Source: Rhodanobacter sp. FDAARGOS 1247 (lineage in GTDB: Bacteria > Pseudomonadota > Gammaproteobacteria > Xanthomonadales > Rhodanobacteraceae). Taken from it: 64,000 nt of DNA. Shown here piece by piece: positions 1 to 64,000 of the stretch. Position 1 is the first letter of the stretch; every line of letters starts with the position of its first letter. The stretch is taken from positions 3,658,001 through 3,722,000 of the forward strand of contig NZ_CP069535.1 in assembly GCF_016889805.1 (NCBI RefSeq). The letters are read 5' to 3'. The position numbers and the translations under genes are program-made. Under the pieces are notes generated by a model. The model was given only the letters and a program-made list of their open reading frames with translations. It was not told the origin of the DNA and made no database searches.

Positions 1-2
1 CC

Positions 3-377
3 GGCCAGGCCGGCCTGGCGATCACGCTGTGCACGCCGCGCGAGCGGCCGAAGGCGGCGAACATCGAGGAATTGACCGGCGTGCCGCTGCCATGGCGGCC
101 GCTGAAGATCACGCCGCCGCGGGGCAAGACCCTGCACCTGGCGCCGATGAAGACCCTGGTGATCGACGCCGGTCGCCAGGACAAGCTGCGCCCCGGCGAC
201 ATCCTGGGCGCGCTCACCGGCGACGCCGGGCTGGACGCGAAGGACATCGGCAAGATCGACGTGTTCGCCACCCGCGCCTACGTGGCGATCACCCGTGCCC
301 TGGCCAACAAGGCGCTGGAACGGTTGCGCGCGGGCAAGATCAAGGGCCGCAATTTCCGCGTGCGGCCGTTAGGCTGA
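3..377 (+). CDS. dbpA: ATP-dependent RNA helicase DbpA, C-terminal part (5' end outside window)
   Basis: Only the last 124 codons are present. The frame is open from the window edge and stops with TGA at 375-377. The visible protein begins in the end of helicase domain 2 and then carries the DbpA-type RNA-binding domain (LRPGDILGALTG, IGKIDVFATRAYVAI, KIKGRNFRVRPLG), which in this family recognises 23S rRNA hairpin 92 and directs the helicase to large-subunit assembly. The DEAD-box motifs lie upstream of the window and cannot be checked. The C-terminal domain is the part that separates DbpA from other DEAD-box helicases, so the name is fairly secure. The next gene follows 29 bp downstream on the same strand. 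Confidence 0.9.
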   Translation, partial: GQAGLAITLCTPRERPKAANIEELTGVPLPWRPLKITPPRGKTLHLAPMKTLVIDAGRQDKLRPGDILGALTGDAGLDAKDIGKIDVFATRAYVAITRALANKALERLRAGKIKGRNFRVRPLG

Positions 378-406
378 GCGCACCCATCACGCCGGACGTT
401 TCCGCC

Positions 407-1183
<777 letters not shown>

Positions 1184-1201
1184 GCCGCCGAGCGCGAACG
1201 G

Positions 1202-2437
1202 CTAACGCCGCAGCCACGCCGCCGCGCCGCGCCCGGCCAGCAGGCCGCTGGCGAAGCAGGCGGTGAGCAGATAGCCGCCGGTGGGCGCTTCCCAGTCCAG
1301 CATCTCGCCGGCACAGAACACGCCGGGGCGATCGCGCAGCATCAGCGTGTCATCCAGTGCTTCCAGCCGCACGCCGCCGGCGGTGCTGATCGCCTCGGCC
1401 ACCGGACGCGGTGCACGCAGGCGCAGCGGCAAGGCCTTGAGCCGCGCCGCCAGCGCCGGCGGATCGGCCAGCGTGGGCTTGTCCAGCAACTCGAACACCA
1501 GCGCGCTTTTGGCCGCGTCCAGTCCGGCGCGACGGCGCAGCCAGTCGCCGATGCTGTGCTTGCCGCGCGGCGCGGCGAGACGTTCGGCCAGCACCGCCGC
1601 GGTGTAGCCGGGCACCAGGTCCAGCGTCAGCAGGGCCTCGCCGTGTTCGCGGATCTGCTCGCGCAACTCGGCGCCGATCGCATAGACCAGGCTGCCCTCG
1701 ATGCCGTACTCGCTGAACACGAATTCGCCCTGCCGCGAATGCGCGACGCCCTGTCGATCGACCCAGTGCGCCACCACCGGCTTCAACGGCGCGCCGGCGA
1801 AGCGGCTGAACAGGTGTTCGCTCCATGGAATCTCGAAACCGCAGTTCGCGGGTTGCAGGGGCGCGATGTCGATGCCCGCCTGCTGCAGCGGCGCCAGCCA
1901 GGCGCCGTCGGAACCCAGCTGCGGCCAACTTGCGCCGCCGAGTGCCAGGATCACCGCATCGGCCGGCACCACGCGCTGCCCCTGCGGCGTGGTGAAATGC
2001 AGGGCATCGTGCGCCTGCCAGCCCAGCCAGCGATGGTGCATGTGGAAGTTCACTCCGGCTTCGCGCAGCCGTCGCAACCAGCCGCGCAACAGCGGTGCGG
2101 CCTTCAGGTCATGCGGGAACACGCGGCCCGAGCTGCCCACGAAGGTCTCCACGCCCAACTCGCTGGCCCACGCACGCAGCGCGTCGGCGTCGAAAACCTC
2201 CAGCCAGCGCGCCAGCTCGTCGCGGCGCGCGCCGTAGCGTTCGACGAAACGGGCGCGGGGTTCGACGTGGGTCAGGTTGAGGCCGCCCTTGCCGGCCAGC
2301 AGGAATTTTCGACCGACCGAGCCTTTCGCGTCGTACAGGTCGACCGTTGCACCGGCGGCACACGCCGCCTCGGCCGCCATCAGTCCGGCCGGACCGCCGC
2401 CGATGATCGCCAGCCGGGCTGAAGTTTGCTGAGTCAT
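1202..2437 (-). CDS. BaiN/HI0933-like FAD-dependent flavoprotein (TIGR03862 type)
   Basis: 411 residues from ATG 2437, which places the Rossmann motif IIGGGPAGLMAAEAA at residues 10-24. Other family marks are GRKFLLAGKGGLNLTH, with the conserved GGGNLT-like FAD segment, the ALGGASWPQLGSDG segment in the middle, and a C-terminal FCAGEMLDWEAPTGGYLLTACFASG that closes the FAD site. The family belongs to the BaiN/RdsA group of flavoproteins. The physiological substrate of most members is unknown, so no reaction is assigned. Its 3' end converges on the cyclotransferase gene, 18 bp away. Upstream lies a long intergenic region shared with the sedolisin gene. An upstream start at 2506 exists but would precede the Rossmann fold by 23 unconserved residues. 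Confidence 0.85.
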   Translation of the reverse strand: MTQQTSARLAIIGGGPAGLMAAEAACAAGATVDLYDAKGSVGRKFLLAGKGGLNLTHVEPRARFVERYGARRDELARWLEVFDADALRAWASELGVETFVGSSGRVFPHDLKAAPLLRGWLRRLREAGVNFHMHHRWLGWQAHDALHFTTPQGQRVVPADAVILALGGASWPQLGSDGAWLAPLQQAGIDIAPLQPANCGFEIPWSEHLFSRFAGAPLKPVVAHWVDRQGVAHSRQGEFVFSEYGIEGSLVYAIGAELREQIREHGEALLTLDLVPGYTAAVLAERLAAPRGKHSIGDWLRRRAGLDAAKSALVFELLDKPTLADPPALAARLKALPLRLRAPRPVAEAISTAGGVRLEALDDTLMLRDRPGVFCAGEMLDWEAPTGGYLLTACFASGLLAGRGAAAWLRR

Positions 2438-2880
2438 CCGGGCATGGTCGCACGCTGCCCGGGCAAAAAGAATTCGCCTGCCGACGCCGCACCGCGCTGC
2501 GCGCATTTTTTGCTGAATTGAGCATGACCGGAAAAATCTCCGCGAATCCAGTTCCGGGAAAACACCGGCGGTCTCTTTCCGGTAATGACACCCAAGATAT
2601 TGCGATTTCCATCGGATAATGGATCAAAAGCGCAATCTATTACGCAGATTGGCGGCTCGCAAAACCACGCCGGCCCAGATATCGCAGCATCCGGATAATC
2701 CAATGAAAATCCATGCTTGCTTCCAAATTGTCGCGCCTGGCGCCGCCAGGCCCGATCGTCACGTCGCCGCACAAACGGCCGTGCGTAGCCATTTTCCCGA
2801 TTTTTCGACCGTGCCATGGCGCCAATCCCATTAACCGAAAGTAATTGCGATCTTTACCGGTGCATTAGTACCTGCAGCGA

Positions 2881-2896
2881 TGTGACATGCATCACT
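2881..2896. promoter_or_regulatory. Clp/CRP-type binding site upstream of the sedolisin gene
   Basis: TGTGACATGCATCACT matches the CRP-family consensus TGTGA-N6-TCACA at nine of ten positions. Its centre (2888.5) lies about 61-64 bp before the start expected from the promoter at 2917-2946, the class I activation distance for CRP proteins. In Xanthomonads the CRP homologue Clp activates extracellular enzyme genes. That it does so here is inference. Confidence 0.5.
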
Positions 2897-2916
2897 CGGC
2901 ATCCGAAAAAATCCTA

Positions 2917-2946
2917 TTGACCGTTTCTCGAGACAAACCCTAACGT
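2917..2946 (+). promoter_or_regulatory. Possible sigma-70 promoter for the sedolisin gene
   Basis: TTGACC at 2917-2922 matches the -35 consensus at five of six bases. The -10 is weak: CTAACG after 17 bp, or TAACGT after 18 bp. A weak -10 fits a promoter that depends on an activator bound at 2881-2896. The resulting leader would be about 380 nt, unusually long. Confidence 0.3.
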
Positions 2947-3331
2947 CCACCGATTCGCCAATGGGTCGATTGACGAACAGGCCCCGGCGACGTCATGCCA
3001 TCAGGCATGGCGTCGGCTTGAATGAGAAAGGGAAATCCGTGCGCCACCCTGATCGGGTCACGGCAGGAAGGACGCAGTACGCGCGGGGTCGTAAGCCATC
3101 CACAAAGCCAAGGCGGCCGTGCCTGTTCGCGGCATTCCATGAGGTCCGCGCGACCCCGGGGGTTCGTGCGTCCTCGAAAAGCCCGGAAGTGCCTGTTCGG
3201 ATGACTTGCGCCCGTTGCCGGGCCAGCGACGCAAGCCAGGTTTTGCAACGAGCCACGGAGTGCGTGGCATGCCCTCAGGTTCGACGGACAGCCGTGTCCG
3301 TCGCCTTCATCCACTGTTTGGGAATTCGTCC

Positions 3332-6127
3332 ATGACAAACCACGCTGGTCTTCGAGGTATTGCGGCACCGAACTATCGCAAGGCCCTGCTGCCTGCGGCT
3401 CTTGCGCTGGCCATGATGTCGTTGTCGGCGCATGCCGCCGACAACTGGGTCGCCACGCGCACCGGCCCCGCGCTGCTGAACACCGCGGCACCCGCCGCCA
3501 CGGCGTCCACGCTGAGCGCCCAGGCCAGCCAGGCCACGGCCCCGCGCTACAGCCTCAACATGACCGGCAACCCCAGCCTCGCCGGCATCATGGTCAGCCC
3601 GCTGGAGGCCAGCCAGCCGCTGCATGTCGCGGTGAGCCTCAAGTTGCGCCACGCCGATCAGCTCGACCAGTTCCTGCAGCAGCTCAACCAGCCCGGCAGC
3701 CCCGAGTACCACCAGTACCTCACGCCGGCCCAGTTCAAGGCCAGGTTCGCGCCGACCGATGCGCAGGTGCAGGCGGTGGTCGCCCATCTGCAGCAGAGCG
3801 GCTTCACCAACATCGAAGTGGCCGGCAACAACCAGCTGATCACCGCCGACGGCAACGCGCTCAACGTGACCAGCGCGTTCCGCACCAACATGAAGCGCTT
3901 CGAGTATCGGGGCAGGCCGCACTTCGCCAATGATTCCGTCGCTTCCGTGCCGCAGGCGCTGGGCAACATCGTCAACGCCGTGGTCGGCCTGCAGAACGTG
4001 GTCGTCAAGCACACCATGTTCCACAAGGCCACCCTGGTCACCGCCCAGACCCAGGCCGCCAGCGCGGTCGCCCACAGTCCGGCCGATTTCTCCGCGATCT
4101 ATGGCGGCAGCAGCATGCCGGCCGCGACCAACACCACGGTCGGCGTGATCACCTGGGGCAAGATGACCCAGGTGATCACCGACCTGGGCAGCTTCACCAG
4201 CAGCGCCGGCCTGCCCACGGTCAACACGCAGACCGTCAACGTCGGCAGCGGCACGTTCTGGAACGACGCCGACTCCAACGTGGAATGGGCGCTGGACTCG
4301 CAGTCCATCATCGGCACCTCCGGCGGCGTGCAGAAGCTGATCTTCTACGCCGCGGTCAACGGCACCAACGACGGCTCGCTGACCGACGCCGGCATCAGCG
4401 CCGCGTACAACAAGGCGGTCACCGACAACGTCGCCAAGGTGGTGAACATCTCGCTCGGCGAAGACGAGACCGCCGCCAACAGCTCGGGCACGCTGGCCAC
4501 GGACGACCAGATCTTCGCCCAGGCTGCCGCGCAGGGGCAGACGTTCTCGGCCTCGGCCGGTGACGAAGGTGCCTACGAATCGTACGGCGGCGACCTCTAC
4601 AAGCACGGCACGACCACGCTGCTGTCGGGCGTCAGCCTCAGCAACTATTCGGTCAGCGAACCGGCGGTATCGCCCAACGTGATCGCCGTGGGCGGCACCA
4701 CGCTTTCCACCAACGGTGCGGCCTGGTCCGGCGAGACCGTGTGGAACGAAGGGCTGTCGCAGGATGGCAACAACACGGCCGACGACCGCCTGTGGGCCAC
4801 CGGCGGTGGCGTGAGCAAGTACGAAACGGCACCGGCCTGGCAGACCAGCGCCCTGGGCAGTTCGATCACCAAGCGCGTGCTGCCCGACGTGGCATTCGAT
4901 GCGGCGCAGTCGACGGGGGCACTGATCTACGCCAACGGCAACCAGTACCAGGTCGGTGGCACCAGCCTGGCCTCGCCGATCTTCGTGGGCGCCTGGGCGC
5001 GCATCCAGTCGGCGAACGGCAACGCGCTGGGCTTTCCCGCCTCGAAGTTCTACGCCGCGTTCCCCGGCAACCCCTCGCTGCTGCATGACGTGACCTCGGG
5101 CAACAACGGTTACAACGGCTATGGCTACAACGCGGCCGCCGGCTGGGACTACACCACCGGTTTCGGCAGCTTCAACATGGGCGCGGTGAGCACCTATGCG
5201 CAGGCCAACTGGGGCGGCAGCACGCCACCGGCCAACAACCCGCCGGTGGCGAGCTTCGGCGACACCACCAGCGGCCTGACCGCCAGCTTCACCGACAGCT
5301 CCACCGACAGCGACGGCACGATTGCCTCGCACTCGTGGAACTTCGGCGACGGCGGCACCTCGACAGCGGCCAGCCCGAGCCACACCTACGCCGCCGCCGG
5401 CACCTATACCGTGTCGCTGACGGTCACCGACAACGACGGTGCCAGCAACACCAGCACGCAGTCCGTGACGGTGACAGCTGCCGGCGGCGGTGGCAACGTG
5501 CTGCAGAACGGTGTGGCGCTCACCGGCCAGGCCGCCGCCACCGGGGCACAGCTGGCCTACACCGTGGTGATTCCGGCCGGCGCGACCAACCTGGTCATCG
5601 CCGAATCCGGCGGCACCGGCGACGCGGATCTGTACACGAAGTTCGGTTCCGCGCCGACCCTGTCCAGCTATGACTGCCGTCCGTACGTCAGCGGCAACAG
5701 CGAAAGCTGCACGGTGGCCTCGCCCCAGGCAGGCACCTACTACGTGATGTTGAACGGCTATGCCGCGTTCTCCGGTGTCAGCATCAAGGCCACCTGGAGC
5801 ACGGGCGGCGGCGGCAACGTGCTGCAGAACGGCACGCCGGTGACCGGCCTGCAGGCCACGAAGAGCAACGCGGTGAACTACACGATGGTGGTACCCGCTG
5901 GCGCCAGCAACCTCAAGTTCGCGATCTCCGGCGGCACCGGCGACGCCGACCTGTACGTGAAGCGTGGCTCGGCCCCCACCACCAGCAGCTACGACTGCCG
6001 CCCCTACGTGACCGGTAACAGCGAGACCTGCAACATCTCGCCGGCCACTGCAGGCACCTACTACGTCATGGTGCGGGCCTACAGCAGCTACAGCGGCGTC
6101 ACGCTGACCGGCAGCTACACGCCGTAA
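3332..6127 (+). CDS. Secreted sedolisin (S53) protease with PKD and two PPC domains
   Basis: 931 residues from ATG 3332. The order is: signal peptide ending near SLSAHA (about residue 35), S53 activation propeptide (about 60-240), catalytic domain (about 250-625), PKD domain (about 632-718), and two near-identical bacterial pre-peptidase C-terminal domains (about 723-824 and 828-929). The sedolisin catalytic residues are visible: E318 and D322 in NVEWALDSQSI, the oxyanion Asp D411 in SASAGDEG, and S545 in GGTSLASP. This is the acid-active serine-carboxyl peptidase family that includes xanthomonalisin. The PPC and PKD domains are typical of enzymes exported by type II secretion and are often trimmed after export. 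The type II secretion operon lies 5.5 kb downstream, so it is a likely substrate. The start at 3332 puts the signal peptide at the N terminus; a longer reading from 3206 does not. Confidence 0.92.
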   Translation: MTNHAGLRGIAAPNYRKALLPAALALAMMSLSAHAADNWVATRTGPALLNTAAPAATASTLSAQASQATAPRYSLNMTGNPSLAGIMVSPLEASQPLHVAVSLKLRHADQLDQFLQQLNQPGSPEYHQYLTPAQFKARFAPTDAQVQAVVAHLQQSGFTNIEVAGNNQLITADGNALNVTSAFRTNMKRFEYRGRPHFANDSVASVPQALGNIVNAVVGLQNVVVKHTMFHKATLVTAQTQAASAVAHSPADFSAIYGGSSMPAATNTTVGVITWGKMTQVITDLGSFTSSAGLPTVNTQTVNVGSGTFWNDADSNVEWALDSQSIIGTSGGVQKLIFYAAVNGTNDGSLTDAGISAAYNKAVTDNVAKVVNISLGEDETAANSSGTLATDDQIFAQAAAQGQTFSASAGDEGAYESYGGDLYKHGTTTLLSGVSLSNYSVSEPAVSPNVIAVGGTTLSTNGAAWSGETVWNEGLSQDGNNTADDRLWATGGGVSKYETAPAWQTSALGSSITKRVLPDVAFDAAQSTGALIYANGNQYQVGGTSLASPIFVGAWARIQSANGNALGFPASKFYAAFPGNPSLLHDVTSGNNGYNGYGYNAAAGWDYTTGFGSFNMGAVSTYAQANWGGSTPPANNPPVASFGDTTSGLTASFTDSSTDSDGTIASHSWNFGDGGTSTAASPSHTYAAAGTYTVSLTVTDNDGASNTSTQSVTVTAAGGGGNVLQNGVALTGQAAATGAQLAYTVVIPAGATNLVIAESGGTGDADLYTKFGSAPTLSSYDCRPYVSGNSESCTVASPQAGTYYVMLNGYAAFSGVSIKATWSTGGGGNVLQNGTPVTGLQATKSNAVNYTMVVPAGASNLKFAISGGTGDADLYVKRGSAPTTSSYDCRPYVTGNSETCNISPATAGTYYVMVRAYSSYSGVTLTGSYTP

Positions 6128-6174
6128 GCGAGTGCAGAACCGGGAGCGCAAGGACGCGCCCCGCCCTTCAGACA

Positions 6175-6206
6175 GGAAGGCCCGGTCGGCGACGACCGGG
6201 CCTTCC
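6175..6206. terminator. Strong hairpin between convergent sedolisin and c-di-GMP genes
   Basis: A perfect 14-bp stem (GGAAGGCCCGGTCG at 6175-6188 and its complement at 6193-6206) closes a GCGA loop. It lies between convergent genes, so it can serve both strands. There is no long T tract. A second, smaller palindrome with 8-bp arms follows at 6212-6231. Confidence 0.75.
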
Positions 6207-6250
6207 CGCGTATGGACGTCCAGACGTCCATGGATCGCGCTGCCGAACAC

Positions 6251-8935
6251 TCAGTCTCGCTGGAACACCGCCAGCTCGGGATGATGCAGACTGAAACCCT
6301 GCACCCGGTTCACGCCCAGCGCGGTCAGCGCCTGCACGGTCTCGGCGTCGGCCACCCATTCGGCGATCACTTCCAGGCCCAGCCGATGCCCGATGTCGGT
6401 CACCGCCTTGACCATCAGGTGACTGACCGGATCGGTGAGCATGTCGCGCACGAAGCTGCCGTCGATCTTGATGATGTCCAGCGGCAGGTTTTTCAGATAG
6501 GTGAACGAGGACATGCCCGCGCCGAAATCGTCCAGCGCGATGCGGCAACCGGCGCTGCGCAACAAGGCCATGCAGCGCACCACCTGGGACAGGTTGCGCA
6601 CCGCCACGGTCTCGGTGATCTCGAAACACACCCGCGAAGGCTCCACCCGGTAGCGCTGCAGCAGTTCGATGATCCGGTCGACCAGGGCCGGGTCCTCGAT
6701 GCTGGCGCCGGACAGGTTGATCGCCACCATGTCCAGCCGGTTGCCGGCCGGATGCAGCCGCTCGAAGTTGGCCAGGGTGGTCTCGATTACCCAGCGGTCG
6801 ACCGACGGCATCAGGCCGTAACGCTCCGCCGCCGGCAGGAACACGCCGGGCACCACCAGCTGTCCGGACTCCTCGCGGAAGCGCAACAGCATCTCGATGC
6901 CGGGTTCGGCGCCGTCGCCCAGCGGCAGTGGCCACACTTCCTGGTAGGTGAGCTGCAGGCGATGTTCGTCGACGGCCCAGCGCAGGCGGTTGGCCCACTC
7001 CATCTCGCTGCGCCGGCGCACCGTCTGGTCGTCGCGCTCGGAGTAGAAGTGCACGCGATTGCGGCCGGACTCCTTGGCCACGTAGCAGGCGGTGTCGGCC
7101 TGGGTCAGCAGATCCTTGGCCGAGATGCCGGCCGGCTCGGCGACCACGCCGCCGATGCTGGCACTGATCGTGTAGCTGCGCTGCTCCCAGATGAACACGT
7201 AGCCGTCGATGCAGCGACGCACGCGTTCGGCGATGCGCTCCGCTTCCTGCGGGTCGGCCACCCGGGTCAGCAGCACCCCGAACTCGTCGCCGCCGAGGCG
7301 GGCCAGCACATCGGTGCCGCCCAGCTGCTTGCGCATCACGATCGAAAGCTGGGCCAGCAGCTGATCGCCGGCGAGATGACCCGAGGTGTCGTTGATCAGC
7401 TTGAACTGGTCGAGGTCGACGTACAGCAGCACGATGATCGGCGGGCCCGCCACGCCGGCCGCCAGCGATTCATGCAGGCGGCGCTCGAATTCGCGCCGGT
7501 TGTACAGGTCGGTCAGGGCGTCGTGGCTGGCCTGGTGGCTGAGCAGCTCGGTCAGCTGGCGCTGTTCGGTGATGTCGCTGGCCACCATCAGCAACTTGCC
7601 GACTCCGCCCAGCTCGATGCGCGAGATCGCCACGCTGGCCCAGAAGTGCGCGCCGGCCGTGTTGTGCAGGCGCGCCTCGATCCGGCTGCAGCCCCGGGTT
7701 TCGGCATCGCCCAGCTGCTGGCGCAGGATCTCGTCGTCGAACAGGTCGGGCAGGCGCTGCTCGGTGACCTGGTCACCGAGACGATCGCGCGAGGTGCGGT
7801 TCGCGTAGGTGATCCGGCCGCCATCGACTTCGGCCAGCAGCACCAGCGCGGGCAGCAGTTCGTTCAGTGCGCGGAAGCGCTCCTCGCTCTCGCGATAGCG
7901 CCGGCTCATCTGCCAGCCCAGCTCGAGCGCGCGTTGCCGCGTCCCCACGATGGAGTACACCAGCAGAGCCAGCAGCAGGCTCACCAGCAGGCCGCCGGGC
8001 AGGGTCGACTGGCGCCAGTCGATCGCGGGAGGGGTGGTGTCGCGTGGCTGCATCACCACGTCCCAGACCCGACCGCCGTAGGCCAGTCGACGCTCGAAAC
8101 GATAGCCGCCGCGGACATCCGGCGTGCCGGGCATCGAGTCGAACAGCGGCAGCACGTGGCCGGCTTCCGTCACGTCGGCCAGCTGCAGCCGCAGGTCGCG
8201 TCGCACGTCATCCTGCAGGACGCTGTCGATCAGCTTGCTGACGCGGAAAGACACCGCGATCGAGCCGCGCATGCGCTGGTGCCGTTGGTCGAGCGATTGC
8301 GGCGGGTTGCCCGGGCTGAACACGGGCAGGCGCAGGGTGATGCCGTCCTCGGTACCGCTGGCGCCGCGCTGCTGTACCGGGCGAAACGGCGCGGACAGGG
8401 TGGCCTGGTCGCTGTCGCGCGAGGCCAGCAGGCCGGCCAGGTTGTTCGGCTGCGCTCCGACATCCAGGCCGATCACCGCGGCGTTCCCCATGGCAGGCTC
8501 GACCCACCGCGTCATGTAGCGTTCGCCCGCGTCATCCTGCTCGCGTTGCGCATAGGCCAGCGCCAGCAGGCTGGGAAACTGCTCGCGAGGGCGCAGGTTG
8601 GTGTAGAAATTCGCGAACTCGACCTGGGTCACCTGGTCCGACGCGAGAAACAGCGTCTGCACGGCGCGCAGCATCGCTTCGGCCGAATTCAGCTTGTCCT
8701 GCAGCGCCGCGAACGTCTTGTTGGCCAGTTCGCCCCGAACGAAGGACTGCTCGGCCAGGCGGCGTTGCTGCTGCTGATGGTGCACGGACAGCGCCAGGGC
8801 CAGTCCGCCCAGCAGGACCAGCAGGCTCCACAGCCACGCGCTGAGCCGCCATGGCGATGGCTTGGCCAGCGACAGCCGGGCGTCATGGCCTTCCCGCTGA
8901 TCCGCCCGGGCCGGGTCAAGCTCGTCGCGATCCAT
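6251..8935 (-). CDS. Membrane CHASE-PAS-GGDEF-EAL cyclic-di-GMP signalling protein
   Basis: 894 residues. Transmembrane segments at about 31-52 and 312-331 flank a periplasmic CHASE-type sensor (about 65-300). A PAS domain (about 350-460), a GGDEF domain (about 465-630) and an EAL domain (about 645-890) follow. The diguanylate cyclase signature is intact (RLGGDEF, residues 546-552). The RxxD product-inhibition site is absent: the four residues in its place read GGTD. In the phosphodiesterase domain the EAL triplet reads EML (681-683). The other metal and catalytic residues look present: N740, E772, DDFG 802-805, K823, the later Glu and QGF. It may be bifunctional, or a cyclase with a weakened EAL domain. 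It ends convergent with the sedolisin gene. The ligand of the CHASE domain is unknown. Confidence 0.9.
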   Translation of the reverse strand: MDRDELDPARADQREGHDARLSLAKPSPWRLSAWLWSLLVLLGGLALALSVHHQQQQRRLAEQSFVRGELANKTFAALQDKLNSAEAMLRAVQTLFLASDQVTQVEFANFYTNLRPREQFPSLLALAYAQREQDDAGERYMTRWVEPAMGNAAVIGLDVGAQPNNLAGLLASRDSDQATLSAPFRPVQQRGASGTEDGITLRLPVFSPGNPPQSLDQRHQRMRGSIAVSFRVSKLIDSVLQDDVRRDLRLQLADVTEAGHVLPLFDSMPGTPDVRGGYRFERRLAYGGRVWDVVMQPRDTTPPAIDWRQSTLPGGLLVSLLLALLVYSIVGTRQRALELGWQMSRRYRESEERFRALNELLPALVLLAEVDGGRITYANRTSRDRLGDQVTEQRLPDLFDDEILRQQLGDAETRGCSRIEARLHNTAGAHFWASVAISRIELGGVGKLLMVASDITEQRQLTELLSHQASHDALTDLYNRREFERRLHESLAAGVAGPPIIVLLYVDLDQFKLINDTSGHLAGDQLLAQLSIVMRKQLGGTDVLARLGGDEFGVLLTRVADPQEAERIAERVRRCIDGYVFIWEQRSYTISASIGGVVAEPAGISAKDLLTQADTACYVAKESGRNRVHFYSERDDQTVRRRSEMEWANRLRWAVDEHRLQLTYQEVWPLPLGDGAEPGIEMLLRFREESGQLVVPGVFLPAAERYGLMPSVDRWVIETTLANFERLHPAGNRLDMVAINLSGASIEDPALVDRIIELLQRYRVEPSRVCFEITETVAVRNLSQVVRCMALLRSAGCRIALDDFGAGMSSFTYLKNLPLDIIKIDGSFVRDMLTDPVSHLMVKAVTDIGHRLGLEVIAEWVADAETVQALTALGVNRVQGFSLHHPELAVFQRD

Positions 8936-9023
8936 GTTTTCTGGCAGTCCCCGCGCTCAGCGTCCGTTGGCCGCGATGGTACAAGAGCGGCATGTGCTCT
9001 GACCGTTACGAGCCGCACACGGA

Positions 9024-11546
9024 TCAGCGTCGCTCGCGGGGTTTCGCACGGTGCGTCGGCGTGGCGGTCCACGGATCATCGGGCCAGGGGTGGCGCGGAT
9101 AGCGGCCCTTCATTTCCTTCCTGACCTCGGGATAGGTGCGCTCCCAGAACCCCTTCAGGTCCTGGGTCACCTGGATCGGTCGTCCCGCCGGCGACAACAG
9201 GTGCAGGGTGACCGGCACGCGACCGCCGCCCACGCGCGGGGTGTCGGCCATGCCGAACAACTCCTGCAGCTTCACCGCCAGCACCGGCGGCCCGTCTTCG
9301 GTGTACTCCAGCCGGCGCTGCTGGCCGCTGGGCACCACCAGGCTTTCCGGCGCCTGCGCATCCAGCATGCTGCGCTGCTGGTGATCCAGACGCGACGCCA
9401 GCGCCTGGGACAGATCCTCCGGCCCCAGCGCATCGAGTCGATGACGCCCCGCCAGGCACGGCGCCAGCCAGTCCTCCAGTGTAGCCAGCAAGGCCACGCC
9501 GGAAACGTCCGGCAGGCCGAGCTCGGGCATCCACTGGCGCAGGGCCTGCATCCGTGCGCGCAGGCGCCGCGCGTGATCACTCCACGGCAAACTGTCGATG
9601 CCCCGCGCGCGCACGGCGGCGAGCAGCGCGGGCAAGGCGTCGGACGGTTTCACCGGCACGCTGTGACGTTCCAGCACGATCGCGCCGAAACGCGATTCGT
9701 CGAAGGCCTCGGCGGCACCGCGCTGCTCGTTCCAGCGCAGGCTGCGTTCGCGGCTGAAGCGGGCCGGGAAATCGCGCTCCAGCACGCGCGGGTCCAGCGG
9801 CGCTGCCGCCAGGATCAGGCTGTCGCGACTGTCGCGGCGCAACTCGATGACGACCAGCCACGGCTCGCCCAGCAAGGCGGTGTTCTCGTGCAGGCGCGCG
9901 CCGCGGCCATTGGCCAGCGTGTAGCGGGTGGGGTTGCTGTCATCGCGGCGCGCCACCCGGTCGGGAAAGGCGTGCAGCAGCAGGTCGCCGACACTGTGGC
10001 TGTGCGGCACGCCACTGGCGGCGCTGCGCACGTCGAGGCGACGACGCCAGCCCTTGCTGGCCTGCTCGATCGCCGCCAGCGCTCCGGCGTCCGCGTCGCG
10101 CGCGTGGACACCGCGACGGTCACGCCAGGCATGCAGCGCAGCGAGGCGCACACGCAGGTCATCGTTGCGCGCCTGTTCGCCGCGCATCGGCGAACGGGCA
10201 TCCAGCAAGGCCAGCAGGTCGGCCACCAGCGCGTGCAACGGCGGCGGCGCATGCAGGGCGGCCGCCGCCATGCGCGGGCTGGCGCCGAGTTCGAGCATGC
10301 GCTTGCCCAACGCGGTGATGCGGCCATCGTCGCCGAGAGCACCCAGTTGCTGCAGCAGTTCGCGCGCCTGCGCCAGCGCGCCGGCCGGCGGCGGATCGAG
10401 CCAGGGCAGGTCGGCGTCGCTGCTGGCGGTGATGCCCCAGGCCGCCAGTTCCAGCGCCAGCGAGGACAGCTCGGCCTGGGCGATCTCCGCGCTGCGCGCC
10501 GGTTCCAGCCGGCGGCTCTGCGGCCACAGCCGATACGCCGTGCCTTCCGCCACGCGACCGGCGCGGCCGGCGCGCTGGTCGGCCGAGGCCTGCGAGATGC
10601 TCACCGTCTCCAGCCGGGTGAAGCCGGAGTTCGGATCGAAACGCGGCTCGCGCGCCAGGCCGCTGTCGACCACCGCACGAATGCCCGGCAAGGTGATGCT
10701 GGACTCGGCCACGTTGGTGGCCAGCACCACGCGGCGCAGGCCCGGCTCCGCCGGCGCCAGCGCTGCCTGCTGATCGATCAGCGAGAGTTCGCCATGCAGG
10801 GCCAGCACGTCGACGTCGTCGCGCGTCAGGGTCTGCGCCAGCACCGCCTGCACGCGGGCGATCTCGCGGCGGCCGGGCAGGAAGGCCAGCACGTCGCCGT
10901 CGTTTTCCTCCAGCGCCTGGCGCACCACCCGCGCCAGCTGGTGTTCGATCGCCTCCTGCGTGCGCGCCGGCGGATGTTCGATGCGCACCGCGAAGCTGCG
11001 GCCGGGGCTGGACAGCCGCGGCGCGTCCAGCCACTGGGCGATGCGCTCGCCATCCAGCGTGGCCGACATCAGCAGCAGGCGCAGCCCGGGCCGCAAGGTG
11101 CCCTGCAGGTCCAGCGTCAGCGCGGCGCCGAGATCACCGGCGAGATGGCGTTCGTGGAATTCGTCGAACACGATCGCGCCGATGCCCGCCAGCTCCGGGT
11201 CATGCTGGATCAGCCGGGTCAGGATGCCCTCGGTGACCACCTCGATGCGGGTGGCCGCGCTCACCTTCGACTCGAAGCGGATGCGGTAGCCGACGGTCTG
11301 CCCGACCTCCTCGCCCAGCTGCCGCGCCATGAACTGCGCGGCCGAGCGCGCCGCGATCCGGCGCGGCTCCAGCATCACGATCTTCTGCCCGGCCAGCCAG
11401 TCGGCGTCGAGCAGGGCCAGCGGCACCTGGGTGGTCTTGCCCGCGCCCGGCGGCGCTTCCAGCACCAGCCGCGGATGCGTCGCCAGCGCGGCGACGATCT
11501 GCGGCAGCAGCGGGGTGATCGGGAAATTCGGCGTGGATGCAGTCAT
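9024..11546 (-). CDS. hrpB: ATP-dependent helicase HrpB (DEAH family)
   Basis: 840 residues, the usual length for HrpB. Helicase motifs are in order: Walker A APPGAGKTT (31-39), DEFH (128-131), SAT (161-163), ATNVAESS (276-283) and QRAGRAGR (324-331). They are followed by the helicase-associated region and the HrpB C-terminal domain with LHLLSPAGRPIQVTQDL and FWERTYPEVRKEMKGRYPRHPWPDDP near the end. HrpB is a putative RNA helicase widespread in proteobacteria with no firmly fixed role. Its start is 61 bp from the end of gspD on the same strand, so some read-through from the secretion operon is possible. It ends 88 bp before the start of the GGDEF/EAL gene. Confidence 0.93.
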   Translation of the reverse strand: MTASTPNFPITPLLPQIVAALATHPRLVLEAPPGAGKTTQVPLALLDADWLAGQKIVMLEPRRIAARSAAQFMARQLGEEVGQTVGYRIRFESKVSAATRIEVVTEGILTRLIQHDPELAGIGAIVFDEFHERHLAGDLGAALTLDLQGTLRPGLRLLLMSATLDGERIAQWLDAPRLSSPGRSFAVRIEHPPARTQEAIEHQLARVVRQALEENDGDVLAFLPGRREIARVQAVLAQTLTRDDVDVLALHGELSLIDQQAALAPAEPGLRRVVLATNVAESSITLPGIRAVVDSGLAREPRFDPNSGFTRLETVSISQASADQRAGRAGRVAEGTAYRLWPQSRRLEPARSAEIAQAELSSLALELAAWGITASSDADLPWLDPPPAGALAQARELLQQLGALGDDGRITALGKRMLELGASPRMAAAALHAPPPLHALVADLLALLDARSPMRGEQARNDDLRVRLAALHAWRDRRGVHARDADAGALAAIEQASKGWRRRLDVRSAASGVPHSHSVGDLLLHAFPDRVARRDDSNPTRYTLANGRGARLHENTALLGEPWLVVIELRRDSRDSLILAAAPLDPRVLERDFPARFSRERSLRWNEQRGAAEAFDESRFGAIVLERHSVPVKPSDALPALLAAVRARGIDSLPWSDHARRLRARMQALRQWMPELGLPDVSGVALLATLEDWLAPCLAGRHRLDALGPEDLSQALASRLDHQQRSMLDAQAPESLVVPSGQQRRLEYTEDGPPVLAVKLQELFGMADTPRVGGGRVPVTLHLLSPAGRPIQVTQDLKGFWERTYPEVRKEMKGRYPRHPWPDDPWTATPTHRAKPRERR

Positions 11547-11607
11547 CCACGCGAATGATAGTGGCTGCAGGCGGAGCAGGCCCGGCCTGCTCCGCGAGGG
11601 CGTGGCG

Positions 11608-14250
11608 TTATGGCGACTTCACCGGTGCACGGCAATCGGCCAAGCGCTTGCGCGCCAGCTCCAGGCCCTTCGCATCCTGCGCATGCTGGCGCGCCTCGAT
11701 GACCACCTGCCAGTTGCGTTCGCACAGCTCGCCATGATGCGTGCCCTGCTGCCACGACTGGATCGCCAGGTTCTGCGCGTTCAGATAGTCGCCCTTGCCC
11801 AGCGCCAGTTCCGCATGCTGCTGCATCTGTTCGGGCCAGCTCGGCGCTGGTGGCGGTGGCGGTTGGGGCACAGCCGGCAGCGGCACGGTGGTGGCCGCTG
11901 CCGTGGGAACGAGTTCGCCCGACTTGCGCAGCGGGGTCAGCGATTCGAACTTGTTCTGGTAGTCGTCGGTGATCTGCTTGGCATCGGCGCCGCCGCGAAT
12001 CACCCGCGGCGTGATCAGCACGATCAGCTCGGTGCGGTTGCGGCTGCGATTGGTGCTGCCGAACAACCGGCCCAGCACGGGGATGCGGTTGAGGCCGGGA
12101 ATGCCGGTGTCGGTGTTGCCTTCGGCCTGCTCGATCAGGCCGCCCAGCAGCACGGTCTGGCCGCTCTGCACGGCCACCTGGGTGGCCAGCTTGCGCTGCG
12201 AGATCGCCGGGTTGCCATTGACCAGGGGCACCGAACGGTCGGCCTGGCTCACCTCCTGGCTGATGTTCATGTAGACCAGGCCGCCGGGATTGATCCGCGG
12301 CTGCACGTTGAGGATCACGCCGGTGTTGAGGTAGCTGACCTGGCTGTAGGTGCTGGCGTTGCCGATGCCGGTGTTCACGCTGGTCTGGTTGATCGGGATC
12401 TGGTTGCCCACCGCAATGCTGGCAGTCTGGTTGTTCATCACCACCATCGACGGCGCCGACAGCGTCTTGGTGTTGCCGCTGGTCTCCATCGCGCGCACGG
12501 CGACCTGCAGGTTGCTGTTGAGGAAGGAGTAGAAGAACGGTTCGCCACGAAACGCGTTGCCGCCCTGGCCCAGGCCGATCTGGCGATGGCGGTAGGGCTG
12601 GCCCGGCACGAGTACCGAGTTGCCGCTGTCGTCGCTGGTGGTGGTGCTGCCGGTGAGTCCTTCCAGATACCACTGCACGCCGAACTGGAATTCGCCGGTG
12701 AGGTTCACTTCCAGGATGCGCGTCTCGATCTGCACCTGCATCGGCACGTTGTCGAGCTTGCCGATGGCCGACTTGATCTCTTCCCACTGCGAGGGCCGCG
12801 CGCGCACCAGCAGCTGGTTGTTGCTGTCGACCGAACTGATCCGCACGCTGCCGTCGCTGGAGCTGTACTGCTGGTCACCGGCAGCGCCGTTGCCACCGGC
12901 GGCATTGCCGAAGCTGCTGCCCGAGGTGCTGCCGAAGCCGCCGCTGGTGCCGCTGCCGCCGGCATCGCGAGCGCTGCCCATGTTCAGGCCGCCATTGCTG
13001 TCGGTGCCATTGATGCCGCCGCCGATGCCGCCGTTGCGCGAGCCGTCCGCCGCATTGCCGAAGCCGCCGGCGGTGCTGCCCATGCTGGTGCCGCTGGCGT
13101 TCTCGGCGCTGCCCAGGGTGGCGCCGGTGAGGCCCGGGCCCACCTGGCCGCCGCTGTCGCCGGTGCCGCCGCCACCGGCGCCGTTGGTGTAGATGTTGGC
13201 CAGGTAGCGGGCCAGGTCCGAGGCCTTGATGTTGCGCACGTCGTAGACGAACAGCTGGGGCTCGTTGCCACCGCCACGATCGATGCGGGCGATCCAGTCG
13301 CCCACTTCGCGCAGGTAGTCGGGCTGGGTGCTGATCACCACCAGCGCGTTGGTGCGCTCGATCGGGATGAAGCGCAGCATGCCGGCCAGCGGGGTGTCGC
13401 CGTGCACGCCGAACATGCCATCCAGCTTGGGCATCAGGTCGCCGACCGTGGCGTACTGCAGGTTGAACACGCCCACCGACATGCCACGCAGCCAGTCGAC
13501 GTCGAAGGTACGCACCATGCTCTGGTAGTTGGCCAGTTCCTGCGGCGTGCCCGACATCACCAGCAGGTTGCGCGCCGGGTCCGCCAGCAGGGTGGCGTCG
13601 GGCCGCGCGAACGGCTTGATCAGTTTCTGCATCTCGGTGGCCGAGATGTAGCGCAGCGGGAACAGCCGCGCCTGCAGCCCGCCCTGCGGCGCGGTGGCGC
13701 CCAGGCTGGGCACCAGGTTGCCGGCCACCGCATCCTTCTGCGGCATCACCACGTAGCCGCCGTCGCGATGCACCAGCGCGTTGCCGGTCCAGCCCAGCAG
13801 GGTCTCGAGGATCGGCAGTGCCTGGCCGACGTCGACCGGCTCGGAGGTGGAGAACGAGATGTTGCCCTGCACGCCGGGCACGATGGTGTAGTTCTGCTTC
13901 AGCAGGTCGCCGAGGATCGCCTTGACCACCGCCTGCACCGGCTGGTTCTCGAAGTTGAAGGTCACCGCGCCACTGCCGCTGGCCGCCGGCCTGGGCGTGG
14001 CCAGCGCGCCGGGATGGATGAACTGGCCGCTGCCGTGGCTGATCTCGGGGCTCGCCGTGGCCTCGCTGCCACTGGCCACGCTGGTGTTCAACGGCAGCGG
14101 CGCCGGCACCGGGTTCTGCGTGCCGGCCATCGCCTCGCGCTGCAGGGCGCCGTCGTCATGCGGCTGCGGCAGGCTGGCGCAACCGGCCACGCCGACCACG
14201 AAGGCGAGCGTGGCGGCGCGCAGGGTTTGCTGGGTGAGCGTGCGGAACAT
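11608..14250 (-). CDS. gspD: Type II secretion outer-membrane secretin GspD (XpsD type)
   Basis: 880 residues. The N terminus has a lipoprotein signal (lipobox VAGC, lipidated Cys24), as in Xanthomonas XpsD. N0 and N1-N3 domains follow, starting with VTFNFENQPVQAVVKAIL at about 96-113. The secretin core lies at about 500-750, with IETRILEVNLTGEFQFG, VGNQIPI, QSGQTVLLGGL and GLNRIPVLGRLFG. Two parts are unusual. Residues about 357-464 form a Gly/Ser/Asn-rich insertion inside the third N domain. After the secretin core comes a C-terminal extension with a proline-rich stretch and a helical segment. It is the last gene of the operon, three bases after the gspN/C stop, as in the xps order. It forms the exit pore for folded exoproteins. 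Confidence 0.93.
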   Translation of the reverse strand: MFRTLTQQTLRAATLAFVVGVAGCASLPQPHDDGALQREAMAGTQNPVPAPLPLNTSVASGSEATASPEISHGSGQFIHPGALATPRPAASGSGAVTFNFENQPVQAVVKAILGDLLKQNYTIVPGVQGNISFSTSEPVDVGQALPILETLLGWTGNALVHRDGGYVVMPQKDAVAGNLVPSLGATAPQGGLQARLFPLRYISATEMQKLIKPFARPDATLLADPARNLLVMSGTPQELANYQSMVRTFDVDWLRGMSVGVFNLQYATVGDLMPKLDGMFGVHGDTPLAGMLRFIPIERTNALVVISTQPDYLREVGDWIARIDRGGGNEPQLFVYDVRNIKASDLARYLANIYTNGAGGGGTGDSGGQVGPGLTGATLGSAENASGTSMGSTAGGFGNAADGSRNGGIGGGINGTDSNGGLNMGSARDAGGSGTSGGFGSTSGSSFGNAAGGNGAAGDQQYSSSDGSVRISSVDSNNQLLVRARPSQWEEIKSAIGKLDNVPMQVQIETRILEVNLTGEFQFGVQWYLEGLTGSTTTSDDSGNSVLVPGQPYRHRQIGLGQGGNAFRGEPFFYSFLNSNLQVAVRAMETSGNTKTLSAPSMVVMNNQTASIAVGNQIPINQTSVNTGIGNASTYSQVSYLNTGVILNVQPRINPGGLVYMNISQEVSQADRSVPLVNGNPAISQRKLATQVAVQSGQTVLLGGLIEQAEGNTDTGIPGLNRIPVLGRLFGSTNRSRNRTELIVLITPRVIRGGADAKQITDDYQNKFESLTPLRKSGELVPTAAATTVPLPAVPQPPPPPAPSWPEQMQQHAELALGKGDYLNAQNLAIQSWQQGTHHGELCERNWQVVIEARQHAQDAKGLELARKRLADCRAPVKSP

Positions 14251-14253
14251 GGA

Positions 14254-14928
14254 TCAACGTACTCCTTCGTTGGCCGCGGCAGCGCGGGCGGCCCGACGTT
14301 TCTGGATATTCTGGCGCAGGCGCTCGGCCGGCGATTCGCGCGACGATTCGGGCGTGGCGCGGTTGGGCATCGGCGGCACCGGCGGCGCGGAACGACTCGG
14401 CGCGGCACCTTCACCGGAGGCATTCCGATCGGCGCCGCGCGGCGGGTCGATCGGCGCGCCGGCCGGCAGCTTCAGTTCGGTGCGGCCGCCGGAGGCATCG
14501 AAGATGGCCGAGCGGGCGCGCACCTCGACCAGCTTCACGCTGCCGTCGGGCAGCGATTCGCCTTCGCGCAGGCGCACTTCGCGATCGGCCTGGCGATCGT
14601 GCAGCAAGGCCATGCGCAATGCTGGCGTGAGGATCACGCCGGTGAGTTCGAGGTCGCCGAGCTGGCTGCCGCCATCGGCCGCGGAAGCCGTCGGCTTGCG
14701 GTCGGGTGCGAACAGCGGCTTCTGCCAGACCAGGGCGAACTGCTGCAGCGGCAACGGCTGCGGCAGGTTGGCGGGATTGCCGGCCGGCGGCAGCGGCGCG
14801 CGCACGCGTGGCTCGTCCCAGTGCACGCCACGACCGACCCCCAGCAGCAGGGCCAGCAGCAGCGCCGCCAGCGCGATGGCGCCGAGCATCAGCCAGGGCG
14901 TGAGGCGACGCTGGGCGGCCGCGTTCAT
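14254..14928 (-). CDS. gspC: Type II secretion inner-membrane protein, XpsN/GspC type
   Basis: 224 residues. A short cytoplasmic N terminus is followed by one transmembrane helix (about 12-31) and a periplasmic region with WQKPLFAPDRKP, LGDLELTGVILTP, AIFDASGGRTELKLPAG and a basic, coiled C terminus. This matches the short XpsN-type version of GspC without a PDZ domain, which couples the inner-membrane platform to the secretin. The ATG overlaps the gspM stop by 4 bp (ATGA), so translation is coupled. Its position between gspM and gspD is where xpsN sits in Xanthomonas. Sequence similarity in this family is low, so the name rests partly on position. Confidence 0.8.
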   Translation of the reverse strand: MNAAAQRRLTPWLMLGAIALAALLLALLLGVGRGVHWDEPRVRAPLPPAGNPANLPQPLPLQQFALVWQKPLFAPDRKPTASAADGGSQLGDLELTGVILTPALRMALLHDRQADREVRLREGESLPDGSVKLVEVRARSAIFDASGGRTELKLPAGAPIDPPRGADRNASGEGAAPSRSAPPVPPMPNRATPESSRESPAERLRQNIQKRRAARAAAANEGVR

Positions 14929-15572
14929 GGCGCGTCTCCCGGCGAAGTCGCCGGCGCGCCGGGCCATGCGGGCGCGACCCGCGCCGGCCGCACATAACCG
15001 GACAGGGTGAACTGCACTTCCAGCGGCACGGCACCACCCTGCTGCGCGGCCACCGGATTGCGATAGATGCTGAGGTCGTCGATGAACAGATACGGCGTGC
15101 CCTGCTCCAGCGCCTGCATCACCGCGGCCAGCGGCTCGATGTCGCAACTCAGGCTGATGCTCACCGCGGCCTTGCGATACGGTTCGCCGACGGCCGGCGC
15201 GGGACTGGGCAGCGGCATCTTCTGGCTCACCGTGCACGATCCGCTGCCGGCATGCGCCGCGACCACGTCGACCACGCGCTGCATCAGGTCCGCCGAAGCG
15301 GTGTTGGGATCATCCGCCGACAGGAACGCGCTGCTGGCCGCCTGGCCGGCACCGAGCGCGGCGATCCGCTGCAGCAACGCGGGCTTCTCGGCGATCGCGG
15401 CGGCGTAGCGGCTCTGCGTGTCGCGCAGGTCGGCCATCTCGCCACGGATCTGCTGCAGCGGCGCCACGAACCACCAGTGCAGCAACACGAAATAGGCCAG
15501 CAGCAGCGCGAGCAGCAGCAGGAGCACCGCCGCGATGCGGCTGTCACGCCGGTTCATCGCCGCCAGCTTCAT
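14925..15572 (-). CDS. gspM: Type II secretion platform protein GspM
   Basis: 215 residues. One N-terminal transmembrane helix (about 11-32) precedes a coiled segment (LQQIRGEMADLRDTQSRYAAAI) and a small ferredoxin-like periplasmic domain, the layout of the GspM/PilO group. GspM pairs with GspL in the inner-membrane platform. The gene overlaps both gspL (ATGA at 15569-15572) and gspN/C (ATGA at 14925-14928), which supports this start and a single cotranscribed unit. A few more basic residues lie before the helix (MKLAAMNRRDSR). A second possible start at the sixth codon would give a shorter tail but lose the overlap. Confidence 0.85.
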   Translation of the reverse strand: MKLAAMNRRDSRIAAVLLLLLALLLAYFVLLHWWFVAPLQQIRGEMADLRDTQSRYAAAIAEKPALLQRIAALGAGQAASSAFLSADDPNTASADLMQRVVDVVAAHAGSGSCTVSQKMPLPSPAPAVGEPYRKAAVSISLSCDIEPLAAVMQALEQGTPYLFIDDLSIYRNPVAAQQGGAVPLEVQFTLSGYVRPARVAPAWPGAPATSPGDAP

Positions 15573-16735
15573 GGCGTGCCCCCGGCGCTCGCGGCATTCG
15601 GCGCGGGCTTCGGCTGGTTGACCCGGGCGGTGAGGTAGAAGCGCTCCTTGCCGGTGGTGGGATCGGGCTGGATGCTGCCCTGGAAACTGGCGTCGGTGAT
15701 CAGGCGCGAATCCTTCAAGGTGTCGAGCAGTTTCGCGGCCTGCTGGCTCTGCCCCTGGAAGCCGATCTGACCGGTGTTGTCCACGCTGAGGCGTTCCAGC
15801 CACGCGCTGTCGGGCAGGCGCGCGGTGGCGTCTTCGAGCACGCTGAGCATCGCCACGCTGTGCTTCTTGCGCTGGGCCAGGAAGCCGGCGGCGCCGGCGT
15901 TGTCCTGCAGTTGCTGGCGCAGCGCCGCCACCTGCTGCGCTTCGCCGCGCATGCCTTCGACGTCCGTGCGCATCTGCTCCAGCGCCAGCTGCCGGTTGTG
16001 CAGCCATTCGCCCAGCACGCAGCCCAGCAACACCACCACGGCCGCGGCCAGCAGCAGGTTGAGCCGGCGCCGCGGATGCGCGTGGCGCGGCACCTGCGCC
16101 GCCGGCAACAGGTTCACGCCGAGGCGGCCATGGCCATCGGCCACGTCCACCGCGTCCACACTGATCGACTGTGCCTGCAGACGCGCCAGCACGGGATCGA
16201 GGACGTCGCGGGTGACCACCACCAGTTCCGCGTTGAAGCGCCCGGGCGGCGCCGCCGTCGCCAGCTCGCGCACGGCGTGGTGCACCTGGGCCAGGTTGAA
16301 CGGGGTCTGCCGGTCCATCTCGAAACCGGCCACCTGCATCAGGTTGTCGCGTGCCGCCAGCGGCAGGCTCAGGGTGCGCCGCAGCACCAGGGCGGACGGC
16401 AGCAACAGGGCCACGCGCAGATCCTCGCGATCGACGCGTTGCAGTGCATCGCGCAACGCCGCCGGCGGCTTGCCCGCGCCGTCGATGCCCGGCTCCGTTT
16501 CATCCCAGCTCGACAGCAGCCCGGCGTGACCGTTGCGGCGCAGATCCCAGCGGGCGCCGGCGCACTGCAGCAGGTACCAGTCGGCGCCGCTGCCGAAGGC
16601 GCCACGCCAGCGCGGCGGCAGCAGCGCGCGCAACTCGCCACCCCACCAGTGCAGGAAACCCGGCAACGGCGAGGCACGCCAACTGCGGCGTACGACATCG
16701 ACCAGCGGCCGCAGTGACTGCGTTGCCGAACTCAT
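15569..16735 (-). CDS. gspL: Type II secretion platform protein GspL (PilM/PilN-like)
   Basis: 388 residues. The cytoplasmic part (about 1-220) is an actin-like fold with LLLPSALVLRRTLSLPLAA and FEMDRQTPFNLAQVHHAV. It is followed by one transmembrane helix (about 226-244) and a periplasmic PilN-like domain with coiled coil and LPDSAWLERLSVDNTGQIGFQGQSQQAAKLLDTL. In the family the cytoplasmic domain binds the GspE ATPase and the periplasmic domain binds GspM. The ATG lies within the end of gspK (4-bp overlap at 16732-16735), and the stop overlaps gspM by the same arrangement. The family assignment by domain layout is strong. Confidence 0.88.
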   Translation of the reverse strand: MSSATQSLRPLVDVVRRSWRASPLPGFLHWWGGELRALLPPRWRGAFGSGADWYLLQCAGARWDLRRNGHAGLLSSWDETEPGIDGAGKPPAALRDALQRVDREDLRVALLLPSALVLRRTLSLPLAARDNLMQVAGFEMDRQTPFNLAQVHHAVRELATAAPPGRFNAELVVVTRDVLDPVLARLQAQSISVDAVDVADGHGRLGVNLLPAAQVPRHAHPRRRLNLLLAAAVVVLLGCVLGEWLHNRQLALEQMRTDVEGMRGEAQQVAALRQQLQDNAGAAGFLAQRKKHSVAMLSVLEDATARLPDSAWLERLSVDNTGQIGFQGQSQQAAKLLDTLKDSRLITDASFQGSIQPDPTTGKERFYLTARVNQPKPAPNAASAGGTP

Positions 16736-17601
16736 TCCGCCTCCCCTTCCTGCCAGCGCAAGACGGCGTACGGTTGCGCCTGCCCCGCCTGCAGGCGAAT
16801 CGTGGCGCGCAGGACCGCGCGCGTGCCGTCGGCCAGCGTAGCCTCGGACCGGATACTATGCGTTGTTCCGCTGCCCAGAACCAGCTGCGGGTCCTTCGCG
16901 TTCTGCTGCCGTGCAGCCTCGAGCTGCTGGCGCTGTTCCGGCGTCATTCCCGGGATCGCCGCCAGCGCCAGCGGCGGCGCGGTATTCGGATCGGGGCTGG
17001 AACTGCCCGACCAGATCGTCAGCGCCGGCGCCAGCAGCCGGTACAGCGAGGGCGTGACGCCCAGCACCATCTGCAACTCCTCGACGCTGGCGAACGGGCC
17101 GTGGCGTGGACCGTAGTTTCTCCCGGCCGCCAGATAGCCGGCCCGGGCGCTGGCGTCATCGCCCTCCACCGCCGGCAGGCTGCGCCAGTCGACCACCTGA
17201 TCGACCAGCACCTGTGCCGGCGCAGGCTTCAAACCGGCCGCCTGGAACAGCGCCAGCAGTACCTCGGGCGAGGCCGCGTTGAGATCGACCTTGCCGCCTT
17301 CGTCGATCGCGCGCACGGTGATCGTCGCGTTGTCGTAGTGGAAGGTGTAGACCCGGCCATCGGCCATCCAGCGCTGCTTCGCCTGCGGGTCCTGCAGGGC
17401 ATAGGCCGCGCGCATCAGGCCGGCCTCGGCCGCGTAGTGCGCCTGGGTCTGGGCAAACTGGTAACGCGCCTGCAGGCCCTCGGTGCGCGCCAGCGCGGCA
17501 TAACCGCCGAGCAGGATCGCCAGCAGGGTGCACGCCCACAACACCAGCAGCAGCGCCACGCCGCGCTGACGCCCGAGCAGCTGCGGCGCCGCCCGCCTCA
17601 T
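16732..17601 (-). CDS. gspK: Type II secretion minor pseudopilin GspK
   Basis: 289 residues. The prepilin leader MRRAAPQLLGRQRG ends before VALLLVLW, with no Glu at position 5, which is the GspK pattern that allows it to cap the pseudopilus tip. The large globular domain typical of GspK follows, including the helix-hairpin-like KVDLNAASPEVLLALF, VDWRSLPAVEGDD, and NTAPPLALAAIPGMT segments. It starts by a 4-bp overlap with gspJ and ends by a 4-bp overlap with gspL. The leader is 14 residues long, close to the family norm, and so differs from the stretched leaders in gspG, gspH and gspI upstream. Confidence 0.9.
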   Translation of the reverse strand: MRRAAPQLLGRQRGVALLLVLWACTLLAILLGGYAALARTEGLQARYQFAQTQAHYAAEAGLMRAAYALQDPQAKQRWMADGRVYTFHYDNATITVRAIDEGGKVDLNAASPEVLLALFQAAGLKPAPAQVLVDQVVDWRSLPAVEGDDASARAGYLAAGRNYGPRHGPFASVEELQMVLGVTPSLYRLLAPALTIWSGSSSPDPNTAPPLALAAIPGMTPEQRQQLEAARQQNAKDPQLVLGSGTTHSIRSEATLADGTRAVLRATIRLQAGQAQPYAVLRWQEGEAE

Positions 17602-18254
17602 CGCAGGCTCCCGCCGCGCAGGCCCATGCGCACCAGTCCGGCCGGCGAGGCGTTCACCCGCAGCGGCACCTCGAGCTGCGGCCACTCGACGGTGCCGTTC
17701 ACCTGCAGCTCGACCCGCACCAGTTGCGGCAGCACGCGGCCGTCGGCCCAGGTCGGCGACCACGCCACCGCGGCACCTTTCGAATCGACGCCGCGATAGC
17801 TGAAGCTGCCGCTGCTGACGTGGTCGACCAGCACCTGCGGATCGCCCAGCGCCTGCGGCGGCTGGCCATCGGGCGGCAGCAAGGCCAGGCTGAGTTCCAG
17901 CCGCTGGCCGCCGTGGTCGTCGTCGACCAGGCGCAGCTGCTGCAGTTGCGGGCCGAGCTTGCCCAGGTAACCGGGCAGCGGCGCCACGTAGCGCATCTCC
18001 CGGGCACTGCCGACGAAGTAGACCGGTTCGCCATGATCGGTGCGATCGATCGGCTGGGCCAGGCTCTGCGCCAGTTCGCGGCGCAGGAACTGCTGGGCCG
18101 AGCGCACCTGGTCCAGCCGCTCGATCGCCGCCGTGCCGGAGCGCACGCTGTGCGTGGCGGTGCGGATGCCCGAATACACGCCGACCAGCAACAAGGCCAG
18201 CAGCACCAGCGAGGCGAGCACTTCCAGCAGGGTGAAACCGGCCTGCCGTTTCAT
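17598..18254 (-). CDS. gspJ: Type II secretion minor pseudopilin GspJ
   Basis: 218 residues. A short, ordinary prepilin leader MKRQAG precedes FTLLEVLASLVLLALLLVGVYSGI, with Glu5 present. The C-terminal part has the GspJ pattern of paired strands (VRSAQQFLRRELAQSLAQP, YVAPLPGYLGKLGPQLQQL, RVELQVNGTVEWPQLEVPLRV). GspJ joins GspI and GspK at the tip of the pseudopilus. Start and stop overlap gspI and gspK by 4 bp. This leader is a useful internal control: it shows what the leaders of gspG, gspH and gspI probably looked like before repeat insertion. Confidence 0.9.
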   Translation of the reverse strand: MKRQAGFTLLEVLASLVLLALLLVGVYSGIRTATHSVRSGTAAIERLDQVRSAQQFLRRELAQSLAQPIDRTDHGEPVYFVGSAREMRYVAPLPGYLGKLGPQLQQLRLVDDDHGGQRLELSLALLPPDGQPPQALGDPQVLVDHVSSGSFSYRGVDSKGAAVAWSPTWADGRVLPQLVRVELQVNGTVEWPQLEVPLRVNASPAGLVRMGLRGGSLR

Positions 18255-18760
18255 GGTCCGGCCTGCGCCTGGCCCGAGGCCAGTGGACCACCCAGCCGCA
18301 GGGTGCGGAAGTGGGCCGCCCGCGGATGGGCCTGCGGCCCCCACGAGACGGTGAGGTCGAGCTGGTACAGCTGCAGCGGCGCGCCCGGCACCACGGGGCC
18401 GCCGGTGTTCCACGGCCGTACGTCGAGCTGCCAGCGGTACTGCGTATCGAAGCGGCCGGAACGATTGCCCGGCTTCACCGCCTCGCCCACGAAGGCACTG
18501 TCCAGCAGGCTGCGCGCACGCATCGCCGCCTGGCTGTATTCCGCCGCGTTGTGGGTCAGGCCGATCGACGCGCCGGCCACCTTCATCAGGGCGGTGAACG
18601 CGATCGCCAGCAGCATGATCGCGGCGATCACTTCCAGCAGGCTGAAACCGCGTTGGCGCCGGGCATGGGGAATGGGGAATGGGGAACGGCAAAGGCGGGC
18701 AGCCGGCGCTGGCGCGCCTGGCCGAATCCCGAATCCCGATTCCCGATTCCCGGGTTTCAT
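18251..18760 (-). CDS. gspI: Type II secretion minor pseudopilin GspI with extended leader
   Basis: 169 residues from ATG 18760, which overlaps the gspH stop (ATGA). The mature pilin starts FSLLEVIAAIMLLAIAF with Glu5. The leader is 38 residues long. Codons 1-2 (ATG AAA) run straight into a GGGAATCGGGAATC-type repeat, then read MKPGNRESGFGIRP and on to PHARRQRG at the cleavage site. Reading the codons between 18760 and the cleavage site, I find no in-frame ATG, GTG or TTG, so the insert must be translated unless a rare start such as ATT is used. The globular part (FRTLRLGGPLASGQ at the end) is small, as usual for GspI. It overlaps gspJ by 4 bp. Confidence 0.87.
   Translation of the reverse strand: MKPGNRESGFGIRPGAPAPAARLCRSPFPIPHARRQRGFSLLEVIAAIMLLAIAFTALMKVAGASIGLTHNAAEYSQAAMRARSLLDSAFVGEAVKPGNRSGRFDTQYRWQLDVRPWNTGGPVVPGAPLQLYQLDLTVSWGPQAHPRAAHFRTLRLGGPLASGQAQAGP
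18664..18758. repeat. Palindromic GGGAAT/ATTCCC repeat inside the gspI leader
   Basis: About 95 bp. The left part has three tandem GGGAATGG-like units (18667-18686), and the right part has four ATTCCCG/AATCCCG units (18723-18758). The two halves are roughly complementary, so the element can fold as a long hairpin. Two related elements lie at 19285-19384 and 19862-19975. All three lie just after the start codon of a pseudopilin gene. Confidence 0.8.
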
Positions 18761-19386
18761 CGGGAAGCCACCGCATCGACCACCCGCACTTCGCCGGTCA
18801 GCCACGACACGTTGACGTGCCACTCGCGCTGGCCGCTGTGCAAGGTGATGCGGCCACCAGTGGAGCTGCCGTCGGGGAAGAAGCGGATGCGCCCGGTGTG
18901 GTCGTTCGGCTGGTCTTCCTTCGCGCTGGTGATGCTGATGTGCATGCCGACGGGCAGCTGCACGTCGTGCCGCCTCGCATCGTCGTAGCTGTTCGCCCGG
19001 GTATCGACGTCGAAGTGCTGCTCCTGCCCGCGCACGATCGCCTGCGCCCGGGTCGCGCGCAGCGCGCCGGCCAGTTCGCCGCTGGCCGCGCGCACCCGCG
19101 CACCGGCCAGGCCCTGCGTCACCGACACCGACACCGCCGCCACCGCGATCCCGATCAGCAGGATCACCGCCAGCATTTCGAGCAGGGTGAAGCCCCCGCT
19201 CTTATGGAACAAGGCGCCTCGCGCCTTTGCCTCCTCCCCCGCTCCGCGGGGGAGGATTGAGGAGGGGGTAGCGCACTGCGCGCGCGGGGAACGGGAAACG
19301 GGGAACAGGGAATGGGCAGAGCAGGCAAGCGTGTGGGCGCACGCTTTTCCGATTCCCGATTCCCGAATCCCGATTCCCGGCTTCAT
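18757..19386 (-). CDS. gspH: Type II secretion minor pseudopilin GspH with extended leader
   Basis: 209 residues from ATG 19386, overlapping the gspG stop (ATGA). The mature pilin starts FTLLEMLAVILLIGIAVAAV, with Glu5, and continues with the GspH pattern RAASGELAGALRATRAQAIV and RIRFFPDGSSTGGRITL. The leader is 65 residues: MK, then repeat-derived sequence (PGIGIRESGIGK), then sequence encoded by a second palindrome (SSILPRGAGEEAKAR), then LFHKSGG at the cleavage site. A TTG at 19210-19212 could start a normal 7-residue leader, but only a weak AGG lies upstream. The two possibilities are kept open. It overlaps gspI by 4 bp. Confidence 0.87.
   Translation of the reverse strand: MKPGIGIRESGIGKACAHTLACSAHSLFPVSRSPRAQCATPSSILPRGAGEEAKARGALFHKSGGFTLLEMLAVILLIGIAVAAVSVSVTQGLAGARVRAASGELAGALRATRAQAIVRGQEQHFDVDTRANSYDDARRHDVQLPVGMHISITSAKEDQPNDHTGRIRFFPDGSSTGGRITLHSGQREWHVNVSWLTGEVRVVDAVASR
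19151..19274. repeat. 124-bp segment duplicated in gspG (copy 1, in gspH)
   Basis: Compared base by base with 19726-19849 (offset 575, no gaps), 116 of 124 positions agree. It covers the first codons of the mature pilin, the LFHKSGG cleavage region and the palindrome at 19228-19250. Prepilin N termini are naturally similar, but the identity continues through non-pilin repeat sequence. That points to a copied segment or gene conversion. Confidence 0.8.
19228..19250. repeat. GC-rich REP-like palindrome in the gspH leader
   Basis: CCTCCCCCGC and its complement GCGGGGGAGG flank TCC, followed by ATTGAGGAGGGGG. The same palindrome is at 19803-19825. It is translated in the leaders as part of SSILPRGAGEEAK. 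Confidence 0.75.
19285..19384. repeat. Palindromic GGGAA/ATTCCC repeat inside the gspH leader
   Basis: The left arm has GGGAACGGGAAACGGGGAAC-like units (19288-19314). The right arm has ATTCCCGATTCCCGAATCCC-like units (19351-19380). It is the same type as at 18664-18758 and begins immediately after codon 2 of gspH. Confidence 0.8.
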
Positions 19387-19982
19387 TGCCAGTTGCCCAC
19401 GTCCTTGCTGTAGCCGTCGCCGCCGGGCTTGCCGTCCTGGCCGTAGAAGATCAGGTCGAAGCTGCCGTTCTGGCCCGGATACTGGTAGCCGAAGGCATGG
19501 CCCCACGGGTCTTTCAGTTCGGAGGCCTTGGCATAGGGACCCTGCCAGTTCGCCGCGTTCGGTGGCCGGGTCACCAGGCCGTCGAGCTGCTGCGGCGGGG
19601 TGCCGTTGTCCAGCGCGTAGTTCTCGATCTTCTGGCTCAGCGTCATCAGCTGCGACTTGCCGGCGCCGTACTTGCCCTTGTCGACGTTCTTGCCGACCTG
19701 GGTCACCACCACCGCGCCGATGATGCCGATCAGCACGATCACCGCGAGCATTTCGAGCAGGGTGAAGCCCCCGCTCTTATGAAACAAGGCGCTTCTTGCC
19801 TTCGCCTCCTCCCCCGCTCCGCGGGGGAGGATTGAGGAGGGGGCAGCGCCCCGCGCGCGCCCGTGAATGGCGAATGGGGCTTGGGGAATGGGAGAAGCCA
19901 GGGTCGCCGCCTTGCGGGCTCTTGCCATTCCCGATTCTCGATTCCCTATTCCCTGCCCCACGAATTCCAAACGCTTCATCAT
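19383..19982 (-). CDS. gspG: Type II secretion major pseudopilin GspG with extended leader
   Basis: 199 residues from ATG 19982. The mature protein (about 127 residues) is a standard major pseudopilin: FTLLEMLAVIVLIGIIGAVVV with Glu5, then LSQKIENYALDNGTPP, NWQGPY, LKDPWGHAFGYQYPG, and the calcium loop GQDGKPGGDGYSKD before the final W. The leader is 72 residues, against 5-10 in typical GspG. ATG 19982 has a strong ribosome site (GAGGAG at 19990-19995) directly after the gspF stop, so this is the original start. After MMKR the leader is encoded by two repeat elements and ends in LFHKSGG. A TTG at 19785-19787 could give a 7-residue leader. The stop overlaps the gspH start. Confidence 0.9.
   Translation of the reverse strand: MMKRLEFVGQGIGNRESGMARARKAATLASPIPQAPFAIHGRARGAAPSSILPRGAGEEAKARSALFHKSGGFTLLEMLAVIVLIGIIGAVVVTQVGKNVDKGKYGAGKSQLMTLSQKIENYALDNGTPPQQLDGLVTRPPNAANWQGPYAKASELKDPWGHAFGYQYPGQNGSFDLIFYGQDGKPGGDGYSKDVGNWQ
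19726..19849. repeat. 124-bp segment duplicated in gspH (copy 2, in gspG)
   Basis: Counterpart of 19151-19274, with 8 mismatches and no gaps. It includes the palindrome at 19803-19825 and the TTG candidate start at 19785-19787. Confidence 0.8.
19862..19975. repeat. Palindromic GGGAAT/ATTCCC repeat inside the gspG leader
   Basis: The left arm has GAATGGCGAATGGGGCTTGG-like units from 19864. The right arm has ATTCCCGATTCTCGATTCCC-like units (19928-19952). It is more diverged than the elements in gspH and gspI, so perhaps older. It begins a few codons after the gspG start. Confidence 0.7.
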
Positions 19983-19989
19983 TGCCCTA

Positions 19990-19995
19990 CTCCTC
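19990..19995 (-). promoter_or_regulatory. Strong ribosome-binding site fixing the gspG start
   Basis: GAGGAG on the minus strand, 7 nt before ATG 19982 and within the 15-bp gap after gspF. It marks 19982 as the original gspG start although the cleavage site is 72 codons away. Confidence 0.8.
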
Positions 19996-19997
19996 GG

Positions 19998-21215
19998 TTA
20001 CTGAATATTGCTGGTCAGACTCAACAGCGGCAGCAGGATCGCGGCCATGATGATCGCCACCAGCACGGTCATCACGATGGTCAGCGCCGGCACCAGTGCG
20101 GCCAGCAAACGATCGATCGCGCGTTTGGACTCAAGTTCAAACGTGTCGGCGACTTTCAGCAGCATGGTGTCGAGCTGGCCGGCTTCCTCGCCGACCTGCA
20201 CCATCTGCATCGCCAGTCGGGGAAACAGCTTCGACTGGCCCAGCGCCAGGCTCAGGCCCGCGCCGCCCTTGACCTGTTCCTGCGCCGCGGCCAGCGCCGC
20301 GTCGAGCGCACGGTTGCCGGTGACCTGGCGCGCGATGCTCAGCGCATTCAGCAGCGGCACGCCGTTCTTCAGCAAGGTGCCCAGGGTGCGGGCGATCCGC
20401 GCCGTCTCCACCTTCAGCAGCAGCGGCCCGACCAGGCGCATGTGCAGCAGGCGGGCATGCCAGGCCTGCCGCGCCGCGGGATCGCGCAGGTGCGCGCGCC
20501 AGCCGAACAGGCCGCCGCCGAGCAGCAGCAGGATCAGCCACCACCAGGCCTGCAGCGTGTTGCCCACGGTCAGCACGGCCTGGGTGATCCACGGAATCGG
20601 TACCTGCATGTCCTCGAAGATCGGCACGAACTGCGGCACCACGTAGGCCAGCAGCAGCACCAGCGAACCGAGCACGCCGACCAGCAGGAAGGCCGGGTAG
20701 ATCAGCGCATTGACGATGCTGCCGCGCATCGCCTGGGCGCGCTCGAGGTAGTCGGCCAGCCGGCGCAGGGTTTCCTCCAGCGAGCCGCCCGCTTCGCCGG
20801 CGCGCACCAGGCTCACGTAGAGCTTGGGAAACACGCCGTGTTCCTCGTCGAGCGCGGAGGACAGCGTGTTGCCGCCCCGCACGCGATCGCGCACGCGTTC
20901 GATCAGCTTCTTCGCGTGCTCGCCCTCGGGCAGGTCGAGCAGGATGCCCAGCGCGCGATCCAGCGGCTGGCCGGCGCCCAATAGGGTCGCCAGCTGATGG
21001 GTGAACTGGGCCAGCTGGTCGCCGTTGAACGGCCCGCGCTTGAACAGCGCGGCAAACCCGCTGCCACCGCCCGCACCATCGGCCGGCAGCGCTTCCAGCG
21101 GCGTATGGCCCTGGTCCTGCAACCGGCCGATCACTTCCTCGACACTGGCCGCTTCCATCTGCCCCTGCAGCGTCTCGCCGGCGTCGTTGACCGCCTTGTA
21201 ACGGAACTGCGCCAC
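19998..21215 (-). CDS. gspF: Type II secretion inner-membrane protein GspF
   Basis: 405 residues, starting with GTG at 21215, one base after the gspE stop. The N-terminal domain is FRYKAVNDAGETLQGQMEAAS. Two T2SSF four-helix domains follow (about 68-195 and 272-395), each with the family pattern (LARTLGTLL-like, GxSLxxAL, FPxLxxxMVxVGExxGxLD). Three transmembrane helices lie at about 170-192, 217-240 and 378-400. GspF is the polytopic core of the platform that couples the GspE ATPase to pseudopilus assembly. It is followed by gspG after 15 bp. No anomalies are seen. Confidence 0.95.
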   Translation of the reverse strand: MAQFRYKAVNDAGETLQGQMEAASVEEVIGRLQDQGHTPLEALPADGAGGGSGFAALFKRGPFNGDQLAQFTHQLATLLGAGQPLDRALGILLDLPEGEHAKKLIERVRDRVRGGNTLSSALDEEHGVFPKLYVSLVRAGEAGGSLEETLRRLADYLERAQAMRGSIVNALIYPAFLLVGVLGSLVLLLAYVVPQFVPIFEDMQVPIPWITQAVLTVGNTLQAWWWLILLLLGGGLFGWRAHLRDPAARQAWHARLLHMRLVGPLLLKVETARIARTLGTLLKNGVPLLNALSIARQVTGNRALDAALAAAQEQVKGGAGLSLALGQSKLFPRLAMQMVQVGEEAGQLDTMLLKVADTFELESKRAIDRLLAALVPALTIVMTVLVAIIMAAILLPLLSLTSNIQ

Positions 21216-21216
21216 C

Positions 21217-22950
21217 TCAGCCTTCCTGCGTCACGCGCAGGACCTCTTCCAGCGTGGTGATGCCGGCCACGGCCTTGGCGATGCCGTCCTCGTACATCGT
21301 GCGCATGCCTTCGGCACGGGCCTGCTTCTCGATGTCGCCCTCGTTCGCGCGCTGCATCACCAGACGGCGCAGCGGGTCGCTCATGGTGAGGAACTCCATG
21401 ATCGCGCGACGGCCGCGATAGCCACTGGGATTCGCCGCGCTGGTGCCGGGCTTCCACAGGCGGATCGGGCGTTCGTCGGTGTATTTCTCCAGCTCGAACT
21501 GTTCGATCACCTCGGGCAACGCCTCGTAGGCAATCGCGGTTTCCGGATCGAGCCGGCGCACCAGCCGCTGCGCCAGGATGCCGTTGATGGTGGAGCCGAG
21601 CAGGTAATCCTCCACGCCCATGTCGAGCAGGCGGGTGACGCCGCCGGCCGCGCTGTTGGTGTGCAGCGTGGACAGCACCAGGTGGCCGGTGAGCGCGGAC
21701 TGGATCGCGATGCGGCAGGTCTCCAGGTCGCGCATTTCGCCGATCATGATCACGTCCGGGTCCTGGCGCATGATCGAGCGCAGGGCGCCGGAGAAATCCA
21801 GCCCGATCTGCGGCTTCACCTGGATCTGGTTGATGCCTTCGAGCTGGTATTCGACCGGGTCCTCGACGGTGATGATCTTCACGTCGTTGGTGTTGATCTG
21901 GCTCAGCGCGGTGTACAGCGTGGTGGTCTTGCCCGAACCGGTGGGGCCGGTGACCAGCAGGATGCCGTGCGGCTTGTTCAGCACCTCGACGAAGCGCTGC
22001 TTGAAACTGTCGGTGAAGCCCAGCGATTCGAAATCGAATACCACCGATTCGCGGTCCAGGATGCGCATCACCACCGATTCGCCGAAGCTGGTCGGCACGG
22101 TGGACACGCGCAGGTCCAGTTCCTTGCCCTGCACGCGCAACTGGATGCGGCCGTCCTGCGGCAGGCGGCGCTCGGCGATGTTGAGCCGCGCCATGATCTT
22201 CACGCGCGAAATCACCGCGGCGGTCGACGACGACGGCGGCGCTTCCACTTCATGCAGTACGCCATCGATGCGGTAACGCACCTTCAGCCGGTTCTCGAAC
22301 GGTTCGATGTGCACGTCGGACGCGCGCTGTTCCACCGCGCGCTGCAGGATCAGGTTCACCAGCCGGATCACCGGCGCCTCGGAGGCGAGGTCGCGCAGGT
22401 GTTCGACGTCGTCCTCCTCGGCGGCGCTGCCGTCGAGGTTCTCCACGATGGTGCCCATCGCCGAGCGGCCGGACCCGTAGTAGCGCTCGATCAGGCCATC
22501 GATTTCCGAACGCAGGCCCACCCGCAATGCCACCGGGCGCCCGGCGGCCAGCTGCACCGCCTGCAATGGATACGGATCGGCCGGATCGGCGACGATCAAC
22601 GCCAGCCCGTGGGCTTCGTCCTGCACCGGCACCACGTGCTGCTGCTTGAGGAAACGCAGCGACACGTCGAGATCCGCCGGCGGCAGTTCCGGCGCATCGC
22701 GCGCGGACAGCAGCGGCACCTGCAGCAGCTCGGCCCAGCCCTCGGCCAGGTCGCGCTCGGACACCAGGCCAAGACGCGCCATCAGCGTGGTCAGCGTGCC
22801 CTCGGTCGACTCCTCGTGCAGCCGGCGCGCGCGCACCAGATCGCCCTCCTTCAGGCGACCACGCGCCACCAGCCACGCGCAGACTTCCGCCTCGCGATCC
22901 TCCACGGCCATGCCCGCCCCGCCGACCGCCGGCTTAATCACTGCCGACAT
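21217..22950 (-). CDS. gspE: Type II secretion ATPase GspE, zinc tetracysteine motif absent
   Basis: 577 residues from ATG 22950, preceded by GGTGGAGG. N-terminal GspE/XpsE domains (about 18-155) precede the secretion ATPase core: Asp box, Walker A GPTGSGKT (335-342), Walker B region MRQDPDVIMIGEMRD with E405, and His box LSTLHTNSA. It powers pseudopilus assembly by binding GspL and GspF. Most GspE proteins have a zinc-binding CxxC-CxxC module between the His box and GYRGR. Here that stretch (about 464-511, LVRRLDPETAIAY to ANPSGYRGR) has no Cys at all. It is the first gene of the operon and is divergent from the exported nuclease gene. An upstream start at 23007 has no ribosome site. Confidence 0.93.
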   Translation of the reverse strand: MSAVIKPAVGGAGMAVEDREAEVCAWLVARGRLKEGDLVRARRLHEESTEGTLTTLMARLGLVSERDLAEGWAELLQVPLLSARDAPELPPADLDVSLRFLKQQHVVPVQDEAHGLALIVADPADPYPLQAVQLAAGRPVALRVGLRSEIDGLIERYYGSGRSAMGTIVENLDGSAAEEDDVEHLRDLASEAPVIRLVNLILQRAVEQRASDVHIEPFENRLKVRYRIDGVLHEVEAPPSSSTAAVISRVKIMARLNIAERRLPQDGRIQLRVQGKELDLRVSTVPTSFGESVVMRILDRESVVFDFESLGFTDSFKQRFVEVLNKPHGILLVTGPTGSGKTTTLYTALSQINTNDVKIITVEDPVEYQLEGINQIQVKPQIGLDFSGALRSIMRQDPDVIMIGEMRDLETCRIAIQSALTGHLVLSTLHTNSAAGGVTRLLDMGVEDYLLGSTINGILAQRLVRRLDPETAIAYEALPEVIEQFELEKYTDERPIRLWKPGTSAANPSGYRGRRAIMEFLTMSDPLRRLVMQRANEGDIEKQARAEGMRTMYEDGIAKAVAGITTLEEVLRVTQEG

Positions 22951-23314
22951 CCTCCACCCCGCTTGAGTGCACGCGAAACCGTCGACGCCCCAGGGCGAAA
23001 ACGGCAAACGTCATAGGTATCACATCCGGCCGGGCGCATGCGAATGGCCCGGGATTCGGCCCGCACGCCGTTCATCCCTGGCGCGGCCCTCCATTGTGCC
23101 GAGTTCACCGGCGCAATGGCGGCATCGCGCCTAGGAAAAATTCCTGTTCGGCACTGTTTCGGTTGCCAGGCCGCCAGGTTCCTTCGAAACTGCCGAAGCC
23201 GTCGCAAAGTCATCGCCCCGCGCCGGGGTATGACTGATCTGTCATTGCGCCGTCACGGACAGTGGTCAGGTTCCGGGAGGGGGAATCCGCCATCACATCG
23301 AGGGGAATCACGTC
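22951..23314. other. 364-bp divergent promoter region between gspE and the exported nuclease
   Basis: No gene is seen. On the nuclease side there is a dyad ATGAC-N6-GTCAT at 23230-23245, about 70 bp before the start, and a ribosome site AGGGGA at 23301-23306. On the gspE side there is half of a Clp-type site (TATCACA at 23018-23024) with a poor second half. I could not pick a convincing -35/-10 pair for either gene. Confidence 0.5.
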
Positions 23315-26071
23315 ATGATGCCTATGCGTCGCGCCGCGGGAATGGCGCTGTGTCTGTTTGCCGCGGCGCTTCCCGCGCTGGCCGCGGATCTCACGATCAG
23401 CAACTTCCGCGTACGCGGACCGTCCGGCGGCAACGACGAATTCGTCGAGCTGCACAATGGTTCGCCCAGTGCGCTCGACGTGGGCGGCTACACCCTGCTC
23501 GGCTCGAACGACAGCGGCACCACCGGCACGCGTGCGACGCTGCCGTCGGGCACGTCGATCGCGCCAGGCTGCTACCTGTTGCTGACCAACGGCGCCAGCA
23601 GCGGCTATTCCGGCAGCGTGGGCGGCGACGTGATCTACAAGACCGGCATCACCGACACCGGCGGCCTGGCGATCGCCGATGCCGGTGGCACGGTGCTGGA
23701 CCAGGTCGGCCTCAGCGGCGGCTCGGCCTATGGCGAAGGCACGCGGCTGGCCTCGCTGGGCTCGACCAACGCCGACCGCTCGTATGCCCGCATCAGCAAC
23801 GCGGCCGGGCTGGTGCAGGACACCGGCGACAACGCGGCGGACTTCAGCCTGCAGTCGCCCTCGGTGCCGCACAACGCCGGCAGCAGCTGTTCGGACCTCG
23901 GCCTCGGCGTGTCGGTGGCCGATGCGGTGATCAACGAAGGCGACGGCGGCACCACCGCGCTCGACTTCAGCCTCACCCTGAGCAAGCCGGCACCGTCGCC
24001 GGTGCAGGTGCGCTTCCGCACGGCCGATGGCGCCGCCACCGTCGCCGATGGCGACTACGACGCGGTGGACCAGGTGGTGACCTTCGCCGCCGGTGACACG
24101 GTGCAGAAGGTCACCGTCACCGTGCACGGCGACACGAAGATCGAACCCGACGAGGATTTCGCGGTGCAGCTGAGCGAGCCGTCCAGCGGCCTGGCGATTG
24201 CCCGCGGCGAGGCGATCGGCGGCATCCTCAACGACGATGCGGCCCAGGTCGAGATCTTCCAGATCCAGGGCAACGGCGACAGCTCGCCGTTCACCGGCCA
24301 GCCGGTGATCACCCGCAACAACATCGTCACCAGCGTCGGCCCGGCCGGCTTCACCATGCAGACGCCGGATCGCCGCGACGACCACGTCCGGCTGACCTCG
24401 AACGGCGTGTACGTGTTCACCGGCAGCGCACCGACAGTGAAACTCGGCGACGCGGTGGACGTGCGTGCCCGCGTGGCCGAGTACTACGGGCTGACCGAAC
24501 TGACCGGCGCCAGCATCAGCGTGCTCAGCTCGGGCAACCGGCTGCCACAGCCGGTGCTGTTCGGTCGCAACCTGCCGTCGACCGATCCGGCGAACCTGTC
24601 CTGCGGCACGACCAATTTCGAATGCTTCGAGGGCATGCGCATCCTGATCGTCAACGGCATCGTCGATCGCGGCAACCAGCGCTACGGCAGCGATCCCTTC
24701 GCCGAGGTCTTCGTCAGTGCCGGCGGCAGCCGTTCGCTGCGTTCGCAGGGCGTCACCTTCGGCCTGCCGGCCTCGGACATCCACTCCGGCGTGTGGGACG
24801 GCAACCCGGAAGTCTTCGAGATGGACGCCGATGCCCTCGGCGCGGTGCCGACCGGCACCGGGATCAACGGCGGCGCGCGGTTCATCGCCGAAGGCGTGAT
24901 GAGCTACAGCTTCGGCGACTACGACTTCCAGCCCACCATGCTGCACATCCTCGATGCCAACACGATGCCGCGCCCGGTGCATGACTGGCGGGGCCCGGAT
25001 GGCCTGCGGGTGGGCAACCTCAACATGCTGCGGCTGTGCGACACCGATGGCGGCAACAGCACCTACGAGTGCGGTGATGAAGGCACGCCGACGGCGGACG
25101 AATTGCAGCTCAAGCTGCAGCGCCTGTCCGCCTACATCGGCGGCGTGCTGAAGCTGCCCGACGTGCTGGGCGCCGAGGAGGTGGAAAACCTGCCCGTGCT
25201 CGAACAGCTGGCCGCGCAACTGAACAGCGACTACGGCGTGCACTACTCCGCGCACCTGGTCGACGGCCACGATCCCAGCGGCATCGACGTGGGCTTCCTG
25301 GTGCAGGACGACCGGGTGCAGATCGCCAGCGTGAGCCAGCTTGGCTACGACGCGACCTGGGTGGACCCGGGCACCGGCCAGTCGACCTATCTGCACGACC
25401 GTCCGCCATTGCTGCTCGAAGGCACCAAACTGGGCAAGGGCAGCTTCTCGTTCCGCCTGATGGTGGTGCATCCGAAGTCGCTGATCGGCGTGGATGGCGG
25501 GGCGGATGCCACGCGCAACCGCCTCAAGCGCTTCAACGGCGCGGTGGACATCGCCCAGCGCGTGCAGGCGCTGCAGACCGACGCGAAGTCCGCTTTCGAA
25601 CCGCTGGTGGTGCTGGGCGACTTCAACGCCTATCCGTTCACCGACGGCTGGACCGACGTGGTCGGCGCGATCGCCGGCACCTACGACGACAGCGCCAACC
25701 TGCTCGACCTCGGTGGCAACATCGTGAAGCCGGCGTTGTGGAACGCGGTGCAGTCGGTGGCCCCCAACGACCGTTACTCGTTCCTGTTCACCCAGCAGCT
25801 TGGCGAGATCCAGGGCTACCAGAGCACCGGCTCGTTCGACTCCGGCCGCGATGTTCCGGTGGCCCAGGTGCTCGACCAGGCGTTGCTTGATCGCCTCGCC
25901 CAGCGCTGCTTCCGCGGTTTCGAATACGGTCGCGGCAATCTCGATGCGCCCGACCAGACCCAGGACGACGCGGCCGGCGAAACCGGCATTCGCAAGGCCA
26001 TCGGGGTTTCCGACCACGACGGCTTCGTGCTCGACCTGGCCTGCCCCGGGCTGGGGCACGGGCACCACTGA
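23315..26071 (+). CDS. ExeM/NucH-type extracellular endonuclease with lamin-tail and Calx-beta domains
   Basis: 918 residues from ATG 23315, with AGGGGA 8 nt upstream. The signal peptide ends near LPALA (about 24). A lamin-tail domain follows (about 26-140, ISNFRVRGPSGGNDEFVELHN), then a Calx-beta domain (about 200-310, INEGDGG to DDAAQ), then an OB-like nucleic-acid-binding part (about 312-440, EIFQIQGNGDSSPFTGQ). The endonuclease/exonuclease/phosphatase domain (about 560-905) has GAEEVENL, LGDFNAYP (about 767) and SDHDGF (about 899). This is the ExeM-like extracellular DNase architecture; such enzymes digest extracellular and biofilm DNA. It sits head to head with the type II secretion operon and is a likely substrate. 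No C-terminal membrane anchor or sorting motif is seen, so release into the medium is expected. Confidence 0.88.
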   Translation: MMPMRRAAGMALCLFAAALPALAADLTISNFRVRGPSGGNDEFVELHNGSPSALDVGGYTLLGSNDSGTTGTRATLPSGTSIAPGCYLLLTNGASSGYSGSVGGDVIYKTGITDTGGLAIADAGGTVLDQVGLSGGSAYGEGTRLASLGSTNADRSYARISNAAGLVQDTGDNAADFSLQSPSVPHNAGSSCSDLGLGVSVADAVINEGDGGTTALDFSLTLSKPAPSPVQVRFRTADGAATVADGDYDAVDQVVTFAAGDTVQKVTVTVHGDTKIEPDEDFAVQLSEPSSGLAIARGEAIGGILNDDAAQVEIFQIQGNGDSSPFTGQPVITRNNIVTSVGPAGFTMQTPDRRDDHVRLTSNGVYVFTGSAPTVKLGDAVDVRARVAEYYGLTELTGASISVLSSGNRLPQPVLFGRNLPSTDPANLSCGTTNFECFEGMRILIVNGIVDRGNQRYGSDPFAEVFVSAGGSRSLRSQGVTFGLPASDIHSGVWDGNPEVFEMDADALGAVPTGTGINGGARFIAEGVMSYSFGDYDFQPTMLHILDANTMPRPVHDWRGPDGLRVGNLNMLRLCDTDGGNSTYECGDEGTPTADELQLKLQRLSAYIGGVLKLPDVLGAEEVENLPVLEQLAAQLNSDYGVHYSAHLVDGHDPSGIDVGFLVQDDRVQIASVSQLGYDATWVDPGTGQSTYLHDRPPLLLEGTKLGKGSFSFRLMVVHPKSLIGVDGGADATRNRLKRFNGAVDIAQRVQALQTDAKSAFEPLVVLGDFNAYPFTDGWTDVVGAIAGTYDDSANLLDLGGNIVKPALWNAVQSVAPNDRYSFLFTQQLGEIQGYQSTGSFDSGRDVPVAQVLDQALLDRLAQRCFRGFEYGRGNLDAPDQTQDDAAGETGIRKAIGVSDHDGFVLDLACPGLGHGHH

Positions 26072-26092
26072 GGCTTCATCGCGTCACGGCAG

Positions 26093-26120
26093 AAAGGCCC
26101 GCCCAGGCGGGCCTTTCCTT
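26093..26120 (+). terminator. Rho-independent terminator of the exported nuclease gene
   Basis: Stem AAAGGCCCGC (26093-26102) pairs with GCGGGCCTTT (26107-26116) around CCAG, followed by CCTTTT. It lies 21 bp after the stop. Confidence 0.85.
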
Positions 26121-26187
26121 TTGCGGCGTGCGCATGGCGGCGCGGAAGCGTGACCGCTGCCGCGCGCGACGGCGGTGGGCCTCGACC

Positions 26188-26219
26188 ACAAAAAAACCGG
26201 CGCCACGTGGGCGCCGGTT
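26188..26219 (-). terminator. Rho-independent terminator of the adhesin gene
   Basis: On the minus strand a perfect 10-bp stem (AACCGGCGCC and complement, 26195-26219) is followed by a run of seven or more T. It lies about 50 bp beyond the adhesin stop codon and faces the nuclease terminator. Confidence 0.9.
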
Positions 26220-26266
26220 CCTGTCGTGCATGTCCGGGCCCGTATCGCGGGGCCCGGCGGCCTGAT

Positions 26267-29200
26267 TTACCAGCCGATACCCACGCCCACGCCACCGGAG
26301 GTCTCATTGCCGGTTACCGCGGCACCGAAGGTCAGGTTGGCCTTCGGCGACAACTGCCGCGAGTAGCCCACCGCCAGCGCTGCGCGGTTGCCGTAGCCAC
26401 CCATGCCCACGCCCACCCGGTTCGGCGTGTTGATGCCCTGGGTGCTGAACGCCATCTGCGCCATCGCCGCGCCCATCGCGCCAACCTGGTTCACGCGCTT
26501 GTCCATGGCACGGAAGCGGTTGTTGGTGTCGTTGCGCAGCGAGTTCACGTCCGCCGTGCTGGCGATGTTGGCGAACTTCTGGTCGGTGTACGCATTGGCG
26601 CTCTGCAGGGTCTGCTGGGCATTGGCGTCGCTATAGTCCTTCGCGCTGACCAGGGCTTGCTGCACCTGACCGTAGTTCGCCGCGTCGGTGGCCTGGGTAC
26701 CGGCCGCCACGTTGGTGATCTGGCGGTTGTTTGCCGCCGTGCCCACCGACACCGAATTGGCTCGATCAGCCAGCGAGCCCTGGCCCAGGGCCACCGCACC
26801 GGCCGCCGTGGCCGAACTGCCCTGGCCGATCGCCGTGCCCGACGCCGCGCTCACCGATGCGCCTTCGCCGACCGCCACCGCATTGGTCGCCGTCGCCGCG
26901 ATGGTGGTGTTGGCACCCACCGCGGTGCTGCCATCGGCATTCACCTTCGCATTGCCGCCGATGGCGGTGTCGTTCGGGCCCGCCGCGTAGCTGTCGCCGC
27001 CGATCGCCGTGCCATGGTCACCGCCCACTTCGGCATTCGAGCCGATCGCCACGCCACGCGAGCCGGCCAGCACCGAAGCGTCGTCGCTGCCATCGCCCAC
27101 GGTGTCGATGCCGATCGCGCCCAGCTCCGCCGTGCTCTGCTGCAGGTCGCCGAGCTGTCCCTCGATCGTGTCGACCCGGCCATCCAGCGAACTGATGGCG
27201 GCGGTGTTCGTGGCGATGTCGGCCGTATTGGTCGCGATATCCGCGGTGTTGGTCGCGATGGCGGCGGTATTCGTGGCAATCGCCGCCGTGTTGGCGCTCA
27301 CGTCCGAGCCCGTCTGCGTCACCTGCGTCTGCAACGCTTCCAGCTGGCCCAGGTTCACCGCATCCGTGGCCTCGGTGCCGTCAGCCACGTTGGTGATCTG
27401 GCGCTCGGAGCCGGCGCTGCCCACGGAGACCGTGTTGGCCCGGTCAGCCAGCGACTGCGCACCCAGCGCCACCGAGTTGTCCGCCGCCGCCTGCACCCAG
27501 GCCCCTGCACCCAGGGCCGTGCCGTTGATCGCATCGGCACCCGACAACCAGCCGAACGCCGCCGCGTTGTCGGCCGTGGCGTAGGCGCCCGCGCCGATCG
27601 CCGTGGTGCCCGCACCCGAGGCTTCGGTGATGAAACTGCCACCGGCCGCGCTGCCACCCAGCGCCACGCTTTCGTCACCGCTGGCGCTGCTGCTTTCGCC
27701 CACGGCGACACTGCTGACACCGTCGGCCGCCGCGAACGCGCCACTGGCCAGCGAATAGTCGCCATTGGCGCTGGCACCGTAACCGGTCGCCGTCGCCGCC
27801 ACGCCGGCGGCAAAACTCTGCACGCCAACCGCCACGGTCGCTATCTGCGTCGCCGCTGCCCCGAAGCCCAGGGCGACGGATTGGTCACCGGTGGCCACCG
27901 ACGTCGAGCCCACCGTGGTGGAATACTCGCCGGTCGCCGCCGATTCGGCGCCGACCGCCGTGGCATAGGTGCCCGGGGTATACGCCAGCGCACCCAGCGC
28001 GGTGGATTCGTCACCGTCGGCCTGTGCACCGATGCCCACCGACGACGCCGCCAGACCACTGGCGATCGCGCTGGCACCGATGGCGGTGCCGCCGTCGCCC
28101 GCCGTCGCCGCACCGGTGGTGCCGGTCAGGATGTTGGTCGCCTCTCCGCCGATCGCCACGCTGTCCGCACCGGTGGCCGTCGCGCCCGCGCCGTAGGCCG
28201 AGCTGTTGCCGCCGATGGCCTGGGCGCCGTTGCCGTACGCCGAGCTGTTGTCCGCCGCCGCGTGGCTGTCGCTGCCGGTCGCCACGCTGCCGATGCCGTC
28301 GGCCATCGCGTTCGCACCGCTGGCCACGCTGTTGTCGCCCGCCGCGACCGCGCCGTAACCGGTGGCCACGGAGAACACGCCCAGCGCGCTGCCGCCCCAA
28401 CCGACCACGGTGGAACCTTCGCCCAGCGCCACGCTGCTCGCGCCTACCGCCGTGCTGTAGTCACCTTCGGCATCGGACTGGAAGCCGTAGGCCGAACTTT
28501 CCTCTCCGATCGCCACGCTGCTGCTGCCCGTCGCCGAAGAACCGGTGCCCAGCGCCAGGGCGCCGTTTCCGGTCGCCACGCTGTCGTCGCCCACTGCCGT
28601 GCTGAGGGCACCCGATGCGACCGCGCGGGCACCTGATGCCAGCGCGTCTTCCGTGCCGTCCGTGGCTCCGTCGGCACTGAAGAACTGGGTCGCGGAGGTG
28701 ACCGCCGCCAGCTGGTCCATGTTCACCGCATCCGTACCTGCCGTACCGGCGGCCACGTTGGTGATCTGGCGCTCGGAGCCGGCGCTGCCCACGGAGACCG
28801 TGTTGGCCCGGTCAGCCAGCGACTGCGCACCCAGCGCCACCGAGTTGTCCGCCGCCGCCTGCACCCAGGCCCCTGCACCCAGGGCCGTGCCGTTGATCGC
28901 ATCGGCACCCGACAACCAGCCGAACGCCGCCGCGTTGTCGGCCGTGGCGTAGGCGCCCGCGCCGATCGCCGTGGTGCCCGCACCCGAGGCTTCGGTGATG
29001 AAACTGCCACCGGCCGCGCTGCCACCCAGCGCCACGCTTTCGTCACCGCTGGCGCTGCTGCTTTCGCCCACGGCGACACTGCTGACACCGTCGGCCGCCG
29101 CGAACGCGCCACTGGCCAGCGAATAGTCGCCATTGGCGCTGGCACCGTAACCGGTCGCCGTCGCCGCCACGCCGGCGGCAAAACTCTGCACGCCAACCGC

Positions 29201-30262
29201 CACGGTCGCTATCTGCGTCGCCGCTGCCCCGAAGCCCAGGGCGACGGATTGGTCACCGGTGGCCACCGACGTCGAGCCCACCGTGGTGGAATACTCGCCG
29301 GTCGCCGCCGATTCGGCGCCGACCGCCGTGGCATAGGTGCCCGGGGTATACGCCAGCGCACCCAGCGCGGTGGATTCGTCACCGTCGGCCTGTGCACCGA
29401 TGCCCACCGACGACGCCGCCAGACCACTGGCGATCGCGCTGGCACCGATGGCGGTGCCGCCGTCGCCCGCCGTCGCCGCACCGGTGGTGCCGGTCAGGAT
29501 GTTGGTCGCCTCTCCGCCGATCGCCACGCTGTCCGCACCGGTGGCCGTCGCGCCCGCGCCGTAGGCCGAGCTGTTGCCGCCGATGGCCTGGGCGCCGTTG
29601 CCGTACGCCGAGCTGTTGTCCGCCGCCGCGTGGCTGTCGCTGCCGGTCGCCACGCTGCCGATGCCGTCGGCCATCGCGTTCGCACCGCTGGCCACGCTGT
29701 TGTCGCCCGCCGCGACCGCGCCGTAACCGGTGGCCACGGAGAACACGCCCAGCGCGCTGCCGCCCCAACCGACCACGGTGGAACCTTCGCCCAGCGCCAC
29801 GCTGCTCGCGCCTACCGCCGTGCTGTAGTCACCTTCGGCATCGGACTGGAAGCCGTAGGCCGAACTTTCCTCTCCGATCGCCACGCTGTTGCTGCCCGTC
29901 GCCGAAGAGCCGATGCCCAGCGCCAGCGCACCGGCGCCAAAGGCTGCGCTGTCGTCGGACCCGGCGAAGCTGAGTGCGCCCACCGCCGTCGCACGATCAC
30001 CGGTCGCGGAAGCATCCGGACCGCAGACGAAGGCGTCGTCACCGGATACCGCACCCGGCGTGCCCACATCGAGCTGGCACGTTGCGGGCAGGTTCTGGGC
30101 CGAGGCCGTGGCGACGGGAGCCAGTGCCAACGCACCGACCAGTGCAACCGCGCCGCAAACCAGCCCGACGGACCCTGCCTTGCCGCGCGTCGAGGCCAGC
30201 TCGGAAACGGCAACCATGGCGCCCAGCGTGCGGCTCCATACCTTCCTGTAAATCTTGTTCAT
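26267..30262 (-). CDS. YadA-like trimeric autotransporter adhesin
   Basis: 1,331 residues, type Vc secretion. The N terminus has an extended signal peptide region (MNKIYRKVWSRTLGAMVAVSELA) and ends near ASAQ (about 55). The passenger is built from many 14-residue YadA head repeats of the pattern xAxGxxSxAxGxxA. It has two ERQITNVA-type neck modules, a short coiled-coil stalk of IATNTAA heptads (coded by 27185-27310), another head block and neck, and the C-terminal YadA anchor of four strands per subunit (FRAMDKRVNQVGAMGAAMAQMAF to GVGVGIGW). Two long head blocks are near-identical copies 1,368 bp (456 codons) apart. It is monocistronic with its own terminator and a GAGGTG ribosome site. Role: surface adhesion or biofilm; the ligand is unknown. 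Confidence 0.95.
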   Translation of the reverse strand: MNKIYRKVWSRTLGAMVAVSELASTRGKAGSVGLVCGAVALVGALALAPVATASAQNLPATCQLDVGTPGAVSGDDAFVCGPDASATGDRATAVGALSFAGSDDSAAFGAGALALGIGSSATGSNSVAIGEESSAYGFQSDAEGDYSTAVGASSVALGEGSTVVGWGGSALGVFSVATGYGAVAAGDNSVASGANAMADGIGSVATGSDSHAAADNSSAYGNGAQAIGGNSSAYGAGATATGADSVAIGGEATNILTGTTGAATAGDGGTAIGASAIASGLAASSVGIGAQADGDESTALGALAYTPGTYATAVGAESAATGEYSTTVGSTSVATGDQSVALGFGAAATQIATVAVGVQSFAAGVAATATGYGASANGDYSLASGAFAAADGVSSVAVGESSSASGDESVALGGSAAGGSFITEASGAGTTAIGAGAYATADNAAAFGWLSGADAINGTALGAGAWVQAAADNSVALGAQSLADRANTVSVGSAGSERQITNVAAGTAGTDAVNMDQLAAVTSATQFFSADGATDGTEDALASGARAVASGALSTAVGDDSVATGNGALALGTGSSATGSSSVAIGEESSAYGFQSDAEGDYSTAVGASSVALGEGSTVVGWGGSALGVFSVATGYGAVAAGDNSVASGANAMADGIGSVATGSDSHAAADNSSAYGNGAQAIGGNSSAYGAGATATGADSVAIGGEATNILTGTTGAATAGDGGTAIGASAIASGLAASSVGIGAQADGDESTALGALAYTPGTYATAVGAESAATGEYSTTVGSTSVATGDQSVALGFGAAATQIATVAVGVQSFAAGVAATATGYGASANGDYSLASGAFAAADGVSSVAVGESSSASGDESVALGGSAAGGSFITEASGAGTTAIGAGAYATADNAAAFGWLSGADAINGTALGAGAWVQAAADNSVALGAQSLADRANTVSVGSAGSERQITNVADGTEATDAVNLGQLEALQTQVTQTGSDVSANTAAIATNTAAIATNTADIATNTADIATNTAAISSLDGRVDTIEGQLGDLQQSTAELGAIGIDTVGDGSDDASVLAGSRGVAIGSNAEVGGDHGTAIGGDSYAAGPNDTAIGGNAKVNADGSTAVGANTTIAATATNAVAVGEGASVSAASGTAIGQGSSATAAGAVALGQGSLADRANSVSVGTAANNRQITNVAAGTQATDAANYGQVQQALVSAKDYSDANAQQTLQSANAYTDQKFANIASTADVNSLRNDTNNRFRAMDKRVNQVGAMGAAMAQMAFSTQGINTPNRVGVGMGGYGNRAALAVGYSRQLSPKANLTFGAAVTGNETSGGVGVGIGW
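27384..28520. repeat. Adhesin head-domain tandem duplication, copy 1
   Basis: Matches 28752-29888 at a fixed offset of 1,368 bp. By eye I found no mismatch between the copies inside these limits. The first difference on the right is C at 28521 against T at 29889. The offset is a multiple of three, so the reading frame is kept. Confidence 0.88.
28752..29888. repeat. Adhesin head-domain tandem duplication, copy 2
   Basis: Counterpart of 27384-28520, nearer the N terminus of the protein. Similarity continues more weakly beyond both ends, as expected for repeats of the same protein family. Confidence 0.88.
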
Positions 30263-30458
30263 GCAACACCTCGGCGGTTATGACATGCAACTCTATGGAT
30301 GGCACCAGCCATGGCCTGCCGCGATGGCCCGGCCGCTGGTGCGAAAAATTCGGATTTGCCGATCGCCGGCAGACGCGATGCCACGCCTCGGAACGATGCG
30401 CCTGCCACGATGCGAAGCAATGGATTGCCTGGCCGCGACAGAACACCGACCCAGAGGA

Positions 30459-30493
30459 GCCTGGCAGGACGACCGGAGTCGTCGCTGCCAGGC
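30459..30493. terminator. Two-part hairpin after the metalloprotease gene
   Basis: Outer arms GCCTGGCA/TGCCAGGC (30459-30466, 30486-30493) and inner arms GACGAC/GTCGTC enclose CGGA. It lies 11 bp beyond the metalloprotease stop. No T run follows, so terminator function is inferred from position. The rest of the 240-bp gap to the adhesin gene shows nothing recognisable. Confidence 0.5.
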
Positions 30494-30503
30494 GATCTGT
30501 GGC

Positions 30504-32504
30504 TTACCGCTGGGTGAAGTTGCCCAGCACCGTCACGCCGCTGTAGTCGGTCTCGCCGTATACGGTGAGGTAGTAGGTTCCCGCCACCGGACGCGTGATC
30601 ATCACCGCCTCGCTGTTGGTGCGGGCATGCACCGACTTCCAGTCGTAGTCCGCCGGCGAAGCCTGCGAACCGAGCTTCACGTAGACCGTCACGTCACCCG
30701 TGCCGCCCAGTGTGCGCAGGCTCAAGCCCAGCGCCCCGGCCGGGACCTCCAGCGTGTACACCTTGCTCGAGGCCGCCGCACCGGATTGCCCCGGCACGGT
30801 CACGCCGGCGGAGATTTCCTGCGGCGCAAACGCACTCCACGCCTTCCACTGGTTCAGGGTTTCCGCATCACTGAGGCAGGCATTGAGGCTGCTGGCCTGA
30901 TCGCCGGTGATGAGGCCGTCAGTGGCGAGGCCAGCCGCGTAGGCGCGCACCACCGGGCGATAGTCGCCCACCGTCGGAGCAGCACCGGCGATGATCCTGG
31001 CGTTGGCGACCACGTTGGCACCGATCACCACACCACCGGGCAGCCAGGTCGGGATACCGCTGTCGCAGTCCAGCAGGCTCTGCGTGCCCTCGTTCAACTG
31101 CCAGCCTTCGTCCTGGAACAGCGCCGGGGTCAGGTCAAGGTCGATGTGACCCGCCAGATCCGAGTTGATGGCGTATTCCATCAGCGCATTGGGAGTCAGG
31201 CGCGTGTCGTAATGCGAGAACGACGAGCCCTGCGCCAGCACGGTCGGTGCGTACAGCTGCACGTTGCCGGCCGCGTCGGCACCGGCCATCACGTCGCCGA
31301 GGACGAGAGCACCGGTCAGACCCGCCAGATTCGCCCGCAACGTGTTGCCGTCAGCCTGGCTGACCGAGATCACCGGGATGCTCGCCGTGATGGCGGGCAC
31401 GATGGTGCCCGCGGCGTTGTTGGCAATGATCACGCCGGTCGCGCCGGCGGCGATGGCGTTGCCTGCCTTGATGTCGAAAGAGCAGGTGCCGCGATTGACC
31501 AGCACGAGATGACCGGCCACGTCGGCCGCGTTGGTGAACGGGTTGCAGCCCTCGAGGTTGCTGGTGCTGGGCGAAAGCGGGGGACTGATCGCCCCGATGA
31601 TCGAGCCGCTGAAATTGGCCGGGGTTGCCGGAATCGGGCTGCTGCTCTGGTTGAAGGCATAGTCGCCGGCGGCACCCGCCGGTGCGGAGACACGCAGCGT
31701 GGTCACCTTGCCCAGTGCCAGCGGCGCCTGTTCTTTCACGTTGGCGCCGGTGAACACGAGGTTGCCGTCGTTGAGCGCCGAGGCGACACGCTGGGTCGGC
31801 GTCATCGCATACCAGCTCTTCTGCTGGGTATCGTCGTAGACGAAGGTCGTGTAGATGTCCTGGCGACCGACGCCATCGTTGCCCTGCAGCGGCTGGCCGG
31901 TGGTGAGGCTGCCGAAACCGGAGAAGCCCAGGCCGTGGGCCATCTCGTGCAGCACCACGTTGAGGAAGTCGATGCTGCCGGCCGGCTGCTTGCCATCCAG
32001 ACCGAAGTACCAGCTGGAACCCTCGAGGCAACCGGTGGAACCGAGCGCGCCGTTGAAGCGTGCACGAATGTCCGCTGCGCCGTCGCCCGCATCCTCGCCG
32101 GCGAGCGAATCAAACAGCGCCGAGTGATACCAGGTATTGGCGACCGCGCCCTGTGGTGCCGGTGCCGCGAACGAGTAGATGTTGGTGGTGCCCGCCGAGC
32201 CAAGCACGCCCGAAGTGGCGTCGCAGCTGAGCTTGGCGAAGCTGGCGCTGACCGTGACCGGAACGTCGCTCTGCAGCACCGCGCCCCATATGTCGGCCGC
32301 GAACTTGAACACGATCTGTGCCTGCTCGCCGCGCGTGGTACCCGGATTGCCACCAACCGGCGTGGCGGGCGTCGGATCATCCAGGCCCTGGCCGGTGCCG
32401 ACGTCCTGGTTGGAGATCTTGATGTCGGCGGCTGACACCTGGCCGGCCATGAAGATCAGGCCGAGACCGAGGAATGCATTGAACATGCGGTTGCGGCGGA
32501 TCAT
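30504..32504 (-). CDS. Secreted HExxH metalloprotease with PA and PPC domains
   Basis: 666 residues. The signal peptide ends near GQVSA (about 25). The catalytic zinc motif HEMAHGLGF lies at 186-194 (H186, E187, H190) within FLNVVLHEMAHGLGFSGFG. A protease-associated (PA) domain is inserted at about 270-400 (AGHLVLVNRGTCSFDIKAGNAIAAGATGVIIAN), as in several secreted peptidases. The LTPNALMEYAINSD segment after it may supply the third ligand region. The C terminus is a pre-peptidase domain (VYTLEVPAGALGLSLRTLGGTGDVTVYVKLGS) resembling those of the sedolisin. The ATG overlaps the stop of the preceding small exported protein (ATGA), so the two are translated together. It is probably exported by the nearby type II system; the substrate is unknown. 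Confidence 0.87.
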   Translation of the reverse strand: MIRRNRMFNAFLGLGLIFMAGQVSAADIKISNQDVGTGQGLDDPTPATPVGGNPGTTRGEQAQIVFKFAADIWGAVLQSDVPVTVSASFAKLSCDATSGVLGSAGTTNIYSFAAPAPQGAVANTWYHSALFDSLAGEDAGDGAADIRARFNGALGSTGCLEGSSWYFGLDGKQPAGSIDFLNVVLHEMAHGLGFSGFGSLTTGQPLQGNDGVGRQDIYTTFVYDDTQQKSWYAMTPTQRVASALNDGNLVFTGANVKEQAPLALGKVTTLRVSAPAGAAGDYAFNQSSSPIPATPANFSGSIIGAISPPLSPSTSNLEGCNPFTNAADVAGHLVLVNRGTCSFDIKAGNAIAAGATGVIIANNAAGTIVPAITASIPVISVSQADGNTLRANLAGLTGALVLGDVMAGADAAGNVQLYAPTVLAQGSSFSHYDTRLTPNALMEYAINSDLAGHIDLDLTPALFQDEGWQLNEGTQSLLDCDSGIPTWLPGGVVIGANVVANARIIAGAAPTVGDYRPVVRAYAAGLATDGLITGDQASSLNACLSDAETLNQWKAWSAFAPQEISAGVTVPGQSGAAASSKVYTLEVPAGALGLSLRTLGGTGDVTVYVKLGSQASPADYDWKSVHARTNSEAVMITRPVAGTYYLTVYGETDYSGVTVLGNFTQR

Positions 32505-32950
32505 TTCGTCACCTCCACCGATGCCGGGGCGCTCTGGGTGTCACCCTCGTGATGGATGCTCAGGCTGCCATCGGCGCGACGTTCGGCGACCAGGCTGCTC
32601 ATGAGATTCTCCGGCAGGGCCATGCCCACCGCGGCATGCCCATTCCTGAGCTTGAAGGTATGGAAGGTGGCGCGAGCCTCGGCCTCGTTGCGGGGCGCGG
32701 CCGGCTGGCCAAGGGTGCGCTTCGAAGACGCCGTCGCGGACTGCTGCAGCATCGCCCGCGACAATGCCGCGCGCTGCTCCGGCGTGGGGGCCACGAGCTG
32801 GCCGGTCGGCGAAATCGCCACCTGCACGCCCTGCACCGTTACCGATGTTGCCTGCGCCGCCGTCTGTGGTTCGGCCGCGGTGGCCGCCGTGGCGACGATC
32901 AGTCCAGCCAGCGCCAGACCCGAACCGCGCGCTACCCATTTCTTGTCCAT
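32501..32950 (-). CDS. Small exported protein, coupled partner of the metalloprotease
   Basis: 149 residues. The signal peptide ends near TAATAA (about 26), so the mature protein is about 123 residues, periplasmic or secreted, with no Cys and no membrane segment. I do not recognise the family. Visible segments are VTVQGVQVAISPTGQLVAPTPEQRAALSRAM, a Gln/Ser-rich middle, FHTFKLRNGHAAVGMALPENLMSSLVAERRADGSLSIHHEG and a short tail. GGGAGG precedes the ATG. Its stop overlaps the metalloprotease start by 4 bp, an arrangement that suggests matched amounts of the two proteins. A role as a chaperone, inhibitor or export partner for the protease is possible but is inference from gene order only. Confidence 0.8.
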   Translation of the reverse strand: MDKKWVARGSGLALAGLIVATAATAAEPQTAAQATSVTVQGVQVAISPTGQLVAPTPEQRAALSRAMLQQSATASSKRTLGQPAAPRNEAEARATFHTFKLRNGHAAVGMALPENLMSSLVAERRADGSLSIHHEGDTQSAPASVEVTK

Positions 32951-33401
32951 GCAATCCCTCCCGTTGAAAGCCGCACCTCGTTCGAGGCGTGCAAAAGCCC
33001 GTCACGCGCATTTCCACGCGTGCTGTTGAATGTCCTGGTTGGGGATTTGACGGAATCATGCGAAAGCTCCCCCCTCGCACGACGCCTGCCCCACGACGTC
33101 AGGAATGTGACGCCGTCGCTTGAAACTATCGCAAGTTCCAGCGGTGGTCAACGCGACTTTTTCCGGGTGACCGGGGTTCACCTGGCAGGTACGCGAGACC
33201 GCCATCCGCAGGTGAGCACGACCACGTAAGCGTTCCCGCGGCCGGTCGCATGTTGCGTTGCGCCGAGAAACCCCGACTCAGCACCGTCCCGCACGGCGGA
33301 CCTTCACCCATTCAGGCAAAACGTACCGGATGGAGGCACGCAAACAGGGACCCGGCGGCGCGGTTCTGGCAACATGATCGACGAATGTCCCGGAAAAACG
33401 C
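32951..33401. other. 451-bp intergenic region before the metalloprotease operon and tatD
   Basis: Divergent promoters are expected here. I see a small imperfect hairpin (CCTCGTTCGAGG, 32976-32987) in the leader of the minus-strand operon and no clear Clp site. I cannot support a gene or a precise promoter. Confidence 0.5.
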
Positions 33402-34199
33402 ATGTCTCTCATCGATATCGGCGCCAACCTCACCCACGAGTCCTTCCACCACGATCTGGATGCTGTGATGCAACGTGCGCAGGCGCACGGCGTGGACCGG
33501 ATGATCGTCACCGGCGCGTCGCGCGACGGCAGCGCCAGCGCCCGCGTGCTGGCGGCCCGGCATCCGGCCCGGCTGTTTGCCACGGCTGGCGTCCATCCCC
33601 ATCACGCCGTCGAATACGACGACGCCACCGACGCGGCGCTGCGCGAGTTCGCGCAGGACCCCGCGGTGGTGGCCATCGGCGAAACCGGCCTGGACTACAA
33701 CCGCAACTACTCGCCACGCGGGGTGCAGCTGCAGGTGTTCGAACGGCAGCTGCAGCTGGCGGTGGACGTGGGCAAGCCGCTGTTCCTGCACCAGCGCGAC
33801 GCCCACGGCGACTTCGTCGCCCTGCTCGCCCGCTACCGCGACAAGGTCCCGGGGGTGGTGGTGCACTGCTTCACCGATACCGGCGAGGCGCTGGGCGACT
33901 ACCTGGCGCTGGACTGCCACATCGGCATCACCGGCTGGATCTGCGACGAACGCCGGGGCACCCACCTGCGCGAGCTGGTGCGCGGGATTCCGGCGAACCG
34001 GCTGATGATCGAGACGGACGCGCCCTACCTGCTGCCGCGCACGGTGCGCCCGCAGCCCGCGCACCGACGCAACGAGCCGATGTACCTGAAGCACATCTGC
34101 GAGGAAATCGCCCGCGATCGCGGCGAGAGCGCGGCGGTGACGGCGGCGAACAGCACCGCGACGGCCGAGGCGTTCTTCGGACTGCCGCGCACCTCGTGA
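33402..34199 (+). CDS. tatD: TatD-family metal-dependent deoxyribonuclease
   Basis: 265 residues. It has the TatD layout: DIGANLTHESF at the start (TatD proper has this DIG-N-T form), TAGVHPHHA, AIGETGLDYNRNY with the metal-bridging Glu, FLHQRDAH, VVHCFTD, and the final IETDAPYLLPR with the catalytic Asp. TatD is a 3'-5' exonuclease acting on single-stranded DNA and RNA, linked to repair of oxidative damage. It stands alone on the plus strand and converges on the pseudouridine synthase gene, 25 bp away. No anomalies are seen. Confidence 0.92.
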   Translation: MSLIDIGANLTHESFHHDLDAVMQRAQAHGVDRMIVTGASRDGSASARVLAARHPARLFATAGVHPHHAVEYDDATDAALREFAQDPAVVAIGETGLDYNRNYSPRGVQLQVFERQLQLAVDVGKPLFLHQRDAHGDFVALLARYRDKVPGVVVHCFTDTGEALGDYLALDCHIGITGWICDERRGTHLRELVRGIPANRLMIETDAPYLLPRTVRPQPAHRRNEPMYLKHICEEIARDRGESAAVTAANSTATAEAFFGLPRTS

Positions 34200-34224
34200 C
34201 AGGCGGCATAGCGGGCGCGGCGGG

Positions 34225-34761
34225 TCAGTCCGCCAGCACGCGCGTCTCGCCCGGGGCGAGGCCGGCCAGCCGGTGTTCGCCGATCTGCACGCGGATCAGG
34301 CGCAGGGTCGGAAACCCGGCTGCGGCGGTCATCCGGCGCACCTGCCGGTTGCGTCCTTCGCGCAGCGTGAGGCTGATCCAGCTGGTCGGGATCGCCTTGC
34401 GAAAGCGCACCGGCGGCTTGCGCGGCCACAGCCATGCCGGCTCGTCGACCAGCCTCGCCTCGGCCGGCAGGGTCGGGCCATCGCTCAGCACCAGCCCTCG
34501 CGCAAGCGCCTGCAGCGCCGCCTCATCGATGCTGCCGTCGAGCTGCGCCAGATAGGTCTTGGCCTGCTTGTGGCGGGGATCGGTGAGCCGATGGGCGAGG
34601 CGGCCGTCGTCGGTCAGCAGCAACAGGCCCTCGCTGTCCTGATCCAGCCGTCCAGCCGCATAGACGTCCTTTTGCACGACGAAATCCGCCAGCGTCGGAC
34701 GACCGCGATCATCGGTGAACTGGCAGAGCACGCCGTAAGGCTTGTTGAGGGCGATCAGCAT
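34225..34761 (-). CDS. rluE: RluE-type 23S rRNA pseudouridine synthase
   Basis: 178 residues, short and without an S4 domain, as in RluE. The catalytic motif is [17 protein letters not shown] (about 37-53), with the nucleophilic Asp. Also present are KPYGVLCQF at the N terminus, KTYLAQLDG, and the late [32 protein letters not shown]. In E. coli, RluE modifies U2457 of 23S rRNA. The exact target here is inferred from family membership. It follows the methyltransferase-like gene by 33 bp on the same strand. Another short RsuA/RluB-type enzyme cannot be fully excluded. Confidence 0.87.
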
Positions 34762-34794
34762 GTGGGCGTGACAGCGCAGCGCATCAGGCCATGC

Positions 34795-35748
34795 TCAATG
34801 CGCTTCGTTTCCGGCGGGCGCCGTCGGCTTGACGAACTTCAGCGTCATCCGGTCCGACTCGCCGATCGCCTGGTACTTCGCCTTGTCCTGGTCGCCCAGG
34901 GTCAGGGTCGGCGGCAGGGTCCAGACGCCCTTCGGATAGTCCTTCGTGTCTTTCGGATTCGCGTTGACCTCGCTGCTTTCCTCCAGCACGAAGCCGGCAT
35001 CGGTCGCCAGCTTCACCACGTACGGCGTGGGCAGGTAGCCGCTGCCTTTCACCGCATCGATCACGGCGCCTTCGCCGGCGCGGTGATCGACCACGCCGAG
35101 CACGCCGCCGGGCCTGAGCACGTCGAAGAAGGCCTTGAACATGGCCGGCCCGGTGCCGGCCATGCCTTTATCGGCAGCAATCCAGTTGTGCACGTTGCGG
35201 AAGGTCAGCACCACGTCGGCCGAACCGGGCGCCCCGAACTTCGGCGCGGCGGCATCGAATTCGACGATGCGGGCGTTGCCGTAATGCGCCGGGTCGGCGG
35301 CGAATTTCCGACGCAACGCGCTGTCGTCGCTGCGTGCCTCGCTGTCGGCGGACGGGGCTTTCTCCGCGGCGATGTAGTGGCCGTTGTCGTTCAGCAGCGG
35401 CGCCAGGATTTCCGCGTACCAGCCGCCGCCCGGGGTGATCTCGATCACTGTCTGGTCGGGCCGCACGCCGAAGAACTGCAGGGTCGCCTTGGGATGGCGG
35501 TAGGCGTCGCGCGCGCGGTTGGCGGGCGAACGCCAGCTGCCGGCCAGCACGCTGTCCAGCTGCGAAGCGGTGAAGTCGCTGGCGCTGGTGGGCGGCACCA
35601 GCTCATCCACGGGCTGGTCCGACTCCACCGATCCGGCCGACGCGGCCTGTGCGCGGGCAGGCCCGGGCAGCAGCAGCGCGGATGCCAGCAGCAAGGTTGC
35701 CGCGATGCCGATCCCGGCAGGTTTCGCCGCTGCGGTTGCACGAATCAT
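34795..35748 (-). CDS. Exported protein with class I methyltransferase fold
   Basis: 317 residues from ATG 35748, with GGGAG 6 nt upstream; a TTG two codons earlier is less likely. A signal peptide is clear (hydrophobic at about 10-28, ending near ARAQA). The mature part resembles the 'predicted methyltransferase' group (COG4798 type): VIEITPGGGWYAEILAPLL is in the place of the SAM-binding loop, and DVVLTFRNVHNWI and FKAFFDVLRPGGVLGVVDHRAGEGA follow. Such enzymes normally need cytoplasmic SAM, so an exported copy is puzzling; the activity is unproven. It lies between the pseudouridine synthase and the NYN protein on the same strand, without close coupling. Confidence 0.8.
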   Translation of the reverse strand: MIRATAAAKPAGIGIAATLLLASALLLPGPARAQAASAGSVESDQPVDELVPPTSASDFTASQLDSVLAGSWRSPANRARDAYRHPKATLQFFGVRPDQTVIEITPGGGWYAEILAPLLNDNGHYIAAEKAPSADSEARSDDSALRRKFAADPAHYGNARIVEFDAAAPKFGAPGSADVVLTFRNVHNWIAADKGMAGTGPAMFKAFFDVLRPGGVLGVVDHRAGEGAVIDAVKGSGYLPTPYVVKLATDAGFVLEESSEVNANPKDTKDYPKGVWTLPPTLTLGDQDKAKYQAIGESDRMTLKFVKPTAPAGNEAH

Positions 35749-35824
35749 GGTCAACTCCCTGGCGTGTGGCGGAACGTTCGAACTTCCAATATCACGAAAA
35801 CCATGTGCAATCCCGGTGCAGGCC

Positions 35825-36487
35825 TCAGGACGGACGCGGGCACACCGATTGCAGGCCGTCGATGTGTTCGTGCAGATCCGGCGCGATGCCCTGCCACATC
35901 GGGTCGAGGATGAAGTCGATGCCTTCGTAGCGGGCCAGCTTTGCGGCGGGGATGAAATCCGCGTCGCCGGCGATCAGGATGATCTGGTCGACCAGCTTCT
36001 TGTAGGTCAGCGCCGCGATGTCGATGCCGATCTTCATGTCGACCTGGGTCTGGCGCATGTCCGGCTCGAAATGCCCGTCATCCAGATCGTCCCAGCGCAG
36101 GCTGCCGTCGCGCAACTGCTGGTAGGCACTGCGCTTCAGCTGCCACTCGCCGCGCTCGGACAGGCGCCCCAGCCGCAGCGCCATCTTGCGCTGGCGACGC
36201 AACTGGTCGTGCAGCTCGCGGCGAAACGCGGCCGCGCCGGTACGGCCGAAGTCGACACTGTCGCCGCTGACCGGCTTGATGAAACTCTTTTCCAGCGGCG
36301 GGCAATCGTAGAAGAAGATCCGGTACAGCTGTTCGCGCGGGCGGTCGACCGCCTTCAGGTGTTCCAGCGCCATGCCGAACACGGTCTTGGCCACCGCGCG
36401 CGCATCACCGGCATCGCGCTCGCCGTAGACCTTGCGGTAGCGGGCAAGAAAGAAGGCACCGTCGACGAGGATGGCAGTGCGACTCAT
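35825..36487 (-). CDS. NYN-domain protein (LabA/DUF88-like)
   Basis: 220 residues, one NYN domain, a PIN-like fold related to RNases. The acidic residues expected in the active site are present: D9 in AILVDGAFF, the Asp pair in VDMKIGIDIA, and LIAGDADFIPAAKLA. The C-terminal RYEGIDFILDPMWQGIAPDLHEHIDGL matches the LabA-like group. A ribonuclease role is plausible from the fold, but the physiological substrate is unknown. It stands 82 bp from the formaldehyde dehydrogenase gene and is not tightly coupled to it. Base composition and codon use look like the surroundings. Confidence 0.85.
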   Translation of the reverse strand: MSRTAILVDGAFFLARYRKVYGERDAGDARAVAKTVFGMALEHLKAVDRPREQLYRIFFYDCPPLEKSFIKPVSGDSVDFGRTGAAAFRRELHDQLRRQRKMALRLGRLSERGEWQLKRSAYQQLRDGSLRWDDLDDGHFEPDMRQTQVDMKIGIDIAALTYKKLVDQIILIAGDADFIPAAKLARYEGIDFILDPMWQGIAPDLHEHIDGLQSVCPRPS

Positions 36488-36569
36488 GGAACGACCCTGG
36501 GCATGACGTGTGCAGACATGGAGACGGCGAACGCCGCCAGCGTGGCTGGCGGCGCCTGCACATTCTACG

Positions 36570-37685
<1,116 letters not shown>

Positions 37686-37752
37686 TCAACTCCTGACGAC
37701 GGTCGGCAACGACCCACGATGATGACGTGTCCGTGCGGATTGTGAAACCGCC

Positions 37753-38673
37753 TCAGTCCATCGCCGTGTCACCGGGCCGGAACGCCGACATCTGCCGTCG
37801 GTAATCCTCCGCCTCGGCCAGCAGCCACTCGCGGAACAGCTGCAGGCCGCGATGTTCCAGCGAGCGTGGCGGATACACCAGCCAGTACGCCTCCTTGACC
37901 GCCATGTAGCGTTCGCCCAGCACCTGCAGCCGGCCGGCATCGATCAGCGACTTCGACGTCACCATCCGTCCGAGTCCCACGCCGAGCCCTTCCAGCGCCG
38001 CATGGCGCAGCGCATCGAGGCTGTCGAACTGGGCCACGTAGCGCTTCGGTCGCGCGCCGCCGCTGCGCTTGAACCAGTCGTCCCAGCGCGTCGACGGCGC
38101 CGGCTCGCCGAGCAGCGGCCAGCGCGACAGGTCGCGCGGATCGGTGTCGCCCATCCGCGCCACCAGCTCGGGTGCAGCCACCGGCGCGATCCATTCGCCG
38201 AACAGTCGCTCGCTGTGCAGGCCGGCCCACTCGCCGCGGCCGTAGCGCAGACCGACATCCACCGGTTCGCGCTCGAAATTCACCAGGGTCGAACCCGACT
38301 GCAGGCTGAGCTCCAGCTCCGGATGCGCGGCCACCAGCCGCGGCAGCCTGGGCACCAGCCAGCTCGACATGATGCCGGGGCTGGCGCTGAGCGTGAGTGC
38401 GTCATGGCGGCGCGTGCGATACGCCGTCAGCGCGTGCTCGATGCCGTCGACATGCCCGCCGACCGCCTCCAGCAGGCTGCAGCCTTCGACGGTCAGCGTC
38501 ACGCCGCGCGGACCGCGCTCGAACAGGCGCCGTTCCAGGCGTTCTTCCAGCTGGCGCATCTGGTGGCTGAGCGCGCTGACGGTGAGATTCGCCTGCGCCG
38601 CGGCGCGCGACAGGTTGCCCAGCCGGGCGACCAGCACGAACTGTTGCAACAGGCCCAGTGGCAACTTTCCCAT
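37753..38673 (-). CDS. LysR-family transcriptional regulator (GcvA-like)
   Basis: 306 residues. The N-terminal winged helix is typical (LLQQFVLVARLGNLSRAAAQANLTVSALSHQMRQLEERLERRLFERGPRGVTLTVEG, residues 9-65). The co-inducer domain has the GcvA-group pattern (SWLVPRLPRLVAAHPELELSLQSG, VDVGLRYGRGEW, FDSLDALRHAALEGLGVGLGRM). The effector is unknown. It is transcribed away from a small ORF and the aldo/keto reductase, and towards frmA. LysR regulators often control a divergent neighbour, so the small ORF plus aldo/keto reductase is the more likely target. That is inference. The 107-bp divergent gap holds T-N11-A-type sites too degenerate to call. Confidence 0.88.
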   Translation of the reverse strand: MGKLPLGLLQQFVLVARLGNLSRAAAQANLTVSALSHQMRQLEERLERRLFERGPRGVTLTVEGCSLLEAVGGHVDGIEHALTAYRTRRHDALTLSASPGIMSSWLVPRLPRLVAAHPELELSLQSGSTLVNFEREPVDVGLRYGRGEWAGLHSERLFGEWIAPVAAPELVARMGDTDPRDLSRWPLLGEPAPSTRWDDWFKRSGGARPKRYVAQFDSLDALRHAALEGLGVGLGRMVTSKSLIDAGRLQVLGERYMAVKEAYWLVYPPRSLEHRGLQLFREWLLAEAEDYRRQMSAFRPGDTAMD

Positions 38674-38780
38674 CTTGAATTTCCTTCAAGCCTGGCTTGC
38701 GAATATATCGCTTTTTGGCGGCCTGGCGCCTGCGTATCTTGAACGCTCCCCAAGCCGCAGCCCTCCCGAGGAGGCTCCCC

Positions 38781-38963
38781 ATGAACTCGTTGTGGAAAGA
38801 TCTGCTGTTCCTGCATGGCTACCTGGTGCGCAAGGAAGACCTGGACTGGCGCCCCGACGCTCCACTCAAGACCGCCCAGGACGACAAACCGGCTAGCCTG
38901 GCCAAACGCACCGTGGTGGCGTGCTGCGCCCACGTGTGGCCACGCCTCGCCGGCCCGCGCTGA
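38781..38963 (+). CDS. Small hypothetical protein upstream of the aldo/keto reductase
   Basis: 60 residues (MNSLWKDLLFLHGYLVRKEDL at the start), with a strong ribosome site GAGGAGG about 8 nt before ATG 38781. The protein is hydrophobic at the front and basic at the end, with two adjacent Cys (VVACCAH). I do not recognise a family. A longer reading starts at 38697 but has no ribosome site there. It lies divergent from the LysR gene and 108 bp before the aldo/keto reductase on the same strand. The ribosome site and position support a real gene; the function is unknown. Confidence 0.55.
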   Translation: MNSLWKDLLFLHGYLVRKEDLDWRPDAPLKTAQDDKPASLAKRTVVACCAHVWPRLAGPR

Positions 38964-39071
38964 ACCGGGCGCGGGCTTGAATACCGCGGATATGCAGCCA
39001 CTTCGGCTGGATCGCGCGCCGCCGGCCGGGCCGCGCGCGGATCCTTCGCCTGCCGCCATCCGAGGTATTCC

Positions 39072-40016
39072 ATGCACCAGCGCCCACTCGGCAACTCGCC
39101 GCTTTCCATCGCCCCGCTCGCCTTCGGCGGCAACGTGTTCGGCTGGAGCGCCGACGAGAAGCGTTCATTCGAACTGCTCGATGCCTTCGTCGACGCCGGC
39201 GGCAACCTGATCGACACCGCGGACGTCTATCCGGCGTGGGTGCCGGGCAACCGTGGCGGCGAATCGGAAACCATCATCGGCAAGTGGCTGAAGCAGAGCG
39301 GCAAGCGCGACCGCGTGGTGATCTCCACCAAGGTGGCCAAGTGGGCCGAACAGCCGGGCCTGTCGCCGGTGAACATCCAGCAGGCAGTGGACGGTTCGCT
39401 GCAGCGCCTGCAGGTCGACTGCATCGACCTGTACCAGGCGCACGAGGACGACGCCAGCGTGCCGATGGAAGAAACCCTGGGCGCCTTCGCCCGCTTGATC
39501 GAGGCCGGCAAGGTGCGGGTGATCGGCGCGTCCAACTTCAGCGCCGCCCGTTTCGCCGACGCGCTGGCGATGTCGCAACGGCACGGCCTGCCCCGCTACG
39601 AAAGCCTGCAGCCGGAGTACAACCTGGTCAGCCGCGCCGGCTACGAGCAGGCACTGGAACCGCTGATCCGCCGCGAGAACATCGGCGTGATCAGCTATTA
39701 CGCACTGGCCAGCGGCTTCCTCAGCGGCAAGTACCGCAGCGCCGCCGACCTGGCCAAGAGTTCGGCACGCGGTGGCGCGGTGAAGAAGTTCCTGAACCCG
39801 CACGGCCTGCAGGTGCTGGCCGCGCTGGACGCGGTGGCCGCCGCCCACCACGCCACTCCCGCCCAGGTCGCACTGGCCTGGCTGATCGCCCGCCCCGGCC
39901 TCACCGCGCCGATCGTCAGCGCCACCAGCGTGGAGCAGCTGCGCGAATTGCTCGGCGCCACCGGGCTGCAGCTGGATGACGGCGAGATCGCACGACTGGA
40001 TGTCGCCAGCGCCTGA
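39072..40016 (+). CDS. Aldo/keto reductase
   Basis: 314 residues. NADPH-dependent (beta/alpha)8 barrel reductase. The catalytic tetrad can be seen: Asp and Tyr in NLIDTADVYPAW, Lys in VVISTKVAKW and His in DLYQAHEDD. The cofactor end has IGASNFSA, PEYNLVSR, VISYYALASGFLSGKYR and the late AWLIARPGLTAPIVSATSVEQLRELL. It is closest in style to the YajO/Tas-like group. The substrate is unknown. It lies downstream of a small ORF and is divergent from a LysR regulator that may control it. It ends 13 bp from the convergent TraB/GumN gene. Confidence 0.9.
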   Translation: MHQRPLGNSPLSIAPLAFGGNVFGWSADEKRSFELLDAFVDAGGNLIDTADVYPAWVPGNRGGESETIIGKWLKQSGKRDRVVISTKVAKWAEQPGLSPVNIQQAVDGSLQRLQVDCIDLYQAHEDDASVPMEETLGAFARLIEAGKVRVIGASNFSAARFADALAMSQRHGLPRYESLQPEYNLVSRAGYEQALEPLIRRENIGVISYYALASGFLSGKYRSAADLAKSSARGGAVKKFLNPHGLQVLAALDAVAAAHHATPAQVALAWLIARPGLTAPIVSATSVEQLRELLGATGLQLDDGEIARLDVASA

Positions 40017-40029
40017 CCGTCGGTACGAA

Positions 40030-41049
40030 TCATTCCGGCGCGTCGACCTGGTAGCCCTCGGCGCGCAACGTGGCCAGGTAGCCGTCCGGGTTCAGCAGCT
40101 CGTCCATCGGCAGCAAGGCGAAGGTCTGCGAGTTGGCCGTCAGCGCCTTGCGCGCGGCCGTCAGCCAGGTGCTGCGCAGGCGTGCCGGCACGTCGCCGAG
40201 ACCCAGTGTCTGCGCAAAGCCGGCGCCGGTCACCGCCGCCACGCAGGCGTCACGGCGATCGCTGTCGGGCAGTCGGCGCAGGGTCTGCAGGTCGCCGGTG
40301 GCCCAGGCGTTCGCCCGTGCGGTCATCGCCGGCATGTCGTGCTCGACGCTGTCCAGGGTGCGGATGAAGCAGGTGGTGTCGTGCGGTGCCGCCTGCCTGA
40401 AGGCCTTGATCGCCTCGCGCGGATGCTCGATCACCACGCGATAGTCCACCGGCACCTCGGCCACGCCGTGCTGTTTGGCCAGGCCGTCGATGCTCGCCTG
40501 GATGCCGCCGGAACGACTCAGGCCGTTCGCCTTCAGCGCCTTGTGGTAGAGCTCTTCCGAGGCGAACAGCGGACGCCAGCGCTCGACGCCGCGATCGCGG
40601 CCGATGTACTTCTGCTTCAACACCAGCCAGCGTGCATGCACCGGCGGCGGCAGCACGTCCTGCAGCCGGCGGCCGTCGTCGTTCTTGCGCGCGCTGTACG
40701 CCGAGGGCAGCAGGAAGAGCTTGCCGAAGAAGCCCACCTTGGCCTCGAGCCTGACCGCAGGCGCCAGCAGCACCTGTTGCGAGGCGGCGATCACCTGCTC
40801 CACCTCCTGCGCCTGCCACTGCATGTCGCGGGGCAACGGCGAGAGCGTGCCCAGCACCCACATCACGTGATCGCCCTTGCTGACCTTCCACAGACCCGGC
40901 CCGGGCTGCACGCCGCTGACCACCACCATCGGCAGGTCGGCGACCCGGGACGAGGCGGATGACGCCGGCGCCGGCGCGGACGCCGATTGCGCGAACAGCG
41001 GCAGGGTGACGACCAGCAGCAGCGGACACAGTCCTTGCCAAACACGCAT
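40030..41049 (-). CDS. Exported TraB/GumN-family protein
   Basis: 339 residues. The signal peptide ends near LFAQSASA (about 25). The TraB/GumN core follows: GLWKVSKGDHVMWVLGTLSPLPRDMQW, which keeps only part of the usual GxxH motif (GTLS in place of GTIH), then a helical domain and FALLPMDELLNPDGYLATLRAEGYQVDAPE at the end, where family members usually have GAGHL. Some relatives are metal-dependent proteases (TIKI-like), but here the expected first-motif His is not seen, so activity is doubtful. The family name comes from GumN of the xanthan cluster; no gum genes are nearby. GGAGAGGGAG precedes the ATG. It is cut off from icd by a terminator. Confidence 0.8.
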   Translation of the reverse strand: MRVWQGLCPLLLVVTLPLFAQSASAPAPASSASSRVADLPMVVVSGVQPGPGLWKVSKGDHVMWVLGTLSPLPRDMQWQAQEVEQVIAASQQVLLAPAVRLEAKVGFFGKLFLLPSAYSARKNDDGRRLQDVLPPPVHARWLVLKQKYIGRDRGVERWRPLFASEELYHKALKANGLSRSGGIQASIDGLAKQHGVAEVPVDYRVVIEHPREAIKAFRQAAPHDTTCFIRTLDSVEHDMPAMTARANAWATGDLQTLRRLPDSDRRDACVAAVTGAGFAQTLGLGDVPARLRSTWLTAARKALTANSQTFALLPMDELLNPDGYLATLRAEGYQVDAPE

Positions 41050-41116
41050 CGCGAAAACTCCCTCTCCAGATGATGACCGGCGATGCCGCGCGACCCGAAG
41101 GCGGGCGCAGCCGCAA

Positions 41117-41148
41117 AGAAAAACGGGGCGCCGATCGGCGCCCCGTTT
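41117..41148 (-). terminator. Rho-independent terminator of icd
   Basis: Perfect 12-bp stem (AAACGGGGCGCC at 41121-41132 with its complement at 41137-41148) around GATC. On the minus strand it is followed by TTTCTTT. It lies about 25 bp after the icd stop. Confidence 0.92.
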
Positions 41149-41171
41149 CCGGCACGGACCGGCTCAGTGCG

Positions 41172-43571
<2,400 letters not shown>

Positions 43572-43596
43572 TCAACGCCCATGACAAGGAAGGAAT

Positions 43597-43965
43597 ATGA
43601 GTCAGTTGAGCCAATCCATCGTCGACTTCATCGCCGGCCTGCAACCGCTGTACACCTGCCAGCACGCCGACGGCCGCGAATGCGCGCTGTCCTTGCTGGA
43701 CGGCTCGCTGATCCTGCCGGTGGACGAAACCCACTCGGCGGAGCCGGAAGGCTGGGTCGCGGTGTACTGGCAGGGCGACAGCCGCCGCCATTCCGAAGTG
43801 CCGGGTACGCAACTGGCCAGCGTGGCGGTATGGCGACATGTGGAATTGCATGGGGCCGGGCGCGATGCGGACGAACGTCTGGCCCTGCGCGAACAGCTGG
43901 CCCAGCGCTTCGAGCGGGAAACCGGCCTGTCATTGCAGCACGCCGCCGTGGCCTTGCCGGCCTGA
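43597..43965 (+). CDS. Conserved-looking hypothetical protein
   Basis: 122 residues, with a good ribosome site (AAGGAAGG) 4-5 nt before ATG 43597. It is soluble and acidic, with no signal peptide or membrane segment. I do not recognise a domain. The sequence alternates strands and a C-terminal helix (DADERLALREQLAQRFERETGLSLQH). Codon use is like that of neighbouring genes and the frame is free of low-complexity sequence, which supports a real gene. It is divergent from icd and convergent with the lipoprotein gene; a GC hairpin separates the latter pair. Confidence 0.75.
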   Translation: MSQLSQSIVDFIAGLQPLYTCQHADGRECALSLLDGSLILPVDETHSAEPEGWVAVYWQGDSRRHSEVPGTQLASVAVWRHVELHGAGRDADERLALREQLAQRFERETGLSLQHAAVALPA

Positions 43966-43994
43966 ACGGTCGGTCCGACCGCTGACCGGAACGG

Positions 43995-44027
43995 TCGGGC
44001 GGGCGACGCGTTGCGCCGCCCGCCCGA
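43995..44027. terminator. GC-rich hairpin between convergent genes
   Basis: 11-bp arms TCGGGCGGGCG and complement (43995-44005, 44017-44027) with an 11-nt loop. It lies between convergent stop codons, with no T run. A terminator role is likely by position. Confidence 0.55.
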
Positions 44028-44043
44028 TACGGACCTCAGCCGT

Positions 44044-44577
44044 TCATTTGATCGAGAAGTCCTTGCTGGCGACCGGCCGGCCGTCCAGCGAGATGTCCAC
44101 CTTGTAGTTGCCGGCGGGGAAACCGCTCGGCTTGCTGATCATGAACACGGTGGTTTCCGGCCCGCTCGCATTCAGCGCCTTGCTGTCCTCATGCACGGTC
44201 TGGCCATCCTGGTAGGTCCACTTCGCGGCCAGTGTGCCGTTGCCACTGCCCGTCGTATCGACCGACGCGTAGATGCTGTCCTTCGGCGCGAACGAGTCGC
44301 CGCTGGCCGCGATCCGGTTGTTCGCGTCCACGCTGGAACCCAGCTGGACCGAGCTGAAGCTGATCGCCGCCGCGTTGCCGGTATTGTCCATGCCCATGGC
44401 CGCGGTGCTGGCGGGGGCGGGCGCCATGGTGGTGGGCGGAGGCGCTGGCGCCGTGGCCGCGGGCGGTGGCGTGGCGGGAATCTGCGAGGCCGAATCGTCG
44501 GTCTTGCCGCAGCCGCCCAGCGCCAGCGCTGCGGCCAGTGATGCGGCGAGGATCAGGGGTTGGCGAGTCATCTTCAT
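44044..44577 (-). CDS. Putative lipoprotein
   Basis: 177 residues. The N-terminal signal has a lipobox (LGGC, Cys23), followed by Lys, so outer-membrane sorting is likely. A Pro/Ala-rich tether (about 33-60) leads to a small beta-rich domain (about 70-177, ISFSSVQLGSSVDANNRI, DSIYASVDTTGSGNGTLAAKWTYQDGQTVHEDSKAL, FPAGNYKVDISLDGRPVASKDFSIK), similar in outline to an immunoglobulin-like fold. The function is unknown. GGAGACATGCC precedes the ATG. The LysM gene lies 37 bp upstream on the same strand, so the two may form one transcript related to the cell envelope. Confidence 0.82.
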   Translation of the reverse strand: MKMTRQPLILAASLAAALALGGCGKTDDSASQIPATPPPAATAPAPPPTTMAPAPASTAAMGMDNTGNAAAISFSSVQLGSSVDANNRIAASGDSFAPKDSIYASVDTTGSGNGTLAAKWTYQDGQTVHEDSKALNASGPETTVFMISKPSGFPAGNYKVDISLDGRPVASKDFSIK

Positions 44578-44614
44578 GGCATGTCTCCTGTTGCGGGGCT
44601 TGCGGTGTCGTTGC

Positions 44615-44917
44615 TCAGGGCTTCGCCGGAATTTTCAGCATCTGGCCGGCCTTGATGTGGTCCGGGTCGGTGAGCTGGTCACGGTTCGCATCGAAGATCG
44701 GCTTCCACGCATTGCCGTTGCCATAGAAATGCCTGGCGATCTTCGACAGGCTGTCGCCTGCCACCACTTCGTAGACCGTGGCTTCGTCGGCGGTCGAACT
44801 CACATGCGATTGCACGTCGCTGAAATCGGCCTTCGCCGCAGGCGGCATCTGCGCGGCCTGGCTGCGCACCTCGCTGCGCACGTCGGAGAAGTCCGGCTTG
44901 CCGGTTTCGTTGCCCAT
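44615..44917 (-). CDS. LysM-domain protein (Kbp/YgaU-like)
   Basis: 100 residues. A short N-terminal part is followed by one LysM domain (about 47-98, VYEVVAGDSLSKIARHFYGNGNAWKPIFDANRDQL, then IKAGQMLKIPAKP), which binds peptidoglycan sugars. The arrangement resembles the C-terminal half of E. coli Kbp/YgaU, without its BON domain. No signal peptide is seen, as also in Kbp. GGAGAC precedes the ATG. It is followed after 37 bp by the lipoprotein gene. A role in the envelope or in potassium sensing is only suggested by the family. Confidence 0.85.
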   Translation of the reverse strand: MGNETGKPDFSDVRSEVRSQAAQMPPAAKADFSDVQSHVSSTADEATVYEVVAGDSLSKIARHFYGNGNAWKPIFDANRDQLTDPDHIKAGQMLKIPAKP

Positions 44918-45087
44918 GGCGTTGTCTCCGTCTCTATTGAAGAGGGAGTCATAGGTAACGGTCGTCCGGTTAACGCCTTGTGAGTGCGTTGCCGAAGTGT
45001 TCAGCCTGGAAGCTGGTGCCGGGAGCGTCCCTGTTCACGGCGACCAGCGGCACGGTCGGATACCCGGACGATTCACGACGGCCGTCG

Positions 45088-48000
45088 TCACGCCCCTGCC
45101 AGCTGACGGCGGCGCCGCGCCAGCTGACGCTCGCGCCGGCGTGCGGACCATGCCCGTCGGCGCTGGGCCAGGCAGGAGAAGATCACGTACAGCGCCGGGG
45201 TGCTCAGCAGGGTGAGGCTTTGCGAGATCAGCAGGCCGCCGATCAGGGCGATGCCCAGCGGGCGGCGCAGTTCGCTGCCTTCGCCCAGGCCGATCGCGAT
45301 GGGCAGCGCGGCGAGGATCGCCACCATCGTGGTCATCATGATCGGGCGGAAGCGCACGGTGCACGCCTCGCGCGCGGCTTCGAGCGGGCTCTTGCCGTGC
45401 TCGCGTTCGGCGACCAGGGCGAAGTCGATCATCATGATCGCGTTCTTCTTGACGATGCCGATCAACAGCACCAGCGCGATCTGCGCCACCACCGACAATT
45501 CGGTGCCGGTCAGCCACAACGCCAGCAGCGCGCCGACGCCGGCGGCTGGCAGGGTGGACAGGATGGTCACCGGATGGATCAGGTTTTCGTACAGCATGCC
45601 CAGCACGATGTAGACGGTCAGCACCGCGGCCAGGATCAGCCAGCCCATGCCGCTCTGCGACTGCTCGAAGCGACGGAAGTTGCCGCCCATCTGCACCTTG
45701 ATGTCGCCGGGCATGCGCATGTTCTGCACGGTGCCCTGGATGATACCCATCGCCTCGCCCATGCTGACGCCGGGCGCGAGGTTGAAGCTGAGGTCCATCG
45801 TGCTGTACTGGTTTTCGTGGGTGATCTGCGATGGCGCCAGCCCCGGCTCCTGCCGGGTGAAGGCGGTGATCGGAATCATCCTGCCGCTGCTGGAGGCCAC
45901 GTAGATGCGGTTCAGCGCATCGGGCGTGGCGGTCTGGTCGGGCAGCGCGTTGACCACCACCTTGTACTGGTTGATGTCGGAGTAGATCGTGCTGACCTGG
46001 CGCTGGCCAAAGGCGTCGTAGAGCGCGCCGTCGATCGCGCCGATCGACACGCCCAGGCGCGCGGCCTTGTCGCGGTCGATCACCATGTTCTGGCGCAGGC
46101 CCGCTTCGTCGACGTCGGTGCCCACGTCGCTGAGCTTGGGATTCTTCTTCAGCTCGGCCTGCAGTTTCGGCAGCCACTCCTGCAGGCTGGCCTGGTCGTT
46201 GCCCTGCAGTGAAACCTGGTACTGGGCGCCCTGGCTGGTGCCGCCACCGCCGCCGCTGGGCAGGTCCTGCACCGGGCGCAGGCGCAGGTTGAGGTCGGGA
46301 TACTTGGCCGCCTTGGCGCTGAGTCGGGCCAGCACGGTGAAGGTATCGTCCTTGCGACCCTGCGCCCGGGTCTTCAGGTCGATGTTGAACGAGCCGCTGG
46401 TGCCCTGCCGGCTGCTGCCCAGGCGCGAGCCCACGGTGGCCACGTCGGGATCGGCCATCAGCATCGCGGTCAGCCGTTCCAGCCGCTGCTTGCTCTCGGC
46501 GAAGGAGACCGTGGCGCTGGAACTGGCGCGGCCCCAGATCAGGCCGGTGTCCTGCTGCGGGAACAGGCCGGCCTTGACCACGCCGAACAGGAAGAAGGTG
46601 GCCACGATCAGCGCCAGCGGCGTCAGCGCGAACAGCAGCGCGTGCCGCAGCGAGAAGTTCAGCGCGCGGGTGTAGACCCGCAGCATGCCGGCGTGGAAAC
46701 CGTCCAGCGAACGCGCCAGTCGCGACGGCGCCGCCGCCTTGTGCGCGTCATGTCCGCTGAGGAAGCGTCCGCACAGCGCTGGCGTGAGGGTCAGCGAGAC
46801 CAGCGCGGAAACCACGATCGCCGACACCAGGGTCACCGCGAATTCGTGCATGAACATGCCGGTGACGCCGCCGGCGAACAGCAGCGGGATGAACACCGCG
46901 ATCAGCGAGGCGGTGATCGACACGATGGTGAAGCCGATTTCGCGGGCGCCGGCGAGGGTGGCCTGCATCCGCGTCATGCCGTCGTCGATGTGGCGGATGA
47001 TGTTCTCGATCACCACGATCGCGTCGTCGACCACGAAGCCGATCGCGATCACCAGCGCCAGCAGGGTGAGGTTGTTCAGGGTGTAGCCGAGGATGTACAT
47101 CACCACGAACGCGCCGGCCAGCGACAGCGGCACCGCTGCCGCCGCGATCAGCGTGGGCGCCAGCCGGCGCAGGAACAGCGCCATCGTGAGGATCACCATC
47201 GCCAGCGAGATCAGCAAGGTGGCCTGCACCTCGTGCAGCGAGGCGCGGATGGTCGGCGTGCCGTCGAAGAATGGGGTGAGTTCGGTGCCCGGCTGCAGAT
47301 AGGCGCGCAGGGTCGGCAGCTGGTCCTTGACCAGGTCCACCGTGGCAATCACGTTGGCGTCGGCCTTCTTGTAGACGTACATCAGCACCGCCGGCTTGCC
47401 GCGGAACCAGGCCGCCTGGTACGCGTCCTGCTGGCCGGCGTAGACCCTGGCCACGTCGGACAGCCGCACCGGCGTGCCATTGCGGTTGGCGATCACCAGC
47501 TGGGCGAATTCGTCGGCGCTGTGCATCTGCGTGGTGGCGCTGATCGCCATGGTGGTCTTGCCGTTGGACAGGAAGCCCTCCGGCGAGGTGACGTTGGCCG
47601 CGCTCAGCGCATTGCGCAGCTGGTCCGGCGACAAGCCCATCGCGTTCAGCGCGCGCAGGTTCACGTCGACGCGGATCGCCGGCGTGGCGGCGCCGGCGAT
47701 CTCCACCGACGACACGCCGGGCAGCTGGCGCAGCCGCTGGGCCAGCAGCGAGTCGGCGGCGTTGTAGAGGTCGGCGGCGGACTGGGTGTCGGAGGTCATC
47801 GCCAGCGCGATGATCGGATCGTCGTTCGGGTTGGCCTTCTGGTAGCCCGGTGCGCCGTTGAGGCCGCTGGGCAGGTCCGGCGCCGCCGAGTTGATCGCCG
47901 CCTGCACGTCGCGCGCGGCCGCGTCCAGGTCGGTGCCGTTCTGGAACATCATGAAGACGAAGGTGCTGCCCTCGGAGCTGGACGAGCGCATCGTCTCGAT

Positions 48001-48228
48001 GCCGGGCACCTGGCCCAGGTGCCGCTCCAGCGGCGCGGCCACGGTGGATGCCATGGTGCCGGCGTCCGCGCCGGCCTGGCTGGCCTGCACGAAGATCGCG
48101 GGGAACTGCATGTTCGGCAGCGCCGCCACGCCGAGCAGGAAGTAGCAGATCATGCCGCCCACGAACAGGCCGATCGCCAGCAGCGAGGTGCCGATCGGGC
48201 GGCGGATGAAGGTGCCGGAGATGTTCAT
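45088..48228 (-). CDS. RND efflux pump inner-membrane subunit (MdtC-like)
   Basis: 1,046 residues, full length for an RND transporter, with 12 membrane segments in two halves and two large periplasmic loops. The proton-relay Asp residues are visible in AIGFVVDDAIVVIENI. The usual endings are present (LIGIVKKNAIMMIDFAL and RFRPIMMTTMVAILAALPIAIG). It begins FIRRPIGTSLLAIGLFVGGMICYFLLGVAALP, like MdtC. With the upstream RND gene it should form a heteromultimeric pump as in MdtBC. It is last in the adaptor-RND-RND operon. A REP-like palindrome lies in the gap before it, and no outer-membrane factor gene is near. The substrate is unknown. The C terminus is strongly basic. Confidence 0.9.
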   Translation of the reverse strand: MNISGTFIRRPIGTSLLAIGLFVGGMICYFLLGVAALPNMQFPAIFVQASQAGADAGTMASTVAAPLERHLGQVPGIETMRSSSSEGSTFVFMMFQNGTDLDAAARDVQAAINSAAPDLPSGLNGAPGYQKANPNDDPIIALAMTSDTQSAADLYNAADSLLAQRLRQLPGVSSVEIAGAATPAIRVDVNLRALNAMGLSPDQLRNALSAANVTSPEGFLSNGKTTMAISATTQMHSADEFAQLVIANRNGTPVRLSDVARVYAGQQDAYQAAWFRGKPAVLMYVYKKADANVIATVDLVKDQLPTLRAYLQPGTELTPFFDGTPTIRASLHEVQATLLISLAMVILTMALFLRRLAPTLIAAAAVPLSLAGAFVVMYILGYTLNNLTLLALVIAIGFVVDDAIVVIENIIRHIDDGMTRMQATLAGAREIGFTIVSITASLIAVFIPLLFAGGVTGMFMHEFAVTLVSAIVVSALVSLTLTPALCGRFLSGHDAHKAAAPSRLARSLDGFHAGMLRVYTRALNFSLRHALLFALTPLALIVATFFLFGVVKAGLFPQQDTGLIWGRASSSATVSFAESKQRLERLTAMLMADPDVATVGSRLGSSRQGTSGSFNIDLKTRAQGRKDDTFTVLARLSAKAAKYPDLNLRLRPVQDLPSGGGGGTSQGAQYQVSLQGNDQASLQEWLPKLQAELKKNPKLSDVGTDVDEAGLRQNMVIDRDKAARLGVSIGAIDGALYDAFGQRQVSTIYSDINQYKVVVNALPDQTATPDALNRIYVASSSGRMIPITAFTRQEPGLAPSQITHENQYSTMDLSFNLAPGVSMGEAMGIIQGTVQNMRMPGDIKVQMGGNFRRFEQSQSGMGWLILAAVLTVYIVLGMLYENLIHPVTILSTLPAAGVGALLALWLTGTELSVVAQIALVLLIGIVKKNAIMMIDFALVAEREHGKSPLEAAREACTVRFRPIMMTTMVAILAALPIAIGLGEGSELRRPLGIALIGGLLISQSLTLLSTPALYVIFSCLAQRRRAWSARRRERQLARRRRQLAGA

Positions 48229-48317
48229 GGGATCAACGTGAGCAGGGGATGGCGGGGGTATCGCAGATGACGCGTGAACGGATCATCCCACCCTCAACGT
48301 CCTAGTCGCCAAAAGGT

Positions 48318-48380
48318 TGATCGGAACGACTCCCGGCGAAGAGCGACCCCACCCCCTGCTAGCAGGGGAGGGAGCACGGC
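48318..48380. repeat. REP-like palindrome between the two RND genes
   Basis: Core CCCCTGCTAGCAGGGG at 48353-48368, flanked by ACCCCAC on the left and GAGGGAGC on the right. A closely related core (CTCCCCTGCTGCGCAGGGGAG) is at 54149-54169. It may modulate the ratio of the two RND subunits by blocking exonucleases or causing partial termination. Confidence 0.65.
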
Positions 48381-48422
48381 GCACAGTTCTATCCTGTTTT
48401 GCGCAGCAGGGGTATCGAAGGA

Positions 48423-51400
48423 TCACGCTGCGTGGCTGGCCCGCGCGCGGGCCAGCGCATGCTGCTCGCGACGGACGGCGAGCCAGTCGGAGAAGCGCTC
48501 CATGTACAGGTAGATCACCGGCGTGGTGTACAGCGTGACCAGCTGCGACAGCAGCAGGCCGCCCACGATGGCCACGCCCAGCGGCCGGCGCAGCTCGGAA
48601 CCGATGCCGTTGCCCAGCGCCAGCGGCAGCGCGCCCAGCATGGCCGCGGCGGTGGTCATCATGATCGGGCGGAAACGCAGCAGGCAGGCGCGATGGATCG
48701 CCTCGCGCGCATTGAGGCCGGTGCGACGCGCCTCGATCGCGAAGTCGATCATCATGATCGCGTTCTTCTTGACGATGCCGATCAAGAGCACGATGCCGAC
48801 GATGCCGTCCACCGACAGGCTCATGCCGCACAGGATCAGCGCCAGCAGCGCGCCGACGCCGGCCGGCGGCAGGGTGGAGATGATCGTCAGCGGGTGGATG
48901 TAGCTCTCGTACAGCACGCCCAGCACGATGTAGATCACCACGATCGCGGCCAGCAGCAGCAACACTTCGTCACCCAGCGAGGAGGTGAACTCGGCGGCCT
49001 TGCCGACGAACTCGCCGCGCACCTGGGGCGGGAAATTCAGTTGCGCCTCGACCTGGTGGATCGCCGCCACGGCGTCGGACAGCGAATAACCCGGCGCCAC
49101 GTTGAAGGCCAGGGTCACCGCCGGCAGCTGCTGCTGGTGGCTGACCACCAGCGGTGCGCTGGTGACTTCGGCGGTAACCAGCGAGGACAGCGGGATGCTG
49201 CCGCCGCCGCCGATCTGGAAACCCACGTTGCCGGTGTTGCCGATGCCCGAGGGCGTGGCCGAATTGCTGGATTTCAGCTGGCCGAAGCTGGTCGCGGTGC
49301 TGCCGACGAGTGCGCCGCTGCCGTTGCCGCGCACGGTCAGCTTGGTCAGCAGGTCGTCGCTGGTGCGGAACTCCGGCGCCACTTCCAGCACCACGCGATA
49401 CTGGTTGAGCTGGGTGAAGATGGTCGAGATCTGGCGCTGGCCGAACGCGTCGTACAAGGTGTCGTCGATGCTCTGCACCGGCACGCCGAGGCGGCTGGCC
49501 TTTTCGCGGTCGATGGTCAGCTTCAGCGCATTGCCGTTGTCGGCAAGGTTGTTGTCGACGTCGGCCAGTTCCGGCCGCTGGCGCATCGCCTCGGTCATCT
49601 GGTTGGCGTAGCCGGCCAGTTCGGACGCGCTGACGTCGGACATCGAATACTGGTATTCGGTGGCGGCCACGCGGCTGTCCAGGGTCACGTCCTGCACCGG
49701 CTTCAGGTACAGCGCCACGCCCGGGATATTGGCCACCGCCTGCTGCAGGCGCGGCAGCAGCTTGTCCAGGCCGTCGCGGTCGCCGCGGTCCTTCAGCACG
49801 ATGCTGAGCTGGCCCTGGTTGAGCGTGGGGTTGATCGTGCCGGCGCCGATGAAGGCGGCCACGCCGGCCACGGCCGGGTCCTTGCGCAGCGCCTCGGCGA
49901 CCGCCTTGGTGCGGTCCTCCATCTGCGGGAAGGCGATGTTGTCGTCGGCCTGCACCACGCCGGTGATCAGGCCGGTGTCCTGCTCGGGCAGCAGGCCTTT
50001 CGGGATCACCACGTACAGGAACACGGTGAGCACCACCGCGGCGCCGGCCACCAGGATGGTCAGGCGCTGATGGTCCAGCACCCAGTCCAGCGAGCTTTCG
50101 TATACCGCCACGGTGCGCGACCACACGGTGCGCTTGCCGGCCGCCGCATGATGCTCGTGGGCGTCGTCGCCCTCGGGCAGCTGGTCCGGCTTGAGCAGGT
50201 AGGCGCACATCATCGGGGTCAGCGTCAGCGACACCAGCATCGAGATGGTCACCGCGATGGTCAGCACCCAGGCGAATTCGTGGAACAGCCGGCCGGTGAC
50301 GCCGGGCATCAGCAGCAGCGGCAGGAACACCGCCACCAGCGACACGGTCAGCGACAGCACGGTGAAGCCGATCTCCTTCGCGCCGATCTCGGCCGCCTCC
50401 TTGCCGCTCTTGCCCTTCTCGATGTAGCGCACGATGTTCTCGATCATCACGATCGCATCGTCCACCACGAAACCGGTGGCCACGGTAAGCGCCATCAGCG
50501 ACAGGTTGTCCAGCGACATGCCGGTGAACGCCATCACGCCGAACGTGCCCATCAGCGACAGCGGCACCGCCGTGGCCGGGATGATGGTGGCCCACAGCCG
50601 TCGCAGGAACACGAAGATCACGCCGATCACCAGGAACACGGTGAGGATCAGGGTGAACTCGACGTCGTGCACCGAGGCGCGGATGGTCACGGTGCGGTCG
50701 GCAAACACGTCCAGGTGCACGTCGGCCGGCAGCGCGCTGCGCAGTTCGGGCAACACGTTGCGGATCTGCTGCACCGTCTGCACGATGTTGGCGCCGGGCT
50801 GGCGGCGCACGTCCAGCAGCACCGCCGGCTTGCCGTTGGCCCACGCGGCGAGCTGGTCGTTCTCGACGCCGTCGACCACCTTGGCCACGTCGGACAGCCG
50901 CACCGGCGAGTTGTTCTTGTAGCTGATGATGGTGTTCTTGTACTCGGCGGCGTCACTCAACTGGTCGTTGGTGCCGATGGAGTAGCTCTGCGTCTTGCCG
51001 TTCAAGGTGCCCTTGGGCGCATTGACGTTGGCCTGGGTCAACGCGCTGCGCACGTCTTCCATGGTCAGGCCGAGGTTGGACAGCTGCGCCGGGTTCACCT
51101 GCACGCGCACCGCCGGTCGCACGTTGCCGGCGATCGAGACCAGGCCCACGCCCTGCACCTGCGACAGCTTCTGCGCAATGATCGAGTCGGCCAGGTCGTT
51201 CACGTCGCGCAGCTGGCGGCTGTCGGAGGTGAGCTTCAGGGTGAGGATCGGCGCGTCGGCCGGGTTGACCCGGTTGTACACCGGCGGATACGGCAGGTTG
51301 CCCGGCAGGGTGCCCTTGGCCTGGTTGATCGCCGCCTGCACGTCCTGGGCGGCGATGTCGATGTCGCGACCCATCGAGAACTGCAGGATGATGGTGGACA

Positions 51401-51662
51401 GCCCGGCGGACGAGTCCGAACTCATCATGGTCAGGCCGGAGATCTGCCCCAGGTTGCGTTCCAGCGGCGTGGTGATCAGCGAGGCCATGGTGTTGGCGCT
51501 GGCGCCCGGGTACTGCGTGCTGACTACCAGGCTCGGCGCCTCGATTTCCGGCAGCGCCGACACCGGCAGCTGGCGGTAGCCCAGGATGCCGAGCAGCAGC
51601 ACCGCCACCATCAGCAGCGAGGTGGCGATCGGTCGGCGAATGAAGAGGGTCGAGAATCCCAT
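48423..51662 (-). CDS. RND efflux pump inner-membrane subunit (MdtB-like)
   Basis: 1,079 residues with the RND layout: FIRRPIATSLLMVAVLLLGILGYRQLPVSALP at the start, ATGFVVDDAIVMIENIVRYIEKG with the relay Asp pair, and the two repeats of the docking domain (YDAFGQRQISTIFTQLNQYRVVLEV). The late membrane part has GIVKKNAIMMIDFAIEARR. It contains a Gly/Ser-rich segment in the docking domain (about 795-850) beyond the usual length. It follows the adaptor gene by 101 bp and precedes the second RND gene by 194 bp. The two RND proteins are similar along their length, as in MdtB/MdtC. The substrate range is unknown. Confidence 0.9.
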   Translation of the reverse strand: MGFSTLFIRRPIATSLLMVAVLLLGILGYRQLPVSALPEIEAPSLVVSTQYPGASANTMASLITTPLERNLGQISGLTMMSSDSSAGLSTIILQFSMGRDIDIAAQDVQAAINQAKGTLPGNLPYPPVYNRVNPADAPILTLKLTSDSRQLRDVNDLADSIIAQKLSQVQGVGLVSIAGNVRPAVRVQVNPAQLSNLGLTMEDVRSALTQANVNAPKGTLNGKTQSYSIGTNDQLSDAAEYKNTIISYKNNSPVRLSDVAKVVDGVENDQLAAWANGKPAVLLDVRRQPGANIVQTVQQIRNVLPELRSALPADVHLDVFADRTVTIRASVHDVEFTLILTVFLVIGVIFVFLRRLWATIIPATAVPLSLMGTFGVMAFTGMSLDNLSLMALTVATGFVVDDAIVMIENIVRYIEKGKSGKEAAEIGAKEIGFTVLSLTVSLVAVFLPLLLMPGVTGRLFHEFAWVLTIAVTISMLVSLTLTPMMCAYLLKPDQLPEGDDAHEHHAAAGKRTVWSRTVAVYESSLDWVLDHQRLTILVAGAAVVLTVFLYVVIPKGLLPEQDTGLITGVVQADDNIAFPQMEDRTKAVAEALRKDPAVAGVAAFIGAGTINPTLNQGQLSIVLKDRGDRDGLDKLLPRLQQAVANIPGVALYLKPVQDVTLDSRVAATEYQYSMSDVSASELAGYANQMTEAMRQRPELADVDNNLADNGNALKLTIDREKASRLGVPVQSIDDTLYDAFGQRQISTIFTQLNQYRVVLEVAPEFRTSDDLLTKLTVRGNGSGALVGSTATSFGQLKSSNSATPSGIGNTGNVGFQIGGGGSIPLSSLVTAEVTSAPLVVSHQQQLPAVTLAFNVAPGYSLSDAVAAIHQVEAQLNFPPQVRGEFVGKAAEFTSSLGDEVLLLLAAIVVIYIVLGVLYESYIHPLTIISTLPPAGVGALLALILCGMSLSVDGIVGIVLLIGIVKKNAIMMIDFAIEARRTGLNAREAIHRACLLRFRPIMMTTAAAMLGALPLALGNGIGSELRRPLGVAIVGGLLLSQLVTLYTTPVIYLYMERFSDWLAVRREQHALARARASHAA

Positions 51663-51763
51663 GGCTATCCGTAACGTCTAAAGTGCGGTTTCAGCCGCGA
51701 TCATGGCTGGCGCGCGGCCGCAGCCGCGCAACTTCGGGTGTCGCGGCGGCGCAGGCTGGCTGC

Positions 51764-53017
51764 TCAGCCGTGACGGCGACCACCGCCCTTGCTGTTCTGC
51801 TTGGCCTTTTCCATTTCGGTCGCGGTCGGCACCGCCGGCACTTCGCCGGGCTTCAGCGCGTTGACCTTGCTGCCGGGCTTCAGCCGGAACTGGCCCTCGG
51901 TGACGACGCGGTCGCCGGCCTTGAGCCCGCTGCCGATCATCACGTGGCTGTCGCCCACTTCGCCGGCCACCACCACCGCCTGCATCTTGACCGTGCTGTC
52001 GCCCTGCACCTGGTAGACATAGTCGCCGTCCGGCCCGCGCTGCACCGCCTGCGCCGGGATCACCAGGCCGCCATCGACGGTGCTGACCAGCAGCTGCACG
52101 TTGACGAACTGGCCCGGCCAGAGTTCGTTCTTCGCGTTGGGGAATTCGGACTTCAGGCGGAACGTGCCGGTGGTGGTATCGATCTGGTTGTCGATCACCT
52201 TGAGCACGCCGCCGCTGGCGATCGGATGGGCATCGGTGCGATCCAGCGCGGTCACCTGCAGCGCGGCGGCGTCCTTCCCGGCGGCGCTGCGCACCATGTC
52301 CAGGTTCTGCTCGGGCAGGGTGAACATCACGTTGATCGGGTGCAGCTGGGTCAGCGTCACGATCGTGCTCGAGGTGGTCACCACGTTGCCCGGGTCCACG
52401 CCGCGGATGCCGGCCAGGCCATCGATGGGCGAAATCACCCTGGTGTAGTTCAACTGCACCTGCGCATCACGCACGCTGGCCGCATCGGCGGACACGGCGG
52501 CCTGGTACTGGGCGGCGGTGTTGCGCAAGGTGTCCAGGTCCTGCTTGGAGATGTAGCCCTTCGCGGCCAGGTCCTGGCTGCGTGCCAGGTTGCTCTTGGC
52601 CGTGTCGAACATGGCCTGGTCCTGGCGCTGGCGCGCCACGGCCTGGTCATACGCCGCCTGGTAGGTGCGCGGGTCGATCTGTGCCAGCACCTGGCCCTTC
52701 TTCACCGGCTGGCCCTCGGTGAACTCGAGGCTGAGCAACTGGCCGCCGACCTGCGGGCTCACGCTGACCGTGTTGAGCGCCTGCACCGTGCCCAGTGCGG
52801 TCAGGTAGACCGGCACGTTCTGCCTGGCCACGGGCACCACGGTCACCGGCACCGGCGGCGTCTCGTTCTTGCCATCCTTGCCGCCACGGTCCTTGCCGGC
52901 CGCCTGGGCCGAGGACGCGGGGCCGGCCGGAGCAGGCTTGTGCAGCAGACGGAACCCCAGCGCCGCCACCACGATCACGGCGATGACGATCAACGCGATC
53001 TTCCAAAAACGCGACAT
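51764..53017 (-). CDS. RND efflux periplasmic adaptor (MdtA-like)
   Basis: 417 residues from ATG 53017. One N-terminal anchor helix (about 5-23) is followed by the membrane-fusion layout: a lipoyl half (VSPQVGGQLLSLEFTEGQPVKKGQVLAQIDP), an alpha-hairpin, the second lipoyl half (VISPIDGLAGIRGVDPGNVV), a beta barrel and a membrane-proximal domain, with a basic C terminus. It links the two RND subunits to a TolC-type channel encoded elsewhere. A longer reading from 53362 is rejected because the anchor helix would be internal. First gene of the three-gene operon. A dyad GTTCA-N7-TGAAC at 53140-53156 lies in its promoter region and may be a repressor site. Confidence 0.92.
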   Translation of the reverse strand: MSRFWKIALIVIAVIVVAALGFRLLHKPAPAGPASSAQAAGKDRGGKDGKNETPPVPVTVVPVARQNVPVYLTALGTVQALNTVSVSPQVGGQLLSLEFTEGQPVKKGQVLAQIDPRTYQAAYDQAVARQRQDQAMFDTAKSNLARSQDLAAKGYISKQDLDTLRNTAAQYQAAVSADAASVRDAQVQLNYTRVISPIDGLAGIRGVDPGNVVTTSSTIVTLTQLHPINVMFTLPEQNLDMVRSAAGKDAAALQVTALDRTDAHPIASGGVLKVIDNQIDTTTGTFRLKSEFPNAKNELWPGQFVNVQLLVSTVDGGLVIPAQAVQRGPDGDYVYQVQGDSTVKMQAVVVAGEVGDSHVMIGSGLKAGDRVVTEGQFRLKPGSKVNALKPGEVPAVPTATEMEKAKQNSKGGGRRHG

Positions 53018-53139
53018 GTAAAACTCCTGGATTGAACGGTGCGGCCATGCGACACGCGGCAGCGTGACATGCATCTGCCGCCTGGCGGTGCTTTCAGATT
53101 GCGCCGACGGACGACTCTTGAGGTGAAAGCATAGGGGCA

Positions 53140-53156
53140 GTTCAACGAAAATGAAC
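53140..53156. promoter_or_regulatory. Candidate operator of the RND efflux operon
   Basis: GTTCA-N7-TGAAC is a perfect inverted repeat about 125 bp upstream of the adaptor start. A TATGCT that could be a -10 lies next to it on the minus strand. The regulator is not in this window. Confidence 0.3.
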
Positions 53157-53290
53157 AATGCCGGTTGACATGGGTGCGCCATGACCGATGGCAGGGTAAC
53201 GGCTTTCGCGCGGGGTTGCGCCCGGTTTTCGCCGACCCCGTTCGCGGGGTCCGTCGTCAGCGAAGCCTGAAACTTGCCGCGCGCTTCGTT

Positions 53291-53296
53291 TATAAT
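53291..53296 (+). promoter_or_regulatory. -10 element (TATAAT) for the cytochrome c gene
   Basis: Perfect consensus in otherwise GC-rich sequence. The -35 at 17 bp is weak. The transcript would carry a leader of about 175 nt containing the small ORF at 53391. Confidence 0.45.
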
Positions 53297-53390
53297 CTCC
53301 GACTGGTTGCCTGTCCGATCCCCGAACCCGGGCCGGGGGCAAGCTTGATCAGCGTCGCGCACTCATGGACCACCCTGCGTGGAGGTGTTC

Positions 53391-53465
53391 ATGATCCGGT
53401 GTGACAGCAACAGGCAATCGAGGCAGGTCGGGGCCGCCATGGTGGCGTTCCGCCGTGCCCACTGA
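53391..53465 (+). CDS. Possible 24-residue leader peptide before the cytochrome c gene
   Basis: ATG 53391 has GGAGGTG (53381-53387) 3 nt upstream and the ORF ends in TGA 13 nt before the next start. The peptide begins MIRCDSNRQSRQ and is basic. The ribosome site is too close to the ATG to be ideal. It may be a translated leader that couples to the cytochrome gene, or chance. I see no amino-acid run that would suggest classical attenuation. Confidence 0.3.
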   Translation: MIRCDSNRQSRQVGAAMVAFRRAH

Positions 53466-53478
53466 AAGGAGTACGTGC

Positions 53479-54012
53479 GTGAGCGGTTCCATGAGCAAGG
53501 CGGACCACAGCGTCCTGCGCCAGTTTTCGATCATGATCGGCGGGCTCGCCGTGTTGACGGTCGTGCTGATCTTCGCGGCGCTGGCCATCCATGAGCACGA
53601 GCCCAAGGAAACCAATCCGGAGCAGCCGGCCCGGGTGGCCGCGCGGATCGCCCCGGCTGGCGCCGTCTACGCCGGCAACACCGGCCGCGCCGCGATGCAG
53701 GCCGCCGCCGATGCCGCCGCCAAGGCCGCGGCCTCGCAGGTGGCCTACGGTGGCACCACCGACGGCAAGGCGATCTTCGATCACCTGTGCACCAGCTGCC
53801 ACACCTCCGGCGTCGCCGGCGCGCCCAAGGTGGGCGACAAGGCCGCCTGGGGTCCGCGCCTGGCCCAGGGCATCGACGTGCTGGTCAAGCACGCGATCGA
53901 GGGCTACCACGGCCCCGACGGCAACTTCATGCCGCCCAAGGGCGGCAACCCGGCGCTCACCGACGAACAGGTCACCAACGCAGTGCACTGGATCGCTGAT
54001 CAGGCGAAGTAA
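53479..54012 (+). CDS. Membrane-anchored cytochrome c5-type protein
   Basis: 177 residues from GTG 53479, which has AAAGGA 8 nt upstream; the ATG at 53491 is too far from it (20 nt). One N-terminal membrane anchor (about 22-43) is followed by an Ala-rich linker and a single class I cytochrome c domain (about 95-177): heme motif CTSCH in IFDHLCTSCHTSG, axial Met in GNFMPPKGGNPALTDEQV, and the closing helix VTNAVHWIADQAK. It is a periplasm-facing electron carrier attached to the inner membrane, as in the c5 family (CycB-like). Partners are unknown. A short inverted repeat (CAGGCGAAG, 54001-54009, and complement 54015-54023) overlaps its stop codon, and a terminator follows. Confidence 0.88.
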   Translation: MSGSMSKADHSVLRQFSIMIGGLAVLTVVLIFAALAIHEHEPKETNPEQPARVAARIAPAGAVYAGNTGRAAMQAAADAAAKAAASQVAYGGTTDGKAIFDHLCTSCHTSGVAGAPKVGDKAAWGPRLAQGIDVLVKHAIEGYHGPDGNFMPPKGGNPALTDEQVTNAVHWIADQAK

Positions 54013-54041
54013 AACTTCGCCTGATCCAACAAGCTGTCTAC

Positions 54042-54068
54042 AAACGCCGCCCTCGGGCGGCGTTTTCG
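54042..54068 (+). terminator. Rho-independent terminator of the cytochrome c gene
   Basis: Stem AAACGCCGCCC (54042-54052) with GGGCGGCGTTT (54055-54065), then TTCGTTT. It lies 30 bp after the stop. Confidence 0.88.
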
Positions 54069-54069
54069 T

Positions 54070-54178
54070 TTGCCCCTTCCCCCGTGGGGGAAGGTTGGGA
54101 TGGGGAGCCCCGGAGTGCGGGGAAGATCAAAAGCACCCCACCCCAGCCCTCCCCTGCTGCGCAGGGGAGGGAGCAAGG
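54070..54178. repeat. Pair of REP-like palindromes
   Basis: CCTTCCCCCGTGGGGGAAGG at 54075-54094 and CTCCCCTGCTGCGCAGGGGAG at 54149-54169, in a tandem opposing layout with GATGGGG and ACCCCA flanks. The same core occurs at 48353-48368. This is a dispersed repeat type common in Xanthomonadales; it lies between convergent genes. Confidence 0.7.
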
Positions 54179-54181
54179 GCC

Positions 54182-54775
54182 TCAGTCAGCGTGCCTCTCC
54201 ACCCACTCCCGCGCGAACCTCCGCAACTCGGGAAAGAACGCCTCGAAGCACCGCTGCAGTTCCGCCTCCCGTTCCACCAGCACCGGCAGCGCCGAATCCA
54301 GCGGGTTGGCCCGGCTCAGGCGCTGCCCGATGCCCGCCAGCGCCTGGCCCAGCACCGCGCGATCGGCATAGCCGGCGGGCAGCTGGTGGAAATCCATGTA
54401 ACCGCGGAAGCGCCGCAGGGCCGGGGGCAGCAGCGCATCGCCACGCCACAGCAGGGCGCGCAGCGCGTCGGAATACGGCAACAGGGGCTGTCCGCTCCAG
54501 CGCGGGAAGTCGCGCGCCAGGCAATGGTCGAACCACATGTCGAGCAGGATGCCCGCGTACCGGCGATAAGGCGACGGCAGCAAGGCCTTGGCCGCCAGCA
54601 CCTCCGGGTGGGCGTCGGTATGGACGTCGATCGCGCGATGCAGGCGGATTCCGGTGATCACCCGGGGCGGATACAGCGCCGGGTCTGGCTGCCCTTGGAC
54701 GAAATCGCCGAGCATGCCGCCCAGCTGCAGGTCCTCGTCGTCACCGGCCAGCAGGGCGTGCGCCAGATGGTTCAC
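54182..54775 (-). CDS. acpH: Acyl-carrier-protein phosphodiesterase AcpH
   Basis: 197 residues from GTG 54775, matching the 193-residue E. coli protein. It removes 4'-phosphopantetheine from holo-ACP. The N terminus VNHLAHALLAGDDEDLQLGGMLGDFVQG has the HD-like metal site (MNxLAHxxLA, then GNxxxDFxxG in relatives). IRLHRAIDVHTDAHPEV and GILLDMWFDHCLARDFPRWS carry further His/Asp ligands. The ribosome site is weak. It is divergent from the hydrolase gene, with 48 bp between start codons, so promoters overlap closely. A longer open frame extends upstream but runs antisense through the hydrolase and is not used. Confidence 0.87.
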   Translation of the reverse strand: MNHLAHALLAGDDEDLQLGGMLGDFVQGQPDPALYPPRVITGIRLHRAIDVHTDAHPEVLAAKALLPSPYRRYAGILLDMWFDHCLARDFPRWSGQPLLPYSDALRALLWRGDALLPPALRRFRGYMDFHQLPAGYADRAVLGQALAGIGQRLSRANPLDSALPVLVEREAELQRCFEAFFPELRRFAREWVERHAD

Positions 54776-54823
54776 CGGCGGTTTCCGCGGCAGGCGATCC
54801 GATCGGCGGTTATCATCGTGCGC

Positions 54824-55513
54824 ATGAATCCCACCGAACTCCCCGCCGAACCGGCCACCTTTCCCGATGTCGCCGCCAGTTTCATGCTCGACGGCCCGGT
54901 CGGCAAGCTGGAAACCATCAGCGATGTCGCCGAGCCGGTCTGCGCGCGCCGTGGCGTGGCGGTGATCTGCCATCCGCTGACCGTGGAAGGCGGCACCATG
55001 CACAACAAGGTGGTGACCATGGCCGAACGCGCCTTGCGCGAATCGGGACTGGACACGGTGCGCTTCAATTTCCGCGGCGCGGGCAATTCGGCCGGCGAGT
55101 TCGACGGGGGCGATGGCGAAAGCGAAGACCTGGCCGCCGTGGTGGCATGGGTGCGCCAGCGACGACCGCACGATGCCTTGTGGCTGTGCGGTTTCTCGTT
55201 CGGCAGCTACGTGACCCTGCGCAATGCGGTGAGGCTGCGCGCCGACGCGCTGGTGAGCATCGCCCCGCCAGTGGGCCGGCGGGAGTTCGGCCCGGTCACG
55301 CTGCCCACCTGCCCCTGGCTGGTGGTGCAAGGCGAAGCCGACGAGGTGGTTGATCCGCAGGCGGTGTTCGACTGGATCGACACGCTGGAGCACAAGCCCG
55401 AGCTGATCCGCATGCCCGACACCAGCCACTTCTTCCATCGCCGCCTGATGGACCTGCGCGGCGCGATCAAGCACGCCGTGCTGGGCTGGCTGCCACCGCC
55501 GCGAAACGACTGA
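54824..55513 (+). CDS. Alpha/beta hydrolase
   Basis: 229 residues from ATG 54824. It is a compact alpha/beta hydrolase of the short dienelactone-hydrolase-like type common in proteobacteria: VICHPLTVEGGTMHNKVV with the oxyanion region, TVRFNFRGAGNSAGEFDGG, the nucleophile elbow CGFSFGSYV with Ser, WLVVQGEADEVVDP with the acid, and TSHFFHRRL with His. All three catalytic positions are present. The substrate is unknown. It is followed by zapE after 34 bp on the same strand, likely in one transcript, and is divergent from acpH. Confidence 0.88.
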   Translation: MNPTELPAEPATFPDVAASFMLDGPVGKLETISDVAEPVCARRGVAVICHPLTVEGGTMHNKVVTMAERALRESGLDTVRFNFRGAGNSAGEFDGGDGESEDLAAVVAWVRQRRPHDALWLCGFSFGSYVTLRNAVRLRADALVSIAPPVGRREFGPVTLPTCPWLVVQGEADEVVDPQAVFDWIDTLEHKPELIRMPDTSHFFHRRLMDLRGAIKHAVLGWLPPPRND

Positions 55514-55547
55514 AACCTGCATCCCCACTTCACGACCTGTCCGCTCC

Positions 55548-56669
55548 ATGAGTGAAAACCCCTCGCTCGCGCCCAGCGCGCGCTATCACGAAGGCGTCGC
55601 CGCGCACCGCTGGGAGTCCGACCCGACCCAGCTGGCGCTGCTGCCCGAGTTCGATCGCATGCACGCGGCGCTGTGCGCCGCACCGGCCAGCGACAGCGGC
55701 CTGTTCGGCCGGCTGAAATCCCTGCTCGGCAACGACGAGCCACCCGCGCCGGTGCCGGGCCTGTACCTGTGGGGCACGGTCGGCCGCGGCAAGACCTTCC
55801 TGATGGACCTGTTCGCCGCCAGCCTGCCGCATGGCGTGGTGCTGCGCCGGCACTTCCATCGCTTCATGGGCGAAGTGCACGACAGCCTGCGCCAGCTCGG
55901 CGAGCGGCAGAGCCCGCTGGTCGAGGTCGCCGCGGGGATCGCCGCCCGCTGCCGGGTGCTGTGCCTGGACGAATTCCTGGTCAACGACATCGGCGACGCG
56001 ATGATCCTGGCCAACCTGCTCGACGCGCTGTTCGAGCGTGGCGTCACCCTGGTCACCACCTCCAACACCGCGCCGTCGAACCTGTACCGGGACGGACTGC
56101 AACGCGCGCGTTTCCTGCCCGCGATCGCGCTGATCGAACGGCAATGCCACGTGGTGGAGATGGCCTCCTCGCGCGACTGGCGCCTGCGCGCGCTGACCCA
56201 GGCCTCGGTCTACCTGACCCCGCCGGGTGCCGAGGCGCATCGCACGCTGGAAAAGATCTTCGCCAGCCAGGCCGGTGACGACGTGGAGCAGGATGGCCAG
56301 CTGCACGTCAACGGTCGCGACATCCCGTTCCGCAAGCGCGCCGACGGCGTGCTGTGGTTCGAGTTCGGCGCCTTGTGCGAAGGCCCGCGGGCGGTGGCCG
56401 ACTACATCGCACTGGCCAAGGCCGGCCCGGCGATCATCATCTCCAACGTGCCGCAGTTCACCGTGTACAGCGAGGACGCGGCGAAGCGCTTCGTGCAATT
56501 GGTGGACGAGTTCTACGACCGCCACGTGAAACTGGTGCTGTCCGCCGCCGCGCCGATCACCGAGCTGTACGACGGCGAGCGGCTGCGCGCGGAATTCGGC
56601 CGCACCGAGTCGCGCCTGATCGAGATGCAGAGCGAGGAATACCTGGCCCTGCCGCATCGGCCGGAATGA
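55548..56669 (+). CDS. zapE: Cell division ATPase ZapE (AFG1-like)
   Basis: 373 residues, the usual length. It has an AFG1/ZapE P-loop ATPase: Walker A GTVGRGKT (76-83) in LYLWGTVGRGKTFLMDLF, RRHFHRFMGEVHDSL, Walker B in CLDEFLVNDIGDAMIL, TTSNTAPSNLYRDGLQRARFLPAI and the late VKLVLSAAAPITELYDGERLRAEFGRTESRLIEMQSEEYL. ZapE binds FtsZ and acts on the division ring late in division, mainly under low oxygen or heat in E. coli. It follows the hydrolase gene. It ends 15 bp from a convergent membrane protein gene, with no terminator seen between. Confidence 0.94.
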   Translation: MSENPSLAPSARYHEGVAAHRWESDPTQLALLPEFDRMHAALCAAPASDSGLFGRLKSLLGNDEPPAPVPGLYLWGTVGRGKTFLMDLFAASLPHGVVLRRHFHRFMGEVHDSLRQLGERQSPLVEVAAGIAARCRVLCLDEFLVNDIGDAMILANLLDALFERGVTLVTTSNTAPSNLYRDGLQRARFLPAIALIERQCHVVEMASSRDWRLRALTQASVYLTPPGAEAHRTLEKIFASQAGDDVEQDGQLHVNGRDIPFRKRADGVLWFEFGALCEGPRAVADYIALAKAGPAIIISNVPQFTVYSEDAAKRFVQLVDEFYDRHVKLVLSAAAPITELYDGERLRAEFGRTESRLIEMQSEEYLALPHRPE

Positions 56670-56684
56670 ACCGGCGCGCCCCCG

Positions 56685-57227
56685 TTACAACGAGGTCGCG
56701 ATGCCCGGATGGCTGCGCTGGAAACGCCGGTGATGGATCAGCAGGCCGGTGAAGTACACGATGTAGTAGCCCACCAGCAGGCCGATCACCAGCAGCGTCA
56801 ACGGGGTCAGCGCGTGGCCCATCGGCTGCATCGCCGCGGCGCCGCCCGCCGTCGCCTGCATCTGCCACGTCTCGAACAGGCGCCAGGCCAGCCGGCCGAG
56901 CAGCAGGGCGGTGAGCAGGGCGCCGATCCACGGATTGGGCACGTAGCAATCGCCCTTGACCGGGTCGATCTCGAAGCGGGTCAGGCGCAGGCCGACCAGG
57001 CCCACCGCGCCACCGATCAGGACGCCGCCCAGCAGCCCTTCGGCCAGCGCCAGCCGCTGCAGTCCGCTGAGCGCCATCAGGCCGCCGAGGATCACGAAGA
57101 TCACGATGCGGGCGATCATCCGCTTGCGCCGGATCGGCTGGCGGCCGAACTGCCGGCTCACGCGCTTCCAGACCATCCAGGCCAGCACCGGCAGCATGAT
57201 CAGGTAACTCGTCATGTGAAGAGGCAT
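56685..57227 (-). CDS. DUF1453-like membrane protein
   Basis: 180 residues from ATG 57227; a GTG three codons earlier (57236) is also possible. Four to five membrane helices are visible: YLIMLPVLAWMVWKRVSRQFGRQPI, IARIVIFVILGGLMALSG, GGVLIGGAVGLVGLRLTRFEI and, at the end, LTLLVIGLLVGYYIVYFTGLLIHHRRF. The segment LRLTRFEIDPVKGDCYVPNPWIGALLTALLLGRL has the pattern of the CcdC/DUF1453 group. The function is unknown. It lies downstream of the outer-membrane barrel gene on the same strand, with 113 bp between, and is convergent with zapE. A perfect palindrome TGACATGTGTCA at 57312-57323 lies about 85-97 bp before its start. Confidence 0.72.
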   Translation of the reverse strand: MPLHMTSYLIMLPVLAWMVWKRVSRQFGRQPIRRKRMIARIVIFVILGGLMALSGLQRLALAEGLLGGVLIGGAVGLVGLRLTRFEIDPVKGDCYVPNPWIGALLTALLLGRLAWRLFETWQMQATAGGAAAMQPMGHALTPLTLLVIGLLVGYYIVYFTGLLIHHRRFQRSHPGIATSL

Positions 57228-57311
57228 CGCACTCACCGTGTGGATAAACAGGCTGCAAGCTTAGACGAGTAACCCGACCGCTGACGACTGACGCGCCCCC
57301 TTGATTGCGGA

Positions 57312-57323
57312 TGACATGTGTCA
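57312..57323. promoter_or_regulatory. Palindrome TGACATGTGTCA in the promoter region of the DUF1453-like gene
   Basis: A perfect 12-bp palindrome between the barrel-protein stop and the membrane-protein start. No matching regulator is known from the window; it could be chance. Confidence 0.25.
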
Positions 57324-57340
57324 CCCGCGGCCGCACAGGA

Positions 57341-58756
57341 TCAGAGGGGATAGCCGACGGACAGCATGAACGTGTTGTTCCAGTATCCGGCGCTGCCGGT
57401 ACTGACGCTGGAGGCCGCCGAACTGCGTCCCAGCGCGAAGCGGAGCCGGCCGTTGTGCGGCAGGCGGCCATCGAGCGACAGGTTCGCCGCATAGATGCTC
57501 GCTGGCGCACCGTCGATGAACTGCCGACCGGCCCCGGCGGTGGCCCGCAGCTTCCAGCCCGGATTGAGTGCGTACACGCCGACCAGGCTGAATTGGGCCA
57601 TGCGATAGCGTTCGGGATTGAAATAGATCCCCCGTCCGGGCCGACTGCTGCGGAATGCCCGCGCGGACAGCTCCGCGCCCACGGCAGCCGTGGTGTCGGG
57701 AATGTCGCAAGGGCTCAGCAAGATGCGCAAGCTGCCGCCGTCGCGCCGGTTGCCATCGCTGAACTCCTGGCGATACGCCGCGGGCAGCACGTACCAGTGC
57801 GTGGATGGACGGAGGCTCGCACCGAGACTGAAGGTGTCGTAGTTCAGGCGGTGGTCGATCGCCGCCACCGACAGGAGCGGCGCACGTTCCACCGCCGCGT
57901 TGAAGCCGAGGTTGTCGCCAGGCTGCAGCGCCCAGCTGACGTGGCCCTGCAGGTACTGCCAGCCGCCCGCGCGGCCCGGGCCCAGTTCGAGATCGACCTG
58001 GTGGAGGTCACCGATGCGCCATTGCGAGGTCACCGACAAGCGGTTCACCCGCCGTGCAAGCTGCTCATCCGCCACCCGGTTCGACTCGGCAGCCAGGCCC
58101 CAGGCCTGGGCCCATGCGCCGGTGGCGAACGTGGCAAAGCGGAACGCGCTGCCGATGGTGTAGACGCTGAGACCCTCATTGTCATGGCTGTAACCGAGGC
58201 TGCCCTCCAGCCGCGGTGCGAGGGAGTAACGCATGTCGTCGTGCAACAGCCGGTATTGCCTGCCGACACGGCCGCTGCCCGGGGTTGGCGATACGGCCTG
58301 CAGGTAGGCCGTGCTCCGGTCCTGCCAGCCAAGCGACTGGGCGGCACGCAGCAGCTGCACCGTGGGCCGAAGCTGGCCTTTGGCGAAGGGCGCCACCAGC
58401 GCATAGGCCGCGCGGGGACGATCCTGCGCATTGAGCGACTGTGCCAGCCCGGTATCAGCGGCCTGCCGTGCCGGCTCGTCAGCGGCGTGCGCGCGCGCCA
58501 TCCGGAACGCCGTTTCCGCGGCGGGATAGTCGCCCAGCCAGAGCACGGCCTGACCCAGGCCCATCGCCGCGGCGTACGCGTCCTCGCGTTCGCCATCCGG
58601 GTGCGCCAGCGCGGCGGCGAACAACAGCCGCGCCTGCCCGGGCTGTCCGGCCACGAGCGCGGCGCGGCCCTCGCGGATGTTGACCGCCATCGGTGTCGTG
58701 CCGGCGTGGGCGACGGTGGCCAGCAGCAACGGCAGCAGCGCCAGGTACGCCCTCAT
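57341..58756 (-). CDS. Outer-membrane beta-barrel protein with N-terminal TPR region (PgaA/YaiO-like)
   Basis: 471 residues. The signal peptide ends near ATVAHA (about 18). Then come three TPR-like helical repeats (about 25-170, AVNIREGRAALVAGQPGQARLLFAAALAHP, DYPAAETAFRMARA) and a C-terminal beta barrel (about 190-471), ending NNTFMLSVGYPL with the aromatic/leucine end typical for barrel insertion. The layout matches exporters of secreted polysaccharide such as PgaA, or the YaiO family paired with the YaiP glycosyltransferase. The start overlaps the upstream glycosyltransferase by 4 bp (ATGA), so the two work as a pair. The deacetylase (PgaB) and PgaD parts of a full pga operon are not present. 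The polymer is therefore unknown. Confidence 0.8.
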   Translation of the reverse strand: MRAYLALLPLLLATVAHAGTTPMAVNIREGRAALVAGQPGQARLLFAAALAHPDGEREDAYAAAMGLGQAVLWLGDYPAAETAFRMARAHAADEPARQAADTGLAQSLNAQDRPRAAYALVAPFAKGQLRPTVQLLRAAQSLGWQDRSTAYLQAVSPTPGSGRVGRQYRLLHDDMRYSLAPRLEGSLGYSHDNEGLSVYTIGSAFRFATFATGAWAQAWGLAAESNRVADEQLARRVNRLSVTSQWRIGDLHQVDLELGPGRAGGWQYLQGHVSWALQPGDNLGFNAAVERAPLLSVAAIDHRLNYDTFSLGASLRPSTHWYVLPAAYRQEFSDGNRRDGGSLRILLSPCDIPDTTAAVGAELSARAFRSSRPGRGIYFNPERYRMAQFSLVGVYALNPGWKLRATAGAGRQFIDGAPASIYAANLSLDGRLPHNGRLRFALGRSSAASSVSTGSAGYWNNTFMLSVGYPL

Positions 58757-60148
58757 TTGGTACCCCAGTGCTTGCGCAGATTGAGCAATTCGGACAGGTA
58801 GCCCGCCACGCAACCGGGCTGCAGCACGACGCCGTAGAACAGCGAATAGACAATGAACCCCACCGGATTGCGGCGCACCTTGAGTCCCTGCGCCTTGAAC
58901 ATCCGCGACTGGATGAAGAACATCAGGTAGTTGACGACGCATGCCAGCGGCAGCACCAGCAAGGTCATCGGACCTGCCACCCAGTAGATGCCGAACAGCG
59001 CCAGCACCATGCCCGGGATGAAGAACAGGGTATAGACCAGGTCCATGTAGGGAAACAGCAGGTTCCACCAGATGAAGATCGTGCTCATGCGCCAGCGGAA
59101 CAACAGGCGGCCATGCATCTTGAACGCCTCGATCAGCCCGCGCGACCAGCGCTGCCGTTGCCGGATGAACTGCCGGAACGTGGTGGGCGCGTTGGTGAAG
59201 GAAATCGCATCCTCGCAGTAACCCACCCGATGACCCTGGTCGAGGATGGCCCAGGTCAGCACGATGTCCTCGCCTACCGACTCCGGCCAGCCGCCGAGCT
59301 CGCGCAGCACATCGGTGCGATACAGCGAGAAGGCGCCCTGCGCCACCAGGGTGCCCTGGAACAGGCTCTGCAGCCGCTTGATCGCGGCAATGCCGTGGAA
59401 GTAATCCCACTCCTGGATTTTCGTGACCAGGTTGTAGCGTGAATTGCGCAGCAGCACGCAGCCGGCCACGGCCGCCGTGTTCGGTGGATCGCTGAGGAAG
59501 CGCCCGACCAGGTGCCTCAGCGCATCCCGGTACAGATACGAATCGCCGTCCAGGGTGATCGTCAGCGAGTGACTGGCCAGCTTGAGGCCCTCGTTCAGCG
59601 CGTTGGCCTTGCCCCCGTTCTGCGCCAGGTCGATCACCCGCAGCCACGGATAATTGACACCCGCCAACAACGCTCCGGTGGCATCGGTCGAGCCGTCGTT
59701 GATCACCAGCACCTCGAGTGGCGCGGGGTAGTCCTGTTTGTCCAGGCTGGCGAGCGTGGACAGGATCGAATCCTGCTCGTTGTAGGCGGCCACCAGCACG
59801 GTGATGCCGGGAAAGGGCGTGATCACGACCCGTCGCGGACGGCGGTCGAGCAACAGGCCCAGGACCAGGAACGCGTTCATGAACCCGGGCAGGATCGCGA
59901 TGCCGAAAATGACCAGGCGGGCAAGCAGGCCGCCCAGCACCAGCGACAGCTCATCGATCCAGCGTTGCGCCAGCACATACGAAACCACCGCACGCCACCG
60001 ACACCAGCAGCGTGATGGCGAACTTCGTGCGCACTGACAGATAGCGTTGCCGGTGGCCGTTGCCCACGGCCGCCACCGTGCCCGAGGCCCCGAGGGAGGC
60101 ATCCAGCGTCGGTCTCATGAACTCGCGGGCGTGCAGGTTCTTGTGCAT
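58753..60148 (-). CDS. Membrane glycosyltransferase family 2 (PgaC/YaiP-like), apparent frameshift at the N terminus
   Basis: The catalytic part is intact and in one frame up to about 59990: FPGITVLVAAYNEQDSIL, VINDGSTDATGALL, LDGDSYLYRDAL (DxD), GGWPESVGEDIVLTWAIL (ED) and RQRQRWSRGLIEAF (QxxRW), with about four membrane helices. It is the processive GT2 type that makes beta-linked polysaccharide. The N terminus is broken. The natural beginning (MHKNLHAREF, then LSVRTKFAITLLVSVA) is in another frame and switches to SYVLAQRWIDEL near 59985-60005. The single-frame start at 60102 is arginine/serine-rich and unlike a real N terminus. ATG 60148 fits the promoter at 60202-60230. A sequencing error or a real mutation are both possible. 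It overlaps the barrel gene by 4 bp. Confidence 0.75.
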
Positions 60149-60201
60149 GGTGTGTGGACGATCCGGCCAGTGAGGGTGGGAGAAGTCCGCAGCCATCCGC
60201 G

Positions 60202-60230
60202 GCGATCGGTTCTTGACCGATCGCTGTCAA
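60202..60230 (-). promoter_or_regulatory. Glycosyltransferase promoter with embedded inverted repeat
   Basis: On the minus strand a perfect TTGACA (-35) lies at 60230-60225. The -10 position 17 bp on reads GATCGC, a poor match. The inverted repeat GCGATCGGT-N5-ACCGATCGC fills exactly the spacer and -10 region (60202-60224). A repressor bound there would block RNA polymerase, and the hairpin could also form at the transcript start. The predicted transcript begins near 60195, before ATG 60148. Confidence 0.5.
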
Positions 60231-60280
60231 TGGCGTCGTGGAGCATTGCTGGAGGACCGCGCCGATCCGCGGCCCCGTTC

Positions 60281-60296
60281 TGTGACGCGGCTCACA
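60281..60296. promoter_or_regulatory. Perfect Clp/CRP site upstream of the glycosyltransferase operon
   Basis: TGTGACGCGGCTCACA matches TGTGA-N6-TCACA at all ten conserved bases. Its centre is about 93 bp before the predicted transcription start, one of the helical-phase positions used by CRP class I activators. In Xanthomonads Clp is inactivated by cyclic-di-GMP; that link here is inference. Confidence 0.65.
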
Positions 60297-60520
60297 TCAC
60301 CAAGCACTTGTCATGCCAGATTCGACTGACAGATGGAGCGGGGAATTCCGGCACGGCGCCGCCATGCCGCCCACGCTGGGCGAAGGCCGATCGCAGCTGG
60401 CTTGCAGGGCTCATGGCCAAGCGCCCGATACGACGCAGTCGGGCACAAATGGACTCGGTTGACCCCGCGCGTCCCGCTTCCGGAGGCTCCCCGACGAGAT
60501 GTCGCCTCGGACCGCCTGGA

Positions 60521-61264
60521 CTACTTCGCCTTGCCTTGGTTGGCCACCGCGGCCATTTTCGCGGCGATCGCCTCGGCGTCGCCGAGGTAGTAGTGGCGCA
60601 GCGGCTTCAGCTCGTCGTCGAATTCATAGACCAGCGGCACGCCGTTGGGGATGTTCAACTCGACGATCGCCTCGTCGGAGATGCCGTCCAGGTACTTCAC
60701 CAGCGCCCGCAGCGAGTTGCCGTGCGCGGCCACCAGCACGCGCTGGCCGGCACGGATCGCCGGCGCCAGCACCTGGTGCCAGTACGGCAGCACGCGCTCC
60801 ACGGTGTCCTTCAGGCATTCGGTGTCGGGGATGTCCTTCGGGTCGAGCTTCGCGTAGCGCGGATCGTGCACCGACTCGTTGGCGGCGCGATCCAGCGGCG
60901 GCGGCGGGATGTCGTAGCTGCGGCGCCAGATCTTCACCTGGTCCTCGCCGTACTTCAGCGCGGTCTCGGCCTTGTTGAGGCCGGTGAGGCCGCCGTAGTG
61001 ACGCTCGTTAAGGCGCCAGTCGGTGACCACCGGCAGCCACATCAGGCCCATCTCGTCCTGTACGCCCCACAGCGTGCGCACCGCGCGCTTGAGCACCGAG
61101 GTATGCGCCACGTCGAAGCTGTAGCCGCCTTCGGTCAGCAGCCGGCCCGCCTCACGCGCCTCGGCCATGCCCTGCTCGGTGAGATCGACGTCGGCCCAAC
61201 CGCTGAAGCGGTTGTCGAGGTTCCACTGCGATTGGCCGTGGCGGATCAGGACGAGCTTGTGCAT
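60521..61264 (-). CDS. gpmA: 2,3-bisphosphoglycerate-dependent phosphoglycerate mutase
   Basis: 247 residues, matching the 250-residue E. coli enzyme. It interconverts 3- and 2-phosphoglycerate in glycolysis and gluconeogenesis. The phosphohistidine motif [10 protein letters not shown] lies at residues 5-14. Also present are [45 protein letters not shown] and the second catalytic His in [18 protein letters not shown] start at ATG 61264 gives the canonical N terminus [10 protein letters not shown]; a longer reading from 61324 is rejected. It is divergent from the exported repeat protein and otherwise monocistronic. Confidence 0.96.
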
Positions 61265-61410
61265 GGGATGCTCAACAGAAGGGAATAAAGCGGGAATGGT
61301 GCAGGCCGACCCCGCTGTCGTCAAACGCGGCCCCTGCCACAGGTCATGCTAAACCTGCCGACCGCGCGGGGCATCCTAATGCCGGTACCTACCCACTCAA
61401 GGAGATTGTC

Positions 61411-62070
61411 ATGCGTCGATTCCCCACCCTTCTGATGTTCGGCACGCTGGCGCTGGGCCTGCCACTGCTGGCGGCCGCGCACGACGGCGACATCGACAAG
61501 GTCAACGGCGCGGTGCGCGTGGAAGCCGGCCAGCAGGCGGGTGACGTCAGCACGGTCAACGGCGCGGTCCACGTCGGCGACAACGCCGTGGTGAAGGAAG
61601 CCAGCACCGTCAACGGCGCGGTCGAACTGGGCGCGAAGGCGCAGGCCACCGAGCTGGGCACCGTCAATGGCTCGATCAGCCTGGCCAGCGGCAGCCGGGT
61701 CAGCGGCAAGGTGGATGCGGTCAACGGCGCGATCCGTCTGGATCAGGGCGCCGATGTCGGCGGCCGGGTGGAGAACGTCAACGGCGCGATCGTGCTGGAC
61801 GCCGCCCACGTCGCCGGCGGCATCGGCACCGTTTCGGGCGACATCACCGTGGGCGCGAACTCGCGTGTCGAGGGCGGCATCCTGGTCGACAAGAGCCACA
61901 GCTGGTTCAGCGGCAACAGTCACACGCCGGTGGTGGTGATCGGCCCGCACGCGGTGGTGCAGGGCACGCTGGAGTTCAAGCGCGAGGTGGTGCTGAAGGT
62001 CAGCGACAGCGCGCAGATCGGCCCGGTGAAGGGCGCCACGGCGGTGAAGTTCAGCGGCGCCACGCCGTAA
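61411..62070 (+). CDS. Exported 18-19-residue repeat protein (bactofilin-like beta-solenoid)
   Basis: 219 residues from ATG 61411, with AAGGAG 6-7 nt upstream. The signal peptide ends near LLAAA (about 23). The mature part is about seven tandem repeats of 18-19 residues, each starting VNGA or VNGS (VNGAVRVEAG, VNGAVHVGDN, VNGAVELGAK, VNGSISLASG, VNGAIRLDQG, VNGAIVLDAA, VSGDITVGAN). This is the periodicity of a narrow right-handed beta-solenoid, as in bactofilins and other polymer-forming proteins. Those are cytoplasmic, whereas this one has a clear signal peptide. A C-terminal block with GPHAVVQGTLEFKREVVLKVSDSAQIGPV continues the pattern. The function is unknown; a structural role in the envelope is inference. 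Confidence 0.82.
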   Translation: MRRFPTLLMFGTLALGLPLLAAAHDGDIDKVNGAVRVEAGQQAGDVSTVNGAVHVGDNAVVKEASTVNGAVELGAKAQATELGTVNGSISLASGSRVSGKVDAVNGAIRLDQGADVGGRVENVNGAIVLDAAHVAGGIGTVSGDITVGANSRVEGGILVDKSHSWFSGNSHTPVVVIGPHAVVQGTLEFKREVVLKVSDSAQIGPVKGATAVKFSGATP

Positions 62071-62085
62071 GGCAGGAGTGATGGG

Positions 62086-62139
62086 AGAGGAGTGAGAGAG
62101 AGAGAGCAGGACGTTCGCTGGCTTTTCTCTCACTCCTCT
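62086..62139. terminator. Long inverted repeat between convergent genes
   Basis: 14-bp perfect arms (AGAGGAGTGAGAGA at 62086-62099 and complement at 62126-62139) around a 26-nt loop containing GA repeats. It lies between the repeat-protein gene and hemF, which converge, and probably terminates both. Confidence 0.65.
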
Positions 62140-62156
62140 TCACTCATTTCCCGCTT

Positions 62157-63095
<939 letters not shown>

Positions 63096-63178
63096 TTAGC
63101 AAGTGCGATCCGCGCGGGCGCTGCGACGCGGCGCCGCGGACGCCTGCGCTGGATCAGGGCGCGCGCGGCGCGCGCATG

Positions 63179-63883
63179 TCAGCTCAGCCGCTCGGCCATC
63201 CGCCGGTTGCCGGTCAGCGCGGCCCAGCGCGCACCGACGTCGATCCACATCAGGTAGCTGGCCTCGATCAGCAGGCGGCCAAGCGTGCGTGGCCGCAGCG
63301 AAAGCGTGGACTCGGCGGCGACCGGCTGTCCGTCGAAGCCCAGCCGCCTGGCCAGCATGCCGCAGCGCGCGAGGTGGTAGCGACTGGTCAGCAGGGCCAC
63401 CGGCGGCAGCTCGCCGGTGGCCGAGTCGATCCGCAACAGCTGGCGCGCGTGGCGCAGGTTCTCCAGCGAGTCCACCGAATCCTGTTCCAGTTCCATGCGC
63501 ACGGCGCCGGCCAGGCCATGTCGCCGCAGCCAGTCCTCGCCGGCCGCCGCCTCGCTCTGCGTCCCGCCGCTGTAACCGCCCAGCAGCAGCAGGTGATCGG
63601 TGTGCCTCTGTTCGACCAGCGCCAGCGCGCGGCGCAGGCGTTGCCGGTAGTCCGGACCCGGCGCGTCGCGCACCAGCTGGCGACCAAACACCAGCACGAT
63701 CATCCGCCGCGGCGGCTGCAGCGGGCTGCGTGCGGCGACCCGGCAGACGTGGACCAGATAGCCCAGCCAGACCAGCCCCGCACTGAGCACCAGGGTCAGC
63801 AAGGTGACCAGCGCCGCGTGTTGCACGTCGCGATCGCGCAGGTAGCGCCAGGGACTTCGGGAGGTAGGCGGATGGGCTTGCAC
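63179..63883 (-). CDS. YdcF-family (DUF218) membrane protein
   Basis: 234 residues from GTG 63883. One N-terminal membrane helix (about 21-48, AALVTLLTLVLSAGLVWLGYLVHV) is followed by a DUF218 domain: IVLVFGRQLV, YRQRLRRALALVEQ, HLLLLGGYSGGTQSEAAAG, ELEQDSVDSLENLRHARQLL and ALLTSRYHLARCGMLARRLGF. Relatives such as ElyC and SanA affect envelope polysaccharide metabolism. This one has the short YdcF/SanA form with the domain probably facing the periplasm. The exact function is unknown. The last 117 bp of the window upstream of it hold no recognisable gene. Confidence 0.87.
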   Translation of the reverse strand: MQAHPPTSRSPWRYLRDRDVQHAALVTLLTLVLSAGLVWLGYLVHVCRVAARSPLQPPRRMIVLVFGRQLVRDAPGPDYRQRLRRALALVEQRHTDHLLLLGGYSGGTQSEAAAGEDWLRRHGLAGAVRMELEQDSVDSLENLRHARQLLRIDSATGELPPVALLTSRYHLARCGMLARRLGFDGQPVAAESTLSLRPRTLGRLLIEASYLMWIDVGARWAALTGNRRMAERLS

Positions 63884-64000
63884 GGGAGACCGGGGCGGCG
63901 GGAACGATGCGGCCTAGTTTCGCACGCCTGTTCGCGACATCTTCATGCCGTCGCCGTCACGCTCTGCGCTCGCATGCACAGGCTAGGCATTCCGCCGGGT

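Follow-up and report, generated by a model that had tools for sequence, protein, structure and literature searches.

How do three consecutive pseudopilin genes accommodate repeats between their start codons and the site at which the leader is removed? Prepilin leaders usually comprise about 5-10 residues. On the minus strand of the 64-kb Rhodanobacter window (the whole stretch of DNA analyzed here), palindromic repeats lie between the start codon at the junction and the G^F site of gspG, gspH, and gspI. The initial annotation had assigned leaders of 72, 65, and 38 residues to these genes and the leader MKRQAG to gspJ; coordinates and frames were correct when rechecked. The gspG precursor (19383..19982, 199 aa; PF08334 [T2SSG] and TIGR01710 above cut-off) has an open frame from ATG 19982 through to GFTLLE, giving a leader of 72 residues with G(-1) counted. 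The gspH precursor (18757..19386, 209 aa) matches GspH PF12019 (the query began five codons upstream of the ATG) and has a coupled start at -1, ATG 19386 overlapping the TGA of gspG, which results in a 65-residue leader. Likewise, ATG 18760 of gspI (18251..18760, 169 aa; PF07963, and XpsI model NF047828 with E 2.7e-25, below cut-off) overlaps the TGA of gspH and opens a leader of 38 residues. The neighboring gspJ (17598..18254; PF07963 at residues 1-27, and NF006453 with E 2.1e-37, below cut-off) has a normal leader of six residues. The same strand carries gspF (19998..21215, PF00482), gspE (21217..22950, coordinates as queried, PF00437), gspK (16732..17601, PF21687), a gspL-like gene (15569..16735, PF05137 above and PF05134 below cut-off), and the secretin gene gspD (11608..14250, PF00263). 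One prepilin-peptidase N-terminal domain (A24_N_bact) is encoded in the genome.

GspG, GspH, and GspI combine the N-methylation motif GFxxxE with a family domain, as expected of pseudopilins. PF07963 matches all three, and the XpsH and XpsI models match as well, yet under the NCBI cut-offs. Counted from the junction starts, none of the three leaders falls within the usual length range; a short leader (seven residues) is reached only with TTG starts, and only in gspG and gspH. In each of these two genes, one in-frame TTG stands six codons ahead of the codon for the mature Gly, so an internal start is possible for both. The long gspG leader holds three more ATG, GTG, or TTG codons near its beginning. 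For gspI, the claim that no in-frame ATG, GTG, or TTG occurs from after codon 1 to the mature part was confirmed.

Two kinds of repeats largely make up these leaders. The heptamer repeat consists of 7-nt units (GGGAATC, GGGAATG, GGGATTC) in two inverted arms with a variable center. The GGGAATSGGGAATSGGGAAT heptamer pattern, with at most three mismatches, has 10 matches in the window, all within the gspG, gspH, and gspI leaders, and no match in 100 shuffles of the window. On the minus strand, the repeat covers 19857..19968 in gspG (pattern matches 19870-19889 and 19927-19953), 19285..19383 in gspH, where it starts right after the gspG stop codon (19345-19378), and 18656..18754 in gspI (18661-18687 and 18725-18751). 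The second (GGGGGAGGAGG) hairpin repeat, also on the minus strand, is present in the leaders of gspG (19775..19856, ending near the possible TTG start 19787) and gspH (19198..19280, containing the possible TTG start 19212); a 60-nt piece of it has nine matches genome-wide, counting these two copies. Three of five folded stretches were more stable than all 200 shuffles, with z scores of -3.6 for the gspI heptamer (18656-18758), -4.8 for the gspH heptamer (19285-19396), and -2.9 for the gspG hairpin. The gspH hairpin stretch did not go beyond its shuffles (z -1.8, 9 of 200 equally stable), and the gspG heptamer stretch folded no better than its own (z -1.0, 32 of 200).

Of the approximately 30 heptamer elements that grouping by eye gave for the genome (among the matches listed), three lie in this operon. 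Elsewhere in the genome, the repeat is mostly intergenic and often close to a stop codon. The initial annotation had presumed that such repeats avoid coding sequence; this premise fails for the heptamer repeat, which also occurs in frame within the genes for NAD synthetase (nadE) and a UvrD-type helicase of the same genome. Relatives both with and without the in-frame loop insert (nadE/UvrD-type helicase) were found. A heptamer tandem encodes the same seven-codon cycle whichever frame is read. The idea that the repeat is designed to be stop-free was dismissed: among 16384 tandem 7-mers, 8264 lack a stop codon in every one of the six frames, and the GGGAATA variant does not belong to these. The genome contains 14 N_methyl matches, 11 of them over cut-off; none of the 11 matches outside gspG, gspH, and gspI coincides with a heptamer place among the matches listed (of 104).

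We then followed the junctions through 139 genomes of the family, which served as the main sample; these genomes are related, and counts of junctions are not independent. For gspI and gspJ, junctions of 60 nt or more were considered long. Junctions whose next motif fell outside the contig or beyond 420 nt were excluded. Long junctions were found in 32 of 133 gspI and 17 of 126 gspJ genes read, and all 49 (32/32 and 17/17) are open and in frame with the ATGA/GTGA overlap start. This result is not circular, because the search for the motif covered every frame. The lengths of gspI and gspJ junctions vary in threes. For 94 long gspH junctions (the motif search included GFTLFE forms), ATG or GTG codons located -4 to +15 nt from the upstream stop and open to GF numbered 82 in the mature frame vs. 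1 and 5 in the remaining frames; with a window of -4 to +40, the numbers were 94 vs. 13 and 15. The gspH genes of G211, G161, G109, and G198 do not use the exact overlap start. Among the 52 gspG junctions counted as long (at least 100 nt), ATG or GTG codons at 0 to 60 nt numbered 38 in the mature frame vs. 11 and 4, and the expected codon is absent from 14 of the 52. Since the inserts are often open in other frames too (gspI 48/64, gspJ 20/34, gspH 120/188), the frame and not its openness is the signal, and an open frame alone was dropped as evidence. That the inserts present are those keeping the frame is statistically shown for gspI and gspJ and less strictly for gspH and gspG. A second, deeper set of records, which overlaps the first, has the coupled frame in 14 of 17 long gspI and four of five long gspJ junctions. 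In this set, the gspI genes of L369, L370, and L374 are outside the coupled frame, with leaders of 13-15 codons; that of L373 is in frame, yet its farthest start gives 15 codons only, and the 38-codon gspJ leader of L381 is outside the coupled frame.

The frame is kept, but the residues are not. Changes distribute almost evenly over the codon positions of the leaders (26:24:35), whereas the mature parts are constrained (23:15:133). In the nearest relative, G033, the three leaders together differ by 11:10:11, and the gspG leader is exactly 78 nt shorter. Inserted leader residues are close to neutral. The six codons immediately preceding that of the mature Gly carry a net charge of 1.65-1.97 in long leaders and 1.74-2.18 in short ones, compared to 0.5-1.1 per six residues at -7 to -18 of long leaders; basic residues beside the cleavage site are the only leader residues kept.

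Comparing relatives, as had been suggested for this locus, revealed that long and short leaders coexist, that their presence is patchy even among close relatives (e.g., G035, G022, G031), and that both sequence and length differ. A FastTree phylogeny of 131 genomes requires at least 27 changes between long and short for gspG, 15 for gspH, 21 for gspI, and 10 for gspJ. The heptamer (at most 3/14 mismatches) was detected in 29 of 32 long gspI and eight of 17 long gspJ junctions (0.6 and 0.2 in mononucleotide shuffles), and in 46 of 94 long gspH and 27 of 52 long gspG junctions (2.0 and 3.0); at this threshold, 48 gspH and 25 gspG junctions gave no match. In 40 genomes of the same genus, the number of heptamer copies elsewhere correlates with heptamer leaders (Spearman 0.64) and with long junctions of any kind (0.45). 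Separately, the gspI leader of Pseudomonas L358 is extended in frame by an apparently different repeat, a hint of convergence.

These observations can be read in several ways. Translation could begin 3' of the repeats, at TTG 19787 in gspG, TTG 19212 in gspH, and a rare codon in gspI, so that the repeats would be ordinary spacers, maybe supplying a ribosome-binding site. These two TTG codons, also present in gspG and gspH of G033, are close to the GGGGGAGGAGG stretch of the second repeat, and L369, L370, L373, and L374 combine a long spacer with a short gspI leader. But an internal start would free the frame relative to the overlap start, and 49 of 49 long gspI and gspJ junctions in the main sample keep it. 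Moreover, the gspI leader of the window offers no such codon, and in 25 of 133 gspI genes the nearest ATG, GTG, or TTG (at least four codons away) still leaves at least 20 residues (at least 30 in 16 of 133). We consider this reading unlikely. That the inserts reflect errors of assembly or annotation is next to inconceivable: repeats are a known source of assembly errors, but the same pattern recurs in separate assemblies, in some on one contig (e.g., G155), and in the second set of records, and lengths of gspI and gspJ junctions change by threes.

Alternatively, the hairpins could be regulatory, tuning translation of the pseudopilins or mRNA stability and hence stoichiometry; the initial annotation had proposed an effect on translation or stoichiometry. 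The stability of three of the five folded stretches and the location of three of the elements in this operon (among the matches listed) would fit such a role. Yet the repeats are patchy among close relatives and vary in sequence and length, the gspG heptamer stretch folds like its shuffles, and heptamer leaders track the genome-wide copy number. A regulatory RNA was also rejected as a candidate: between 16500 and 21500, no Rfam family reached its gathering threshold. With patchy presence, even changes over codon positions, and copy-number tracking, the proposal gained no positive support, and we regard it as very improbable.

Very probably, the cleaved leaders are translated but neutral spacers that accommodate a coding-tolerated repeat, one that entered the junctions repeatedly, with the frame kept. 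A dispersed palindromic repeat would have entered the tight gspG-H, H-I, and I-J overlaps and the start of gspG again and again. Since the downstream gene starts at an ATGA/GTGA overlap at the upstream stop, an insert extends the N terminus of the next pseudopilin, and in-frame inserts would be those that persist. Judging from the frame, the extension is probably translated; it would remain cytoplasmic and be removed after G(-1) by a PilD-type peptidase. The mature protein would be unchanged and the inserted residues therefore nearly neutral. Selfish repeats may thus use the leader as a disposable spacer, with basic residues near the membrane retained, and in-frame sites inside protein loops (nadE, UvrD-type helicase) would tolerate the heptamer repeat as well. 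The earlier suggestion that the long leaders are made and accepted by prepilin peptidase has gained strong backing from frame conservation over many genomes, as far as sequences can tell. On the best reading, prepilin peptidase would need to handle leaders whose length ranges from about 40 to more than 70 residues. It also seems somewhat probable that cleavable prepilin leaders generally offer a safe harbor to palindromic repeats tolerated in coding sequence, one family of which would behave in Rhodanobacter and related bacteria like Rickettsia palindromic elements (RPE), with class III signal peptides having no practical length limit (at least 70) as long as basic residues are kept.

If true, in-frame palindromic elements, in the accounts consulted described for Rickettsia, extend to the largely free-living Rhodanobacter family, which suggests a habitat for such repeats: protein segments that get discarded. 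With leaders ranging from about 5 to more than 70 residues in one orthologous gene, nature provides a series of prepilins on which to test directly how much length prepilin peptidase and co-translational targeting tolerate. For these pseudopilins, assuming short leaders is unsafe when calling gene starts.

Type IVb leaders reach up to about 30 residues. Searching the literature by title and opening of the abstract returned no account of repeats in pseudopilin leaders, and GGGAATCGGGAATC was not found in the text searched. The portions consulted of PMC11981180 (Xanthomonas Xps cluster) and PMC4971541 contain nothing on leader length. According to excerpts of PMC10191384 and PMC6497953, type IVb pilins and S. 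sanguinis prepilins have leaders of 8-18 residues processed after Gly(-1). The leaders described here likewise exceed the usual length, with processing at Gly(-1) predicted, but they comprise 38-72 residues (74 in a relative), consist largely of repeats, are hypervariable, and belong to T2SS pseudopilins. REP/BIME elements are, as outlined in PMC2817692, small palindromic repeats mobilized by RAYT transposases. The heptamer repeat is also a small palindrome, mostly intergenic and often near a stop codon, but it has in-frame coding copies. The genome has one Y1_Tnp gene, whose 3.3-kb locus contains two isolated 14-nt heptamer matches with three mismatches and no heptamer cluster. A close parallel in description is RPE (Ogata et al. 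2000, 2002), as outlined in passages of PMC10969869 and PMC3733652: dispersed palindromic elements of ∼100-150 nt, in frame in unrelated protein genes and apparently tolerated by the host protein products. Similarly, one genome carries the heptamer repeat in frame in gspG, gspH, gspI, NAD synthetase, and a UvrD-type helicase. In contrast to RPE as described there, the heptamer repeat is hosted by another bacterial group, is built from 7-nt units whose seven-codon cycle does not depend on the reading frame, lacks a conserved encoded peptide, with leader changes near even over codon positions, and has the cleaved leader as its recurrent coding site.

The minus strand of the window carries an Xps-type type II secretion cluster, in which gspE, gspF, gspG, gspH, gspI, gspJ, gspK, a gspL-like gene and gspD were recognised. 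The genome holding it is 3.92 Mb in size, has a single match to the prepilin-peptidase domain A24_N_bact, and encodes a mature GspG with 100% identity to that of Rhodanobacter spathiphylli B39. The ATG starts of gspH and gspI overlap the TGA of the preceding gene. Palindromic repeats lie between the start codons and the G^F cleavage site: a dispersed repeat of 7-nt units with two inverted arms (the heptamer repeat) is present in gspG, gspH and gspI, and the first two genes also contain a second repeat, a hairpin. The initial annotation had described these three leaders as long and extended by such repeats, and our analysis confirmed this: they measure 72, 65 and 38 residues, respectively, versus 6 in gspJ. 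All 10 matches to the heptamer pattern in the 64 kb fall within the three leaders (0 in 100 shuffles). Furthermore, gspG and gspH have in common a stretch of 154 nt (window 19132-19285 and 19707-19860; 89% identity), which covers the second repeat together with the first codons of the mature part and suggests copying between the neighbouring genes. In the window genome, gspG and gspH may instead start at a TTG close to the cleavage site, so the strongest claim is limited to gspI and gspJ of Rhodanobacter and its nearer relatives.

We gathered the gspF-G-H-I-J region from the 139 Rhodanobacteraceae genomes (18 genus codes) whose places were listed or fetched, compared to 228 of 233 genomes with a GspG match, so that the deep genera are under-represented. 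From each upstream stop, we looked for the next prepilin motif in all frames up to 420 nt away and dropped junctions without one, leaving 137 gspG, 137 gspH, 133 gspI and 126 gspJ junctions (2, 2, 6 and 13 not read). Both long and short junctions are present among these relatives, and the claim that the inserts keep the frame held beyond the window: all 32 long gspI junctions (60 nt or more) are open and in the frame of the overlapping start, and 17/17 long gspJ junctions are likewise in frame. For the 94 long gspH junctions, an open ATG or GTG at -4 to +15 nt of the upstream stop was found 82 times in the mature frame versus 1 and 5 times in the others; with the range widened to -4 to +40, these numbers are 94 versus 13 and 15. 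The start differs from the exact overlap in four long gspH junctions of this sample. In the 52 gspG junctions of 100 nt or more, the counts for an ATG or GTG at 0 to 60 nt are 38 versus 11 and 4, and 14 have no such start in the mature frame. Because other frames of the inserts are frequently open too, the frame itself is the evidence. A tree of 131 genomes requires at least 21 changes between the long and short states for gspI and at least 10 for gspJ; for gspI alone, at 1 in 3 per change, the probability of keeping the frame is of the order of 1e-10. Even from the nearest ATG, GTG or TTG, 20 or more residues remain in 25 of the 133 gspI leaders and 30 or more in 16, the longest without an internal start having 74 residues including G(-1).

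Two further observations concern the junctions themselves. At gspG-gspH in one genus (g1), all 18 short-leader genomes have a TAA or TAG stop with the start 2-4 nt beyond, while 23 of 25 long-leader genomes have an ATGA or GTGA overlap; thus, the insert accompanies a change of the junction. The 50-codon gspJ leader of genome G004 (L027), with an ATG about every five codons and apparently a short tandem repeat, seems to have grown by another route than the palindromic repeat.

A second set comprised 80 named records (75 parsed), some of them the same genomes as in the main sample. Here, the coupled frame was found in 14 of 17 long gspI and four of five long gspJ junctions. The gspI exceptions (L369, L370, L374) combine a long spacer with a leader of only 13-15 codons, as does L373, which is in frame. 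This is the appearance expected of an untranslated spacer, and it occurs in Dokdonella and further relatives. For gspJ, the one junction out of the coupled frame (L381) uses another start, which gives a leader of 38 codons. All gspH, gspI and gspJ leaders are short in six Luteibacter loci (17 codons or fewer). Those read in 31 Pseudomonas loci (30 gspH, 29 gspI, 16 gspJ) have 12 codons or fewer, save one gspI: that of Pseudomonas sp. MWU16-30317 (L358, about 3000-3200) has a 59-codon leader, which is in the coupled frame and looks like it holds a different repeat recurring nearby.

We then compared substitutions by codon position. Sixty same-genus pairs exceed 93% identity in gspG; we examined the first 25, some of which have genomes in common, and counted only gap-free rows in which both leaders are long. 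Changes were 26:24:35 for the leaders (801 nt compared) and 23:15:133 for the mature parts of the genes (3723 nt). Compared with the leaders of its nearest relative (G033), the three of the window genome show 11:10:11 changes, and the G033 gspG leader is shorter by exactly 78 nt. Leader residues are therefore almost free to drift, with the frame maintained. The membrane-adjoining stretch is an exception: the six codons that precede the mature Gly codon have a net charge of about +1.7 to +2.2 whether or not an insert is present, and farther upstream it is 0.5-1.1 per six. This pattern fits the account in PMC10191384, where the leader is cytoplasmic by the positive-inside rule, variable in length, and cut off after Gly or Ala by a membrane peptidase.

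With up to 3 mismatches allowed in 14 nt, heptamers are present in 29/32 long gspI, 46/94 gspH, 27/52 gspG and 8/17 gspJ junctions, compared to 0.6, 2.0, 3.0 and 0.2 in mononucleotide shuffles; the remaining long junctions have none at this threshold. At least one such junction is present in 54 of the 139 genomes and 11 of the 18 genera. Copy number is highly variable within the family, with a match in 135 of 230 genomes. Among 40 same-genus genomes, kinship being ignored, heptamer leaders rise with copies elsewhere (Spearman 0.64), as insertion pressure would predict; for long junctions of any kind the value is 0.45.

The window genome has 104 overlapping pattern matches, and the places among those listed were grouped by eye into ~30 elements, 3 of them in gsp leaders. 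A stricter scripted pattern recovered 22 of 27 elements examined outside these leaders (L202-L228). With gene starts set by coding score, 18 of the 22 do not overlap a called gene, two overlap one by 8 nt and two lie inside one; for six, a longer reading of the adjoining frame would include part or all of the element. The two inside genes are in frame, in NAD synthetase (L213:1654-3294) and a UvrD-type helicase (L214:570-2849), and the loops at the same place are shorter in several relatives. For NAD synthetase, a script was given 28 of 30 loci and matched 16, leaving 12 unmatched. Loop length is 10 residues in five other families of the order; one further family and same-genus G017 have 12, genomes G006 and G012 have 16 and 18, and seven genomes of the same genus, that of the window included, have 34-56. 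A copy of the second repeat lies directly upstream of an ATG at another locus (L232, about 2050-2120), where its purine-rich end may act as a ribosome-binding site.

Inserts are thus seen at the junctions and in other coding genes, patchily present, with the frame and the basic residues by the membrane kept and the other residues near-neutral. The ribosome would read through the insert, making it part of a leader that presumably remains cytoplasmic; a PilD-type prepilin peptidase would then cleave it off, leaving the mature pseudopilin unaffected. Compared to Rickettsia palindromic elements (RPE), as described in PMC10969869 and PMC3733652, the heptamer repeat is alike in lying in frame within protein genes, with loop length differing among relatives, but it keeps no conserved peptide. 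For this reason, and since RPE were compared by description only, it is not classed among them here but regarded as a repeat that works like RPE.
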